Below, in pieces: positions 1 through 64,000 of a DNA stretch of 64,000 nucleotides; the first letter of the stretch is position 1; each line of letters begins with the position of its first letter. Source of the DNA: Blepharisma japonicum (Eukaryota > Ciliophora > Heterotrichea > Heterotrichida > Blepharismidae); NCBI GenBank assembly GCA_949751835.1, contig CATKHK010000017.1, positions 372,001 through 436,000 of the forward strand, in the 5' to 3' direction. The position numbers and the translations under genes were made by a program. Under the pieces are notes generated by a model. That model did not search any database, was not told the origin of the DNA, and saw only the letters and a program-made list of their open reading frames with translations.

Positions 1-1
1 A

Positions 2-1879
2 ATCCTCCCATTTCTGATTTTATGTGCATATGCTTACTATTTTGATCAATCATTCTATACTTTCACATCATTTTGGCTGATAATACTTTTTACTCCACTC
101 TTTGTAAATTATCATAAAGACAAGCTAGAAGTTATTTTGTTTATAGAAGAAATTTTTAACTTCCTTTTCTACGGACTCAGGGGTTCTTGAATGGAGTTTT
201 CCTTTTTACTATTATCGGGCTATATCCCTCTGAAGTGAACTGACTACAAAAATGAAATCGAATCAGTCAAAGCCAAGCTCCGATCTCAGGCAGAGCTTGT
301 CTTCAAAGCGAGAGACGAATTAAAAGGGCTCATAGAGGTGCAAGAATTCAAACATTTCGCAGAAAGTCCAAGCTTAGTCACACAAAAGAGAAAAAGAATT
401 GTGGAAAAGCTTAGGAACATGAAAGAAAGAAGAAGCTCATTTAGCTTGAGAAAACATAGCGTCGATTTTCAAAGCACAAAAAACTCTGACAGTGAAGAAT
501 CAGACAGATTTAATAGTGACAATGAAGGCTTTTATGCCGATCACGAGCTTCATTTATTTTCTGATTTTTCCAGGTCAGGGTCTTTTGACGAGCTTTCCAC
601 TGACGAAATTCAAAATATCATACAAACCTTAATAAGCCAAGAATTTTTATCTTGGCACACAAATGGGACATTAAATGCCCAAAACTCGACAAATATTTTG
701 TCAGAGCTGCAAGAAATTTACTCACAAAATTTTGTTAATAGAGAAAAAACACTAAAAAGACCAATGAAACTGAAACAGACAAAAAGGACTAATGGGATCA
801 GAGAAGGGGTTCAAAATAATGCAGCTTTATTAGAGTTCTTTGAGTCCATTGGAGAGTGGAATTTTGACACATTAGGAATAATAAAACACACCAGGCAGCC
901 TATTTATGAAATAGGGCAATATATTTATGATTCCCTTGGGATCACTGAACATTTTTCGATTTCCAAAGCAAAAATCGCACAATTTTTAACAGAAGTCGAG
1001 GAAAAATACCGACCTCAAAATTTTTTCCATAATTCCATTCATGGGGCTGACGTATGCTGCTCTGTTTTATTTTTACTAAAAAATGGTTTACAGCTCTGTG
1101 GCACGTTATTGGATTTAGATATTTTTGCTATTATAACAGCAGCTTTATGCCACGATATTGGGCATCTTGGTCTCAATAATGCGTTTTTAATAGCTTCGTT
1201 TCATCCATTAGCATATAAATATAATGATCAAAGTGTATTAGAAAATATGCATGTAGCGACCACATTTAAAATACTCCACCGCACAAATACAAATATATGT
1301 GAAAGTCTTTCGAAGGCTGATTTTCTTGCTTTTAGGAAAACGCTGATACAAACTATTTTGGCGACAGATTTACAGAAGCATTTTATTAAGCAAGAAGAGT
1401 TTAGGACTGCGCTGAATAAAGAAGAATTCCCAAGTTTGAATGATGATGGATTTAGATCGATTGTGCTGCAGATAGTACTTAAATGTGCGGATCTAGGACA
1501 TGTAGCAAAAAAATTAGATATCCATAAAAGATGGACAGCTTTGATTTCGAAAGAATTATACTTACAAGGAGAAAAAGAAATTGAGGCAGGGCTGCCGTTA
1601 ACTCCTCTTTGTGATAAATCGAATTTAGATATCGGATCATCACAAAAAGGATTTCTTACTGTTGTCGCGAGACCTTTGTTTTTGCTCTTTGAAGAGTATA
1701 TATTGAAATGTAATGATGGAGGCGAAGATGAGCTTCCAATACAAATTTGTTGCCAATTAATCGATGAAAATACACAATTTTGGGAAGATGAACATAAGAG
1801 ATATGAAAATAAGCAGCCTTCAGAATTTGTACTTGATAATAATGGCCCACCTCTATTGCAAGAGGATCAATTTAAATAA
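2..1879 (+). CDS. membrane-linked 3',5'-cyclic nucleotide phosphodiesterase (5'-partial)
   Basis: Hydrolyses cAMP and/or cGMP; specificity cannot be read from sequence. The frame is open from base 2 and continues from beyond the left edge, so the start is missing; 625 codons are visible. The first ~80 residues are hydrophobic with at least two membrane spans, followed by a charged linker, then the class I PDE HD domain: HNSIHGADV at about residue 343, HDIGH about 40 residues later, and a conserved Asp in the ADLGH motif. Two in-frame TGA codons (188-190 and 236-238) are read as Trp and join the membrane part to the catalytic part. It ends TAA. Architecture matches the complete PDE at 26680-28902. 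The catalytic call is firm; the extent of the membrane domain is not. Confidence 0.88.
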
Positions 1880-2012
1880 AAAATGGTCAATTTTGGAAAA
1901 GATATATAGTTTTCAATAATTAAATAATAAACTCAATTTCAAATAAAAATAAATAATAAATTCTATTTCAATAATAACAAAATGGGGTGAAAAAACTGAT
2001 ATTAAAATAATT

Positions 2013-2567
2013 ATGCTGTCTCCAAAATGCAGTCCTAAGCGGCACTCCTCTTTTGTTAAAAACTTCAGGAAAAAGAGGCAAGCAATAGATACCAAGCTTA
2101 GGGACATGTCGTTCACTGTTCTCCCTCCAATAATTGAAGAAGAAAAACCCCGAAAAAATAGTCTAATAACACCTCGCAGCAGCATGGTTGACGAAAAGTT
2201 CTGTGAAAGCTTAGATCTAAGAAGCTCCATGTATGATGATATAACAACTCAAGGGTCAGTCTCTGGGCGCACTTCAGTGTTATCTGACTATTCTATGGAT
2301 AGCTTTGATAGGCTAAACAATTCAACTATTGATGACGACATCAGGGAAGAAACAGTCCAGCTTATTTTACCCAAAAAATACGGACCATTTCTAAGAGAAA
2401 AAGCAGAAACGACAGAAAATCGGAGTGAAAATAATAAAGCTACGCAGATTACGGTAGAAGAAAATTCAAACTGCAGTTATGAATTTAACGATTCTTCTTC
2501 ATGGAAGGTGAATTCGTTGACTGCCTTCTTGGCGGCATCGTCTGCATTAATAATTGGCTTTTATTAG
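2013..2567 (+). CDS. hypothetical protein with C-terminal hydrophobic tail
   Basis: A 184-residue protein I do not recognise. The N-terminus is basic (RKKRQ near residue 20), the middle is Ser/Asp/Glu-rich and probably disordered, and the last ~17 residues (LTAFLAASSALIIGFY) are hydrophobic and end the protein, as in tail-anchored membrane proteins. It begins ATG and ends TAG, and follows the PDE on the same strand after 133 bp. The tail could also be a GPI signal, but no N-terminal signal peptide is visible, so tail anchoring is the better guess. Confidence 0.65.
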   Translation: MLSPKCSPKRHSSFVKNFRKKRQAIDTKLRDMSFTVLPPIIEEEKPRKNSLITPRSSMVDEKFCESLDLRSSMYDDITTQGSVSGRTSVLSDYSMDSFDRLNNSTIDDDIREETVQLILPKKYGPFLREKAETTENRSENNKATQITVEENSNCSYEFNDSSSWKVNSLTAFLAASSALIIGFY

Positions 2568-2970
2568 AGCCATTGATATTGATAATATAAAGCACTTGTG
2601 TCTATTTAGCCTTTTTAATATTATTTAATAGTTAATTAAATAAGAACTTTTGGTTTTTACAAATAATTCTTTAGCAATGGAGAAATCTTTTGAGAAGTAA
2701 CAGCAGAAACTATCTATTATGACCTTAATACTTTATCCAGATTATTTATATGCTAGATAATCAAAATAAGCCTTAGATTTATGACAATCTCTTTCGCATT
2801 CTTAAAATTTTATTTCATTAAGTGTGCAGTTTCACTATTGAACCACTGGCTATTTAATTAATGAGAATTTTCAGAAAAAATTAAAATTCTGCATTAAATC
2901 AAGCTTTCCAGAATTTTCCGGTCTTATCTGATTTAAAGCGAATTAACGAAGCATATAATAACTTGTATAT
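2568..2970. other. AT-rich intergenic spacer
   Basis: About 400 bp between the tail-anchored-type protein and the RRN3-like gene. Very AT-rich; I see no RNA gene, repeat or coding frame. Confidence 0.5.
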
Positions 2971-4620
2971 ATGGATTCATATATTACATTAATGGTATCA
3001 CTCACAAACGAAGAGGTCCGAAATAACCCAAGTATTTTAAGTTTATACGTCCCTAAGGCTGTTGTATCGCCCCCAGTCCTTTCTGATTTGCTCAGCCTCG
3101 ATTGGCTGCCCCTTTCCTCAGAGATTCCTCATCTCTTGCATGATCTAATATCATTGACTAATCATATACTCTCTACCAGCAACCCTACACACATCCGTTC
3201 ACTCCTCTCAACCCTTATCAAGAGCCTAATTGAGTATTTTCTATTTAGTCCATCATTCGAGAAGCCTAAAGGAGTTTTGAAGCTGAAAAACAAAATTTTT
3301 TCATCAGCCAATGAATTAAAATTTTTCATTGTAAGTGTGCTAAAATCTCATAATTTAAATGAAAAAATCACTGGAGAGGCTGAAAGGCTGATTCATGAAC
3401 TGTTTCAATATCACCCTTCTAGCAAAGATAAATTTGAAAATATAAAAAGCATAAGCATTGGAGTTCATAAAGAAGAAAATCGAGAAAACCGATGCTTTGT
3501 TATACATACTGAAACCTCAGAAGCCAAAATTTCATATGTTAAAGCTATTAATGGATTTATTCAATCCATGGACCAGCAAGCAGAACTATCTATACTTGAC
3601 AATATATATAAAGTTGCAGATAAAATTATTGATCTTATTGTGCAGACTATTGAAATGAACCCAGTCCTAATACCTTTTCTTAAGTCAAAAATTAATGATG
3701 CATTCCCACACAGGCGAATTGATACTGCTATACAAAAATTTTTCCTTCGAAATATTCTGATTTTAAGCCAAAAATGCAAAATTCTCCAAGATTTCATTCT
3801 GCGAAAAATAATCGAAAAATTAATAGAAATAGAGGTAGAAGACAGTTATGAGAAACTTGACGTTTTATTGCTGGTAGTATTAGAGCATCTTCAATCCAAG
3901 GTTGATGATTCTCTATATAACTCAGTAATAAAAATTTTTGAGGAGCTTATACTTCCCACGCATCATGTGAAGTATGTTCTCCTTATAATCGTCAATATTT
4001 GCCAATCTGGAAAAGAAGAATATGCAGAGGTTTTCCTTAGCATGCTTATAAAAAAAATTTTTGCTAACGAATTCATTGAGTCTTCTACAGCTTGTTTAGT
4101 TTCTTTTCTGGTAGAGTATTCCGAACAGATTTTGCCCTGTGCAAAATACCTTATTTATTACTGCCTTAGGGCTATTAAAAAACGATCAAGCAGTAAATAC
4201 TGCTTTATTGTATTAAAATATATGCTTTATTTATTTGCTTGTAAGCCAGAAGTATTAGATGATGAAGAACTTCTGTGAAAATTCAAAAAGCTTTTAAGTC
4301 ACCAATTAAGGCCATTAAAATACGCTGCGTTATTAGAACAAGTAAACTATCAGAAAGTTTTTGAAATGGCTGGAATACATGAACAACTGTGCAATGGGGA
4401 TTTTCATTTACCGTTTAAGTATGATTTAAGGGAATTAAGAGGAATTGCTGAATATATGGGAAAGACTCAGACTTCCTGGTTCAGGAAAAAGAGGAGGAGA
4501 GGACTTAGTTTTGATGATTCAAATGAGAGATATTTGAAGCAGAGAGGCTTTTCTATGGATGAGACGAAACTAAGAGAAATAAGCGACAATGTGAGTAGCT
4601 CGACAACGAATGTTCCATAA
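2971..4620 (+). CDS. RRN3: RRN3-like RNA polymerase I initiation factor
   Basis: RRN3/TIF-IA bridges RNA polymerase I to the rDNA promoter complex and is the growth-regulated switch for rRNA synthesis in the nucleolus. The 549-residue product is all-helical and HEAT-like. The best match to the family is the segment with KLIEIEVE, the following long acidic helix, and ILPTHHVKYVLLIIVNIC and its continuation, corresponding to the family's THxSKFVQFLLFYLC region and the run before its SFLVR/SFLAR helix. One in-frame TGA (4276-4278, Trp436) joins two pieces. The C-terminal ~70 residues are basic (RKKRRRG) and could be a nuclear targeting tail. Called from remembered family pattern, not alignment. 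Ends TAA. Confidence 0.72.
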
Positions 4621-5039
4621 TTTAATGGTAAATTCTTATTGAAATTGAGTCTTACCACTGAAACTTATTTTCGTCCGAAATTTTTTTTTAATGCTTTGGA
4701 ATTGATTGATTTGTTTTATAACGATAAAAATAAAGAGGGAAGAAGTCAATAAAGAGGTTTATTATCCAAGAGTAATAAAATTTAAAATGTATTGGAGGAT
4801 ATTTCAATATCATAGGATGCTATTTTTGGCATTTAATAAAAAGATTTATTACTAATACTTATATCTTATTTTGTAATTGTAGAAATAATCCTCAAAAATT
4901 CCTATTTATAAATAATGTTAATTTTAAGCATCAACAATTTGCTCTTAAAAGAAACGGAAAAGAGAATAAATTTATTTTTAATACCTATAGATCTTTAAAG
5001 TAGTAAAATTATGTTAAAGTAGTTAAAATTTATTTGGGA
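4621..5039. other. AT-rich intergenic spacer
   Basis: About 420 bp of AT-rich DNA; no supported feature. Confidence 0.5.
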
Positions 5040-5642
5040 ATGTTTAAACTTGACATTGTGAGCCGGAGAATAATTTTTATTCCTAAGCCGCCAAACACTC
5101 GTGCATCAATTTCATCAAGTTCTACAGAACAAAGCAATACGAATAGAAACATTGAATATGAAAGAAATGAGGCAGTTGACCAAAAGAAAAGAGACGAAAT
5201 AGAGAGTAGATTTCAAAAATCTTCACAAAAGGCGTGCTATATGTTTCCAAGATATAAGCCAAAGCCTTTTCAAAAGCTCCCAACCATTCAGCTAAAATCA
5301 AGAAGAACTGAATCAAAAAATTATGAAGAAGTAAAATCTCTATGTACAATCAAAAACACCTCTAAAGTTAATTTCTTTGAAAGAAAAACATTCTCAAAAT
5401 CTCCAATAAGTCTAGCACGAAAAGAGCTTGCCAAAAGTGACCTAAAGCATCCAATCTCCCAAAACAGCAGCTACATAAATATTGCTCCCGTTGAAACTTC
5501 CAGAAAAAATGACCTAAATTACTACAAACTTTACCAAAAAAATCGCATTAATCGTCAGAATTCTGACCACAAAAGCTTCTCAAAGCTCTCAGAAATCGAT
5601 GAGCTGAGTACATCTCAAATAACGACTAAGTCAAATCTATAA
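5040..5642 (+). CDS. hypothetical basic protein
   Basis: A 200-residue protein starting at ATG 5040 (MFKLDIVSRR). It is Lys/Arg/Ser/Asn-rich, with an FIPKPP stretch near the N-terminus and no recognisable domain, signal or membrane segment; probably mostly disordered. Ends TAA, 12 bp before the convergent MAP kinase stop. No TGA needed. I cannot assign a function. Confidence 0.6.
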   Translation: MFKLDIVSRRIIFIPKPPNTRASISSSSTEQSNTNRNIEYERNEAVDQKKRDEIESRFQKSSQKACYMFPRYKPKPFQKLPTIQLKSRRTESKNYEEVKSLCTIKNTSKVNFFERKTFSKSPISLARKELAKSDLKHPISQNSSYINIAPVETSRKNDLNYYKLYQKNRINRQNSDHKSFSKLSEIDELSTSQITTKSNL

Positions 5643-5654
5643 AAAGTATAATTA

Positions 5655-6734
5655 TTACTTATAATATCCTCTTGCCATCAAATGTCTTCTTCTTATTTCC
5701 TTTTTCTTCCTCGAAATATCAGCATAAATCCTATCTCTATACTCCCTTATAGTCAGTTTTCTGTTATCGTCTATAGAAATTCTTATAGTATTCGGACAAG
5801 CAGGTTCATCGTCAGAGTTATGAAATTGGGCCACATAAGGGTGTCTGAGAGCTTGCTCAACAGTCAGTCTTTTTAAGGGGTTAAATTGAAGAGTTCTTCT
5901 TATTAAGTCTAATGCATCATCTGAGGCAGATGGGAAGAAATCGTGGAAACTTCGAGTTCTGGTTGGCGGCAGACTTTCCAGCATAGTTGCAGCAAGGTTG
6001 CTTTGGATTGAGTCAATGTCCTCTTGGGTTGGCCTTCCTGTTAGTTCTAAAATTCTGTCCAATTGGTTTAATGTGGAGGTGCCAGGGAAAATGGGCTTCC
6101 CTGCAAGCATTTCACCGATTATGCAGCCCATACTTCACATGTCGACTGCTTTTGAGTACTTAGTAGAGCCAAGAAGAATTTCTGGGGCTCGGTACCATCT
6201 GGTGGCGACATAATCGGTAAGGACTGGGTTGGAGCCTTCTTCTTGGGCTGCTACTGAACGGGCAAGACCGAAGTCAGCAACTTTGACGAGACATTCAGAG
6301 TTTAGGAGGACGTTGGAAGGTTTGAGATCACGATGGAGAAGCTGGCCTGAGTGCATATACTTCAAAGCTTTAAGAATTTGATAGCATATATATTGTTTAT
6401 GAATGTCTTCAAGAATCCCTGCTCGGATGACTGCGTGTAGATCTGTTTCCATGAAGTCAAAAACTAAATAAATATCCCTGTCGTTTTCAGCTCTTATCAC
6501 ATTGAGAAGCCTCACTATATTTTCATGTCCATTGAGTTCTTGCAAGAACATGATCTCTCTGAAGGTTCTCTGAGCATCAGTTGCATTTTGAAAAGCATCA
6601 AAAACTTTTTTTAACGCAACAACCTCACGGGTCTTCTTATCAATGGCTTTCCATACGATCCCATAAGCTCCTTTGCCTAATTTTTGAAGAATTTCGTATT
6701 TTCTTAGGATATGTGATTCAATTTCCTCACTCAT
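5655..6734 (-). CDS. MAP kinase, ERK7/MAPK15-like
   Basis: Ser/Thr kinase of 359 residues with a complete catalytic core: glycine loop LGKGAYG (residues 19-25), VALKK lysine, HRDLKPSN catalytic loop, DFGLA, and the activation segment [14 protein letters not shown] with a T173-D174-Y175 dual-phosphorylation motif. Most animal ERKs have TEY; TDY occurs in plant and protist MAPKs. The family-invariant VDMWSMGCI is interrupted by TGA at the Trp (residue 200), strong evidence for UGA=Trp. A MAPK-type insert ([19 protein letters not shown]) follows. Overall closest to the ERK7/MAPK15 class, which acts at cilia and basal bodies in other eukaryotes; here that role is inference. Ends TAA. Confidence 0.93.
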
Positions 6735-6901
6735 TCAAATTATTAATTTTCATTTTAATAGTTTTTTAGATTAGTTCCACAGATTTTTTACTAATATTAA
6801 AGAATACTTTAAAAAATAATTCCACAATATATCCAATAGTATAGAAGTCTTTAAAATTATAATAAAAATTCTATCAATAATATTAAATTACCTCGGGGGC
6901 A

Positions 6902-9202
6902 TTAATTAAGCCTTGACTCTCTTCTTTCTAATTCTTTTTCCTTTTCCGCCAATACGCTTTCTTTAACTTTCACCTGTTCTAGCCTTCTTGACAAAATAAG
7001 CTGGTCTCTTTCCAAATATTTCTGCTTCAGTTCTAGCGACGTTTTTATCTCTTGAATCTTCAGCATTTCTTGCTGCACAATAGGTATTAATTCATCAGCA
7101 TTTGGAAGTTTCATCCAAGTATTCTGCAGCCTTGTTTCCCTTTCATTTAATTCTATTTCTTTTTCTTTTATTCTTTCTTCTTTTTCTTTTAATTGTTTTT
7201 GCAACACATCAGTTTCTTTATCGACCTTTGGGTTAGAGTCCCTTCTGAGCTTCATTATATTGGCCATTCCGAGTGGAGGCTTATTTGCAGGCTTGATTGG
7301 GATTTTTTCTAATTCAGGAGTTGGGGGTGTTATAGGTTCAGGAGTGTATGATAGCATTCTATATGCAGAAAGAGACTCACTAAAAGAAGGCTCAGTAAGG
7401 AGAACGCTACCTCTTGGAGATAGGCCAGTTGTGGGAGTCATGCAGGCAGATCTTGGCCTTGAAATAGATCTGCGGGTTTCGCTATTTTCTCATGATTTTT
7501 CTAGCCCAGCCATAATGTTTTTTAGAGAGTTAGATCGTGATAAAGAGGTGCTGATTGCTTTTGTGGATCGGAGAGTGGCTATTTGAGTTTTTAATTTATT
7601 AATTTTCATTTTGGTGTTTTCTTTCTCTTTTCCAGTCATACTTTCTACTGTTGAGTTTAGTTTTTCTAATTCTGCTTTTAGTGTCTCCATTTCAGAGTCT
7701 ATTTGCGGGAGATCTTTTTTTGGAAGGGATATATTTTGGCTTTTAGATAAAATTCTCTTTTCGTCAAAATTTCCTTCTGAATAAGTATGTCCTCTGGCAA
7801 TCTGTGATCTAAATACTCTTGGACTTTCTGATACTTCACATTTCACCTCATCAATAGAAATTTCTAATGTATTTCTCTTTTTCACCCATTCAGATTTTTT
7901 TTCTCACTCTTTGTCTTCCTCCTTACTTTTTCTTTCTTTAAATTCTCTAATTTCGTCTTCAAGCTCATCTCTATCCCATTCGAGCTTTTTCTTTTCGTCT
8001 TCAATGTGCAATTTTTCAAGCTTTATTGTAGCTTTTTTACTTTCAATAGCATCAAATTCTTCTTTGATGTTTTTATACTTTATTTGGATTAAATTTTTGT
8101 CGCTTTCAATTTTTTTCTGCTGGGCTTCTAGCTCTTGCATTTTTGATTTGATAAGAGTGGTTTGCTCTTGGAAATACTCTTGCTTTTTAGTCATTTCTTC
8201 AAGCTTGGTATGATATCTTGTCTTTAGAATTTGGGTTTCGTTGATTTGCCACTCAAGCTCAGATTTTAATTTTGCATAGTCGGCGTTTTTTTGCTTAAAA
8301 TTCTTTATATCAAGCTCTTTTTTCTTTAAGGAGAAATTAGGGTAAGAGTCAAATGCACTTTTAGATAAATCTATTGTAAAATCTTCATCTGATAATATGC
8401 TTTTATACGAATCAATTAAGCTTTCTTGGAGAATCTGGCTAAACTCAACAATTTCTTTTGGCAAAGCTATTTGTAGCTTTAAATGTTCTACTTCATTCTC
8501 GAGTTGGCTAATATAAGCTTTATATTTTCATATGTCTGAGCTATTTTTTTCTTTTCCTGAAGTTGAACTATTAGCAGAAGATACTTTTGCCAGCCATTCT
8601 TTGTCTGGAACAACAAACTCTTTGTGGTTAATTGATAAAATTAAATCAAATTTTCCTAGGATGATGCTTCCTTCATAAGTGCCATTCATCTCAACTTCAT
8701 CAATAATACTCTGTAAATCATTAAATAAATTGTAAATATCGTATAAGTTGCATTCAATTTTCTTAGAAAATGGATCTTCATCACTTTCGTGGTATTTTGC
8801 TTTCACATTTCCAGTTTCCAGGTTTCTTCATTCATGAGCCCTATAATCTTCACAAATCATTGCTTCTCTGTCTATAATGGTGCACAGATTTTCAATTCTG
8901 CTATACAGTTCTTCATCCTCTGACTCACTTTTTTCTTCACTTTCTATGTCAAAGTCGTCAAAATTAATTATTTCATTATCTTCCTCTATTTTATACTCCT
9001 CTGTATGCTTTTCCAATAACTTATCTGTAGCTATAGGCTGAAAGTCTTTCATAATTGACTGGATGATTAAGTTTAGCCTATCGATTTGGCAATTAATGGG
9101 CTCAGTATCTGTATTATAAAACTTTGTGGGGCTTTGCTCGAGCACCTCTAGTTCAGATGGATGCTTTGATGAAAGAAATGGGTTTCGCTTTTTAACACTC
9201 AT
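6902..9202 (-). CDS. coiled-coil protein, 766 aa
   Basis: Four in-frame TGA codons (8828, 8528, 7904 and 7490, lowest base of each) join five pieces into one frame from ATG 9202 to TAA 6902. The N-terminal ~260 residues are acidic and partly globular. Residues ~270-460 form a long Glu/Lys heptad-type coiled coil, a Ser-rich linker follows, and a second coil (KQLKEKEERIKEKEIELNERE) ends the protein. I recognise no catalytic domain; a structural or cytoskeletal role is only a guess from the coils. The frame between pieces is open and coding-like, so the joins are firm. Confidence 0.8.
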
Positions 9203-9391
9203 TTAAATATTCCTTAAATATATTAATTAATATATACACTAAAAATTTATTTGTTTACTTAATTGCTGAATTTTAGATATTTAGTTTTCTTTATGAATCC
9301 GCTTATAATTTAGTATTAATTTGAAGCATTTGGGATTAAGTCTAGATAAAAGAAAAGGAATGTGACTAGAGTAGTCTGAATTAAGTTAACA

Positions 9392-9667
9392 ATGTCTTTG
9401 CGCATTGTACTAAGTTGCATGCCTTATGACCCTTTCAACACAGTTTATGGCTTCAAGAGCCACTGGTTTGTTTCTGTTGATCATTTCAGCACTCTCGTGC
9501 TTTTCCTCTCGGATGATGGGCACCTCAGACCTTCCCAGGTGATTCTTAGCATTTCTGCTTTATGTGCTCACCTAAGCGCAAACTTGGTCACATCCCACAT
9601 AAATAACTCATTTTTCTCTAAATATCTCTTCAGAAATGTCAAAACATATTATGGGACAAATTCCTAA
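9392..9667 (+). CDS. small hypothetical protein, 91 aa
   Basis: ATG-to-TAA frame whose base composition is clearly richer in G+C than the flanks, as for other genes here. No motif recognised; His/Phe/Tyr-rich, with one moderately hydrophobic stretch (VILSISALCAHLSANLV). Coding is supported only by composition and frame; the product is unknown. Confidence 0.5.
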   Translation: MSLRIVLSCMPYDPFNTVYGFKSHWFVSVDHFSTLVLFLSDDGHLRPSQVILSISALCAHLSANLVTSHINNSFFSKYLFRNVKTYYGTNS

Positions 9668-9831
9668 ACTATATTACTAATAATTTCGAATAATTTTCTA
9701 ATAATTTTAGCTCTATATATAACCTTAATCCTTTTTACACAAAAATCCTTTCCATCTCCAAAATTCTCACCTTTTGCATTAAAAAGTCTTAAATTCAAGA
9801 TTAAACGATTAGTTAAAATGCGCTTAATAAT

Positions 9832-12800
9832 ATGGCTGAGAATAAGTTGAAATCTCATCTTGACTGGTTTACCTGGGAAGCCTTAATACGCCAAAACATC
9901 CCTCATCACATGATCGGCTCAATAAACTCCCATCCCACCAAGCTTGTCCGTACCAAACAAGAGCACGAAGAAATAATCAAAGAGTACCTACAAACAATAG
10001 ATTTCCTAAGAAAAGAAAACGACGAGCTCAAAATGGCTAACCAAGCCAAAGAAATACAAATCCAAGACTTAACTGAAGAATATGAGCCTATGAAAGAAAA
10101 TTTGTTGCTTAAAATAAGCTTGTTAACTGAAAAATTAAAAGAAAAATGCCCTGATGAATGAGAAGAATGAAGTCATGAAATTGACTCAGCAAGAATAAAG
10201 TCAAGAGTGCAGGCAGAAACACTGAAAAAGCTGGAATCAAGCTTGAGGGATTATAGAAGGAGAATTGCTGAACTTGAAAGCCAGCTTGAAGGATCTGAGG
10301 TTAGTGATAAAGAAAAATCGGCAAAAAAAGTGGAAGAAATTCCTGTGATTTTGGATATTTCGGAAAACATTAAACTGCAGCAGAGGATTGCTGAGCTTGA
10401 AAAGCAGGTGGAGGATTTGCAGAGCCATCTGCAGAATGGGCAAAATCAAATTGCTACTATGATAGCGGAGAGTCCAGTGAAAATGGCAAAGTTGGTGGAT
10501 ATGGCTGAAGCAGTTTTACTTGACTCATATCATAAGCTTCATATTGATGATGAAAAAATAAAAGAAACTCTTCAAGAGCTTCTTGATAACAGAAAAAGCT
10601 TAAGAATCCCAGCAGAGCTTCAAAATGTCCTTCTAAACCATCAAAACTATCTCGAAAAGCAACTGGACGTCATGCAAGAGCTTATAAACTCTTCTGACAG
10701 CCTACAAAATCTCATCGAATCCTTTGAAGGTATAGAAAAAAGTCAAATAGATATTCAGCAAGTATCCCAATTAAATTTAGACAAATTAAAAGCATTACTA
10801 AACAAGCCAGCAGTAGATAAAAAATACCAAAGGAAAAAGACTTATCTCAGCATCAGTCATGCTGAATCTTCTTCTGCCAGAGAAGGTCTTGATGTACTAA
10901 AAGATTTATTAGCAAGTATAAAAAGAAACCAAAGAATGATTGGAGACTTAGAAACTGAAAAACAATATCTTTTATCAAATTCTGATATAAACCAAGAACA
11001 AGAAAAAGCAGCCCAAAAAGCTGAAGAAGACCTAAAAAATATCGCCCAGCTTATAGGCAAAAATCTTGTAAAAACTGACATAGTAGGTGACACTTTAATC
11101 GATATTCAACCTGACAATAAGCTTAAACAAGAAATGGATAACTACCAAAACGGCTTTGAATCTCTTATGAAAAAGATAGATGATGTTGGAAAAGCTTCAA
11201 TAGACGATATCCATGAGCTATTAAATTTGCATTCATCTTATGAGTCTGCTAATATAGTCCAGGCTTCTAGACTAGTAGGCCGTAATGAAAAAGAAATAAT
11301 TGAAGACATTATTGCTGTGGACGAATCTTCAAGACAAAGGCCAAATATGAACAAAGCTAAAAAAGTCAGGTCATCAAAGCCTGCAGAAACTTCTCTAGAT
11401 AAAATAAATAAACTTTCTATATCCATTTTACAAGACGCTGGGTCAATTTTATATGAAACTTCTCCAGAAGACCCTATATTTGAAGAAGCTAAAACTGTTT
11501 TAGATAACCCTGACCCGAATGTCAATAATTCAATAGTAGATAAACTTACGATTTCTTACGAGATTATACAGAAAATCCAAACAGATACAAAATCAAGCAT
11601 TGAAAATACAGGAAAATCATCACTTTTGAAAGGACTAAAACCATTAATTTCTAATACCGAACAAGATATAAAATTAGCTGAATTAGTAAACCAGCTTGAA
11701 AATGGAAACCCAGAGCATATCCATACTTTTGAAAGCGAAATAAAAACTATTGGACAAAATGCAGAAGCAGGGGATGATTTATCAGGAGTTATTGAACAAG
11801 TTATTGATTTAAGCGAAAGAGTTAATGAATTTAATTTGAAGAAATTAAAAGAATATTGTGCTGTGCAGAGTGCAAAGCCAGAAGAAAATAAAACTGATGA
11901 TTTACTAGGCTTGCTGGCGGATGCTGAAGAACTTTGTAATGATTCAGTAAGAAAAGCAATAAAAGAAGCTAATGCAGCTATTCCTGTAAGTGATGCAGCA
12001 TCAAAGAAAGTTTTAGAAGGCATTAAAGCTGAAGCACAAAATATAGCTAATGAGCCATCGCCTACAGCTATAGAAAAGATTGAAAATATTTGCAAAAATA
12101 ATAAGCTGCTTGATAAATTAGAAAATTTGAGAAAAAAGGTAAGAGAAGAAGCTCAAAAACAATTTATTGCTCTTAAAAGCGAATTACAAGCAAAGGAAAC
12201 AGCATTAGCTGAAGCAATAAGCATTGCAGAAGCAAAATACAGAGACTATGAGTCGTCAATTGCAACCTTGCAAAACATCATGAAGGAAAGAGAAAATATG
12301 GTCAACAAGCTTGCACAAGAAGTCTCAGATAAAGAGCTAGAACTATCAAAATTAAGAAACCAAATAAATGATATGACTCAAGCAGCTGAATCTGCTCAGG
12401 AAGAATATAATAGACTAGACGAAGAAAATTCAGATAATAAAAAGAATATTAGAACTCTAAGAAAGCAAATTAAAGATAAAGAAGATGAAAATCAGTCTCT
12501 GCATGACAGGATTGTAGATCTAGAAAAGCAATTAGCCGGCAAAGGAAACGTCGATGAAAGCCTTATAGACCAACTCCGGAAAGAAATAAGAGAATTAAAA
12601 CAAACAGTCTCTGACAAAAATAAAGAAATTGAAGAAAAAACTGAAGAATGCACCAAAATCAAGCGAGATTTCGAAATCCATCTAAGTGACTGCAAAAACC
12701 AACTTATTATCATCCAAAAACAAAAAGACGAGATTGGGCAACTCCAAATCAGACTCACAGACCTCGAAGTAAAGCACCAAGAAAACCAAGAACGAACCCA

Positions 12801-14931
12801 GCTAAGTGCAGGAAATGCTGTCAACACTGACATTCTTATAAAGCTTATAGAAGACAAAGATGCAGTAATCAACCAGCTCCAAAGCCAAATCAATCCTCTC
12901 GTCAAATACAGAAAAATGTATTCATTAATGATCAATGAAAAAGAACAAGACGAAAAAGAAAAAGAAAAATTAGACATCGATTTCAGCGAACTTCTAAGGA
13001 GAATTAGAATGCTTACCCATGAAAATGAGCAACTTAAATATAAGACCAGGATGATTGAAAAATACCAAAGAGACTTTTTGAGCATTGGCCAAGAAAATGC
13101 AAGAATTGCGAAGAAATTGGAATATTATAATGAATTTTTAGAAAAAGAAGGAAATGCGAATTTCAAAGAAATGAGCGAAAAATTGACTAATGAGCTGTCT
13201 CAGAAGATGGGGATGATTAATGAGCTGAAAGAAAAGCTTGATGAGCTTACAAAAGAAGTAAAAGCAACTAAAGAGTCTAGAGAAATCACTCTAAAAAGAC
13301 AAATTATGCTGAGACTTTTGCAGTTGGGAAGAATGGGAACTAGTTTAAGATTTTCTCAGTGGAAAGCTGTAACTGAAGAGCCTACTCAAGACCAAAAAGA
13401 AAACCCTGATTTGGTATCTCAAGTTGTCCAAATTCCTGTGCCTAAGTTTGAAAGAAACTTAGCCGATCTATCAGCCTCTCCAATCAGTGCCGAGCTACTT
13501 CCTTCTATTGAAAAAATTGTTATAGACGACCGCAAAAAAGAGCTTGAAAAAAATGAGCTGCTTAACTTCTACAGGCATAATGCAGTAAAAATCGATAAAC
13601 TTATGACAGACAGCAATTTGTTTGGCATCTTTGAAGATATGGTAGATAATAAATACGAATCAGATACCAAAGATCTCAGCAATGATAGACTACCTAAAGC
13701 CATCCCTGAATACTTTATAGAATATTTAATTAGGTGCTACGGGAATAAAAAGAAAACACTGCCTTATTTAAGTCAATTTGTACAATCTTTGAAAAAGAAA
13801 TATGATGATGGCGAATTATATGGAAAATTAGCCTCTAAAATGCTTCAAATATTTGACCCAACTCCTGTATTAGGTGATGATTCTTATATAATCATAAAAG
13901 CATTTAAAGAAACTAAAAGCTTAATTGAAAAAGTAAAAAATCATATACCATCAAGAAATACAGCAGGAGGAGATATATACTTTGTTGATGCAATTGATTA
14001 TGTACATGATCTATTTAAAGATGACCAAGAAACTGGAAAACTTGTAATTTCTTTATTAAATCCAAATAGTATGACATCAGCAGATTCTACTGCATTCAAA
14101 ATTATGCATTATTTGTATAGAGCAAGCAAAACACCTGAGCAACTCTTCGATGAAATCAAAAGTGGCTCAGAATTAACTGAAGCAGACTTTCTCAAGCTTG
14201 AAAGCTCTGAATTTTCATGTATCCCTGCCAAAGAATTATTAAACTTATTTAACTCCCTCCAGCCTATAACCCAAGAGAAATTTTCACAGGTTTTCAGCTC
14301 TCAAAAATATGATAATTTATCAGAGCTAGAAAACGAGGCAACATTAATAACAAGGCCTCAATTATTACTTGCAATTCTTGAAGCTCTAACAGAAACCCGC
14401 ATAAATGATATCGCGTGGTGTCTTTCTTTGACTAAAAACCAAAATGCTATTAAATTACCAGAATTTAAAGAGCTTATAAATGGATTTTCCCCAGATCTAA
14501 CTGAAGGGCAGATTGCTGGGATGTATGATATTGCTGTAATGTGGAGCAGTGACCCAGAAAATGGTGTTACACCAGATTCAATATATAAAATACTGAAAAA
14601 ATATCAATTGGGAAGGCTAAGCAAGCGCATAATTGGAATCCGAATTATTATCAAAGAAAAAGTGATAAGGAAGGTAGAATATGAAGAAATTAAAGAATCA
14701 AGATCAGTTGAAATAGAAGAGACTAAAGACATATCAGAAGGTGATCTTAGCCCTTCAAAATCTTCAGAAAATGCATCTCCTCAATCAAGAAGGATTAAAA
14801 CTGAACTAAAGAAAACAGTAAGAGAAAATGTTATAGAAAAAACTATTGAATCAAGCACTGTTGAGCATGAAGAAGAAGAGGTAAAGAAAACGGTGAAAAG
14901 AAGAATTATCAAAAAGAAATCAGCCAAATAA
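9832..14931 (+). CDS. giant coiled-coil protein, 1699 aa
   Basis: Starts ATG 9832 and reads through two TGA codons close together (10159 and 10168, Trp in PDEWEEWSHE), joining a 109-residue head to a very long body; ends TAA. The head has a short globular stretch (LDWFTWEALIRQNIPHHMIG). Coiled coil occupies roughly residues 130-270 and 760-1180. Between and after are helical regions rich in short Glu/Asp/Lys helices, including an acidic helical zone around residues 1250-1570 with no clear EF-hand loop. The tail is strongly basic (VKKTVKRRIIKKKSAK). The length and heptads resemble cytoskeletal scaffold or basal-body proteins, but I recognise no named family. No introns visible. Confidence 0.85.
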
Positions 14932-15385
14932 AGCTTAATTAAAACTTTAGCAAAAATAAGTTTATTTTAAATTTTAGTTTTGAAAAGTGATAATTTACTG
15001 CTTAGGATAAGATTTTTTTTATGACAGTCGAACGCATAAAAATTTTCATACTTTGTAATCATGGAAAATTTGGCAGTGGAATACCAAAATATGCGTTTTT
15101 TAATTATCATTGATAGTTAATTAACTATATAAAAATATTCTCCAAGGCTAATTTTGCTATCAAATGAAAATTCTTATATCCTATCATCAATGTAGCTATT
15201 AGAAGCTGCTGTATGCTCCCAATGAAAATTTAAGGCAGTATTTAATTATTAATTTATTGAGCTTGCTTTAATGCGCTAATTCATATCTTTTTCGGTCAAA
15301 AAGAATTTTCGTCTAAACGGCACCACAAAGCCATTTTGATTCCAAGCCTCGACAAGTTATCCGTTTATAACTATATTTTAGGAAG
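14932..15385. other. AT-rich intergenic spacer
   Basis: 454 bp; nothing supported beyond the flanking gene ends. Confidence 0.5.
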
Positions 15386-15913
15386 ATGCAGGATATATAC
15401 AGGTGGACTATTTTTGCCCAAAGTTTAGGAGACAATTCACATATTCTTGAATCAGAGCTTCAAACCGTTGGAGAAACCATACAAGTATCCTTTATTCAGT
15501 CCTTAGAACACGAAGTTGAGCTTTTGAAAAACAAGGTTTCTGGATTGGAGAATAATAACCTTATTACTGATTTAGACATAGAAGCTCAAAATTGTCATCT
15601 CCACCTTCTTGCGCAAATCCTTTATCGAAAACGAAAGGCAATCGTGCTTCATGCGGTTTGCCTGTGTATAAAACAGATAAAAAGATTACGATATGAAGTG
15701 GACTCAATTAAGATTAAAAACTCAAAAAGACTATGTAAACAGATTTTGGAGCAAATTTTGATAGAATATGATCTCCCGAAAAGTTTCCAACTAGGGGCCA
15801 GTTTTTCGAAATTAAAAAGAACAATAATTAAAACGCTAGGCTTCTTTAATAAAAGAAGCCCTGCCCATTTAAGAAGTAAAGTACTAGGAGAAGAGATTGT
15901 TACACATGCTTAG
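15386..15913 (+). CDS. hypothetical protein, 175 aa
   Basis: ATG-to-TAG frame. Residues ~30-60 form a short coiled coil (LEHEVELLKNKVSGLENNN); the rest is helical and basic, with a Cys-rich patch (VLHAVCLCIKQIKRLR). No domain recognised. Composition is coding-like. Confidence 0.6.
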   Translation: MQDIYRWTIFAQSLGDNSHILESELQTVGETIQVSFIQSLEHEVELLKNKVSGLENNNLITDLDIEAQNCHLHLLAQILYRKRKAIVLHAVCLCIKQIKRLRYEVDSIKIKNSKRLCKQILEQILIEYDLPKSFQLGASFSKLKRTIIKTLGFFNKRSPAHLRSKVLGEEIVTHA

Positions 15914-16217
15914 TGACTGTAAAATGTTTCGTTAATAATATTTCAAAAATAAATTTGTCAATTAACCTTTGTTGCTTATTCAAAACTGATCATCCGGGTA
16001 ACTATTTTGTTTATGTTAAAAAATCTCAATGTATAAGATATCTTTAATTTAAAACGTCTGACAAAATTCTTGTGGATGCCGAGCAAATCGGAATATTTGG
16101 TTAAAAAATGAAATTTATTAACTCTTATGCTGAGTTTGATATAAAATTTTTTCTAAAAATTCCGTTAAAATGTAAATTTTTAATGATTTTATGCTGAAGT
16201 TAAATGATAGTTATTAA
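15914..16217. other. intergenic spacer
   Basis: 304 bp between convergent gene ends; nothing supported. Confidence 0.5.
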
Positions 16218-16866
16218 TTAGCAGCATCCTTGTTTCTGCTGTGCAATAGATCTTCCAGCGGTAAGCTTTGACCCTCTTCCAGACCCTGGCGGACTAGATG
16301 TGGCAGTCGGCGCAATTCTTCCTTTGATTTCACTTGCCATTCTTAAAAACGACTGTTCCACATTTTGAGAAGTCTTTGCTGAAGTTTCTATAAAAGGAAT
16401 TCCAAGACTGTCAGCGAACTGTTTTCCTTCTTCATAGGTAACAGCTCTTTTTTCTTCAAGGTCACATTTATTCCCTACAAGTAATCTATTGACGCTGTCA
16501 CTTGCATAGCGTTGTATCTCTCCCAGCCAGTTATTGACATTCGCGAATGATTCCCGGTCAGTGATATCATAAACAATGATAATCCCATGAGCGCCTCTAT
16601 AATAAGAAGATGTGATAGTTCGGAATTTTTCTTGTCCAGCTGTGTCCCAAATCTGCATTTTTATTATTTTCCCTTCATGTTCTACTGTTTTTATTTTCTG
16701 AAATAAAACTTACAAAATCAACTCCGATTGTGGAGACAAAAGACTCAGTGTAGCTGTTTTCAGAAAACCTTAAAAGGATAGAAGATTTCCCGACTGAAGA
16801 GTCGCCTATAAGCAGAAGCTTGAAAAGGTAGTCGCTGATTAGGAATTACTATTCTGGGTTAGCCAT
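16218..16866 (-). CDS. RAB1: Rab1/Ypt1-type small GTPase (3 exons)
   Basis: Controls ER-to-Golgi vesicle tethering. ATG is at 16866. Two tiny introns are removed: 16835-16849 (15 nt) and 16698-16713 (16 nt). The spliced product reads [20 protein letters not shown] and continues with GKSS (P-loop), then [15 protein letters not shown] (Rab effector switch I), [20 protein letters not shown] (switch II, Rab1-like), NKCD and ETSAK, and ends in GCC for double geranylgeranylation. Length is ~205 residues, normal for Rab1. Without intron removal the N-terminal GTP-binding half is lost. Splicing restores the family consensus exactly, so both introns are well supported. Ends TAA. Confidence 0.95.
16698..16713 (-). 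other. 16-nt intron 2 of Rab1
   Basis: GTAAGTTTTATTTCAG on the minus strand, between GVDF and KIKTVE; removal restores the frame and the Rab consensus. Confidence 0.93.
16835..16849 (-). other. 15-nt intron 1 of Rab1
   Basis: GTAATTCCTAATCAG on the minus strand; interrupts a Tyr codon (TA|C) in MANPEYDYLF. Confidence 0.93.
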
Positions 16867-16987
16867 AATTATAATGAATCCAAACTTTTGATTATTTTTA
16901 GGATTTTTTTATGAGAAAATCCGGAAAAAAATAATTTTCTTTAGGAAGCTATGAGCTTCTTATAAAAGAATACGATTATTAACATAA

Positions 16988-19507
16988 ATGGAGCCTCAGC
17001 TTTCTCGAAGATCTTCTGCGTCAATTTCTGGATCTTCATGCAATACTTCGTTTGAGCATATCCTTATGCATCCTTCTGAATTTAGAAACTCTTATCAGAT
17101 CCGTACAAGCCAAAGTCTGTCATCAATTAATAACGATCCTGAATCATCATTTATAGGAAGTGTATATAACTTGGTATCAAAAACATTGACAATTAGTCCT
17201 GATCCTAGTCCTTTTTTAGAAGAAGTTAGTGAAGAAGAGTTTCAACCTTATCTAAATAAAGTTATGCCACTTTTACATGAGAAGATGGAGCAGGATAGCT
17301 TGGGAATAACAAGCAGGTTGGAAGAATATACGCCTGAAAAATGCTATGAACTTGTTCCTGAAGAATTTTTTGACCCAAAATTTCGAGCTGAAAGGAATTT
17401 AGAGGAAAGATCAGCCGACTACCAAGAAACTTTAATATCCCTTTTAGATATGGCCGATGTCTCGATTTTCCACAAAATATCAGACAGATGAGAAGAGTTC
17501 ATGAACGCTGCTGACAACCTCCAAGGCCTAAACTCGCAGGTCACCGATATGATACAAAGTTTAGAATTAATCTCCCAAGCCAACGACCAATTACTGAAAA
17601 CCCTTCTTATTAAGTCAATAAAAGCATATAGACTCCAACGAAGACTTGAAAACATAAAAAAAGTTGAAGAAAGAATCGGCCTAATTGCAGCTGTAAAAGA
17701 AACCCAGCCAACTGTCCAACAATTATTAAGTATTGCACAGTATTCATCAGCTACACAATTAATTAATAAAACACAGCAGACTTTAAATAGCAAGCTCAAA
17801 GGAGTTAAAGCAGTAAGGCATCAAGAGCAGACACTTAATGAAATAAAACAGCTGGTAGATAAACTTTTAGATGACGAGTTCCAACATGTAATTATTGAAG
17901 ATATCCTAAATAAAGTGTTTGAACAGGCTGATAAACTTGTGAAAATATTGAAAAGCTCTCAGGGGGAAGATAATTTGCTGAAAATTATTCCGAAGGATTT
18001 AGATAAGCAGAGACTGGAAAGTTTAGTTGACAATAAAATCCATTCTGGGACTTTGCAGCAGAGCTTAGAAACGTTGACTGATTTGCTAGTTAAAGATATG
18101 AAAATTAATTTAGTCAAACTGATAGGACAGCTTGGAGTAATAAAAACTGACGAATCCTCAAAATGGCTGAATATCAGCCACCCTCATCTTTTAATTGTTT
18201 TTAAAGCTTTTTATTACGTTTTTCAAGCAACTCTTCAACGTTTAAGCATTTTTGGAACAATTGTTCTGAACAAATTAGGAGCAAATGGTGATATGAGCTA
18301 TTATGATTTAAAACAAGTTTTATACAGCCAAACTAACTCTAGGCAGATAATTTCTGATTTAAACCAATTTGAAACTACATTAGCAGGTTTATTTTTTTCA
18401 AAATATACAAAAATTTTAAGAATCCGTTCAGAATCAATCAAATCTTTAAATCTTTCAGAGCTGTGCCAGCTTTATGAACAAATAGAAAAACTGTCTTCTG
18501 CCTGAAAAAATTTCTCAAACCAGCAGTCAAATTCTGCTTTAGCTAGTTTTTTACAACATGAAAAAGATTATATTTCTGCATTCCATGAGAAAAAAATAGG
18601 TGAACTTTCAGCTTTATTAGAAGGCGAAACCTGGGCCAAAGTCGACGTCCCTGAAGACATGCTACAAATTATTATGTCTCACAGGTCAGAATCAGCAAGA
18701 ATTGGAGGTATCAGACTAGAAACCCCAGACTTCTCAGCTACAGCCTGCTTACTGATGTTTTATAAAATCATTTATGAGTACGTCAAAATGTGTGAAGAGC
18801 TTCAAATCCCTAACGAAATCGGAAGCAGAATGGTAGAAATGCTTAAGTTTTATAACTCAAAAACCTTCCACCTCATCGCTTCTGCAGGAGCTACCCAATT
18901 TCGGCTTAAAAAAATCACTTCCAAGCATCTTGGTCTATCTGTACAAGGAATTACTTTTATTTTAGAAGAACTTCCTTATATCGAAATGAGGCTTTCCAGC
19001 AAAATTAAAGACTATTCCACTTTATTATCACCTGAAATCCAGTCAGCCAAAGATGACTATAACGCCCATCTCCAAGAAGTCTACAATAAAATCACTCGAA
19101 TTATTACAGAAAGGGTCACTAAAAAGTGCCAAGATGCCACAAAGGATGCCAAATGGGAAATGATGATATCCCCTAACCAAACAGACAAAGATTACTATAT
19201 AAACCAAATAATATCTGACGTGTCTTCTATGAACAGCATTTTATGCACTGTTTTGAACTCTTCACAAATGCAGATAGTTTTTGGGCAGATTTTTAGCTCA
19301 ATTCAGGAATCATTAATAAATTTGTATGGTTCGATTGTGATTGATTCGTATACGCCCGCACAAAGGGTGAAAAATGATATGCAGAAACTTGTAATGAGTT
19401 TGAGAGAAAAGTTGGGGTCGAGTAGCATACAGGAATTTATTGAAGATTTGGAAGAAAGAATGCAGAAGTTTGTGGCGGAGAAGTGCCAGTCTTATTTGAA
19501 TGTATAG
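16988..19507 (+). CDS. VPS54: VPS54, GARP tethering complex subunit
   Basis: GARP tethers endosome-derived vesicles at the trans-Golgi. The 839-residue product is assembled across two TGA codons (Trp168 at 17489 and Trp506 at 18503). The first ~160 residues are Ser-rich and divergent. Residues ~170-310 are helical, matching the N-terminal coiled region shared by COG/GARP subunits. The C-terminal part carries the diagnostic Vps54 block: LEGETWAKVDVP, then an FYNSKTFHLIASAGATQ segment and KKITSKHLGLSVQ, corresponding to NSKTxxLVLGAGA...LKxITxKxLAL in animal Vps54. Ends TAG. Confidence 0.85.
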
Positions 19508-20069
19508 ATATAGAAGGAAAAAAGCAATAAAAGAATTTAATATTAAGTTAAGATAATATGAAAATGCAGAGAAGTTAAAATTATGGCAAAATGGAAAATT
19601 CTTATTGAAATTAGGCTTTTAAAATCATTAAGTATTGATAAATTGATTATTAGCTATAAGTTTTTGAGAATTATAATAAAACGATAACATCAGAAAAAAT
19701 TGTATTAATATAGAATATCATTTTATTTATTTATATTTAGCAGCTTATGTGTATATATGGAAAAATTACTACTGAACATTAAACAATAATAAATGCTATA
19801 TCATAAAGCTATCAATTAAAATATGAAATTTTCCCATAATTCGGCTTATAAGAGTTTCAAATTTTAAAGTTTAAACCCAATAGAAAATTATTATAAATTC
19901 CAAAGTTCTAATAAATCTAGATTCTCATAATATTTTTTTCTTTACTTTTTAAATCAACTATCTTAAATTCCCAAATTCGATCAAATTTCTTTCCATTTGA
20001 GTATTTTTGAAAATTTTGTCACCTTTTCTTTGTGAGTTCCATTTTTACTGGATAATTTACTTTAAAATC
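19508..20069. other. AT-rich upstream region of the H+-ATPase gene
   Basis: 562 bp, very AT-rich, likely holding the ATPase promoter. No specific motif can be supported. Confidence 0.45.
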
Positions 20070-22958
20070 ATGAGTGATGAAGACTCTCCAATAGATGAAT
20101 ACGAAGTCATCATAAAAAAGCAAACGAGCCGCACTTCAGAAGATAATGAAGGATCTGATGAAGATGAAAGTGACGTTAAAAAAGAAAAATTGAGACTTAC
20201 TTCACAACAGCTGGAAGAAATTAAAACAGGTCCGAATGGGCTTAGTAGTGATGAAGTGAGAGAAAGACTGGCAAGGGATGGACCGAATGAACTTCCTGAA
20301 AAGAGGGTCAACCCTTGCTTAAAGTTCTTGTCTTATTATTGGGGCCCGATGCCGATTATGATTTGGATAGCGTTTATCCTTGAAGTAATCAGGCTATCGT
20401 ATATAGATTTCTGTGTCCTTTTCATTCTACAATTTTTTAATGGATTCGTAGGCTGGTATGAAGAAAAAAACGCAGGCAATGCCATCGATGCGCTAAAGAA
20501 AAATTTAGCTCCGAAGGCAAAAGTCAAAAGAAATGGGGAATGGGAAGTAATCTTATCAAGAGAACTAGTTCAAGGAGACAGAATTAACATTAAGCTTGGA
20601 GATATCATTCCTGCAGATAGTGTCTTAGGCCCTGGATATGCAGAAATCGATCAGTCTGCGTTGACGGGTGAATCATTAGCCGTTACAAAATTTGAAGGCG
20701 AAATGGTATATCAAGGCTCAGTTTGTAAAAAGGGAGACTTAGAAGCAATTGTAGCGGCAACTGGCGCAAATACATTTTTTGGAAAAACTTCTACTTTAGT
20801 AGGCCAAGCTCAAAGTAAAGGAAACTTCCAAAGAGTCATCTTAAAAGTTACAGGAGTCCTTATGGTCGTTTCATTAATCCTAGTGACCATAATCCTAATT
20901 GTAGTCCTCACCAAAGGAAACAATTTTCTCGAGACTCTCTCCCTTTGTGTAGTTATCCTCGTTGCTTCCATTCCTATAGCCACACAAGTGGTATGCACAG
21001 CCACAATGGCAGTAGGAGCCCATGCACTAGCTAAACGGCAAGCTATTGTAAGTAAATTAAGTTCTATAGAAGAGCTTGCAGGTATGCAAATCTTATGTAG
21101 TGATAAAACAGGCACTTTAACGAAAAATGAGCTAACAGTAAAGCACCCTATTGCACTAAAACATGTAAAACAGCAAGAAATATTTGTTGTTGCAGGACTT
21201 GCGGCTAAAAGAGACCCTACATCTCAAGATGCTATTGATAAATGTATCACTGAATATGCGGTGAAGTCTATGAAATTGACATTTGAGAATTATGAAGAAT
21301 TAGAATTTATTCCTTTTGATCCAAGTAATAGGAGGACTGAAGCAACAATTAAGGATAAAACGACAGGGGATGTATTTAAATGCACCAAAGGAGCTCCACA
21401 AGTCATACTGAAAATGTCAAATGACCAAAGCATAGCTGACGAAGTCGCCAAAAACATCGAACAAATCGCTTCAAGAGGCTACCGAACCCTAGGTGTCGCT
21501 AAATCTACAGAAGAAGGAGTATGGGAAATGCTTGGGCTAATTCCACTATACGACCCTCCTCGAGACGACACCAAAGAAACCATCCAAAAAGCCAAACAAA
21601 TGGAAGTTGGCGTCAAAATGATAACAGGTGACCAATTAGCAATCGCAAAAGAAACAGCCCGTCTCTTAGACCTCGGTGACAAAGTTTATAACTCAGAATT
21701 CCTAACCGGCAATGAAAATATCATAGAAAAAGAAGTCGTGAAATCTTTAATCCAAGATGCTAATGGCTTTGCCGAGGTTTTCCCTGAACATAAATTTGGG
21801 ATCGTCAAAATTCTTCAAGAAATGGGAAAACGTGTAGGCATGACTGGAGATGGCGTTAATGATGCCCCTGCCTTAAAACAAGCTGACGTCGGAATTGCAG
21901 TAGATGGCGCAACGGACGCTGCCAGAGCTGCTGCAGATATCGTTTTAACAAGCCCAGGTCTTTCAGTCATTATTGAAGCTATATATAGAGCTCGAAAAAT
22001 ATTCCAAAGGATGAATAATTATTGTATTTACCGTGTAGCCTGCACAGTACAGCTGCTTGTATTTTTCTTTATTACAATGTGTGCTATAAACCCTCAGAAC
22101 TTTGACTGTGGCGTAAAATCTCCAACTGATGATTATTGTGATAAAGTCCCTAATACATTTTCCCTTCCTGTTATTGCAATTGTATTAATTACTGTACTTA
22201 ATGATGGGACAATAGTGTCTATTGCTTATGATAAAGTAACTGTGTCGAAAAAACCTGAAAAATGAAACTTGACGTTGATGTTTTTTAACTCCTGTACGCT
22301 AGGGGCAATAGCTTTGGTTTCTTCAGTTACACTGGTGCTGTTGATGCTGTCTAATATGGATTATTATGACTCTTTTGCATTTTTCAAAGCTTTTGATATT
22401 GATGCATTTAAGTATGGAGAAATTTTGACTGCATTGTATCTAAAAGTGTCAATATCTGATTTTTTGACACTGTTTTCAGCTAGGACTAGCGGCTGGTTTT
22501 GGACGAGGATGCCGAGCAGAATATTGATATTTGCATTTATTTTTGCATGTATGACTGCAACATTGTTTTCTTGCTATTGGTGGCTGGATTTTACAGATAC
22601 AAGTGGAAACATCCCTAATATGAAATCAATATCATGAAGATTAGCTGGATGGATCTGGGGCTATGATATAATATTTTTTATTATACAAGATGTAGTCAAA
22701 GTTTTTGAGCTGAAAATGGTTGAAAAGTATTACAAAATGCAAGGAAAAGAAGTTGGATATTCTGGATCTTTATTGTCTGACAGTTTTCTTACTTTTAAAA
22801 CTGGCACAGTTCAAAATATTGTTAAAAGAGCTACTTCTTCTATTATGAGCCAGAATTCTTTAGTAGATAATCATGCTAGCAAAGCAGTTTCTTCAGTCAT
22901 GAGCAAGCAATCCTCAATGGCACACAATGGAAAAGCAAGTAAAAAGACAGCCCATTAG
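20070..22958 (+). CDS. plasma-membrane-type H+-ATPase (P3A P-type ATPase)
   Basis: Pumps protons out of the cell using ATP. 962 residues with family landmarks in order: an acidic cytosolic N-terminus, GLSSDEVRERLARDGPNELPE, two N-terminal spans, the TGES actuator motif, spans 3-4 with VASIPIATQVVCTATMAVGA, the phosphorylation site CSDKTGTLTKNEL (Asp345), KGAPQ, MITGDQLAIAKETARLL, and MTGDGVNDAPALKQADVGIA. Two TGA codons (Trp732 in PEKWNL, Trp856 in SISWRLAGWIWGYD) lie in the C-terminal membrane region and join three pieces. The C-terminal tail (~100 residues) is Ser/Lys-rich and could be regulatory. Start ATG 20070 (MSDEDSP) is preferred to an upstream non-ATG extension. Ends TAG. Confidence 0.95.
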
Positions 22959-23183
22959 TATAACAAATAAAATATTATAAAATTTACCATTTTTATGACT
23001 TTTTATTTTGCATTTCACAATTATTTATTTCTCTAATAAAAATAGGCTAATTCCTTTTACCGAATATTACCCCTTATAAAATTTAATATCAAATTATTTG
23101 AAGTTTTTTTTAACTGTTTAAATTTAATCTGCTAGAGAAACCGTCAGAATCTATTACAAAAGCAGTCTGTTGAGGCAATAAAA

Positions 23184-23846
23184 ATGTCAAAATCATTCCA
23201 AGAACGCTTCAAAACAAAATCAAGCATAATGAGTAAATCAGGCGACATTGATATTGACACTCTTCACGCAATCAACAAAAGTGAGCTGAGATCCTCTATA
23301 GATTCCGCTCGCCTACCTTCAAATTCGTTACTATTTCCTCCGATCCAAAAACCATCATCAATTTCTTCTTCTGAAGAAGTTGTCAAATTGAAAAATTTTA
23401 ACTCTTCTATTACAAATAACGGTAATAGACTCAATCCTATGTATAGGTAATTTAGAACGTCCCCAAGAAATCAAGAAAACTCAATTAAACGATACTCAAA
23501 ACTCAGTGTGAGCCCGAATAAGTTATACAAAAATTTGTCACAGCATGCCATTGAAGAAAGAAAAGGAAATTTGCCTAGCAATGTTGATATTTCTATGGAT
23601 AGTAGCTTATACATAGCAAGCCATAAGGATTCTTATGTAAATAACTATTATTGGCAGGCAAATCATAAGCCTTCATATATGGGAGGAGAAAAGTGGCTTA
23701 TTGAAAAAAGCAAAAGAAGACAAAACAGCTACGCAGAAAGGATACAAAATGTGGTGGTAGGAGCTAAAATTAATGCATTTAGCTTCCCTCCACACATTTA
23801 TCACGGTAAAAACAATGTGGAGCAGAAACCGAGAGTTTATTTTTAA
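23184..23846 (+). CDS. hypothetical protein, 215 aa, one intron
   Basis: Two same-frame pieces are separated only by a TAA that lies inside a 15-nt GT-AG intron (23441-23455). Splicing gives NRLNPITSPRNQENS and a continuous 215-residue product. The N-terminal half is Ser-rich. The C-terminal half contains HKPSYMGGEKWLIEKSKRRQ and ends EQKPRVYF. Basic, probably soluble. The gene is firm because the intron explains the only stop; function unknown. Confidence 0.72.
23441..23455 (+). other. 15-nt intron with in-frame stop
   Basis: GTATAGGTAATTTAG. It carries an in-frame TAA, and removal leaves the same frame open on both sides. Confidence 0.85.
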
Positions 23847-23923
23847 CTGTATTAATTAATTTATGCTAAAATCGCTTTTTTGATAAAATTCATTTAAAAT
23901 TTATTGAAAATATATTTTAAATT

Positions 23924-24262
23924 ATGAAAAGAAGAGAAGAGAAAAAAGAAGAAAGAAAAGAAGAAAGAAAAGACAAAGCAGGAGCATCTTTAAGAGCTGA
24001 TAACCCTTTTTTCGGTAAACAGCTAGCTGATATCCTTGATGAGCTAGAAGGCCCATCTCCGAATATGAGAAGCCTTGAAAACTTAAGAGAAACTTATTTA
24101 AAAGACCCTGAATGAACTGTATACAACCCCCAATCTTCCGCAAGCTTAAAAAGAAAAACTAATAATGTCATGACAGATCTTATTGAAGTCCAGCACAAAC
24201 TTGGAGCCGCCATGGCCGCTATTCATGAGCTTAACGAAAGATTAGGAAGATTTAGCTCTTAA
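23924..24262 (+). CDS. hypothetical protein, 112 aa
   Basis: Starts ATG 23924 with a highly charged Lys/Glu/Arg helix, reads through TGA (Trp in KDPEWTVYNP) and ends TAA. The C-terminal half has a small helical region (MTDLIEVQHKLGAAMAAIHELNERLGRF). No family recognised. Confidence 0.68.
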
Positions 24263-24369
24263 TTGCCTTTTTGCATATAAATCTAAACTAAAAATCCCTA
24301 AAAATTAACAAAAAATACAAAATTCTGAACGGTCTCATAATCATAGTTAAATATAACCTTTAAATCTAT

Positions 24370-25707
24370 TTATTGATTAGAAATTCCTTTTTTCACTTTT
24401 TCCAAACAAGTCAGCACATGCCGGCCATACGGAAAAGTCTTCAAGGCAGCTGAATGCTCAGTGACTTTCAAAATCAGCTGATTTTGTACCTCGCCTCTTG
24501 AAACTTCCAGTGCTTTTTGGATCACAAAATTGGCAAATTTATCAGTCATAAGCTCAAATACATGTTCAGGGGCAAATAATTCTTTGGCAAAAGCCCTTAT
24601 GTGCTCAGGATTGCCGACAATTAAGCATTTTTCTATAACATTACTGGCAAATTTATGTTTGCTGAGCTCATATAGTCTTCCGAGAAAAGAGACAATTAAT
24701 TGAGATTTTAATGGGGCTTGCTCTTTATCGAGAATATGCTGGATAACATAGTTTCCGTAGTTTTTCTTGCTGAGGTCAACAGCATTTCTTATAATTGCAT
24801 TGACCATATCCATAATGGCTTCTTTAGGGCAAAATTCGATAATTCTTTGAACTACTCTGCAGCCATATGCATGCTCGGCCCAATAAATGGTATTCATTCT
24901 TAAATCGTCTACAATAAAGCTCATATAAGGATAAGGCAGCACTTCTACGCATTTTTGTACAACGTGATTAGCATTTTGGTCCTCTACGCATTTTTCGACC
25001 TGTCCTCTGAGTTCATGAGCCAAGTATCTTTTTTGATCTATTTCTACTACTTCTAAAGCCTTTTGGACAACTCTGCATCCATACATGTGGGTGGAGAGCT
25101 CAATGACTCTTCCTGACATCAAATTGGCGATTGACCTTCTTTGTTCTAGATTTCCATGTTCTAATACTTTCTGAACAACGTAATTTCCAAAGACATCGAC
25201 AAGTAGCCCAAAACCAGCTCTGTAGATTTCTTCGAAAATCAGTTGTTTGTCTTCTGGGAGTACTGTTTCGATCTTCTGCTGTAAATATCTTGATCCTGCC
25301 TGCTCTCTAGACATCTCTGCGATGCGGCCTCTTATCTCTGCCAACTCACTACGTTTAGGTGGAGGCATCGATACTTGGAAGTTCCCTGGCACAAATTCAG
25401 CCGCACCTAAATTCAGCGATGGTCCATATACAGATGGCTGTGCAGGCTTCGGATCTTCATTTATACTTAAAGCTGCTAAATCATTCGTAGCTTTCGGAAT
25501 AGAATATTCTTCCTCTTTTTCTGGCCAAAACACTTGTGGGAATGGCAAATATACAGAAGGAGCCGATGTCGGTCTTTCAATGAGTTGGTCAAGTTCATCT
25601 TTATTGAGGAGAACATGCCGCTTGGTTTTGGTGAACCGTCTGAATTGTTCTTCATCTGAGTCGTTGTCTTCAGCAAGAATATTTCCGATTAGTTTAATTT
25701 CGTTCAT
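24370..25707 (-). CDS. Pumilio (PUF) family RNA-binding protein
   Basis: Binds 3'UTR elements through eight PUM repeats and represses or localises mRNA in the cytoplasm. The 445-residue protein has a ~130-residue low-complexity N-terminus, then eight helical repeats. Recognition helices are visible as FGNYVVQKVLEHG, YGCRVVQKALEVV, NANHVVQKCVEVL, YGCRVVQRIIEFC, YGNYVIQHILDKE, FASNVIEKCLIVG and FANFVIQKALEVS, with a divergent first repeat around SRYLQQKIETVL. The order N/CxxVQ, then NANHVVQ (repeat 4) and SNVIE (repeat 7), is classic for Pumilio. No TGA or intron needed. Divergent to the next gene, with 125 bp between ATGs. Confidence 0.95.
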   Translation of the reverse strand: MNEIKLIGNILAEDNDSDEEQFRRFTKTKRHVLLNKDELDQLIERPTSAPSVYLPFPQVFWPEKEEEYSIPKATNDLAALSINEDPKPAQPSVYGPSLNLGAAEFVPGNFQVSMPPPKRSELAEIRGRIAEMSREQAGSRYLQQKIETVLPEDKQLIFEEIYRAGFGLLVDVFGNYVVQKVLEHGNLEQRRSIANLMSGRVIELSTHMYGCRVVQKALEVVEIDQKRYLAHELRGQVEKCVEDQNANHVVQKCVEVLPYPYMSFIVDDLRMNTIYWAEHAYGCRVVQRIIEFCPKEAIMDMVNAIIRNAVDLSKKNYGNYVIQHILDKEQAPLKSQLIVSFLGRLYELSKHKFASNVIEKCLIVGNPEHIRAFAKELFAPEHVFELMTDKFANFVIQKALEVSRGEVQNQLILKVTEHSAALKTFPYGRHVLTCLEKVKKGISNQ

Positions 25708-25832
25708 ATCTACAGCTATTTATAATAAATCTCAGATAATAAATCCATGCTGGGCATTTCTTGGTATTGTTTTAGCTAAAAATTTAGAAAAACTTAAAGA
25801 AATTAGGATTGAGAAAATATATTAGAATAAAT

Positions 25833-26654
25833 ATGCAATCTGAACCTCAAAGCCTTGCCCGTGAAATAGTGATTGACAATCGATCAAATTCTTTAAGTGA
25901 TATCAGTGAGCTGCCAAGCTACCTTAATGTAGCAGTAAACCAGAACAACCTGGACAACCTTGATGAAAGTAATTCCAATGACATTTTTATCAACATTACA
26001 AACTGCTCTGCACCTGTACATCCAAGTGTATATAACTCTATTCCTATTAATGAGCTAGACCTTGGCATTGAGCCTAACTGAGAACTATCACAAACTTGCT
26101 GCAGAGCTATCTATCGTGTAGAAGCACCCCATGGTGATGCAAGGAAAGTTTATGCCCTTGCTCAGCTTAGAAATCGGTCAAGCTGTAGAGTTTTGATGAG
26201 TAGGAATAGAGAAATCCCTGTCATAAAAGAAGCTCATTATGAACTTCAGCCAATTGAAAATACTTTTTTGGAAGATATATGCAGCCAAGAAGAGTTACAA
26301 GATTTTTGCAATGGGGCAGCGATTTATTGTAAAGATACCATACGCAAACTAAACCATTTAGTTTTATTTTACAATGTGACTTCCTATCTATCCCTTATAA
26401 TTTTCGTATTTTTAGCTTTTCTGTTTTTAGCGCTAAACCAAGTGGTGCTGACATTTGTACTGGTGGGGCTTTTCATGCTATTTATATATGCCTTCCATCA
26501 CAAGTTTTTTGTTTATATAAGAGGGTACCCAGAAAAAGTGAATCTAAAATTGGCTGAATATTTGACCTTTTGCAAAATAAACCTCGCTCAAGTTGGTATA
26601 AACCCAAGACCTGGGCCTTTCGGGATTTACATTGAATTTACTCCTTATGTATAA
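25833..26654 (+). CDS. hypothetical two-span membrane protein
   Basis: 273 residues from ATG 25833. A TGA at 26079 (Trp in EPNWELSQTCCR) joins two pieces. The N-terminal ~80 residues are polar. Two adjacent hydrophobic segments around residues 180-230 (SLIIFVFLAFLFLAL and VVLTFVLVGLFMLFIYAF) form a hairpin. The C-terminus has NPRPGPFGIYIEFTPYV. Family not recognised. Ends TAA, 25 bp from the convergent PDE stop. Confidence 0.7.
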
Positions 26655-26679
26655 ATAAATGATTAATGCAGTAAAATAT

Positions 26680-28902
26680 TTAATTATGGTCGGTATTAGA
26701 TATATTTAATGACTCTTCTTCCGTTTCTTCTATATGTGCAACTGAAGTTGACCCTCTTCTGAGTACCCATTTTTTGGACAAATTATCATACACAGAAACG
26801 TTTTCGTTTTTAATCACCGTTTTAACCCTATTCCTATGTCTCGCTGACTTATACTCCCAAGACCTCATATTGATTTTAAGCTGATCCACACAATTTGAGC
26901 TAATATATGAAGACTGTAAAAACTGGTTAAAAGCTTCATATAATGGCATCACAATATTTTTCAAAAACCCAGCTTGCGATTTCCCAATATCTGTGGTCTC
27001 TCTATCACAATACATCGAAATTGGCTCACCCCTGAGCTTTTCTATGTCCCCTTGGTTAAAAAATTCTTCAATCACTAAAAGGCTCCATCTTTCATGAAGT
27101 TCTCTGGTTTTTGCAGCATGGCCGATATCAGCGGATTTTACCATAATTTTCATCATATCGATCCTAGTTTCGTAATTTTCAAGGACATTTTGAGGAGAGT
27201 TCATTAATTTGACACGGAATTGGCCTAAAATGTCAAAGTGTTTTTGCATGTCAGTGGCGAGAATCATTTCTACGATTTCTTTGCGGACCATAATTCAGGT
27301 ATCGGAGCTCAGGGTGCTTAAAATATTAGCATCAGCCTGCTTCATTACTTGAAAAACGGTGGAGCAGTGCATCATTTCAAGGACTGAGGTGTCGTTATAA
27401 AGAATTGCAAGCTCATCTTTGCTGGTGACTAAAAAACGGTTAGAAAATGCAGGATGGCCGACATCGTGGCCTAAACATGCAATTATTGTAGATAGTATAT
27501 CAAATTCCAAATAATAATCTGACAGAATAGATTTGCTAATAAAATAAATGGAAGACGCCAGCATATCTGCAGCATGTGAAGAGTTATGGAATGGATTATT
27601 TTTATATAGCCCTTCCAATGTTTCAAAGAAACATGTATACACTGATTCAGGTATGCTAAAAGTGTCATCAAGCCTATATTTTTTGATACAGTAGCTCCCA
27701 ACAATATGGAGAGGCTTATCATGGGTACAGTCCTTTAAAAAAAACATATCAAAATTCCAGTTTTTTCCTATCTGGCTGAGGACACCTATAAGCTCATCTT
27801 CATGATACTCTTTGCGTAGCTCTGAAGTTTTTTGCGTTCTCATGCGGTGCCTCATTCTTTTTTCAGGCAAATATTGTTGGCTAGTTCATGTTTCTTTTAC
27901 ATAGCGGCGGTCTTCTGGGTCAACAATACTATAAGTTATTGCTTCTATATCAGCAGAATATATATTACGTTTTGACGAAATTATGCTGATTACTGTATTG
28001 GCTAACTTTATAGCTCCATTAAGTTTCAATCTCAATTCTCCTGATAAAGTATCAGCAACACATTGGACAAGAGAAATTGACTCTTTTATTTTCGAAGTTA
28101 CTTTTTCAAGCTCAGTTGTAGCTGGCTCATTATCATGCTTTTCAGGCACATTTGACTTAGACAAATATTCCATTTGGAATTGCTCTCTTGCAGAACGCTC
28201 AATAGCATAAAATTTTCTAGTTTCAAAAGAAATCTGAAGTAAATAAATTGCTATTTCAATAAAAGTAACTAGGTAAGACTGATCTGTATTAATATGAGAA
28301 ATAAAATAAATCAAAGCGGAAAATAAATTTCAAAGCGCAAAATATAAGTAACTTGTGTGGAGTGTAAATTTAGAAATTATTAACATAATAATTAGACCTG
28401 GGATACAAGAAACACTACCACTTATATCCCCTCCAAAAATCTCATTAAGAATAGGTGCATCATTTAAAATCAAAAATACCGTAGTAAAGAAATAAGTCAG
28501 CTGGAGCAAATATAAATTGCCAAACTTAAACTTGATGTAAAAGATAAAGAAAAATATTATAGAGTTTATCAAAATAAGGCCTCCGAATAGAGAGAGCTCA
28601 AATATGATGATCCTTGAAATGTGAGCTGAACTGACTGCATTATAAATGTACACAATAAGATATAAAATGCATAATAAGTAGTAGTTATAAAAAAAGTGCT
28701 TCTTTTGTATTTGAATTTCTAAAAAAGCTTGAAATAAATCAGAGCCAGAAAGGAGATTATTTTGGTATGCTTTTTCTGTAGCTTCATTGAAAAATTTCAG
28801 AGAAAAAGGGTTTTTGCCTCTAAAAGGTGTATCACCGGTGTATGTGTTAACTGACGCGAGATGTAAGCCATCATCATGGCTTGGAGAAGGACCTATTTTC
28901 AT
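26680..28902 (-). CDS. membrane-anchored cyclic nucleotide phosphodiesterase
   Basis: Complete 740-residue class I PDE from ATG 28902. Three TGA codons (28330, 27886 and 27295, lowest bases) are Trp. Residues ~60-260 hold about six hydrophobic segments (for example YYLLCILYLIVYIYNA and FELSLFGGLILINSIIFFFIFYI). A helical linker (PATTELEKVTSKIKESISL) follows, then the HD-type PDE domain with HNSSHAADM, CLGHDVGHPAFSN, LATDMQKHF and a KSADIGHAAK Asp motif. The membrane domain plus PDE layout is seen in other ciliates and apicomplexans and would place hydrolysis at a membrane. Same architecture as the partial PDE at the left edge, but too divergent to be a recent copy. Confidence 0.93.
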
Positions 28903-29432
28903 TTATAAGCTAGAGATGAATTTTTATTAGATATTATAGTGGAGAAGGATAATTGTACGATAGGATTAAAGGATAAAAATTGGTCTTTTAGTAATCCTAT
29001 TTAGGAAACTAAACAATTAATTTCATCTATAATTGTGAAGTCTCAGCCATAAATTTCACTGATTAAAAAAGAATTTTAAGAAGGCTTAAGATAGGTTGAA
29101 GAAAAAATGAGAGGCTTGGCTTGCACAGGTAGGGGCAAGTAATAAATAAAATTATTTATGTGTGAGCTGTGGGAAAAGCAACCACTTTTTATTATTATAT
29201 ATTATGGAGTTCTCAAAACAAATAGGTTTCTGCCATTTGTGTAAATCAGATATCAACCGCAATGCTGATTTTTAATTTTAATTTCCAAATAATATTTTTA
29301 TCTAAATTTGTAATCATAGAAAAATGTAAACTATTCTGATTTCAGGAAATTATATTAGCAATTTTATTCATGTAAAAGGACTTAATAATTTTGTACCGCA
29401 TATCTTAAACATGATATATAAACTATGCTTAT
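28903..29432. other. AT-rich intergenic spacer
   Basis: 530 bp between two minus-strand genes. It holds a 23-codon ATG frame at 29204 containing CHLCKSD and a small CTTGC/GCAAG hairpin near 29125. Neither is enough to call a gene. Confidence 0.45.
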
Positions 29433-30029
29433 TTACAGCCCACAGCACTTTTTATTTGTTTTCTTTTTCCTTACCATAGGAGAATTCTTTTTCAGACACA
29501 CCTTGATTGCTTCATCAAAAACTTGTTTAAGTCCTTCTTGAGTTAGTGCGCTACAAGGTAGTCAGCTATAAAAGCCAACTTCTGCGCAAAGATGCTGAGC
29601 TCTATTATCAGGGGCTGGTTCCTGTCTATGATTTCTAGCCTCAATTGAATAATGATTAATCTGGTCTTTTTGTGTTCCAACTAAAATAACTGGGACATGG
29701 TTTACATTATTTTCTTGGATCTCTGGATATCAATAAGCTCTTACATTGAGAAGACTAGGCAAAGAGATCATAGAGTAGCAGACAACAATGACATCTGAAG
29801 CCTTTATTATGGGTCTTCTAAAATCTGCATGCTCTTGGTCTCTTCTCCCAGATGTGTCATAAATACTTAATGTGACTACTTCACTTCCAGCATTTACAAG
29901 AGCATTATAATTATCTAAAATTGTAGGCGTATAGACCTGAGGGAATGTGTTCGCGGTATAAGAGGCAACCATACAAGTTTTACCTATGTCTGAGTCTCCG
30001 ATAATTGTGCATTTTATTTCTCTATTCAT
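29433..30029 (-). CDS. atypical Rac/Rho-like small GTPase
   Basis: 198 residues, reading two TGA codons as Trp (in VRAYWYPEI and FYSWLPCSALTQ, both conserved Rho-family positions). Rac hallmarks: KCTIIGDSDIGKTCMVASYT, a TPTILDNY switch I, ALTQEGLKQVFDEAI, and a basic C-terminus ending KKCCGL, a prenylation box (CaaX ending in Leu, geranylgeranyl type). Catalytic positions are altered: Gly12-equivalent is Ser13, the DTAGQE motif is DTSGRR so Gln61-equivalent is Arg62, and TKxD is TQKD. These changes resemble GTPase-deficient Rho proteins (Rnd class). Probably a membrane-bound, constitutively GTP-bound or poorly cycling cytoskeletal regulator (inference). Ends TAA. Confidence 0.9.
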
Positions 30030-30673
30030 TTTTTACAATTTTTTAAAAATTCAATAGGATGAGAAAAATTGAAAATTAAGATAGTAAATTTTTAAATAAA
30101 GTATTTTTAATATAAAGGAGTGCGCATATCGTAATAATATATCATAATATTTTTATTTTTGATGAATTTTGGAATTATTATATATGATTTATAAAATTCT
30201 TTTATTTCTTTTTAATATTGCAATTTTATATAGATATATAATAGATTTAGACTGTTAGAATAGATTTTTGCTTTATTAAGTTCCATTTTAACATTACTCA
30301 TTAACTTAATAAGAAGCTAAACCATAATCGTTTCATTTTCATAAATTCAAAAATTTCAGCATAATTTTCAATTTCCTTATATTTAGCATCTCTTTAAAAG
30401 CTACAAAAATAATGAGCCTTGCTCTCACTGAAGCATTGAATAATATTAAAAAAAACATTTGAAAGAGATTTGTCATTTGATATCCATATTTAGCATAAGC
30501 CCATCAACTTTAAAAAAGCTGGACAAATAACTGTTTCAAATTCAGAATTTAAAAAATTAAAACCAAACTTCCACAGCTTTTTTCTCTTGCATCCTAACAT
30601 CAAAATTTGCAAAAAATAGCATTAACTTGCATAGAAATATTCTCCAACCATTGTCTTTTATTATAATTAAATA
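30030..30673. other. AT-rich intergenic spacer with one micro-ORF
   Basis: 644 bp between divergent genes. A 28-codon ATG frame at 30412 (two TGA read as Trp) ends TAA. It may be a leader ORF of the downstream membrane gene or chance. Nothing else seen. Confidence 0.4.
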
Positions 30674-31585
30674 ATGAACATACTGAAAAAGCTTTACAAC
30701 ATCAGACTCCTAGCCCATTTTCTCATCACAATCGAGATACTAGTAGAGCACGCACAAGTAATGTCCTTCTTAAAGTCTGCTCCAGACCCTACCGACAATT
30801 TATGGAACTCAGATGCCGTAGATGCCTTTGATGGGCTGAAAAAAATCGCCTTGAGATTTGATGACGATGCGTTTATGGGGATCTATATCACCTCAATTGC
30901 CGTTGTGGGAGCTACTTTTATCCTTTATTTGATTCTCGGAACAAAAGTCCACAAATGGAACAAAGGACAAGACACATGGGGAACCTTAGCTATATGGTTT
31001 GTGGAGCACATAATTTATGGGATTGGCTTTGTCCCGATCATATCACAATATGTAGCTCCTCAATATTGCAATCTTTATAGTGAGCTGAAATCTTATACCT
31101 CACTTGATTGCTGGAAAACTGATCAAATGGCTATGCTTGAATTCGGATTTATTTTTACCGGCATCGCCTTGTTTATGGCTGGAGTTGTAGCCCCAGTCCT
31201 TAAATCTGAGCGCAATGGGATTGAGAAAAGGTGGGGCAATGAGAGTTATTTCCCAGGCATGTACAAACTATACGTGATTGGGGTCGCATTTTTACTAGCA
31301 CCAGTGGGCGTTCCTTATGCTGGAATTATTGTGACGATTTTTATTATACTATACTTATTCTTTTTCGAGTGCTATAAAAGCTTACACGTTGCTAGTATGA
31401 GAATGTCTGTGCTATGGGGATCTTTATGGGTTTTCATCTGTGCTGAATCACTGAAAGATTCAACGAGCAGAGGGTCTGACATGCTTGCAGGGTGGATTCC
31501 TTTCTTAGTGTTCGGCTATATCATTATGCCTTTGAAAGCTTTAATTGTTAAAAGAGAATTGAAAGTCTTGCCAATAGAAAAATAG
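30674..31585 (+). CDS. hypothetical multispan membrane protein, 303 aa
   Basis: About six or seven hydrophobic segments: near the N-terminus (LAHFLITIEILVEH), IYITSIAVVGATFILYLIL, WFVEHIIYGIGFVPII, FGFIFTGIALFMAGVVAPVL, LYVIGVAFLLAPVGVPYAGIIVTIF..., VLWGSLWVFICAE and WIPFLVFGYIIMPL. No signal-type N-terminus and no known transporter motif. A soluble loop of ~40 residues (PDPTDNLWNSDAVDAFDGL) follows the first span. ATG to TAG, no TGA codons. Family unknown to me. Confidence 0.75.
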   Translation: MNILKKLYNIRLLAHFLITIEILVEHAQVMSFLKSAPDPTDNLWNSDAVDAFDGLKKIALRFDDDAFMGIYITSIAVVGATFILYLILGTKVHKWNKGQDTWGTLAIWFVEHIIYGIGFVPIISQYVAPQYCNLYSELKSYTSLDCWKTDQMAMLEFGFIFTGIALFMAGVVAPVLKSERNGIEKRWGNESYFPGMYKLYVIGVAFLLAPVGVPYAGIIVTIFIILYLFFFECYKSLHVASMRMSVLWGSLWVFICAESLKDSTSRGSDMLAGWIPFLVFGYIIMPLKALIVKRELKVLPIEK

Positions 31586-31656
31586 AAATCATATGGATTT
31601 AAGATAAATATTCTTCTATAAGAAGTCTTATAAAATATTTAATAATGTTAGTGTAA

Positions 31657-32238
31657 TTAAGGGGTAGGACTTACTCCCATGCTTCTAAAGAAATCATATA
31701 CAACTTTTCCCATATTTTTTTGCTCTTCATTTAAAATTTGCTTTGGGTTATCTTTTATGGAGTCAAGCCACACAATGAAATCTTGGAAATTTTGCTGATA
31801 CTCCTATATATATGATACAGATTTTTCATTAAATATATGAATCCTTTGTAAACTGCCAATGTCTTGGTTGAGCTCTTTTTCAGAGAGATCATTAGGCTTC
31901 AGATTTATTAGAAATTGATTGCTTTTATAATAAACCTCGATATAAATCATATGAAATTTCTTTCTTGACACAGATACTCCTAAAACTCTTACATAAGAGT
32001 GCTTTGAGCCAATAAAAGTTCCTTTAAAGCACCTTATTTCCATTGGGACGTACAGAGGGATTATCAATTTTAACTGCTCAAGTGTCCTCGCTGATTCAAA
32101 GAGGCCTGTATAATCGAAAATTTTGACCTTATTGTCTCTAAGCTTGCTAAGCTTAGGTGGAGGTTTTGCTGATAAATCATTATTATCTCTATTTGTTTTG
32201 CAGGTACAAGCTTCAAATAAATTCTCAGCGTTTCCCAT
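31657..32238 (-). CDS. hypothetical protein, possible N-myristoylation, one intron
   Basis: 188 residues. A TAG that seems to end the frame lies within a 15-nt GT-AG intron (31804-31818); splicing gives NEKSEYQQNFQDFIVWLD and a clean C-terminus ending VSPTP, then TAA. The N-terminus MGNAEN fits an N-myristoylation signal. The middle is a mixed alpha/beta region (KVKIFDYTGLFESARTL, RCFKGTFIGSKHSYVRVLGV) that might be a small lipid-binding fold, but I cannot name it. Confidence 0.72.
31804..31818 (-). other. 15-nt intron
   Basis: GTATCATATATATAG on the minus strand; contains the apparent stop TAG, phase 0. Confidence 0.85.
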
Positions 32239-32586
32239 TATAAATAAATATAAGGCAAGAAAATTAATGAATATTCACAAATATGTAGTTCTATAAGAAA
32301 AAGTACATATTTAAGTGTGTGATTTAAAAATAGTCGTTATTAATTTAATACATTTCATTAATTTGAGCATTTTTAATAATTATTTTAGATATATTTTCTA
32401 TCTTGTATAAAACAAATATTATTGATTGAGCCACTACAGTTATAATATGTTTATTAAAGCTTTGATACTTATTAAATAAAAATAATTATTATTTTCAAAC
32501 TAGAGTATGCAAAAATTAGCTTTAGAAAATAAGCTACTCAAAGCTGCAGCTGGCATTAAAAATTTTTAAATCATGAAATATTTATT
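32239..32586. other. AT-rich intergenic spacer
   Basis: 348 bp between divergent genes; nothing supported. Confidence 0.45.
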
Positions 32587-34275
32587 ATGAAGCTTCTTAT
32601 TTTATATGGCTCCCAAACCGGAACTGCAGAAGAAGTTTCGTATGATATAGCAAGAGAAGCAGCTCGTCGATCAATAGAATCAGAAATATTTCCATTAGAC
32701 TCTTTTCCTTTAGAAAATCTCATATACCAACAACTTGCTATTTTTGTCGTCTCAACTACAGGCCAAGGTGAACCTCCTGACAATATGACAGTCTTCTGGA
32801 GAGCCCTTATGAATAAAAATTTGCCTAAAACCTTGCTAGAAAATATGAATTTCACTGTTTTTGGGTTAGGAGATTCGACATATGAGCAATTCAATGCTAT
32901 AGCACGGAAGCTTTGGATAAGGCTATCTCAGCTAGGAGGAAACGGGTTTTATAGAAAAGGACTAGGCGATGAAATGCATGATTTTGAGTATGAAGCTGAA
33001 TATCACCCTTGATGTGAAGGATTATGAGGGGCACTGGCTGGCTATTTTTCAATGCTAAATGAGGTAGAAATCAATAATGAGTTATTTCCTCCTTTATATG
33101 TTATAGAAAAGGAGAATTTGCCTGAACAATTACCGATCAGAAATCAAGTATCAGTTGTATCTAATCAAATTATAGCCCAGAAATACTCAAATACTAGAAA
33201 AATCATATTGGGTTGCAACTTCAGTATAAACCCAGGCGATACTTGCTGTATTTTTCCAGAAAATGACCCTTCAGAAGTATCAAAACTAATGGAACTAATG
33301 AACTGACCTAATAATCTCCTCTCAATTTCTCTAAATCCTTCACATCCTTTACCCACTAAAGACTTGCCCTTCCATTCTCCTATATCCCTTCAAAATCTTC
33401 TTAAAACCTACATAGACCTTCATAAGCCAGCATCTCGGTATTTCATATGAATAATTTCTCATTTCGCAGACGGAGCCCAAAAAGAAAAATTAATTGAAAT
33501 GAGCAGCAAAACAACAGAAGGTCGCAATGAATATCATCGATATGTAGTAAAAGAAAAACGTAATGTGATAGAAATCTTATGGGATTTTACTACAGTTAGA
33601 AATCTTCCTTTAGAATACTTTATTGAAGCTGCAGGCTTTTTGAAACCCAGAGAATTTAGTATTGCAAGCCCTCCTGGGAATTCTGGGTCATTAGAAATAT
33701 TAGTGAGCGCTGTGGAACATTTTACTCCTATGGGAAGAGTTGTAAAAGGACTTTGTACACAATTTTTAGCAAAAATACAGACAGAGGAAAAGGTATCTGC
33801 ATTTGTAAAAAGAGGAAGAATGCCAATTCCGCCTTTTAATGCACCATTAATAGTGATAGCTACTGGAGCAGGCTTAGCACCATTGAAATCACTTATTTAT
33901 CATAGGATCCAAAATAATGCTTATGATAATACGCTGTTTTTTGGGTGCCGACATCCTGATTATGATTATATTTGTAAAGATGAGCTTGAATCATTGCAAA
34001 ATGAAAATCAGCTTACGATTTATACAGCGTTTTCTCAAGCTAGTGACCACAAATTTTATGTCCAAAACAGAATAAAAAATGAATGAAAATTCTTCAGTGA
34101 AAAAATTTTAGCTGGAGCTTTTGTTTATATTTGTGGAAAATATCGGCAGCTAGGAAAAATAATTGAAGATACTACAAAATTTAGTTTGATCCAAGCAGGG
34201 ATAGAAGAAGACACAGCAAGTGATATAATTCAAAGGATGAAAAGAGAAAGAAGATTTTATTTGGAATCTTGGTAA
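32587..34275 (+). CDS. NDOR1: NADPH-dependent diflavin oxidoreductase (Tah18/NDOR1 type)
   Basis: Transfers electrons from NADPH via FAD and FMN to Dre2/anamorsin for cytosolic iron-sulphur assembly. 562 residues across five TGA codons read as Trp. Flavodoxin domain: LYGSQTGTAEEVSYDIA (residues 5-21), STTGQGEPPDNM, FGLGDSTYEQFN. FAD domain: RYFIW..., then KPREFSIAS (FAD-binding RxxS) and MGRVVKGLCTQFLA. NADPH domain: IATGAGLAPLKSLI, FFGCRHPDYDYI and YICGKYRQLGK. It ends in Trp, the aromatic that stacks on FAD in this family. The absence of long linkers or a membrane anchor favours NDOR1 over cytochrome P450 reductase. Ends TAA. Confidence 0.9.
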
Positions 34276-34519
34276 TTTAAATTCAAAGTAAAATATTAAG
34301 TTTATATAATTGGAACATACAAGTTTAAAATTTTATAAAAGCTAATTAATAACATAAATTTTGTTTTAGCAAAATGGATTCAATTACTTGATTTTTTTGT
34401 ACAAGAAGCAGTGATAGAAAAAATTGCAAATAACCCAAAAAAGTTATGTAGCATATACAAGATACAGCTGGTGAACGGATAACACGGCGCACTTATTTCT
34501 AGCCTATATACTCATATAA

Positions 34520-35140
34520 ATGAAAAAAGAAGGAAATGCCATTTCAAAAAAGCAAGATCTATCGACTTTGAATTATGAATATTCAAATAATTTGCCAAAG
34601 ACTAAGAAGATTATTTCTAAAAGGATTTTTCAGGATTGCTGAAGCTGGGTAAAGAGACATAGATTTAATACCACAGTAAATCAATCTATTAAAATTATAG
34701 AAAATGTAGGGTATTCACTTATTTCAGGGGCAATACCTTTATCACAAAATGCATTTGCATATTTATTTATCAAAGGTAAAGAAATTTTATTTGTTTTATG
34801 CTACTATAACAATAAGTCTTGCAGATTAGATCTTAAAAAAATATACAATGATGATAACAGTTTCTCTTGAAATCATATAGGAAAATTCCTGCTTTGAAAA
34901 ATGAATCCAAGAAAACCACGAGACAGGCATCAGCCTATCAGAAAACTTAGCAAAAATGATTTTTCTGTCTTGGATATTATCAATGAACGGGACACAATAA
35001 AATTTATAAAAAGGATAGCAGTTGTGACGAATCCTAAAGGCTCACACAATTTTTATGCTATTTATGATGATGAAAGAGAAAAAAATAAAGTCAAAAGAAT
35101 TATTGAGAACCTTTTTAAGGAAAAAATAAATTATTATTAA
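34520..35140 (+). CDS. hypothetical protein, 206 aa
   Basis: ATG 34520, reading three TGA codons as Trp (FQDCWSWV, SFSWNHIG, LLWKMNPRK), to TAA. Basic, mixed alpha/beta: a mid-region with ENVGYSLISGAIPLSQNAFAYLFIKGKEILFVLCYY looks like a small globular fold with alternating strands. The C-terminal half is Lys-rich. No family recognised. Without TGA=Trp only the last 79 residues would be seen. Confidence 0.7.
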
Positions 35141-35205
35141 TTTTAGCAAGAAATTATTTTTGTAAAACAGATTTAATATAAATCCATTATTATTAATTTC
35201 TTAAA

Positions 35206-35913
35206 ATGCTCAGGAGCATGGATAATGATCAATTTTTGCAAGAAATATTGCAGAAAAACTATAGCCAACACTTGCGACAGCTCAAAACTCCAAAAAATAT
35301 CACAAAAAATCTCAAAAATGATGAAAAAAATTATAAATCTCACAAGTGTCTTGTAGATTCAATAAATTTTGAAAGTGATAAAAAAATCATCCGTTTTTAC
35401 AATAAGGATTTCGAGACCCACAAAAAGGCTAGCTATGTTCTCAGCCCCAAGCCCGCAAAATTTTATAACGATAAATTCAAGACGTCTAGGCTATTTGAGC
35501 CTCCTAATAACTGCAATTTTAAATACAAAACAAAAAGCTTAAGTAACTTCAAGGCAAATCCTTTGAAATATAGATTAAAGCAGCTTTCTGTACATTTACC
35601 TCCAATAATGAACAGTCCAAAAGTAGAAAAAACCAAAAGAATTTCTTTTGGAAATTCTTCGCCTAAATTAAGCAAACTATTTGGTAGCAGAAGTGTTGAT
35701 TTGCATATTCAAGGAGAAAGCCAAATACCATTATATATAAATCATGATAAAAGTAAGCAGCTATATGATTGTCTTTTTACTGAAGATTATAGCAAGAATC
35801 TTGATGTGGAGTTAGAAGAAGAAAATTTTGAAAATTTAGAAGAAGAAAATTTCGGTAATTTAGATGAAGAAAATTTTGAAGATTTAGATAAAAATATTGC
35901 TGAAATATTTTAG
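35206..35913 (+). CDS. hypothetical basic protein with acidic C-terminal repeats
   Basis: 235 residues, ATG 35206 to TAG. The first ~180 residues are strongly basic and Asn/Lys/Ser-rich with no domain. The last ~30 carry about four imperfect copies of an 8-residue acidic unit (EENFENLE type). The basic body plus acidic tail suggests a disordered, interaction-type protein. Function unknown. No TGA used. Confidence 0.65.
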   Translation: MLRSMDNDQFLQEILQKNYSQHLRQLKTPKNITKNLKNDEKNYKSHKCLVDSINFESDKKIIRFYNKDFETHKKASYVLSPKPAKFYNDKFKTSRLFEPPNNCNFKYKTKSLSNFKANPLKYRLKQLSVHLPPIMNSPKVEKTKRISFGNSSPKLSKLFGSRSVDLHIQGESQIPLYINHDKSKQLYDCLFTEDYSKNLDVELEEENFENLEEENFGNLDEENFEDLDKNIAEIF

Positions 35914-36068
35914 CAATTGCGAATTAATATAAATATTAATTAAATTTTTGTAAATATTATTCTAGATTAATCAAATACAAAAAGAATATATTTCTACTTA
36001 TTATAAAAAATAAATTACTATTTACAATGTAAATAATTTTAAATGGGGTAAATTTATAAAGAATTTTT

Positions 36069-37559
36069 ATGGCGGGAGATATTTTTCGTATAATGATAGC
36101 AACTGATAATCATTTAGGCTATTATGAGCGAGACCCAATGCGTAGAGATGACTCTTTTTTAGCTGTAGAAGAAGTTCTATCAAAATCACTATCAGAAAAT
36201 GTTGATTTTTTATTATTAGGTGGTGATTTATTCCATGAACATAATCCTACAAAATATACATTAAATCGTACATTTAGGCTATTTGCAGATTATGTTATAG
36301 GGCAAAAATCATTAAATTTCGAAACTTTATCAACTTATACAAACCTTAATTATCTGAACCCTTCAATTGATATAAAATTGCCTGTCTTCATTGTCCATGG
36401 CAACCATGACGATCCATCTATGGATACTCATATTTCAGCTGTAAATCTCATGCAAAACGCCCACTATGTGAATTATATTTATGCTGAACAAACAGAAGAA
36501 ACAATTCAAATTAAACCAATTATTCTCAAAAAAGGCTCAACTTTATTAGCAATTTATGGATTAGGTCATTTAAAAGATGAGAAACTTAATAGATATTTCA
36601 AAGAAGATGCAATTAAATTTTTACCTCCTCCTGATGCTAATAAATATTTTCATATTTGTGTGATTCATCAAAATCGATTTAAAGGCCATAGCCTAGGCGC
36701 ACCTGCAAAAAACTGCGTGATGGATTGGCAACTTCCTAAATTTATTGATTTAGTTATATGAGGACATGAGCATGATAGCTATACTGAAGTCCGAACTCCT
36801 GATGGTGCTGGATACGTGATTCTTCAGCCAGGTTCAACTGTGGCGACATCTTTAACTGAAGGGGAAGCTCTTCAAAAACATATGTTTTTACTTGAAGTAA
36901 AAAATCTTGGCTATCGACATAGAGGAATCCCAATTGGAAACACAAGACCAATCCTATATAAACAAATTGAGCTAGATTCTAACTGTAGTAATGCCCTAGA
37001 AGCTGAAGAATTTTTGACACAAATTTTTAATGAAATGTTAGCTGAAACGCCTCCAAGTCGTTTAATTCCACCTCTTGCTCGAATTAAGGTAGAATGTAGC
37101 GGCTTTGAGGAATTGAGAGTTTTCCACCTTAATTCGATTTTTTCTGAAAAAGTTGCGAATAAAGATGTAATCTGCACCTGGAAAAAGGCACATGCTTCCC
37201 AAGATACTTCAAAGGTAGTCCAAGCCAATTCAGGCTATGGAGATATTTTACAAATTTTAGAAGAAGACGTCAATGAGCTAAATGATGGCTGCTCAATTTT
37301 TCACCCTGAAGAATTTGTAGAATATGCTCGCAATGTAGCTTTAAAAGGAGACAATAAAGCGCTTGAACATCTTTTTGATGCAAAAAAACAAATGGCTATA
37401 AATTTATTAAATACACTAATCCCAAAAGAATATGATGAGTTAGCTATGGATCGATTAATATCTAATTTAGATATAAAAAACTCTGAACCTACTTTTAAAA
37501 GGCACGCATCTCCTAAAACCTCTGCAAAAAAATCTGGAAAAAAAATAAAAAACACTTAG
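36069..37559 (+). CDS. MRE11: MRE11 double-strand break repair nuclease
   Basis: Nuclease core of the MRN complex, which processes DNA double-strand breaks. 496 residues. Phosphodiesterase motifs in order: ATDNHLGY (motif I), GGDLFHEH (II), VHGNHDDP (III), VIHQNRFKG (IV), and IWGHEHDS (V). The Trp of motif V is coded by TGA (36759-36761, residue 231), another strong proof of the code. The capping region contains LQPGSTVATSLTEGEA, typical of Mre11. The C-terminal tail is short and Lys-rich (KTSAKKSGKKIKNT) and lacks the long Gly-Arg region of animals. Ends TAG, 22 bp from the convergent neighbour's stop. Confidence 0.96.
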
Positions 37560-37581
37560 TTATACACCAGCTGACAATTAA

Positions 37582-38526
37582 TTAAATATCTATGTCTTGA
37601 AACTTAATTTTTCTAGATACAATATTTAAAGCTGTTTTTCTCTTTACTATTTTTACAGCATTTATAAGTTTTGCATTTAGCGCTTTATTTCTGCTATCTA
37701 TCCTTAATATTCCTGAAGAATCAGGAGTTTTATTGTTTTTTGGGGAAATTTCCTGGCTTAGCATAGATGGAGAATTTATTTGTTTTGCAGAAAGCTGCTT
37801 ATTTAATCCTCTTCTAATTTTAAAAGTTTGAGCTGCATCAGGTGAATTCCGAGATATTCTGACAGTAAGCGTCTTCAATTTTGAAAGATTTTGTCTCTCC
37901 CTTTTTTTACTTTCCAGGTCAGATATTTGCTTGGCTATCCCTTCACGATCAATTATATCTTCTTCTATTATTCTAGGACTTTGATAAGGGGTGGCGGCAA
38001 AAATGCCGTTATTTTGGGGTTCAGTTTCTTTTTCTTTAATAATTTTCCGAGATCGATTATTGAGTTTTAATACCCTCATAAATGCTTTTTTGCCTTCGGA
38101 GCAGGATATATTTATAAGGGATTCATTTTTTCAGGTCAAGGTGGATTTATTAGCTTGAGGAGAAAAAAAGCCAGAGTTTGTAGGAGAGTTATCAACTGAA
38201 CAAGGATTTGACTGTAAAGTATTTGCTAGTTTTTGCCCTTTTATATCATTCAATTTTAATATCCTGTTATTTGGTGACGTCTCAGTATTAATCCAATTTC
38301 TGGTTGATTTTTGTATAGGTGATAACACACATTTTTTAAGTGGCTCATTTATTTCTTGTTCACCAGTTTCATCTTCGTCTATTGGAAGTAAAAACCTGAC
38401 TGATCTTTGGCTTTTAAATGGTTCTGTATTTATGCTGCCTTCATAAGAAGAAGCTTCAAACCGAGATTTCGTTTCATTGAGTCCTGGAGGTCTGTTTAAA
38501 GATATTATGGATTTACCAGCACCCAT
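37582..38526 (-). CDS. hypothetical protein, possible N-myristoylation
   Basis: 314 residues from ATG 38526; a TGA at 38131 (Trp in STLTWKNES) joins two pieces. The N-terminus MGAGKS has Gly at position 2, compatible with N-myristoylation. The body is Ser/Asn/Lys-rich and probably disordered. RILKLN and RVLKLNNRSRK suggest a repeated short basic motif in each half. A region LESKKRERQNLSKLKTLTVRISRN is helical and basic. No domain recognised. Ends TAA. Confidence 0.68.
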
Positions 38527-38795
38527 GCTTCAATTCTAATTATTTATTGATTCTAATTTGGCATTAATTAAATTCATAAATTTTTTATAGTCATTTTACT
38601 AATAATATTTTAGGGTTCTTATATCTAAAATACAATTGGCTAGGCTTTTTGGGTTTCTAGAATTTTCTGATGTTAAAAAATAATTATAGAGGAAAATACA
38701 AAATTAATGATAATCGTGGAATAATTTATAATGATTTCACCATTTATATAATTTTTACTACTATTTATATCAAATGAGTATTAATTTTATTTCCA

Positions 38796-39623
38796 TTAAA
38801 ACAGCAGGTAGGAAATTATAAGAAGCTGGAAAGCAAGAGCACCAGCTTGATTATTATTGGCGGTTGGAGCTCTTGACGGTTTACGACGTCTGATTCTCAG
38901 CATAAGTCTTTTATTTAAGGGCTGGATATTTCTATCACTCCTTATCATCCCTTCAAAAGTATTATTTTCGCTTCATTTTTCAACGAAAAACTTAAGCTGC
39001 TCCATTCCAAGATTTTGAATATCAGACAAGACTATCCATTTTACGTTTTCTTGGCATGGATAAGTAGTCATTGATCCTTCAAATTCATAAAACTCCTCGA
39101 CTCTATCAAAACCTCCAAAAGCGTCCATCAAATTAACATCGACAACTTCACTAGAAGATTTTATGATCTGAGATATAAAAGGGCTATTTTCTTTATTGGA
39201 GGCTTTAAATAGCAAAGCTAAAATAAAAGTTTGCCCCAAAACATTAGGATTATACATACTAATTTGCATCTCCAAATCAAATTTTTCGTCGTTAATTGTA
39301 TGCTCAGATGGCGAATGAAATTGAACAAGTTGACTTTTTAAAGTAATACTGAGCATCTCAGAGATGTGAAGGGTTAATGAGCCCATATCTCCGTATAATT
39401 CAAAAATATTTGAATTTCAGATACCTTTGATTAGCTTAGATGCAAACTGTAAAGAAATAGAAGAGCCACTATTGGCTGGAACTGTGACAGCTTCTAACTC
39501 ATTGATGTTTACTGGAGATTGAAGAGTCCCTGATGCACACTCTCCGCCCCAATCGTCCCCTCCACTCTCATAAGAGAGCTCATATGATACAGCAAGGCAA
39601 ACTAAAGCAATTAAATGCCTCAT
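38796..39623 (-). CDS. carbonic anhydrase-like protein, secreted or GPI-anchored, active site incomplete
   Basis: 275 residues assembled across two TGA codons (Trp69 and the Trp in FFVEKWSEN). A signal peptide (MRHLIALVCLAVSYELS) leads into the alpha-carbonic anhydrase fold: DWGGECASGTLQSPVNI, LVQFHSPSEHTINDEKFDLEM, and NIQPLNKRLMLRI. The C-terminal hydrophobic end (AGALAFQLLIISYLLF after a spacer) looks like a GPI signal. Of the three zinc histidines only one remains: the first is Gln101, the second is His103, the third is Gln120. So CO2 hydration is unlikely; a binding or structural role, as for animal carbonic-anhydrase-related proteins, is inferred. Ends TAA. Confidence 0.88.
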
Positions 39624-39878
39624 TTTATTACGATGGTTATAAATTCTGATTAAAAGTTCAAATTTTGTAAATTTTGCTGATAATGTGATTTCTGTTGTAA
39701 TAAAAATGAATTTGGCATTAAAAAATATACCTCAAATTATGAACAGAAATTATTATAGTAGCAAAATATAATAGGTTAATTTACGTTTCTTTTTGAAAAA
39801 ACAAGATTTTCTTTAAAAGAATGTATTTGAGGCATAAAGTTATAATAATTTTAAAAAATTCAAATTATATAATAAAAT

Positions 39879-42572
39879 TTAAAATTCTTCATCCCAATTT
39901 GCAGGAATCTGTGCTTTTGATTTGCTTGGCTGCATTGGAGTTTCGGCTGAAATTTCATCCCTCAAAATATTATCAAGGAAATTTTTCTTCGACTTCGCTG
40001 CCTTTGAAGCTTCAGACGTTAACGACCTCAATTTCGGTACATAAGGTGGACTAATCCCTCTTGAAAACAATTTTTCCCATTTAAATCCTGACAAAAATTT
40101 GTGTTTTTTCAGCTTAGAAATGCTTCCACCAGTCCTATACGCTACTTTTACGCTCAGGAGTTGTGTAATAATTGATTTCAAAGACAAAGTATGCTTAATA
40201 TTTGTAGGGAAAACTAAGTTATGCTCGATAACTTTTTCATAAACTTTATAGGTATCTTCTTCGTTTTCACCGAATGGGACAGTTCCGAATACAAACTCAA
40301 AAATCATGACACCTAAGCTTCACCAGTCTACAGCAGAGTTGTATCCGTTGCCCATGATAACTTCAGGTGCCATATAATGTGGAGTTCCTACCGTTGTATA
40401 GGTACGGCCGTTTACAATTTTAGCAATTCCAAAATCAATGAGTTTTGGGTATCCTTCTTCGTCGATCATAATGTTTTCAGGTTTTAGGTCTCGATATATA
40501 ATTTCTCTTTTGTGGAGATATTCAAGAATTACTACCAAACAAGCTGTATAAAACCTTGCATCATCTTCTTTTAATAAACCTAATTGTCTCAAAACATCAA
40601 ATAAATCAATTCCTCTTACATATTCCATAAGGAAATAAATTCTTTTATTATCTTTAAATGTCTTTACAAGCTTTACTATCATTGTGTGGTCTAATTGCAA
40701 CAGAATTTTTCTTTCAAGAACTAGACTTTCATATATCCCATAAGCTACAATTTTAGCTCTTGGGACTGTTTTTAAAGCGTAAAACGCCCCTTTTTCTTTG
40801 TGGGCCATTAAATATACATTTCCAAACATCCCTTTTCCAAGTGGTTTTATCATAGCAAGCTGATCCAACATTATAGTGTTATCTTGTAGCTCAATCCTTT
40901 TAAGTAGTTGTGTCCTCATACTAAAGTCTATAATACTTTCAAAGTCATTTTTTTCTAGTGTCCAGCACGTCACATTGCCTTCAGCTACAACTGTTGCGCT
41001 TCTTCTTTCATTGAATAAAATTGATCTTTCTCCAAAATAATCGTGTATAGTAAGAGTCCTGACCTTTACGTTTTCTTTGTAAATATTCACCCTTCCTGTT
41101 TTCACTATATAGAGTGTATCCCCTTCTTCGTTTTCTTGTACAATTGCTTGTCCATCCCTAAAATCAACTATTCTTAAAGCATGTATCAAAGCTTTCAGCC
41201 TCTCTTTAGGCAAGTTTCGAAGAAGCTGGACCTGCTTTAAAACAACCAAAGCAGCGTTATTATTTGTAGCAGGCACAACGACTCCGCCTAAGCATTTTTC
41301 GAATTCCTCTTTAGAGATTTGGGCTATATCCACTTCAGAATCTGCCACATAATTTTCTTCATAATTTTGGGTGCAAGTTTGGTTAATTTTGTCATCTCCT
41401 ATACATGCAAAAGTTTCGTAAACCCCTAGAGGTCCTCTTACCCTCCCTTTCATAACTATACACAATTTAGCACCTTTCACAGTATTTTTTGAGACTACAA
41501 CTTCACCTGGGCTGAATTTTGCGATTTTCATAGCGTCCATCATCTGTTGGGATTGGTCTTTTGTAAGGTTTTTTAAAGATTCGCTTTTTTCTATAGCTTT
41601 TTTTTGGATATTTCTATATATAACTTGTTGCAGATTCTCCCCTAAAGCTTCAAGTAAGCTTCCTCTTCCTATACACAGCACTTTTACAGCCCCCACACAT
41701 GTAATTGTAGCTGTTCTTTTTGAATTGTACAGCAAAGCTTGCTCACCAAAGAAATCCCCTTTGACCATCTGCCTGATTTCAACCCCATCTTTTGTACATG
41801 TAACAACACCTTCTTTTATTATATAAAATAAATCTCCAACTTCTCCTTCTTTCACAATTGTCTGTCTGTTATCCCATTTTTGTGTTGTAATTGAAGCAAG
41901 TAATGCTTCTTTCTGTTGGGTTGTTAAAATTTCAAAAATCGGGACACTATTGATAAATAATTTATTTTCTTCATAATTCATCCTATTTACAGCTTCGACT
42001 GCTTGTTTAAAGGTCATTCGGTCTACCCCTCACAAGGTCGATTTTTGTGCTGATTTAACTGTGGCTGTCCTTGGTTTGTCATCTAATAGGGCAAGTTCTC
42101 CAAAGCTGGCACCTGGCCTAAGCATGTTCTGTCGAATCCCGTTAACAATCACTTCAAGCCTGCCTGTGGCTAATACAAAAAAATATTTCCCAGGCATTCC
42201 TTGTTGAGTTATAACCTCGCCTGAGTTAACTGAAAAATGCTTCATTTGGTCTATAATATGCCGTTGACTATCTTCATCAAGATTCCTTAGGATAAAATGA
42301 CTATTCAGTGCATTATTAATCATCCCTATATCTTCGCTAGTTTTAGGACGCGCTGTTATGACGGCTGTCACGGCTTCGTTGACTTCTTTTACTTTTTGCC
42401 AAGTCACAGCAGCTATTTTTGGTTTTGATTTTCGTTGGGCTGAGGATTTTGGCTCCTTTGTTTCTTCGTTACCTCCTTCAAAGCTTATAATAGGCTTTGA
42501 AGAAATCGGTTGACTGGAGTTGCTGGGATCGATTATTTCTTTTTGGAAGCATCCATTGCAAGCGTTACCCAT
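39879..42572 (-). CDS. PKG: cGMP-dependent protein kinase (PKG) with four cNMP-binding domains
   Basis: Ser/Thr kinase activated by cGMP, 897 residues across two TGA codons (Trp181 and Trp752, the latter in VDWWSLGVM). The N-terminus MGNACNGC fits N-myristoylation plus palmitoylation. Four cyclic-nucleotide-binding domains precede the kinase: FGELALLDDKPRTATV (canonical A), FGEQALLYNSKRTATI (B), a degenerate third with no PRTA-type motif (around GPLGVYETFACIGD), and FGERSILFNERRSATV (D). The AGC kinase domain has LGKGMFGNVYL, YRDLKPENIMID, DFGIAK and TTVGTPHYMAPE. This four-domain layout with a degenerate third matches apicomplexan and ciliate PKG. Ends TAA. Confidence 0.95.
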
Positions 42573-42805
42573 TTATATATAGACAGTAAAAAATTTTTTT
42601 AAGTATGAATCCATGTTTTTAGAGAGATAGGGTGATTTAAAAGAATGAAAAATGGAAAGTTTGGATGGAAAATGAATTTATGATAAAATACAGAGAGAAT
42701 ACAAAGAAATAATGGAGTTAAAATTTTGAAGAATTTATTAGGTGGATTTTTTAATATTATTTAAGGAAAAATATTACAAATAATTTGTTTAGCTCGATTA
42801 TTTTC

Positions 42806-44962
42806 TTAGATTTTGCTGGCTTTATGGAGAATCGCAACAAGCTTAAGCATACCTTCAGGGGTCTGCTCAATCTTTTTCGATGCTATCTGATTCTTTAACT
42901 TTTTGCAATAATCCTGTAGTTTTTCATACTTTTCTTCATCTTCTTGGATCTGTCTCTGCAGTTCGGTTATATCTTGCTCTTTTTCCTCACTCATCTTTTT
43001 AAGCCCTTCATTAATAACTTTCAGTTTATTAAGCTCCTCCTTATATTTCTGAAAATCTTCTAATATTTCTTCATCCGTATTACCCCGCTTCAAAAGTTCA
43101 ATTTCTCTTTCATTTCACGATTTTTCCAACAATTGTTCTTTTTCTCTCATTTCTTTTGCTTCTAGCTGAAGACTTTCCTTTTGTGTCAGAATTTCTTGGC
43201 AATTTTGATAAAGTTGGTCATATTCTTTAGCCAATTCTTCATGATTTTTTTGGATTTCTAATACCCTGTGCTGTTCATTGAAATAAGAATTTTCTAAGCC
43301 CAAGACTCTTTTTCTCTCTGAAATTAATTCTTCTTCGTACTGTCCTAGCTGAAACTTAAGGATCTCTATATCTTTGTGTACTTCTCCAAACTCTCTTTGA
43401 TGACTAAATACGTCTTCAATTAAGCACAGATACCTTTCTGCAGTATTCTGATTTTCTTCAGACCTTGCCTCTTTTTCTGAAAATGCTTGTAACTGTTGGT
43501 TTAAATAGTCGTTTTCATTTTCCAGCTCAATTTTTTTTTGTTTAAGTTCATTTAATTCCTGCTGCAGAATTTCAATAAAACCTTTTTTTTCCTCAATAAA
43601 TTGTAAAGCGGATTGGTATTCTTCATTAGTTTTGCATTGATAAAACTCGATTCTGCATTTTTCGTTCTCTTCTTTAAGGGTTTTATTTTCAATTTCTAAG
43701 GCTTCTTTTGTTTCTTTTCATTCTTTTTGAGTTGATTTTAGCTCTCTATAAAGGTCAATTTTTTCTCTAATGAGTTTTTCTACTTGTTTGGTATTATTTG
43801 ACATATTTTCGAAGAGAAGCTTTTCTTTTTCATGGACGATTTTTTGCATTTCGTGAAGTTCTTCTTTGATTTTGTTGACCTCAGCTCTTAGTCTGCTGTT
43901 TATTTCTTTTTCATTGTCAGAAAGCTCTTTAGAAGTTTTTATTTCTTTGTCTTTTTGTAGCAATGTTTTCTTAAGTGAAGCAACTTCAGCTTGAGCATTG
44001 TTTAAATTTTCTTGGCTAAATTGGAGCTGCTGAGACGAAATGCCTTTTTCATATTTAATATTTTCAAGCTCAACTTTCAATTTTTCCAGAGTTGCTGATA
44101 AAGAATTTTTGGCAGCATTAGTTGCCACGACTGTTTGTTCTAGCTCAGCATTTTTCTTTTTCATTTCAATAAGCTCTTTTTCACTTTGGGCATAAAATCT
44201 TTCAAGATCTGAAAATTTTTCAATTCCAGTTTTATATACATTTATTGGTGTGTCTTGATATTGCTTTACTTTTTCTTTGTAAACCTGCAATTCATTTTCA
44301 AGATTTTCTATTCTTTCAATTAGCAATTTTTCGTCTTGCAAATACTCATCATTTTTGTTTTCTTTTTTTGTTATTTCTTTTATAAATGCAAATAAATCTT
44401 TTTTTAACGACTCTTCATCAATTATTTTTGCATTTGTGGGAAAATTGTTTTGGAGCTTGAATTTTTGGTTCTCAATGATAACTTGACGGATTTGCTCGAT
44501 TAAATAGTCGTTGACGTTTTTTACTATGTCATTTTCTTCAAGTATTGCAGATAAACACTCCTTTGTGCGTTGTAGCTCATCTATAGCAGCTTCATACTCT
44601 GGGACTAAATTTTCATGGTCAAATTTTAGGTTATTGTAAGTGATAATTAAACTTTCGTAGTTTTCTTTCTGCTGAGCTAAAATTGGAGCTTTAGCTTCAT
44701 AGCTTTGTATGTATTTTTCCAGCTTAGCCTTTAAATCATCAATTTCTTCTTGTGAGTTTAAATATTTTGACCCGAATTCTGTGAGTTTAGATGTGAGATA
44801 AGTGAATTGCTCGTTTCTATCTTTTGGGTAATTTATAACTGGGATATTTATGTCTTCAGTTTCTGGGATCACCAATACTTCGTTTTCATTAGAACTTTCT
44901 AGTTCAATTGTGTTTTCTTGATGGTTATTTTGGTGTGATACCATGTGCTTGAGAAAAGACAT
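42806..44962 (-). CDS. coiled-coil protein, 718 aa
   Basis: ATG 44962 to TAA; TGA at 43718 and 43115 are Trp, and the ~400 bp between the second and third pieces is also open in this frame. After a ~40-residue N-terminal segment, almost the whole protein is heptad coiled coil, Glu/Lys/Gln/Leu-rich with few prolines. Probably a structural rod or tether (golgin, centrosome or cytoskeletal type); no family can be assigned. Short C-terminal end (LKLVAILHKASKI). Confidence 0.82.
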
Positions 44963-45296
44963 TTTATTATGGAATTAAGAAATAGTGATATAGCTGAACC
45001 CCATACTCTAATTGGAGCATTAATTATGAAATGATCTGCAATACCATTATTTAATTCATTATTTTATATATCTTGCAAATAATGGATTTTTAAATATAAA
45101 TTCAGAGATGAGGATAACAATATTTAATTTTCATTTTATTTAAATTAGAAAAAACATAATTTTATGTAGTCAATGCAAATAAATTGGAAATGTTAATGGT
45201 GGCTAAAAAAATGGAAAAGGAAACTCACCAAATTAAGATCAAATTTAGTTAGGCCCATAAATAAATAAAAATATATTATTACAAAATACGCTTCTC
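44963..45296. other. AT-rich intergenic spacer
   Basis: 334 bp; nothing supported. Confidence 0.45.
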
Positions 45297-46610
45297 CTAA
45301 TTTTCATCATTTTCTCCCCCCACTTGAATTCTCACTTGAGTATCTTCTGTGTCTTCTATTCTCTGCAAATTATCAGGAAATTCCCCTGATAGCACAGATG
45401 GGCTGGTAAAATTCTGCATCTCGTTAGATATATTAAATCCAAAAAATGGAGAGTCATTTCGAATTAAATTTGGCAAGTCAGAAGCAGGTGAATTTAAGCC
45501 ATTATCACTTTGATTGAAATTACTGTTATTTGCATTATTACTGTGATCAGTTCCATTGCATGGACTATTACCTCAAATATCAGGGTTTTGTAAAGGTCCA
45601 CTTTGGCTAGTAGAATTCCCAGGTGGGCTATAAGAATGCGTGGTATTTACAGATGTATCATTAGAGTTACCTGTATTGTTGGATGACCCATTTTGAGGAT
45701 CACTTGAATTTGATGACGGAGAGCTCCCATTTGATTCTGTAGAGTTTATTTCTGGTTGTTGATTAGTAGCATTTGAACCTGAATGACTAGTAGATGAGCT
45801 ATCATTTAAATTATTTTCGGAGCTTGAGCTAGAATTTGTAGAATTTAAAGAAGAATTTGAGTTGTAATTATCAGAAGTAGAGTTGCCAGCTTCAGATGAA
45901 TTAGAAGCATTATTACTAGCTTGAGAAACATTTGAAGGATTTGTATTATTTGAATCAGAAATATTTGACTGAGATCCATTTTCAGTACAATTTTGCTGAG
46001 AAGAATAAGCATTAGAATCGTTTGATGATGATGAAGAAGAAGATTGGTTTGATGACTGATTGCTAGTCGTAATATTTTCGGAGTTTGATGAATTATTTTG
46101 CAAGATTGGATCTGATGCATTATTATTGGGATTATTTTTTTCTTGACTATTTGATTGATTAGTGCTGGAAGAATTTTGTGAAGTTGAATTTGATGACTTT
46201 GAAGAACTGTCACTTTCATTACTTTGCTGACTATTTATTTTATTGCAATCAGTATTGTTTGTGTTCGAGCAGCATGCAGGGCTTGCGTGATGCCTTGGAG
46301 CATTATTGCAATAGCAATGACATCGGCAAAGATCAATATTTTCGCATTCACAGCTGCATGTACAATTTCCAGGACCTCAAGTTCGTGTTGCAATCAGTCT
46401 CAAATTATCTCCTTGATCACTGTTGCTAATATCAGTAGAACTATTGTAAGAATCAACATAATTACCATTTCCTTCAGTAAACCCTAAATCATGATCGCAA
46501 GTGCATATATTTCGTTCTAAAAGAGGGTCCACTACAAAATCATCAAAATTATCATCTTTTCCAAAAGTTAAACTTGCTGTGTATAGAAAAATAAATAGAA
46601 AAATCTTCAT
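45297..46610 (-). CDS. secreted Ser/Asn-rich protein with Cys cluster
   Basis: 437 residues from ATG 46610, joining three pieces across two TGA codons (Trp in ATRTWGPGN and NPDIWGNSP); ends TAG at 45297. A signal peptide (MKIFLFIFLYTASLTFG) is followed by a CxC start (NICTCDHD), then a dense Cys cluster (NCTCSCECENIDLCRCHCYC). Next come ~260 residues almost entirely Ser, Asn, Thr, Gln and Gly, full of N-x-S/T sequons, and a less biased C-terminal ~90 residues. No membrane or GPI end. Likely a heavily glycosylated extracellular or cyst/cortex protein (inference). Shares design with the gene at 48809-49645. Confidence 0.8.
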
Positions 46611-47433
46611 CAGAAAAAAAATAATATGTCGACAAAAATATCCATTTATTTAAATCGAAAATAACGGTATTTTGAATATAAAAGAAGTATAAAATAATAA
46701 TAATCTTATAATAAAATTAAAAAGTACAAATTATTTATCTAAAAAGGAGCAAATTTAATTTAAACATGCAATCAAATAAAATTTATTAATAATATCAGTC
46801 ATAATGTAAAACAATTAGTCTTTTTTAATATTACATAAGTTATTTCATCATAATTTTAAGAAAAACCCAATTAAAGCAGTGTAATTATCTGAAAACCCTA
46901 TTATGAACCATCTAAAATTTATTAAATATATTATTCAATAATACGATGAATAAAATGATTTTTAAAATGTCCAATTTTTATTCAATTTGTTTGAAGCTCA
47001 AGTTTTTGTTTGTATTTTAAATCGCTATATAGCTATAATAGACTTTCTTTAAAATAATTTAAAAGTATTCATCTTTATTGGTAAATGCAGTTATTATGCA
47101 TGGTCCCATAATAAAATAATTTGAAAAATTATTATAAAAAGAAATATGAAAATTTTATTCAATTACAATGGTTGGAGTGAATCATTGATCAATCAATATC
47201 ATCACTTAGGGTGGAGCAGATCCTTTGAACACTGATTTCTGTAAAGCCCTACAGCTTCCCGTTTGGGTTGCTGACTACTAAATTTCTGGTAGTGGGGATG
47301 TGTGCTTGCCGCCTCCCCGCCTTCAATAATTAACAAAATCATACTGGGTAGAAATCTATTTTAAGCTTACATTTATATTCACTAAAATATTCATAAAATT
47401 ATATAATGATGACAAGGAATCTCTCTGTCATTG
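46611..47433. other. AT-rich spacer containing a GC-rich island
   Basis: 823 bp. Mostly AT-rich, but 47190-47328 rises to about 50% G+C. It holds small hairpins (CTGTA-loop-TACAG; a GGGG/CCCC stem near the right end) and also a 72-codon frame (47115-47333) without an early ATG. Could be a structured non-coding RNA or a decayed coding fragment; see findings. Confidence 0.4.
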
Positions 47434-48288
47434 ATGACACTAATCATCCTTGCACTGAATAAATTAAGTACTGATGAAGCCAAAAACCAAGACCCCGATC
47501 CAATCATAATTATTTACCCTCCAAACTCTAAATCCAGCATCACAATTAGAGAATCAGATTTTTCTCGACTTGACCCAATTGAATTTTTAAACGATAATTT
47601 AGTCGATTTTTTTATCAAATATTTCATCACTGAAAGCAATAAAGATAATTTTTTCGCATTCAGCAGCTTCTTCTATGCATCAATCGTAGAAAGTGGCTTT
47701 GACAAAGTCTTAAAATGAAATAAAGGCTGCGACATTTTCGAAAAAGATTTTTGGATCATCCCAATTGCTGACAATAATCATTGATTGCTTTTAATTGTCG
47801 CTTATCCGCAGTATATTTTTACAGAAAATTCTGATTGTCAGCCAGCTATTTTATTATTTGATTCGCTAAGTCTTGGAATGGAGGATTTGGCTCATATGAT
47901 CAGAATTTATATAGGGCTTGAGTGATCACAAAAAGCAGGGTTGGATTATGACTCAGAAGAAGAATTACAAGAAGACGATATTCCGTTAGTTATCCCGTCA
48001 GTTCCTCAGCAAAATAATTGATGGGATTGTGGAATTTATGTGATTAATTATGCAAAAAAATTTATTGAAAGCCCGGAACCCTTTTTGCTCGATTTAAATT
48101 GTGAAGAAATTTTCGATATGGATGAATTTAATAAGGGTAGGTGGATTTATAAGAATATTTTGAACCAGCTTGGAACTGGAAATATTGTAAAAGAGGGAGT
48201 CAATATTTATCTGAAGAAATCAAAGAGAAGACGTAGGAGGAAGCCACAAAGGCCGTTAGATGAAGAGTTTTATTATGAAAATAGCTAA
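47434..48288 (+). CDS. Ulp1/SENP-type (C48) SUMO or NEDD8 protease
   Basis: Cysteine protease that matures or removes SUMO-like modifiers. 284 residues from ATG 47434, with four TGA codons read as Trp. Catalytic set: His116 in NNHW (this Trp is TGA), Asp143 in FDSL, Gln193 and Cys199 in QNNWWDCGIY (the first Trp of the pair is TGA). Ahead lie SDFSRLDPIEFLNDNLVDFFIKY, the standard Ulp1 N-terminal recognition segment, and DKDFWIIPI-like context before the His. A basic tail (KKSKRRRRRKPQR) could target the nucleus. Small size suits SENP8/NEDP1 or a minimal Ulp1; specificity is not readable. Ends TAA. Confidence 0.92.
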
Positions 48289-48808
48289 TAAATTGCCTCA
48301 AATTTTATGTTCAAGAATTTTACTTTTAGCTTATCTCTTAAGAAATTTATATTATTCACTATAAAATTTTCCTATCTTTGAATTTCTTAAGTTTTTATTG
48401 TTGAACTTCTTAAGAAAGCTCTGTATCCATGATTCTGATCAATAACAAATCTCTTCCATTTGTCTGATCAGTTAAAAATGGAGCCATATTCGATTTAAAC
48501 TAATCCAATAGTCTCTGCATATTTCTATTCAAGATCTAAGAAAATTCCTATGTTCAAATTTTATCTAATATAAACACAGTAAGAATTATTGGAAAATAAT
48601 AAAAAAAATAATTATAATAAATAAAATTAATAGCTTCAAAAGCAGCTTGTATTAAGCTTTCTAATATAGATTAAGATTGTTTAGCATAACAGAAGTGATC
48701 TTAGAATTTTTTCTTCTAAAGGAATTCTCCACATTTAGTCTAAAATAACTATTTTTTACTCAATTTTAAGACTTAAAATGGTGGCCATCATTAATCTAAA
48801 AAAATAAA
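48289..48808. other. AT-rich intergenic spacer
   Basis: 520 bp. Contains several TTCTTAAG/CTTAAGAA palindromic words between 48340 and 48415 but no supported gene. Confidence 0.4.
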
Positions 48809-49645
48809 ATGAAGCTATTAGTTCTGATAATCCTCGCAGCCTCCAGCTTTGCTTATGCTCAAGGAGATATGAAAGGAAGAAATCTTCAAGACAGTCCAGC
48901 CCTTTGTTTATGCCAAGGCAACCAGTCTTCAGTAGTCGTAAATAATTCTTCTGGAGTTCAGACTCAGACAAGAACAAGAATTAATCAAGGAGGATGTAAT
49001 TGCTCTTGCATATGCAACTGCACATCGCCATCTAATTGTAGCTGTGATTGTTCATGCTTCAATGGTTCTGCAATTAATGTAACTAATCAGACCAGCCAAC
49101 CTAATCAAACCAATCAAACCAGCCAAAATGTTTCTTCACAAAATCAATCACTTTCTAATCTAACTTGCAATTGCAGCTTACCATCTGCTAACCAAACCAT
49201 ACGAAATACTTCAAATTCCTCACAGTTTATAGTGATAATCACTAATCAATCTGAGCTTGGAGATCTTATATGCGAATGTAACCAGACTGGAGGAAATCAA
49301 AGTGGCGGAAATCAATCAAATGCAACTGGCCCTCCACAAGTAGTAAGAGTTAGTGCAAATGATACGGAAATAGCGTGTCTATGCAATATAACTATTATTG
49401 AAATAAATATGACGAATATTAGTGAAACCAATAATCAAACTGTTATTAATAGGAACAATTCCACAAATATGAGTTCTTCATGCCATTGTAATGTTAGCAT
49501 ACTGAATTCATCTATGGCTCATATTAGCAGCAATCCAAGAACACTTATAGATATACCTGAATTTATGAAAATTAAGAAAGATTTCCAATATCCTGGCAAT
49601 TTCTTGAATGGAAGAAAAAGAAGACTACTAAGCAGATTTCCCTAA
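48809..49645 (+). CDS. secreted Cys/Asn/Thr-rich glycoprotein-type protein
   Basis: 278 residues. Signal peptide MKLLVLIILAASSFAYA, then a Cys-rich block (GGCNCSCICNCTSPSNCSCD) and repeated CxC pairs through residue ~225. Between them is Asn/Gln/Ser/Thr-rich sequence with well over a dozen N-x-S/T sequons. The last ~35 residues are basic (NGRKRRLLSRFP) and could be a processing site or cytosolic-type tail. No membrane span after the signal. Related in design to 45297-46610 (opposite strand), with the protease gene between. Probably extracellular or surface-coat material. Ends TAA. Confidence 0.8.
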   Translation: MKLLVLIILAASSFAYAQGDMKGRNLQDSPALCLCQGNQSSVVVNNSSGVQTQTRTRINQGGCNCSCICNCTSPSNCSCDCSCFNGSAINVTNQTSQPNQTNQTSQNVSSQNQSLSNLTCNCSLPSANQTIRNTSNSSQFIVIITNQSELGDLICECNQTGGNQSGGNQSNATGPPQVVRVSANDTEIACLCNITIIEINMTNISETNNQTVINRNNSTNMSSSCHCNVSILNSSMAHISSNPRTLIDIPEFMKIKKDFQYPGNFLNGRKRRLLSRFP

Positions 49646-50866
49646 CTAATTAATAGAATTCTTTCATCATAATAGCCTTTTTTTATCTACCAAAACAAAT
49701 AAATATATAAAATTATTTTTCAAATGAAATGATAATTTATCAGTAATTATCTTAGATGAAATGATATTTAAATTAATGCTTGGGATGGCATCTATTGAAT
49801 ATGAGGTTGCCATAAAATAGTCTTTAGCTCTTGATACAAAGCCCTTGAGAATTGCAAAATATTAATTAAATTTTTACTTCAGAAATTCTAGACTTATTGA
49901 TATATTAAAAATACTGAGCTAGCAGCTTTTCTCCCATATCAGAGAATCGGGCAGACCTAATAATATTATTAGGGTATTTATATTTAATTTGCAAAGGATG
50001 CCTTTTGAGAAATGGTCCTTTTGAAATTTTTTAATTGATTAAGATGATGGGCATGAATTTTGTTGATTATACAATAGCTGCCATTTCATTCATTATTTAA
50101 TTTAATTATTAAATCTATTTAGCTCTCTAGCGTTTTCTTCTTTTGCTTTAAATTTATATCAAAAAGTAAAAAAATTCATTATATTTTAAGAGATAAGCAT
50201 ATCTTAGCTTATAATTATAGTTAAGAAGGTAAATAAAATTAAATTCTCTATACTTTAAGAAATTGGTTCATGGATAAGTATTTTTATGCAGATATACAAT
50301 AATATTCATAGGAAAAACATAATAAAAGAATTTAATAATTATTTGAATTTAGATGACATAATTATTAAAAAAGTCTAATTAACTATTTTTGTAAATTTCA
50401 CAATTTTTTCCAAAAATTGTATGCAAAGTATTACTAATCATGCTTCATTACTTTTACGACCCGAAATGACCCTAAAAATTTAGTGCCTAAGTGATGCAAT
50501 CGAACGAAAGGTGAAAATTAATGGAACCCTAAATTTTTCGAATTAAAACATTATTTGCTAATATTTTATAATGAGGTATTAGCTATCATCATTAGTGCTT
50601 TATATTTGTAAGCTGAGTATTAATAAAATAACTTTTATAAATTTTAAAAATACATTTATGCTTATTCTTATTTTTAAAACAATTCTGATTTAATGTCGTA
50701 GTTTAAATATTATTTCTAGAGTTCACTTGAATTTTCTAGATAAAATTTCTATTGTTAATTGCACTATTTCCCTTTTGGTTTTTATCTTATTTCTAGAAAA
50801 GTTCGATTACTGCTTAGGTTGTTTGTATCTAATTACTTCTTTCCAGCCCAATTCATATAAGTAAAT
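49646..50866. other. long AT-rich intergenic region
   Basis: 1.2 kb without a supported gene. Holds a perfect 18-bp palindrome at 49956-49973 and a slightly GC-richer patch at ~50445-50540 containing CCTAAGTGATG. Otherwise AT-rich and featureless. Confidence 0.4.
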
Positions 50867-51379
50867 ATGGATATTAGCCAAGAAATTTCAGAAAAACCAT
50901 CTCCACTCCCTCACCCAATAAGTTTAATACTAGTAAAAAGTACAAGAACCCGAAATAGCATTCCCTGCACTACTTGTGGCATGCTTTTCAAGCTTAAATC
51001 AGATTTAACTCTTCATAGATTTTCCAATCAGGAGGTGATGATAGAAAAAGACTTAGCAAAAACTTGTTCAAATTTAGCTGAAAAGGAAGAGTCAGACCTT
51101 GACCTCTCGGATGACGAAGAGGGTAAAGACTTTTTTTGTAAACAGTGCAACATTGAATTTAAGTCCAGAAAAGGAATGAGACAGCATATGGGGAAAGTCC
51201 ATGATACAAAATACAAACATTCAAGATGCTCGATATGTAAAAAAAAATTCCGTAACAAGTATGCTGTTAAGTTTCACTCAAAGCAGGTACACGAAAAATC
51301 AACGCGAGCAAAATGTGAGAAGTGTGGAAGAGTTTTTTATAACAAATACCTTTTAATTAATCACTCTGAAAAGTGTTAA
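50867..51379 (+). CDS. C2H2-type zinc-finger protein
   Basis: 170 residues. Fingers: residues ~34-52 (CTTCGMLFKLKSDLTLH, lacks a clear second His); an acidic linker; then two good C2H2 fingers (CKQCNIEFKSRKGMRQHMGKVH and CSICKKKFRNKYAVKFHSKQVH; the second follows after the short linker DTKYKHSR), and a C-terminal C2HC finger (CEKCGRVFYNKYLLINHSEKC) that ends the protein. Likely nucleic-acid binding. ATG to TAA, no TGA. Target unknown. Confidence 0.85.
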   Translation: MDISQEISEKPSPLPHPISLILVKSTRTRNSIPCTTCGMLFKLKSDLTLHRFSNQEVMIEKDLAKTCSNLAEKEESDLDLSDDEEGKDFFCKQCNIEFKSRKGMRQHMGKVHDTKYKHSRCSICKKKFRNKYAVKFHSKQVHEKSTRAKCEKCGRVFYNKYLLINHSEKC

Positions 51380-51840
51380 AATAATCGCCATTTATGGATA
51401 AGTTGCTTAAGAAAATAAATTTTCGACCCTCATGAATTTCTCCATAACCTCGTTATAAATATTCGAATATTAAAATTGCTTAATATTGTAGTTATATTTT
51501 ATCTAGCTTTAGATATTAGGCGTAACCGAATAATAACTTATTTCATTTTAAATAAAGCAAATAAAAATATTTGATATTAACTAAAGGGACTATACCCCAG
51601 GGTCTTTTATTGATTGCCCTGATCTATGCTTTGCTCATACAACTGTGAAGTTCATTTGGCATTGATGTGGCTTATATCAATTACACAAGCTGGGTGTACC
51701 TATATATAACCTAAATAAGCTATAGCAAACCAAGACTATATGCAAAAGTTTTAATTGAATAACTCTAAAAAATTTTATTACAAATATAATTTAACGAAAA
51801 ATGCAAATAATTGAAAATTAAAACAAATTATTTTAATATA
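51380..51840. other. intergenic region with a moderately GC-rich island
   Basis: 461 bp; 51581-51700 is about 42% G+C against AT-rich flanks and contains a 49-codon frame (51565-51714) without a start. See findings. Confidence 0.4.
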
Positions 51841-52497
51841 ATGTCTGACTTAATTGCAGGGATTTGTGAGCTTTGCTTTAGCACTGATATGTGCTCAATC
51901 TGTTGTTCACTGCCAGCCCATCTACTTAAACATATTGGGGATTGTACTTGCTTTATAGCTCGTGTATGCTGCAGTGAAATAAAAGCTTGCAACTGTTCAG
52001 GCTGCGGTAAGTGCATATGTGAAAATTGTGAACCTGCTTTAGACAACTTTTCTTTTAATATAGGAGAATGCACAGGTTCCTGCTCAGTCTGGTGTGATTG
52101 ATTTTGCAATAATTTATCATCTTATTTTTTAAAGTTTTGTAACCCATGAAATTGCTTAGAACGCCTTCATATACAAATAAGAGATTCAGATGAAATTTTA
52201 GAAAATACTCCTAATCCAGTTTTGCGAATACTTACCCCAACTGATGCTTTAGGTGCGCTAAACCTATTCAATCATGCAACTTTTAGCCCTTTTTATGTTT
52301 TTGATAAAAATGCCTTTGTACCTGCTGATATGGGTGCTATTCGAAGGGTAAAAAGCGCCAAAGGAGGAGTAAGGCAAAGTGAAGAAAATGATGACAGATA
52401 CAAAGATAAAGACAAAGAAGAAGCAAAAGAAAAGGATGGAATAAAAGAAAAAAGCCATACTTTTGATGCAAGTGACTTCAAAGTTGTTCCTAATTAA
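51841..52497 (+). CDS. Cys-rich hypothetical protein
   Basis: 218 residues, ATG 51841 to TAA, with two TGA codons read as Trp (VWCDWFCNN and FCNPWNCLE). The first ~125 residues carry about 20 cysteines in CxxC and CC pairs (CELCFSTDMCSICC, CNCSGCGKCICENC), suggesting zinc or palmitate binding rather than secretion, since there is no signal peptide. The pattern recalls the palmitoylated Cys-rich PLAC8 type, which is not certain. The C-terminal part is soluble, with a Lys/Asp/Glu-rich tail. Confidence 0.72.
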
Positions 52498-53259
52498 ATT
52501 AACAATAAATCATACAATAGAAACAATTACACTATTATCACCTTTTTTAGTTATTATAGGAAAAAATGCAAGCTTATTTATTATATAAAAATTAGAAGTT
52601 TTTAAAATTAGACGAAAATAAATATTAAAAAAATGAAAATTTGCAAGTATAGTAGATTGATGCGATATCCTAGTTAAAAATATAACAGAATTCATGATAA
52701 AATAATTTTATTATAAGCAATTTAATTCAATAGCAGATTTAAACATATAATTTTGATTTTAATAGCTCAAGGAGATAAAAATATCACTTTATAAAGGGCC
52801 ATGTCTAAGCATTCCTGTGCCTGTACTAGTTTAAAGATATTTTTCATTATTAGCTTATTAGTTTTTTTAATATTAATTCTCTGGCCAGGTTATCTTCTTA
52901 AAATCTTAAAAGCTGACTAAAATGGCTTATTTTTAAACATGGAATGTTAAAATTTTAATTTAAGTCGCATTATTAATATAAGCAAATAGTATCAAAATCA
53001 TTTATAATAAACGAAAAATAAATTTAAATATATAGCTGTATTAATAATTCTAATATTTAATAGCAAAATTTATAACAATAAATTTTGCTTTTGATGGCTT
53101 TTAAAATTGAAAATTATGAATATAAATCTATAAATTTTGCATATATTATGGTTATTCTTTTTAAATAAATTAAATTTCAAATAAATAGTCTCTAGGGTTT
53201 CAGCTTAATTAGATGGGAAACCAATCATAATATATTAGAAATAAAATTATAATTTATAA
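52498..53259. other. AT-rich intergenic region with one candidate micro-gene
   Basis: 762 bp. Apart from the 39-residue candidate at 52801-52920 nothing is supported. Confidence 0.4.
52801..52920 (+). CDS. candidate small single-span membrane protein, 39 aa
   Basis: ATG-TAA frame with an N-terminal SKHSCAC (possible palmitoylation) and one hydrophobic segment (IFFIISLLVFLILILWPGYLL). G+C is slightly above the flanks at the start. Too short to be certain; chance AT-rich DNA also yields Phe/Ile/Leu runs. Confidence 0.3.
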   Translation: MSKHSCACTSLKIFFIISLLVFLILILWPGYLLKILKAD

Positions 53260-53670
53260 ATGGAAGTGTCTCAAATTTCTCTTGATCTACTTATACACAA
53301 TACATCATTAACAAATGTATATTTATGCCCAACTCCTGTGCTACCTGGGCATATTTTAATAGCCCCTAAATCAAGAGTCCGTAATTTATCTCAACTAAGT
53401 GAAGAAGAAACATCTGATTTATGGAGAATTATATTGAGATTAAACAATATTTTAGAAAATGAATATCAGTGTAGCTCACTTACTCTTGACTTAAAGGATG
53501 GAGTATATAATCATTTATTTGTTAGCTTAATTCCAAGAAAATTCAACGATTTAGATGAAAATGATGAAATTTATTCATTGCTTGAGAAAATGGAGTTAAT
53601 TCAAGAAAATTCAGAGTTGAATCAAAAGGCTGAGGAGCTAAGAAAAATATTAATTAATTGTGAAGTTTAA
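53260..53670 (+). CDS. FHIT-like HIT-family protein lacking the histidine triad
   Basis: 136 residues aligned by eye to FHIT: SLTNVYLCPTPVLPGHILIAPK (like ALVNRKPVVPGHVLVCP), LSQLSEEETSDLWR, SSLTLDLKDG, and NHLFVSLIPRKFNDLDENDEIYSLLEK (like HVHVHVLPRKxGDFxxND.IY). The catalytic triad HxHxH is reduced to H85-x-F87-x-S89, so the nucleophilic His and the third His are lost. Nucleotide hydrolysis is improbable; a binding role is possible. The usual Gln before the triad is also absent (GVYNH). ATG to TAA. Confidence 0.82.
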   Translation: MEVSQISLDLLIHNTSLTNVYLCPTPVLPGHILIAPKSRVRNLSQLSEEETSDLWRIILRLNNILENEYQCSSLTLDLKDGVYNHLFVSLIPRKFNDLDENDEIYSLLEKMELIQENSELNQKAEELRKILINCEV

Positions 53671-53831
53671 TAAAGTGAATTTCTTTTATGCATTTTTTAT
53701 TATTCTCTGTCTTAAAATAAATAGACGGTGATTATATAAGGAATTCAGTTTGAGAAATAGCAAAAATCTCATAAAACAGTTATTTGATCGGCTTTAAATA
53801 AAATGCAAATTAGCAGTTTAAATTTTATAAT

Positions 53832-54302
53832 TTATAAAAAACCATTATAAACTGCTTCAAAAAAATTTAAAGTTCTAATTGGGAAAGAATTTTTAAGCAA
53901 ACGGATTACTTCTTCTTTGCCTTTTTCTCCTCCGACAGGTAACAAAGCTCGGTGAATAAACGGTACAGCTCCACCGCTTGCAATAATAGTGTTTGACATG
54001 AGGCGATTTAATTCCTCGTCATTTCTGATTGCGAGTTGAATGTGTCTTGGGACAATTCTGGTTTTCTTGTAATCCTTTGCGGCATTTCCTGCAAGTTCCA
54101 AAACTTCTGCTGCCAAGTATTCAAGGACTGCTGCAAGATAGACTGGAGCACCTGCACCGACTCTTTCGGCGTATTTTCCGTGTTTCATGAATCTTGAGAT
54201 ACGACCGACTGGGAATTGAAGACCTGCCTTTTGTGATCTTGAAGTTTTGCTAGCGCTTGCTGCTTTTCCTCTGCTTCCTTTTTCTTTTCCGACTGTTGAC
54301 AT
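53832..54302 (-). CDS. H2A: histone H2A with atypical C-terminus
   Basis: Core nucleosome histone. The 156 residues include the H2A fold: [67 protein letters not shown]. The docking region reads [20 protein letters not shown] where canonical H2A has IAxGGVLPNIHxxLLPK. The tail after GGEKGKEEV is unusual: ~25 residues, hydrophobic and aromatic ([18 protein letters not shown]), with no SQ[ED] phosphorylation motif. Total length exceeds the usual ~130. Likely a variant H2A. No intron of the 15-16-nt type could be found that would shorten the tail. Ends TAA. Confidence 0.93.
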
Positions 54303-55291
54303 TTTCCAAAAGGATTAGGAATCCTCAAAGTGGGTGATAAAGAGATGAGATGTATGATAAAAAAATGATATATAAGTTAATTAAACTCACAATTCACATT
54401 TAATGGTTTCAAGCAACAAGGAAGCAGATACTATATTGAATCTGATTCCTTTAGGATAAATTCTAAGATAAAGGAACTCTAAATTAAGGTATTGTTGTGC
54501 ATTTTATTACAGACTACATTAGCGTTTTTAACGAACCTGAAGAGATATCGGCGGAAGAATTATTGCAATCAAAGCTTAATTGCTAAGCAAAATTGTGAGC
54601 AGAAAGTTTACTCTAAAATATTTTGATTAATGAATTGACTATCCAAATCTGTTCCTTTACAAGTCAGGGTTGTTTAATAAATAAGATTTACCTAGTTTAA
54701 AGTCCAATGATTATAGAAGCATGCTTATTGACCTTGGTCTGTAGCAGAATATATTGAGCTTGAAAATCAGATAGTTTTTAATGAAGGCAATACTGAATCT
54801 CAAAGTTTTAATACCATCAATGTATATGCTTTCTTGTATAATATTCTGAATGAGACTTTAGTTTTATTAAATTATTTATTATTGTTATATGATTAAATTA
54901 ATTAATTTTTTCATTAAAAAACTTTGAATTTATTTATATTAAAAAATCATGTAAATAATTTTCAATATATATCAAAAACCTTTCTTGAAAATTCATTAAA
55001 TCCAAGTCTCAAAATCTCATAATATATTTTTAAATTAATTTTTAGGGAACTAGAATATTATTTAAATCCAAAAAATATCCTTATCAAAATTTAATGGATT
55101 TTAAAAAGTTACCTTATTTCTTGCCACAACTTTGTAATTGTTTATAATCTCTCTATAAAAATCAGTAAACTTATTATTCTTATTTCATTTTCTTTTCCTT
55201 TTCCTTTGCATGTACAATAATCAAATATTTTGCACTACAAGAAAAGAAATGTTTTTCTATGGTTTCTTTCTATTAATGGCCCACATAATAA
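54303..55291. other. intergenic region with a decayed coding-like patch
   Basis: 989 bp. 54497-54893 has coding-like composition and two frame pieces broken by stops and a frame shift (see the pseudogene entry); the remainder is AT-rich upstream sequence of the methyltransferase. Confidence 0.4.
54497..54893 (+). pseudogene. possible degraded coding sequence
   Basis: One frame starts DYISVFNEPEEISAEELLQS and stops at TAA; about 130 bp later a different frame gives PWSVAEYIELENQIVFNEGN and continues for ~40 more codons to a TAA. TAA/TAG codons between them are not removable with one 15- or 16-nt intron that I can see. Origin unknown; could also be a real gene with introns I failed to place. 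Confidence 0.35.
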
Positions 55292-56143
55292 ATGTTATCC
55301 AGAGCCAGGCTGATTACTCGTTTCGTAACAACTCAAGCAGCCCCTCAAAGTGAGTTATCAGAGGCAACACGAAGATATTGGAACAGAGTTGGAGACTGGT
55401 ACCTCAAATATAACTATGAAAATTCCACAAAGATGTACGAAACCATGGCAAGTTTCCTCAGATTAGAAAAAGCCAAAAAAGTTCTAGATGCAGGCTGTGG
55501 TGCTGGCAATGGGGTTCAAGCAATGAAAAAGTTCGCTGGTCCAAATACTAAATTCACCTTAGTCGACATTAGTGATTACTTTGTTCAAAAAGCTAGAGAA
55601 TCAAATCCAGGGGTAGAAGTTTTCCAGCAGGATGCTGAAGCTTTGTCTTTTAATGATTCATCCTTTGATGTGTATATTTCCAATGGCCTCTTAGAAATCG
55701 TAAAGAAGCCTGATTGGGTCGTTAGTGAAGCTTATAGAGTATTGAAACCAGGCGGAGTTGCATCATTCTCTATTTATGGAAGAATGGGTATCTGCAACAC
55801 CTTAAGAATTTACAAATCAATCAGAAACAAGCTCGGAATCAAACGTGGAACCGCTGAGCCTAAATTTGAACTCGCTGACCCAGAAAAAGTAAAAGCTTTG
55901 GTAAAAGCTGTAGGATTCAAAAGAGCTGTTTATTTCTACGAGCAGTATCATTTCAATGTAATTGAGCCTAAAGATATTTTTGGGATGTATCTAGATAACC
56001 CAGTCTTAAGAGAAGGTGCAACCCAAGTAGGAAAAAGCCACGAATTCGAAAATTTAGTCAAACAAGAGCTGGAAGAAATCTTATTTGAAAAAGAAGAGCC
56101 TCTTATTTATGAAGCATTAGTAGTAACAGCTTATAAAGAATAA
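55292..56143 (+). CDS. class I SAM-dependent methyltransferase, likely mitochondrial
   Basis: 283 residues. The N-terminus MLSRARLITRFVTTQ is a plausible mitochondrial presequence. The Rossmann core shows motif I VLDAGCGAGNGVQAM, an acidic end of strand 2 (FTLVDIS), DAEALSFNDSSFD (motif II), then SNGLLEIVKKPDWVVSEAYRVLKPGG, typical of the UbiE/arsenite methyltransferase-like (Methyltransf_11) class. Substrate unknown. ATG to TAA, no TGA or intron. Confidence 0.88.
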   Translation: MLSRARLITRFVTTQAAPQSELSEATRRYWNRVGDWYLKYNYENSTKMYETMASFLRLEKAKKVLDAGCGAGNGVQAMKKFAGPNTKFTLVDISDYFVQKARESNPGVEVFQQDAEALSFNDSSFDVYISNGLLEIVKKPDWVVSEAYRVLKPGGVASFSIYGRMGICNTLRIYKSIRNKLGIKRGTAEPKFELADPEKVKALVKAVGFKRAVYFYEQYHFNVIEPKDIFGMYLDNPVLREGATQVGKSHEFENLVKQELEEILFEKEEPLIYEALVVTAYKE

Positions 56144-56256
56144 CTTATATTTCTCATAAAAATTAAATTCCAAAATTCTCAAGCTATTCTAGAAAAATTT
56201 CAAAAATTAAGATATCGCTGAGAAGAAATTCCAGTAATACCGAAGTTTTTTATAAA

Positions 56257-56964
56257 ATGGAAGTATTGATGTCACCACCGAATTTCCCACAAGAAAAATC
56301 CATAAAAATGTATGAAAAGACATCGGGGCATAGTTCTTATCAAGACTCATTACTGTTTATTAGAGATATAGCTATTATGCTTCGATTGTCCCAGGCGTGT
56401 GTCGCTACTGCTCAATTTTATTTTAATTCAGCAAATATCAGTTTATTTGCTATAAGTAGCGACATTTCTTCTTATGATACCCTTTTACTAGCTACATCTT
56501 GCTTATTTCTAGCAGGAAAAGCTGTAGAGCAGCCAAGACATTTAGAGTTGTTTTGCAAAGTTTTTTATGATCGACGTTCTGCTATTCAAATAGCTAAAAA
56601 CCCAAGGCTTCAAATTCCTCCAATGTCCCAGGCCATGCTTGAGAAATTCAAGCAAAGTATAATATATTACGAGTTCATTATTTTAAATACCATCGGATTT
56701 AACACATATATCCCACTACCTTATTCCTATATCACAAATTTCGTAAATTTAACTGATTTGGACGTAAAAACGAAAGATAGTTTGCTTAGATGTGCAAATA
56801 GCTTTGCTAATGATAGTTTTAGAAGCTTAGTTGCGCTAAAAAAAGATGCTGAAAATATTGGGAGGGCCTGTATATTTTTAGCTTCAAAATATTTACAAGT
56901 TGATACTAGCATTTCAGCAGACCCTGAAACGATAAACTTTTTATTAGAATGATATAATAATTAA
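56257..56964 (+). CDS. cyclin (T/K/L-type)
   Basis: 235 residues with a double cyclin fold: FIRDIAIMLRLSQACVATAQFYF, then DTLLLATSCLFLAGKAVEQPR (the Lys-Val-Glu signature of transcriptional cyclins) and YEFIILNTIGFNTYIPLPY, second fold with CIFLASKYLQV. Such cyclins pair with CDK9/CDK12-type kinases acting on Pol II. One TGA (56950) near the end is read as Trp, giving a tail WYNN and TAA at 56962-56964. A decayed copy of its 3' third sits at 58369-58551. Confidence 0.88.
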
Positions 56965-56967
56965 TGT

Positions 56968-58332
56968 TTATATTTGAATTGACCCATCTCCCCAGATATC
57001 GTCCATTTCATCCTCATCAATTCCACTTTCCCTTTGGTCGTACTTATAAAATGCTCTTGCATCACTAAGTATTAACACAATTGTATCGCCAACTCCACAG
57101 TTAACTAGGTCTTCTAGGGTGATTGCATAAAGACATTTAGGTTTAGCCATATCCCAAATTTCGTCTTTTACATCGTCGACCTTGAACCCAAATTTTTCTT
57201 TAGACTCTAGCTTCGTTATTATTGATCTCAAAAACAAATTAACCACAAAAGTGTCAATCGCCCCTTTTTTATATACATCAAAAATCTTGAAAAAATATTG
57301 CAGACTTGGCATTGTTTTTGTATTTTCCATGGCTAATACAAAGTCAAGAAAGGTTTTGTAGTCCATTTCTCCTTCAAAAGTTTGGTATTCTTCAAATAGA
57401 CGGTCTACAAAAATGCTTGTAAGTCCGCCTGAGTAGCGTGTTAATTCTTGTTTTCTAAGCATCCCATTTCTATCTAAATCAAGCCTTAGATAATGGTCAT
57501 ATACCCTCAATGTATATTGAACAGAGAACCAATTTTGAGCAGCTTCTTCAGGGCTCATGCTTTCTTGTCTCAGTTCGTAAAGCTCAGCCAAAATTGGAGA
57601 AGTCAGCATATCTTTTATCCAAATTCTCCCTGTTTTTTTAGGATCCAAGAAAAAGAAAAATTTTCTTACAGCTGTAATCACATAAAAAGGGTAAAAATTT
57701 TCTTGTAGGCTTGATAACTGTGCAAAGGAAGGAATTAGCTCAAAAATAAAGTTTTCTAAGTCTTTTTCTTTCAAATATCCATATCCAGCGCTATCATATA
57801 GAGAAATCTGTATTCTGGTTTGGTGTAAATTTACTTTTCTTACAATATAGTGGAAAAAGGGAACAATTTCGATTCTTCCGTATTCATCACGGTCGCATTT
57901 TAGAAATACTGAAGGTTGGAAGAATTGCCTGTATTTCGGATGCAATTTGTTGGCGACTTGGCAAAATTGGTCATAATTCATTCTTTCGGTACCGTCATCG
58001 GGGAAACTAGTATTGCTTTTCAATAAGTACCATAATTTCTCTAAATCTTCTTTATCTAGGACTTCAGCTGATTTATTATGAAGAAATCTAGTCCTAGCTT
58101 CTTGTCTGAGTTTTAAATATAATGGATTTTCTAATTGAGGCTTTTTGAAAAAGAAGCGAGGGATTTTTTTAAAGCTTTCATTACGTTTCTTTTCTTCTTC
58201 TTTTTCTTCTTCAAGGAGATTTAAAAAAGCAATGTCAACTTCTCTATCTAATTAGATTTTACCATTTTCAACAGCTGATTTGCGAGGTTTGTCTGCAAGA
58301 TATGATTCTAATAAGCTTACTCAATTGACCAT
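56968..58332 (-). CDS. PP2A regulatory subunit B'' (TON2/FASS-like), copy 1
   Basis: Targets protein phosphatase 2A to substrates; TON2-type subunits act in cortical cytoskeleton and division-plane control in plants. 449 residues. ATG 58332 reads MVNW, the Trp coded TGA; a 15-nt intron (58248-58262) follows VEN. Signature B'' sequence: YDQFCQVANKLHPKYRQFFQPSVFLKCDRDEYGRIEIVPFF, then EF-hand-like DLDRNGMLRKQEL and MDYKTFLDFVLAMENTKT. The stop is 3 nt from the convergent cyclin stop. Copy 2 lies 252 bp upstream and is nearly identical. Confidence 0.92.
58248..58262 (-). other. 15-nt intron of PP2A B'' copy 1
   Basis: GTAAAATCTAATTAG on the minus strand; splits the Asp codon (G|AT) after VEN; identical in copy 2. 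Confidence 0.92.
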
Positions 58333-58368
58333 TTTATATTGAAATTGTTTGAATTATTCTTGAATTAA

Positions 58369-58551
58369 GCTTAGATGTGCAAATAGCTTTCTAAAGACAG
58401 TTATTAAAGCTTAGTTGCGCTAAAAAAGATACTGAAAATTTTAAGAGGGACCTGTATATTTTTAGCTTCTAAATATTTGTAAGTTGGTATTAATATTTCA
58501 GCTTACTCTAAGACATAAAACTTTATTTTAGAATAATATAATAATTAATGT
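58369..58551 (+). pseudogene. decayed 3' fragment of the cyclin gene
   Basis: Aligns by eye with 56784-56966, the end of the cyclin gene, with scattered substitutions and small indels; stops and a frame change (TTTCTAAAGACAG against TTTGCTAATGATAG) destroy the frame. It lies between the two PP2A B'' copies and marks the duplicated unit. Confidence 0.85.
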
Positions 58552-59916
58552 TTATATTTGAATTGGCTCATCTCCCCAGATATCGTCCATTTCATCTACA
58601 TCAATTCCACTTTCCCTTTGGTCGTACTCATAAAATGCTCTTGCATCGCTAAGTATTGAAACAATTGTATCGCCAACTCCACAGTTAACTAAGTCTTCTA
58701 GGGTGATTGCATAAAGACATTTAGGTTTAGCCATATCCCAAATTTCATCTTTTACATCGTCGACCTTAAACCCAAATTTTTCTTTAGACTCTAGCTTTGC
58801 TATAATTGATCTCAAAAACAAATTAACCACAAAAGTGTCAATCGCCCCTTTTTTATATACGTCAAAAATCTTGAAAAAATATTGCAGACTTGGCATTGTT
58901 TTCTTATTTTCCATAGCTAATACAAAGTCAAGAAAGGTTTTGTAGTCCATTTCTCCTTCAAAAGTTTGGTATTCTTCAAATAGACGGTCTACAAAAATGC
59001 TTGTAAGTCCGCCTGAGTAGCGTGTTAATTCTTGTTTTCTAAGCATCCCATTTCTATCTAAATCAAGCCTTAGATAATGGTCATATACTCTCAATGTATA
59101 TTGAACAGAGAACCAATTTTGAGCAGCTTCTTCAGGGCTCATGCTTTCTTGTCTCAGTTCATAAAGCTCAGCCAAAATTGGAGAAGTCAGCATATCTTTT
59201 ATCCAAATTCTCCCTGTTTTTTTAGGATCCAAGAAAAAGAAAAATTTTCTTACAGCTGTAATCACATAAAAAGGATAAAAATTTTCTTGTAGACTTGATA
59301 ACTGTGCAAAGGAAGGAATTAGCTCAAAAATAAAGTTTTCTAAGTCTTTTTCTTTCAAATATCCATATCCAGCGCTATCATATAGAGAAATCTGGATTCT
59401 GGTTTGGTGTAAATTTACTTTTCTTACAATATAGTGGAAAAAGGGAACAATTTCAATTCTTCCGTATTCATCACGGTCGCATTTTAGAAATACTGAAGGT
59501 TGGAAGAATTGCCTATATTTCGGATGTAATTTGTTGGCCACTTGGCAAAATTGGTCATAATTCATTCTTTCGGTACCGTCATCGGGGAAACTAGTATTGC
59601 TTTTCAATAAGTACCATAGTTTCTCTAAATCTTCTTTATCTAGGACTTCAGCTGATTTATTATGAAGAAATCTAGTCCTAGCCTCTTGTCTGAGTTTTAA
59701 ATATAATGGATTTTCTAATTGAGGCTTTTTGAAAAAGAAGCGAGGGATTTTTTTAAAGCTTTCATTACGTTTCTTTTCTTCTTCTTTTTCTTCTTCAAGG
59801 AGATTTAAAAAAGCAATGTCAACTTCTCTATCTAATTAGATTTTACCATTTTCAACAGCTGATTTGCGAGGTTTGTCTGCAAGATATGATTCTAATAAGC
59901 TTACCCAGTTGGCCAT
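58552..59916 (-). CDS. PP2A regulatory subunit B'' (TON2/FASS-like), copy 2
   Basis: 449 residues, tandem paralogue of copy 1. It starts ATG 59916 (MANW), with Trp coded TGG where copy 1 has TGA. The 15-nt intron at 59832-59846 is identical. I count eight amino-acid differences from copy 1: Val2Ala, and seven within the last ~120 residues (Thr to Lys in MENTK, Thr to Ala, Leu to Ser, Lys to Glu, Glu to Val, Gly to Glu, Ser to Pro). Both copies look intact and functional. Confidence 0.92.
59832..59846 (-). other. 15-nt intron of PP2A B'' copy 2
   Basis: GTAAAATCTAATTAG on the minus strand, same position and sequence as in copy 1. Confidence 0.92.
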
Positions 59917-60109
59917 TTTATATTGAAATTGTTTGAATTATTCTTGAATTAAGCTTATCCTAAGTTACAGAAGCATTACTGCAACTTTTAGTATAAATTT
60001 TATAAATTATCTGATGAATATAAGATATTAAAGGCTATTAAAATATGATATATGAAAATGCTTTATATAGAAAGAAAATTTAATCAATCTTTTTAATAAA
60101 TAATAACTG

Positions 60110-61339
60110 ATGAATGGAATAGAAGAAAGTCCTAATGGAACTAAAAAAGATCCAGCAGTGTAATTATAAATTAGATCGTTAGATAAGCTTAAAAAGCAAA
60201 ATCAGACTTTAAGAAACAACCTTAAAAATCTAAGTCAAGCACTTGATGAAGCATTAGAAAAACAAGCCAAAACTAATAACCCCAAAGAAAACCCAGAGGC
60301 TACCGAATTTCCTGAAAATCCTGAAGACAACGGTGTATCCCTTGCAAGAATCAAAAAATACAAAAATCAGATTTTTAGCATGAAAAAAGAACTAGAAGGT
60401 AACAACGATATGAGAATCGCTGACCTTGAAAACGAAGTCTCCTACTTAAAAAAAAGAATCCAAGAATACGAAGACGAAAATGCTGCTCTGCTGAAAATCG
60501 AGCAAGAACAAAATGAAGCTGCTTCATCCAATCTAAACTCGCTTCAAATAAACTCAAATAAAGTCTATTCTTTAAAAGAAGAGTTAAAATCCTTAAAAGA
60601 AACACACAAAGATCTACTTTTAAAGCAAAAACAAGGAGAAAAAACACTAAAAGACGTTCACGAAAAATATGTGAACTTAGAAGAATTTTGCAGAAAAACA
60701 AAAGCATTAATAAGGCAAAGGAAATTAGAAGAAAATCTTCCGCCACTACCTGAGGTAACTGATGAAGAAATAAGAGAAATTGAGGATAAAATAAAGGAAA
60801 CGGAAATATTAAAAAAAGAAGAAGAAGGAAGTTTGAAAAAGAAAATAAAAGAACTGGAAAAACAGATAAAAGCTAGTAAGGATAATATAAATGATTTGCA
60901 GAGCAAGCTCAAAGAAAAGGATCAGGAATGCAGAGCAACAATGCTAAAAATTAAAGAACTTAGAAGAGCTGTGAGGCAATACAAGTTAAGCCCTATTAAT
61001 AGGTCTACAAATACAGAGGTAGCACCAAGATCAAGCACATTGAGATCTTCTGAATCGAAAATTGAAATAAAACGACCGGTAGTTGCAGAAAGATACGGAA
61101 GGGAAATAAATCAGTATAAAAGTACAAAATCAAACAGAAAGTCAAGCAGTCAAGATCGAGATAATTTGAAATTGACCCCATTTTCTGAAGAGAATTCAGA
61201 TGGGATGATGTTTTTGAAGCCTTCATCTTTTGGGGATATGACGCTTATGAAGCCTTCATCTTTTGGAGATGTGACGCTTATGAAGCCTTCATCTTTTGGG
61301 GATATGGGAAGTTCGTTTCTTACTCAAGATCATCAATAA
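60110..61339 (+). CDS. coiled-coil protein with 11-residue C-terminal repeats
   Basis: 404 residues. ATG 60110; a 15-nt intron (60160-60174) contains the only stop, and splicing gives KDPAVSLDKLKKQNQ. Long coiled coil over residues ~17-310, ending with ELRRAVRQYKLSP. A Ser/Arg-rich linker follows, then three tandem 11-residue units (KPSSFGDMTLM type) coded by 33-bp repeats, then SSFLTQDHQ. Structural protein of unknown family. Ends TAA. Confidence 0.82.
60160..60174 (+). other. 15-nt intron
   Basis: GTAATTATAAATTAG; splits a Val codon (GT|A) and removes the in-frame stop. Confidence 0.88.
61217..61315 (+). repeat. 33-bp tandem repeat, three units
   Basis: Units start with AAGCCTTCATCTTTTGG at 61217, 61250 and 61283; first two nearly identical, the third diverges at its end. 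Confidence 0.85.
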
Positions 61340-61459
61340 AATTCCATATATTGCACTTGCTAGCATAAATATACCTCCAAAATTCATAGTAAATAATTAT
61401 CATATTATAATTTCGACATAATTTTTATTTTATACAAAAAGTTTCCAATTTAATTCACA

Positions 61460-62015
61460 TTATTTATATTTCACATCATTTTCAATTTTAGCATACTCTA
61501 GCTCAAAATTCGCTTTTTTTTGCTGAGTCCAATTAATTTCATAATCAAAATATAAGTAAGTTCCTTGTTCTTTTTCTGGAGAAGTTGCTTTAGGAGGGCC
61601 TTGTCTTTGAAACCAAGTTTGATATTGCATATGGTAAATCCAATCTTTGGATTTTAGTAATTTACTGGCAAGAAATTGCTGATATGTCCCATGCTGATGA
61701 TAAAATATAAAGAAAAGGGCATCTTGGTCAAGCTTTTTATACTGCTCCAGATCATTAAATAGAGGCCTTTTAGGAAAGCTATTATGACATTGATAAGGTG
61801 ACTTCAAAATCTGAAGTTGAGACTTTTTTCTTTCATCTGGTCTTATTCCATATCTGCATGCTGAGTCTAGAGCTTCTTTTGAGTCTCCTGAGCTAATTTT
61901 TATATAATCCTAAATTCGATCATACTTCAGCAGTATCTTCTTGCTCTTCTGAATCCTCTTGGTTTCTTTCCATTTTTTGACTTGAAAAATCTGAGAGCGA
62001 GGGTTTATCAATCAT
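61460..62015 (-). CDS. NOT-box protein of the CCR4-NOT complex (NOT3/5-like)
   Basis: CCR4-NOT deadenylates mRNA. 179 residues. ATG 62015; a 16-nt intron (61910-61925) is removed, giving QEDTAEDYIKISSGD. The C-terminal ~100 residues are a clear NOT2/3/5 box: KLDQDALFFIFYHQHGTYQQ, LLKSKDWIYHMQYQTWFQR, KATSPEKEQGTYLYFDYE. These match NOT3/NOT5 better than NOT2. The long N-terminal coiled coil of NOT3/5 is missing, so this is a compact, box-only form or a split gene. Ends TAA. Confidence 0.9.
61910..61925 (-). other. 16-nt intron of the NOT-box gene
   Basis: GTATGATCGAATTTAG on the minus strand; removal joins DTAE to DYIKIS and avoids a downstream TAG in the unspliced frame. Confidence 0.88.
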
Positions 62016-62405
62016 TAAGATCTATTGGTATTAGTGATAGGTATGAAAATAAAACAAAAAGTGCTAATAAAAATGCAGATATAAGTTACTATAATTTTTA
62101 AAATTTTTTTAACTAATTTCTATTAATGTTATATTTGGTGATATTGAATAGCCACAAAAAAGAAAAAACATAGCATAAGGATATTAAGCAAAATTTGGAA
62201 AATTTTGGTTTTTTTAGATAATATTACAAATTTATTTAGGAATAACATATTAGCTGCTGGGTGCAAGTAGATTATTTGTAATTATAAATTATTCTAACTT
62301 CAATTTATAAAAGCTAATCAATTTTCTTTATGATTTATAGTGATTGATATATAAGAAAATTTTCTGTTTTTTCTAATAAATTCATAGATTAAAAGTATAA
62401 ATAAA
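62016..62405. other. AT-rich spacer between divergent genes
   Basis: 390 bp, likely shared promoter space for the NOT-box and Rpt6 genes; no motif supported. Confidence 0.45.
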
Positions 62406-63587
62406 ATGTCAGGTCATGCTGGTCTTAAGTCTTACTATCTTTCTAAGATAGAAGATCTGACTCACAGAGTTCAAGCTAAAATGTCTGAAGTAAAACGCCT
62501 TGAAGCCCAGCGCAACGAAATGAACAATCAAGTCCGCAATCTTCGTGAAGAAATCCAGCTCTTGCAAGAACCCGGCTCATATGTAGGTGAAGTCGTGAAA
62601 GTTATGGGCAAGAAAAAATGCCTCTGTAAGGTAAATCCTGAAGGAAAATTCGTAGTAAATATAGCTAAAGAGATTCCGCTTGATAAACTGACCCCTAACA
62701 CTCGTGTCGCATTAAAAAGTGACTCATATCAGCTTCACAAGATTCTTCCCAGCAAAATTGACCCTCTAGTTAGCTTAATGAAGGTTGAAAAAGTGCCTGA
62801 CTCTACCTATGACATGATCGGAGGCTTAGACCAGCAAATAAAAGAAGTCAAAGAAGTCATTGAGCTCCCTATTAAGCATCCAGAAATATTTGAAGCCTTA
62901 GGCATTGCGCAGCCTAAAGGAGTTTTATTATATGGTCCACCAGGAACAGGAAAGACTTTATTAGCAAGAGCTGTTGCCCATCATACTGATTGTACATTTA
63001 TCAGAGTTTCCGGAGCTGAATTGGTCCAAAAATACATAGGAGAAGGCTCCAGAATGGTAAGAGAACTCTTTGTGATGGCTAGAGAGCATGCACCTTCTAT
63101 TATTTTTATGGATGAAATTGACTCTATAGGTGGCACAAGAATATCCGGGGAGCATGGAGGTGATTCTGAAGTACAAAGAACTATGCTTGAGCTTCTTAAC
63201 CAATTAGATGGATTTGAAGCCAATAAAGACATCAAAGTAATCATGGCCACCAACAGAATTGATATACTTGATGAAGCTCTATTAAGACCTGGAAGAATTG
63301 ACAGAAAAATCGAATTTCCAAACCCTGACGAAGACGCCAGAGCTCAAATCTTAAAAATCCACTCCAGAAAAATGAACTTAACCAGAGGAATTGACTTCAA
63401 AAAGGTCGCAAGTAACATGAATGGTGCTTCAGCTGCAGAAACAAAAGCAGTTTGCACAGAAGCCGGAATTTTTGCATTGAGAGAAAGAAGAGTGCATGTG
63501 ACTCAAGAAGATTTTGAGCTTGCTGTAGCAAAAGTGATGAAAAAAGATACAGACAAGAATTTATCATTTGCTAAGTTATGGAAATAA
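62406..63587 (+). CDS. RPT6: 26S proteasome AAA-ATPase subunit Rpt6 (PSMC5)
   Basis: Unfolds substrates at the 19S base ring. 393 residues, close to the animal and yeast length. N-terminal coiled coil ([20 protein letters not shown]), OB domain ([20 protein letters not shown]), then AAA+: Walker [12 protein letters not shown], pore loop [12 protein letters not shown], Walker B IIFMDEID, second region [22 protein letters not shown], and a C-terminal helix ending SFAKLWK. The IGGLDQQI and [16 protein letters not shown] segments are Rpt6-type. ATG to TAA, no TGA. Confidence 0.96.
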
Positions 63588-63610
63588 GGTAAAAAATATT
63601 CTTTATATAA

Positions 63611-64000
63611 TTAAAAATCGACATCCCAATGAAGAGGTGCAGCTTTAGCTCGAAGTCTCCTGGCATCAATGATATCTTTGCCATCTTCTCGTTTCATATA
63701 TGAAAAAATGTCTTTAGGGTTTCGTAGTTCTCTAGCAATTTCACTATCAATGCTTTCCAGCTTTGGAACATGAGGAGCTGGGATCTGTTTGCCGAGCAGC
63801 CCATCCCAATCTAGCCCTTCAAACCATTGATGCTGCTTAATTGTTTCATATGTCCCTCTCATCGCAGGGGTTTTATTTAACAAATGTTCAATTATAGGGG
63901 CAGCTTCGAAATTTTTCCCTATAAAGCCGGGATAAATGAGTCTTCTTTCTAAGACTTTTTCGTAGATTTTGTATGGATCGTCTTCTTCTTCGCCGAATGG
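63611..64000 (-). CDS. cGMP-dependent protein kinase, C-terminal part (5' end outside window)
   Basis: 129 visible codons, open to the right edge. PFGEEEDDPYKIYEKVL and FEGLDWDGLLGKQIPAPHVPKL match the end of the PKG kinase domain and its C-terminal tail (compare FGENEEDTYKVYEKVI and FKWEKLFSRGISPPYVPKL in the PKG at 39879-42572). Diverged from that gene, so a second PKG family member. Stop TAA 23 bp from the convergent Rpt6 stop. Confidence 0.9.
   Translation of the reverse strand, partial: PFGEEEDDPYKIYEKVLERRLIYPGFIGKNFEAAPIIEHLLNKTPAMRGTYETIKQHQWFEGLDWDGLLGKQIPAPHVPKLESIDSEIARELRNPKDIFSYMKREDGKDIIDARRLRAKAAPLHWDVDF

Follow-up and report, generated by a model that had tools for sequence, protein, structure and literature searches.

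The DNA analysed here, referred to as the window, is a 64-kb stretch of contig C17 (C17:372001-436000) in an assembly of 45.2 Mb and 224 contigs. The genome is that of a Blepharisma-like ciliate: TGA (UGA) is read as tryptophan, 15-bp introns are present in the window (in the B'' gene models described below), and CCCTAACA repeats, which we take to be the Blepharisma telomere, lie at the end of contig C17 and likewise of other contigs (168 matches counted). Several open reading frames (ORFs) of the window lengthen when TGA is decoded as Trp, the one at 20007-22958 growing from 752 to 983 aa.

The features of the locus are collected in Table 1. Because TGA encodes Trp, the intact cyclin gene extends to a TAA at 56962-56964; it is convergent with B''-1, the first of two intact genes for PP2A B''-type proteins, and 3 bp separate the two stops. 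B''-1 and B''-2 are alike in their exon lengths (70 and 1280 bp) and in their 15-bp intron. The EF-hand_13 domain was detected in the exon-2 products of both B''-1 (E 9.7e-07) and B''-2 (E 1e-06), with scores of 28.9 and 28.8 bits against a curated cut-off of 22.6, and residues 135-406 of the 425-aa exon-2 product of B''-1 align to the B'' beta structure PDB 4i5l (E 1.9e-21). Domain and homology are what the two proteins have in common with the PP2A B'' proteins of the PR70-PR72 type (PDB 4i5l and 4i5j). A paralogue on contig C53 is much nearer to PR70 (E 3.8e-98) than B''-1 and B''-2 are, and the B'' paralogue on contig C9 aligns with that on C53, whereas B''-1 and B''-2 stand apart from both and presumably belong to the PPP2R3C/TON2-FASS branch. 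A literature search for PPP2R3C combined with ciliates and PP2A returned no paper. A structure prediction for B''-1 exon 2 from a four-row alignment had a mean pLDDT of 40, too low for use.

Codon 4 is TGA in B''-1 and TGG in B''-2, a difference that is silent under this code. The possibility that this TGA makes B''-1 a pseudogene was ruled out by the lengthening of ORFs with TGA as Trp and by the low dN/dS of the pair. For Blepharisma stoltei, the published genome description also gives UGA as Trp, together with introns of mostly 15-16 bp and a somatic genome of 41 Mb (PMC9942806).

The surroundings belong to a paralogous block of C17 (window positions 55292-56964 and 61463-64000) and contig C55 (L019, L030), which comprises a methyltransferase, the cyclin, the gene at 61463, a proteasome-type ATPase and a kinase. 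On C55, as on C17, the methyltransferase and cyclin genes are adjacent, and the paralogue of the 61463 gene, the ATPase and the protein kinase are nearby. Unlike on C17, the C55 cyclin has no adjoining B'' gene, and the orientation of the methyltransferase-cyclin pair with respect to the remaining three genes is reversed. The window holds two related protein-kinase-like genes (39879-42572, and 63614 to the window end), which we read as candidate cyclic-nucleotide-dependent kinases; similarity of the C55 copy is 46% to the former and 76% to the in-window part of the latter. By eye, we also recognised two neighbouring secreted-looking proteins that are rich in Asn/Ser and have Cys-rich stretches (45297-46610 and 48809-49645), and a short in-frame tandem repeat (KPSSFGDMTLM-like, ~61210-61310) at the end of the coiled-coil gene that is divergent from B''-2. 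The ATG of the coiled-coil gene is probably at 60110 (placed by eye, through a 15-bp intron), and its Lebercilin-like match falls slightly below the cut-off.

Table 1. Features of the duplicated locus (window coordinates)
Feature	Position	Strand	Details and basis
Methyltransferase gene, neighbour of the cyclin	55292..56143	+	Pfam Methyltransf_11, E 2.8e-21; C55 paralogue 85.5%
Intact cyclin gene	56257..56964	+	235 aa, ends ...LLEWYNN and stop, TGA as Trp; Table-4 ORF; Cyclin_N, E 1.9e-07
GCTTA microhomology, left boundary, within live cyclin	56784..56788	+	sequence
Duplication unit 1	56784..58368	none	1585 bp; alignment and breakpoints
B''-1, PP2A B''-type	56968..58332	-	exons 58332-58263 and 58247-56968, intron 58262-58248, 449 aa; gene model
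36 bp ahead of B''-1 ATG, duplicated with the gene	58333..58368	-	identical to 59917-59952
GCTTA at unit 1/unit 2 junction	58369..58373	+	sequence
Dead copy of the 3'-terminal 181 bp of the cyclin gene, between B''-1 and B''-2	58369..58548	+	alignments
Duplication unit 2	58369..59952	none	1584 bp; alignment and breakpoints
B''-2, PP2A B''-type	58552..59916	-	exons 59916-59847 and 59831-58552, intron 59846-59832, 449 aa; gene model
Native upstream region of B''-2, shared with divergent coiled-coil gene	59917..60109	none	sequence
GCTTA, right boundary	59953..59957	+	sequence

Breakpoints and class of the duplication

Units 1 and 2 are about 96% identical: with each unit aligned together with its closing GCTTA, 63 of 1592 columns differ, one of these being merely the end of the cut. 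Such identity across 1.58 kb rules out a chance repeat. The original prediction of two units of 1585 and 1584 bp that abut at GCTTA, with this word at all three boundaries, agrees with the alignment and with the mismatching flanks; its coordinates for unit 2 (58369-59953) ran one base too far, the correct end being 59952. The breakpoints at GCTTA are real because the bases around it differ between the copies (GTTT versus TTAA before it, GATG versus TCCT after it). Homology stops sharply at both outer edges and at the junction, and the junction microhomology is exactly 5 bp. When breakpoint pairs were drawn at random within the window, about 1% had microhomology of at least 5 bp, which supports the predicted microhomology-mediated tandem duplication; the word itself is frequent locally, with 96 occurrences on the + strand of the 64 kb. 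The junction suggests such a mechanism without being proof of it.

Both B'' copies retain the same 15-bp intron; the duplication was therefore DNA-based, and retroposition is ruled out. As GCTTA contains TA, an IES-like origin was also weighed, about three quarters of Blepharisma IESs being bounded by TA-containing repeats according to PMC9942856; it found no support in this locus. A DNA search of the genome recovered both units and the cyclin paralogue on C55, and no third copy of the unit. Likewise, no third close B'' copy was found in a protein search, its four matches being B''-1, B''-2 and two distant B'' genes at 25-26%, and the window has no other direct repeats of at least 60 bp lying at most 6 kb apart.

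Small-scale tandem gene duplications that include a truncated fragment of a neighbouring gene are a known general class. The locus shares with this class the direct repeat, the junction microhomology, the decayed partial neighbour and the intact copies under purifying selection, and it shows no categorical difference. It is unusually clear, since the genes are convergent and so closely spaced and one end of the unit falls inside the cyclin. The tandem duplication is real, clean and ordinary in kind, with a decayed passenger.

Divergence of the cyclin piece and of the B'' pair

The spacer between the B'' genes had been described as a decayed copy of the cyclin 3' end, and this is what we observed: its cyclin match contains one TAG and four TAA codons, and frameshifting indels appear in the alignments. 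With default gaps, the dead piece differs from the live cyclin by 27 substitutions at 179 sites (15.1%) and 3 indels. A gap-friendly alignment, in which cheap gaps recast several apparent A/T swaps as indels, gives 17 substitutions at 175 sites (9.7%) and 11 gap events. When 30 differences were polarised with the C55 cyclin paralogue, 21 could be assigned to the dead branch and 2 to the live one, the other 7 being ambiguous. An origin of the fragment from the C55 paralogue itself was ruled out, as the fragment resembles the live copy, at a distance of 1.5 kb, much more closely.

The view that a cyclin piece was dragged along and killed is correct in that the piece was carried and died, with most differences on its own branch, and it overlooks where the piece now lies, on the upstream side of B''-1 and the downstream side of B''-2. 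The duplication carried just 36 bp of native upstream sequence, so that the dead piece is now the upstream region of B''-1: the 219 bp that separate its ATG from the stop of B''-2 consist of 36 native bp and then the dead cyclin end. B''-2 retains its native upstream region and is adjoined by the dead piece on its downstream side. Judged from this arrangement, most of the B''-1 promoter would have to reside in what used to be the cyclin end if B''-1 is independently transcribed.

Eight of the 449 residues distinguish the two B'' proteins (2, 333, 368, 415, 425, 435, 445 and 446), and 7 of these lie in the last 121 (binomial p = 0.0006, for a boundary picked post hoc), which matches the predicted eight differences with seven in the last ~120 residues. 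Polarising these changes by means of the paralogues was dropped, since only residue 333 gave a hint, being T in B''-1 but K in B''-2 as well as in PR70 and the paralogues on C53 and C9, and this was too weak. At the codon level, 8 replacements at 1083.5 sites compare with 24 silent changes at 263.5 sites (9.1%). The resulting dN of 0.0074 and dS of 0.097 give a dN/dS of ~0.08, well below 1, and purifying selection has surely retained both B'' copies. By section, codons 1-328 have a dN of 0.0013 and a dS of 0.071 (13 silent changes at 192 sites), and codons 329-449 a dN of 0.024 and a dS of 0.173 (11 at 71 sites). Changes were found at 3 of 129 four-fold sites and at none of the 51 positions of the intron plus 5' flank. 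In the unit alignment, divergence is arranged in three steps, namely the dead cyclin piece, then codons 329-449, then the remainder.

The dead piece had been said to have diverged much more than B''. This holds by raw identity, but against silent sites the gap is small or absent, depending on the alignment: the raw comparison of 24/263 with 17/175 gives p = 0.87 in the gap-friendly alignment, and the default alignment gives p = 0.05 (computed at 28/179; counted 27/179). Since the raw silent divergence of 9.1% stands against 9.7% or 15.1% in the dead piece, the contrast mostly reflects purifying selection together with an intolerance of indels.

Probable gene conversion and its rivals

Silent sites of the B'' pair sum the changes of two lineages, whereas the dead piece represents about one. 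Counted per branch, B'' has a silent deficit in the gap-friendly alignment for all silent sites (p = 0.019), four-fold sites (p = 9e-5) and codons 1-328 (p = 0.005), as against p = 0.58 for codons 329-449; with the default alignment the respective values are 3e-5, 3e-8, 4e-6 and 0.07. Transitions alone, without branch correction, amount to 15 at 423 B'' silent third positions versus 16 at 179 sites of the dead piece (p = 0.009), and an unchanged intron and 5' flank would have a chance of ~0.005 at the dead-piece rate. Silent sites of codons 329-449 keep pace with the dead piece, while those of codons 1-328, the intron and the 5' flank lag. Silent sites here are not frozen, because four-fold sites differ by 45-61% in five gene pairs of the C17/C55 paralogous block. 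On account of the per-branch deficit, the unchanged intron and flank and the unfrozen silent sites, partial homogenisation through unequal exchange or gene conversion, with the strongest effect in the parts away from the cyclin edge, appears to be the better reading and a likely one, if not a proven one. Constraint on silent sites, the short intron and the 5' flank could be the source of part of the deficit, and given the raw equality in the gap-friendly alignment the case for conversion then depends on the two-versus-one branch count.

Silent changes show a trend towards the cyclin-proximal end of B'' (one-sided p = 0.024). A boundary scan of the silent sites along B'' found no significant edge (p = 0.53); with the 5' flank and intron included, p was 0.18 and the best split was at codon 72, not 328. 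The scan of all substitutions did place a boundary at codon 328 (p = 0.013), but it includes the seven clustered replacements. The original prediction had left a choice between purifying selection and gene conversion on the first two thirds of B''. Purifying selection surely acted, and conversion probably did too, yet the silent sites do not support the sharp edge.

A single duplication without conversion, in which replacements and indels were purged and silent sites mildly constrained, is a serious contender, with the balance of probability somewhat against it. It would account for the low dN/dS, the raw equality of silent and dead-piece divergence in the gap-friendly alignment, the lack of a significant silent boundary, and the match between codons 329-449 and the dead piece (p = 1.0, computed at 28/179; p = 0.27 gap-friendly). 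The four-fold sites, once two branches are counted, and the intron and flank fit it poorly, as does the freedom with which four-fold sites change over longer times in the C17/C55 pairs.

It is improbable that B'' was not homogenised and that the dead piece instead evolved unusually fast, being selected towards promoter-like sequence upstream of B''-1. The shortness of the native upstream sequence is in its favour, as positions 58369-58551 must hold most of the promoter if B''-1 is independently transcribed, and so is the fall in GC from 0.304 in the live cyclin end to 0.250 in the dead one, towards the 0.19-0.25 of five nearby intergenic stretches. However, drift to intergenic composition requires no selection, and neutral drift would give the same GC fall; a sigma-70 scan yielded 16 sites against 14.9 expected, a result uninformative for a eukaryote. 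An assembly or haplotype artefact, in which two alleles, or else two somatic versions, were assembled one after the other, is very improbable. Somatic ciliate chromosomes are variable, but a clean 5-bp junction with a live cyclin end in one copy and a dead one in the other is not what two alleles would yield. Moreover, the copies differ by ~4% overall and ~9% at silent sites, far above the heterozygosity of B. stoltei strains as given in PMC9942806 (3.08e-5 and 4.67e-3), if this is that species.

Proposed course of events

We consider it probable, with good confidence, that a single microhomology-mediated tandem duplication, decay of the passenger cyclin end, selection on the B'' pair and later partial homogenisation together explain the locus. 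A GCTTA-mediated event (replication slippage, template switching or end joining), which we infer to have taken place in the germline, would have copied a 1585-bp segment once in tandem. This segment ran from within the cyclin 3' end, over the convergent B'' gene, to 36 bp ahead of the B'' start codon. The live cyclin was left whole because the break retained its 3' end in unit 1, and the second cyclin end, having no start, then decayed. Both B'' genes remained under purifying selection, and later on gene conversion or unequal exchange probably homogenised the B'' region in part, mainly over its first two thirds. More tentatively, and with the odds somewhat against it, the dead cyclin end may be more than debris and may have turned into upstream DNA that bears the promoter of B''-1 and, for B''-2, into its 3' region. 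The two nearly identical proteins would then be expressed differently, and their C-terminal tails would be starting to specialise, with conversion holding the remainder identical.

The locus represents a compact natural experiment, in which a single duplication carries a near-neutral clock, in the form of the dead cyclin end, alongside a gene pair under selection. It is also a warning that raw divergence contrasts overstate conversion as long as indels, purifying selection and the number of branches are left out of account. In a gene-dense ciliate genome such as this one, units are hard to duplicate without cutting neighbouring genes.
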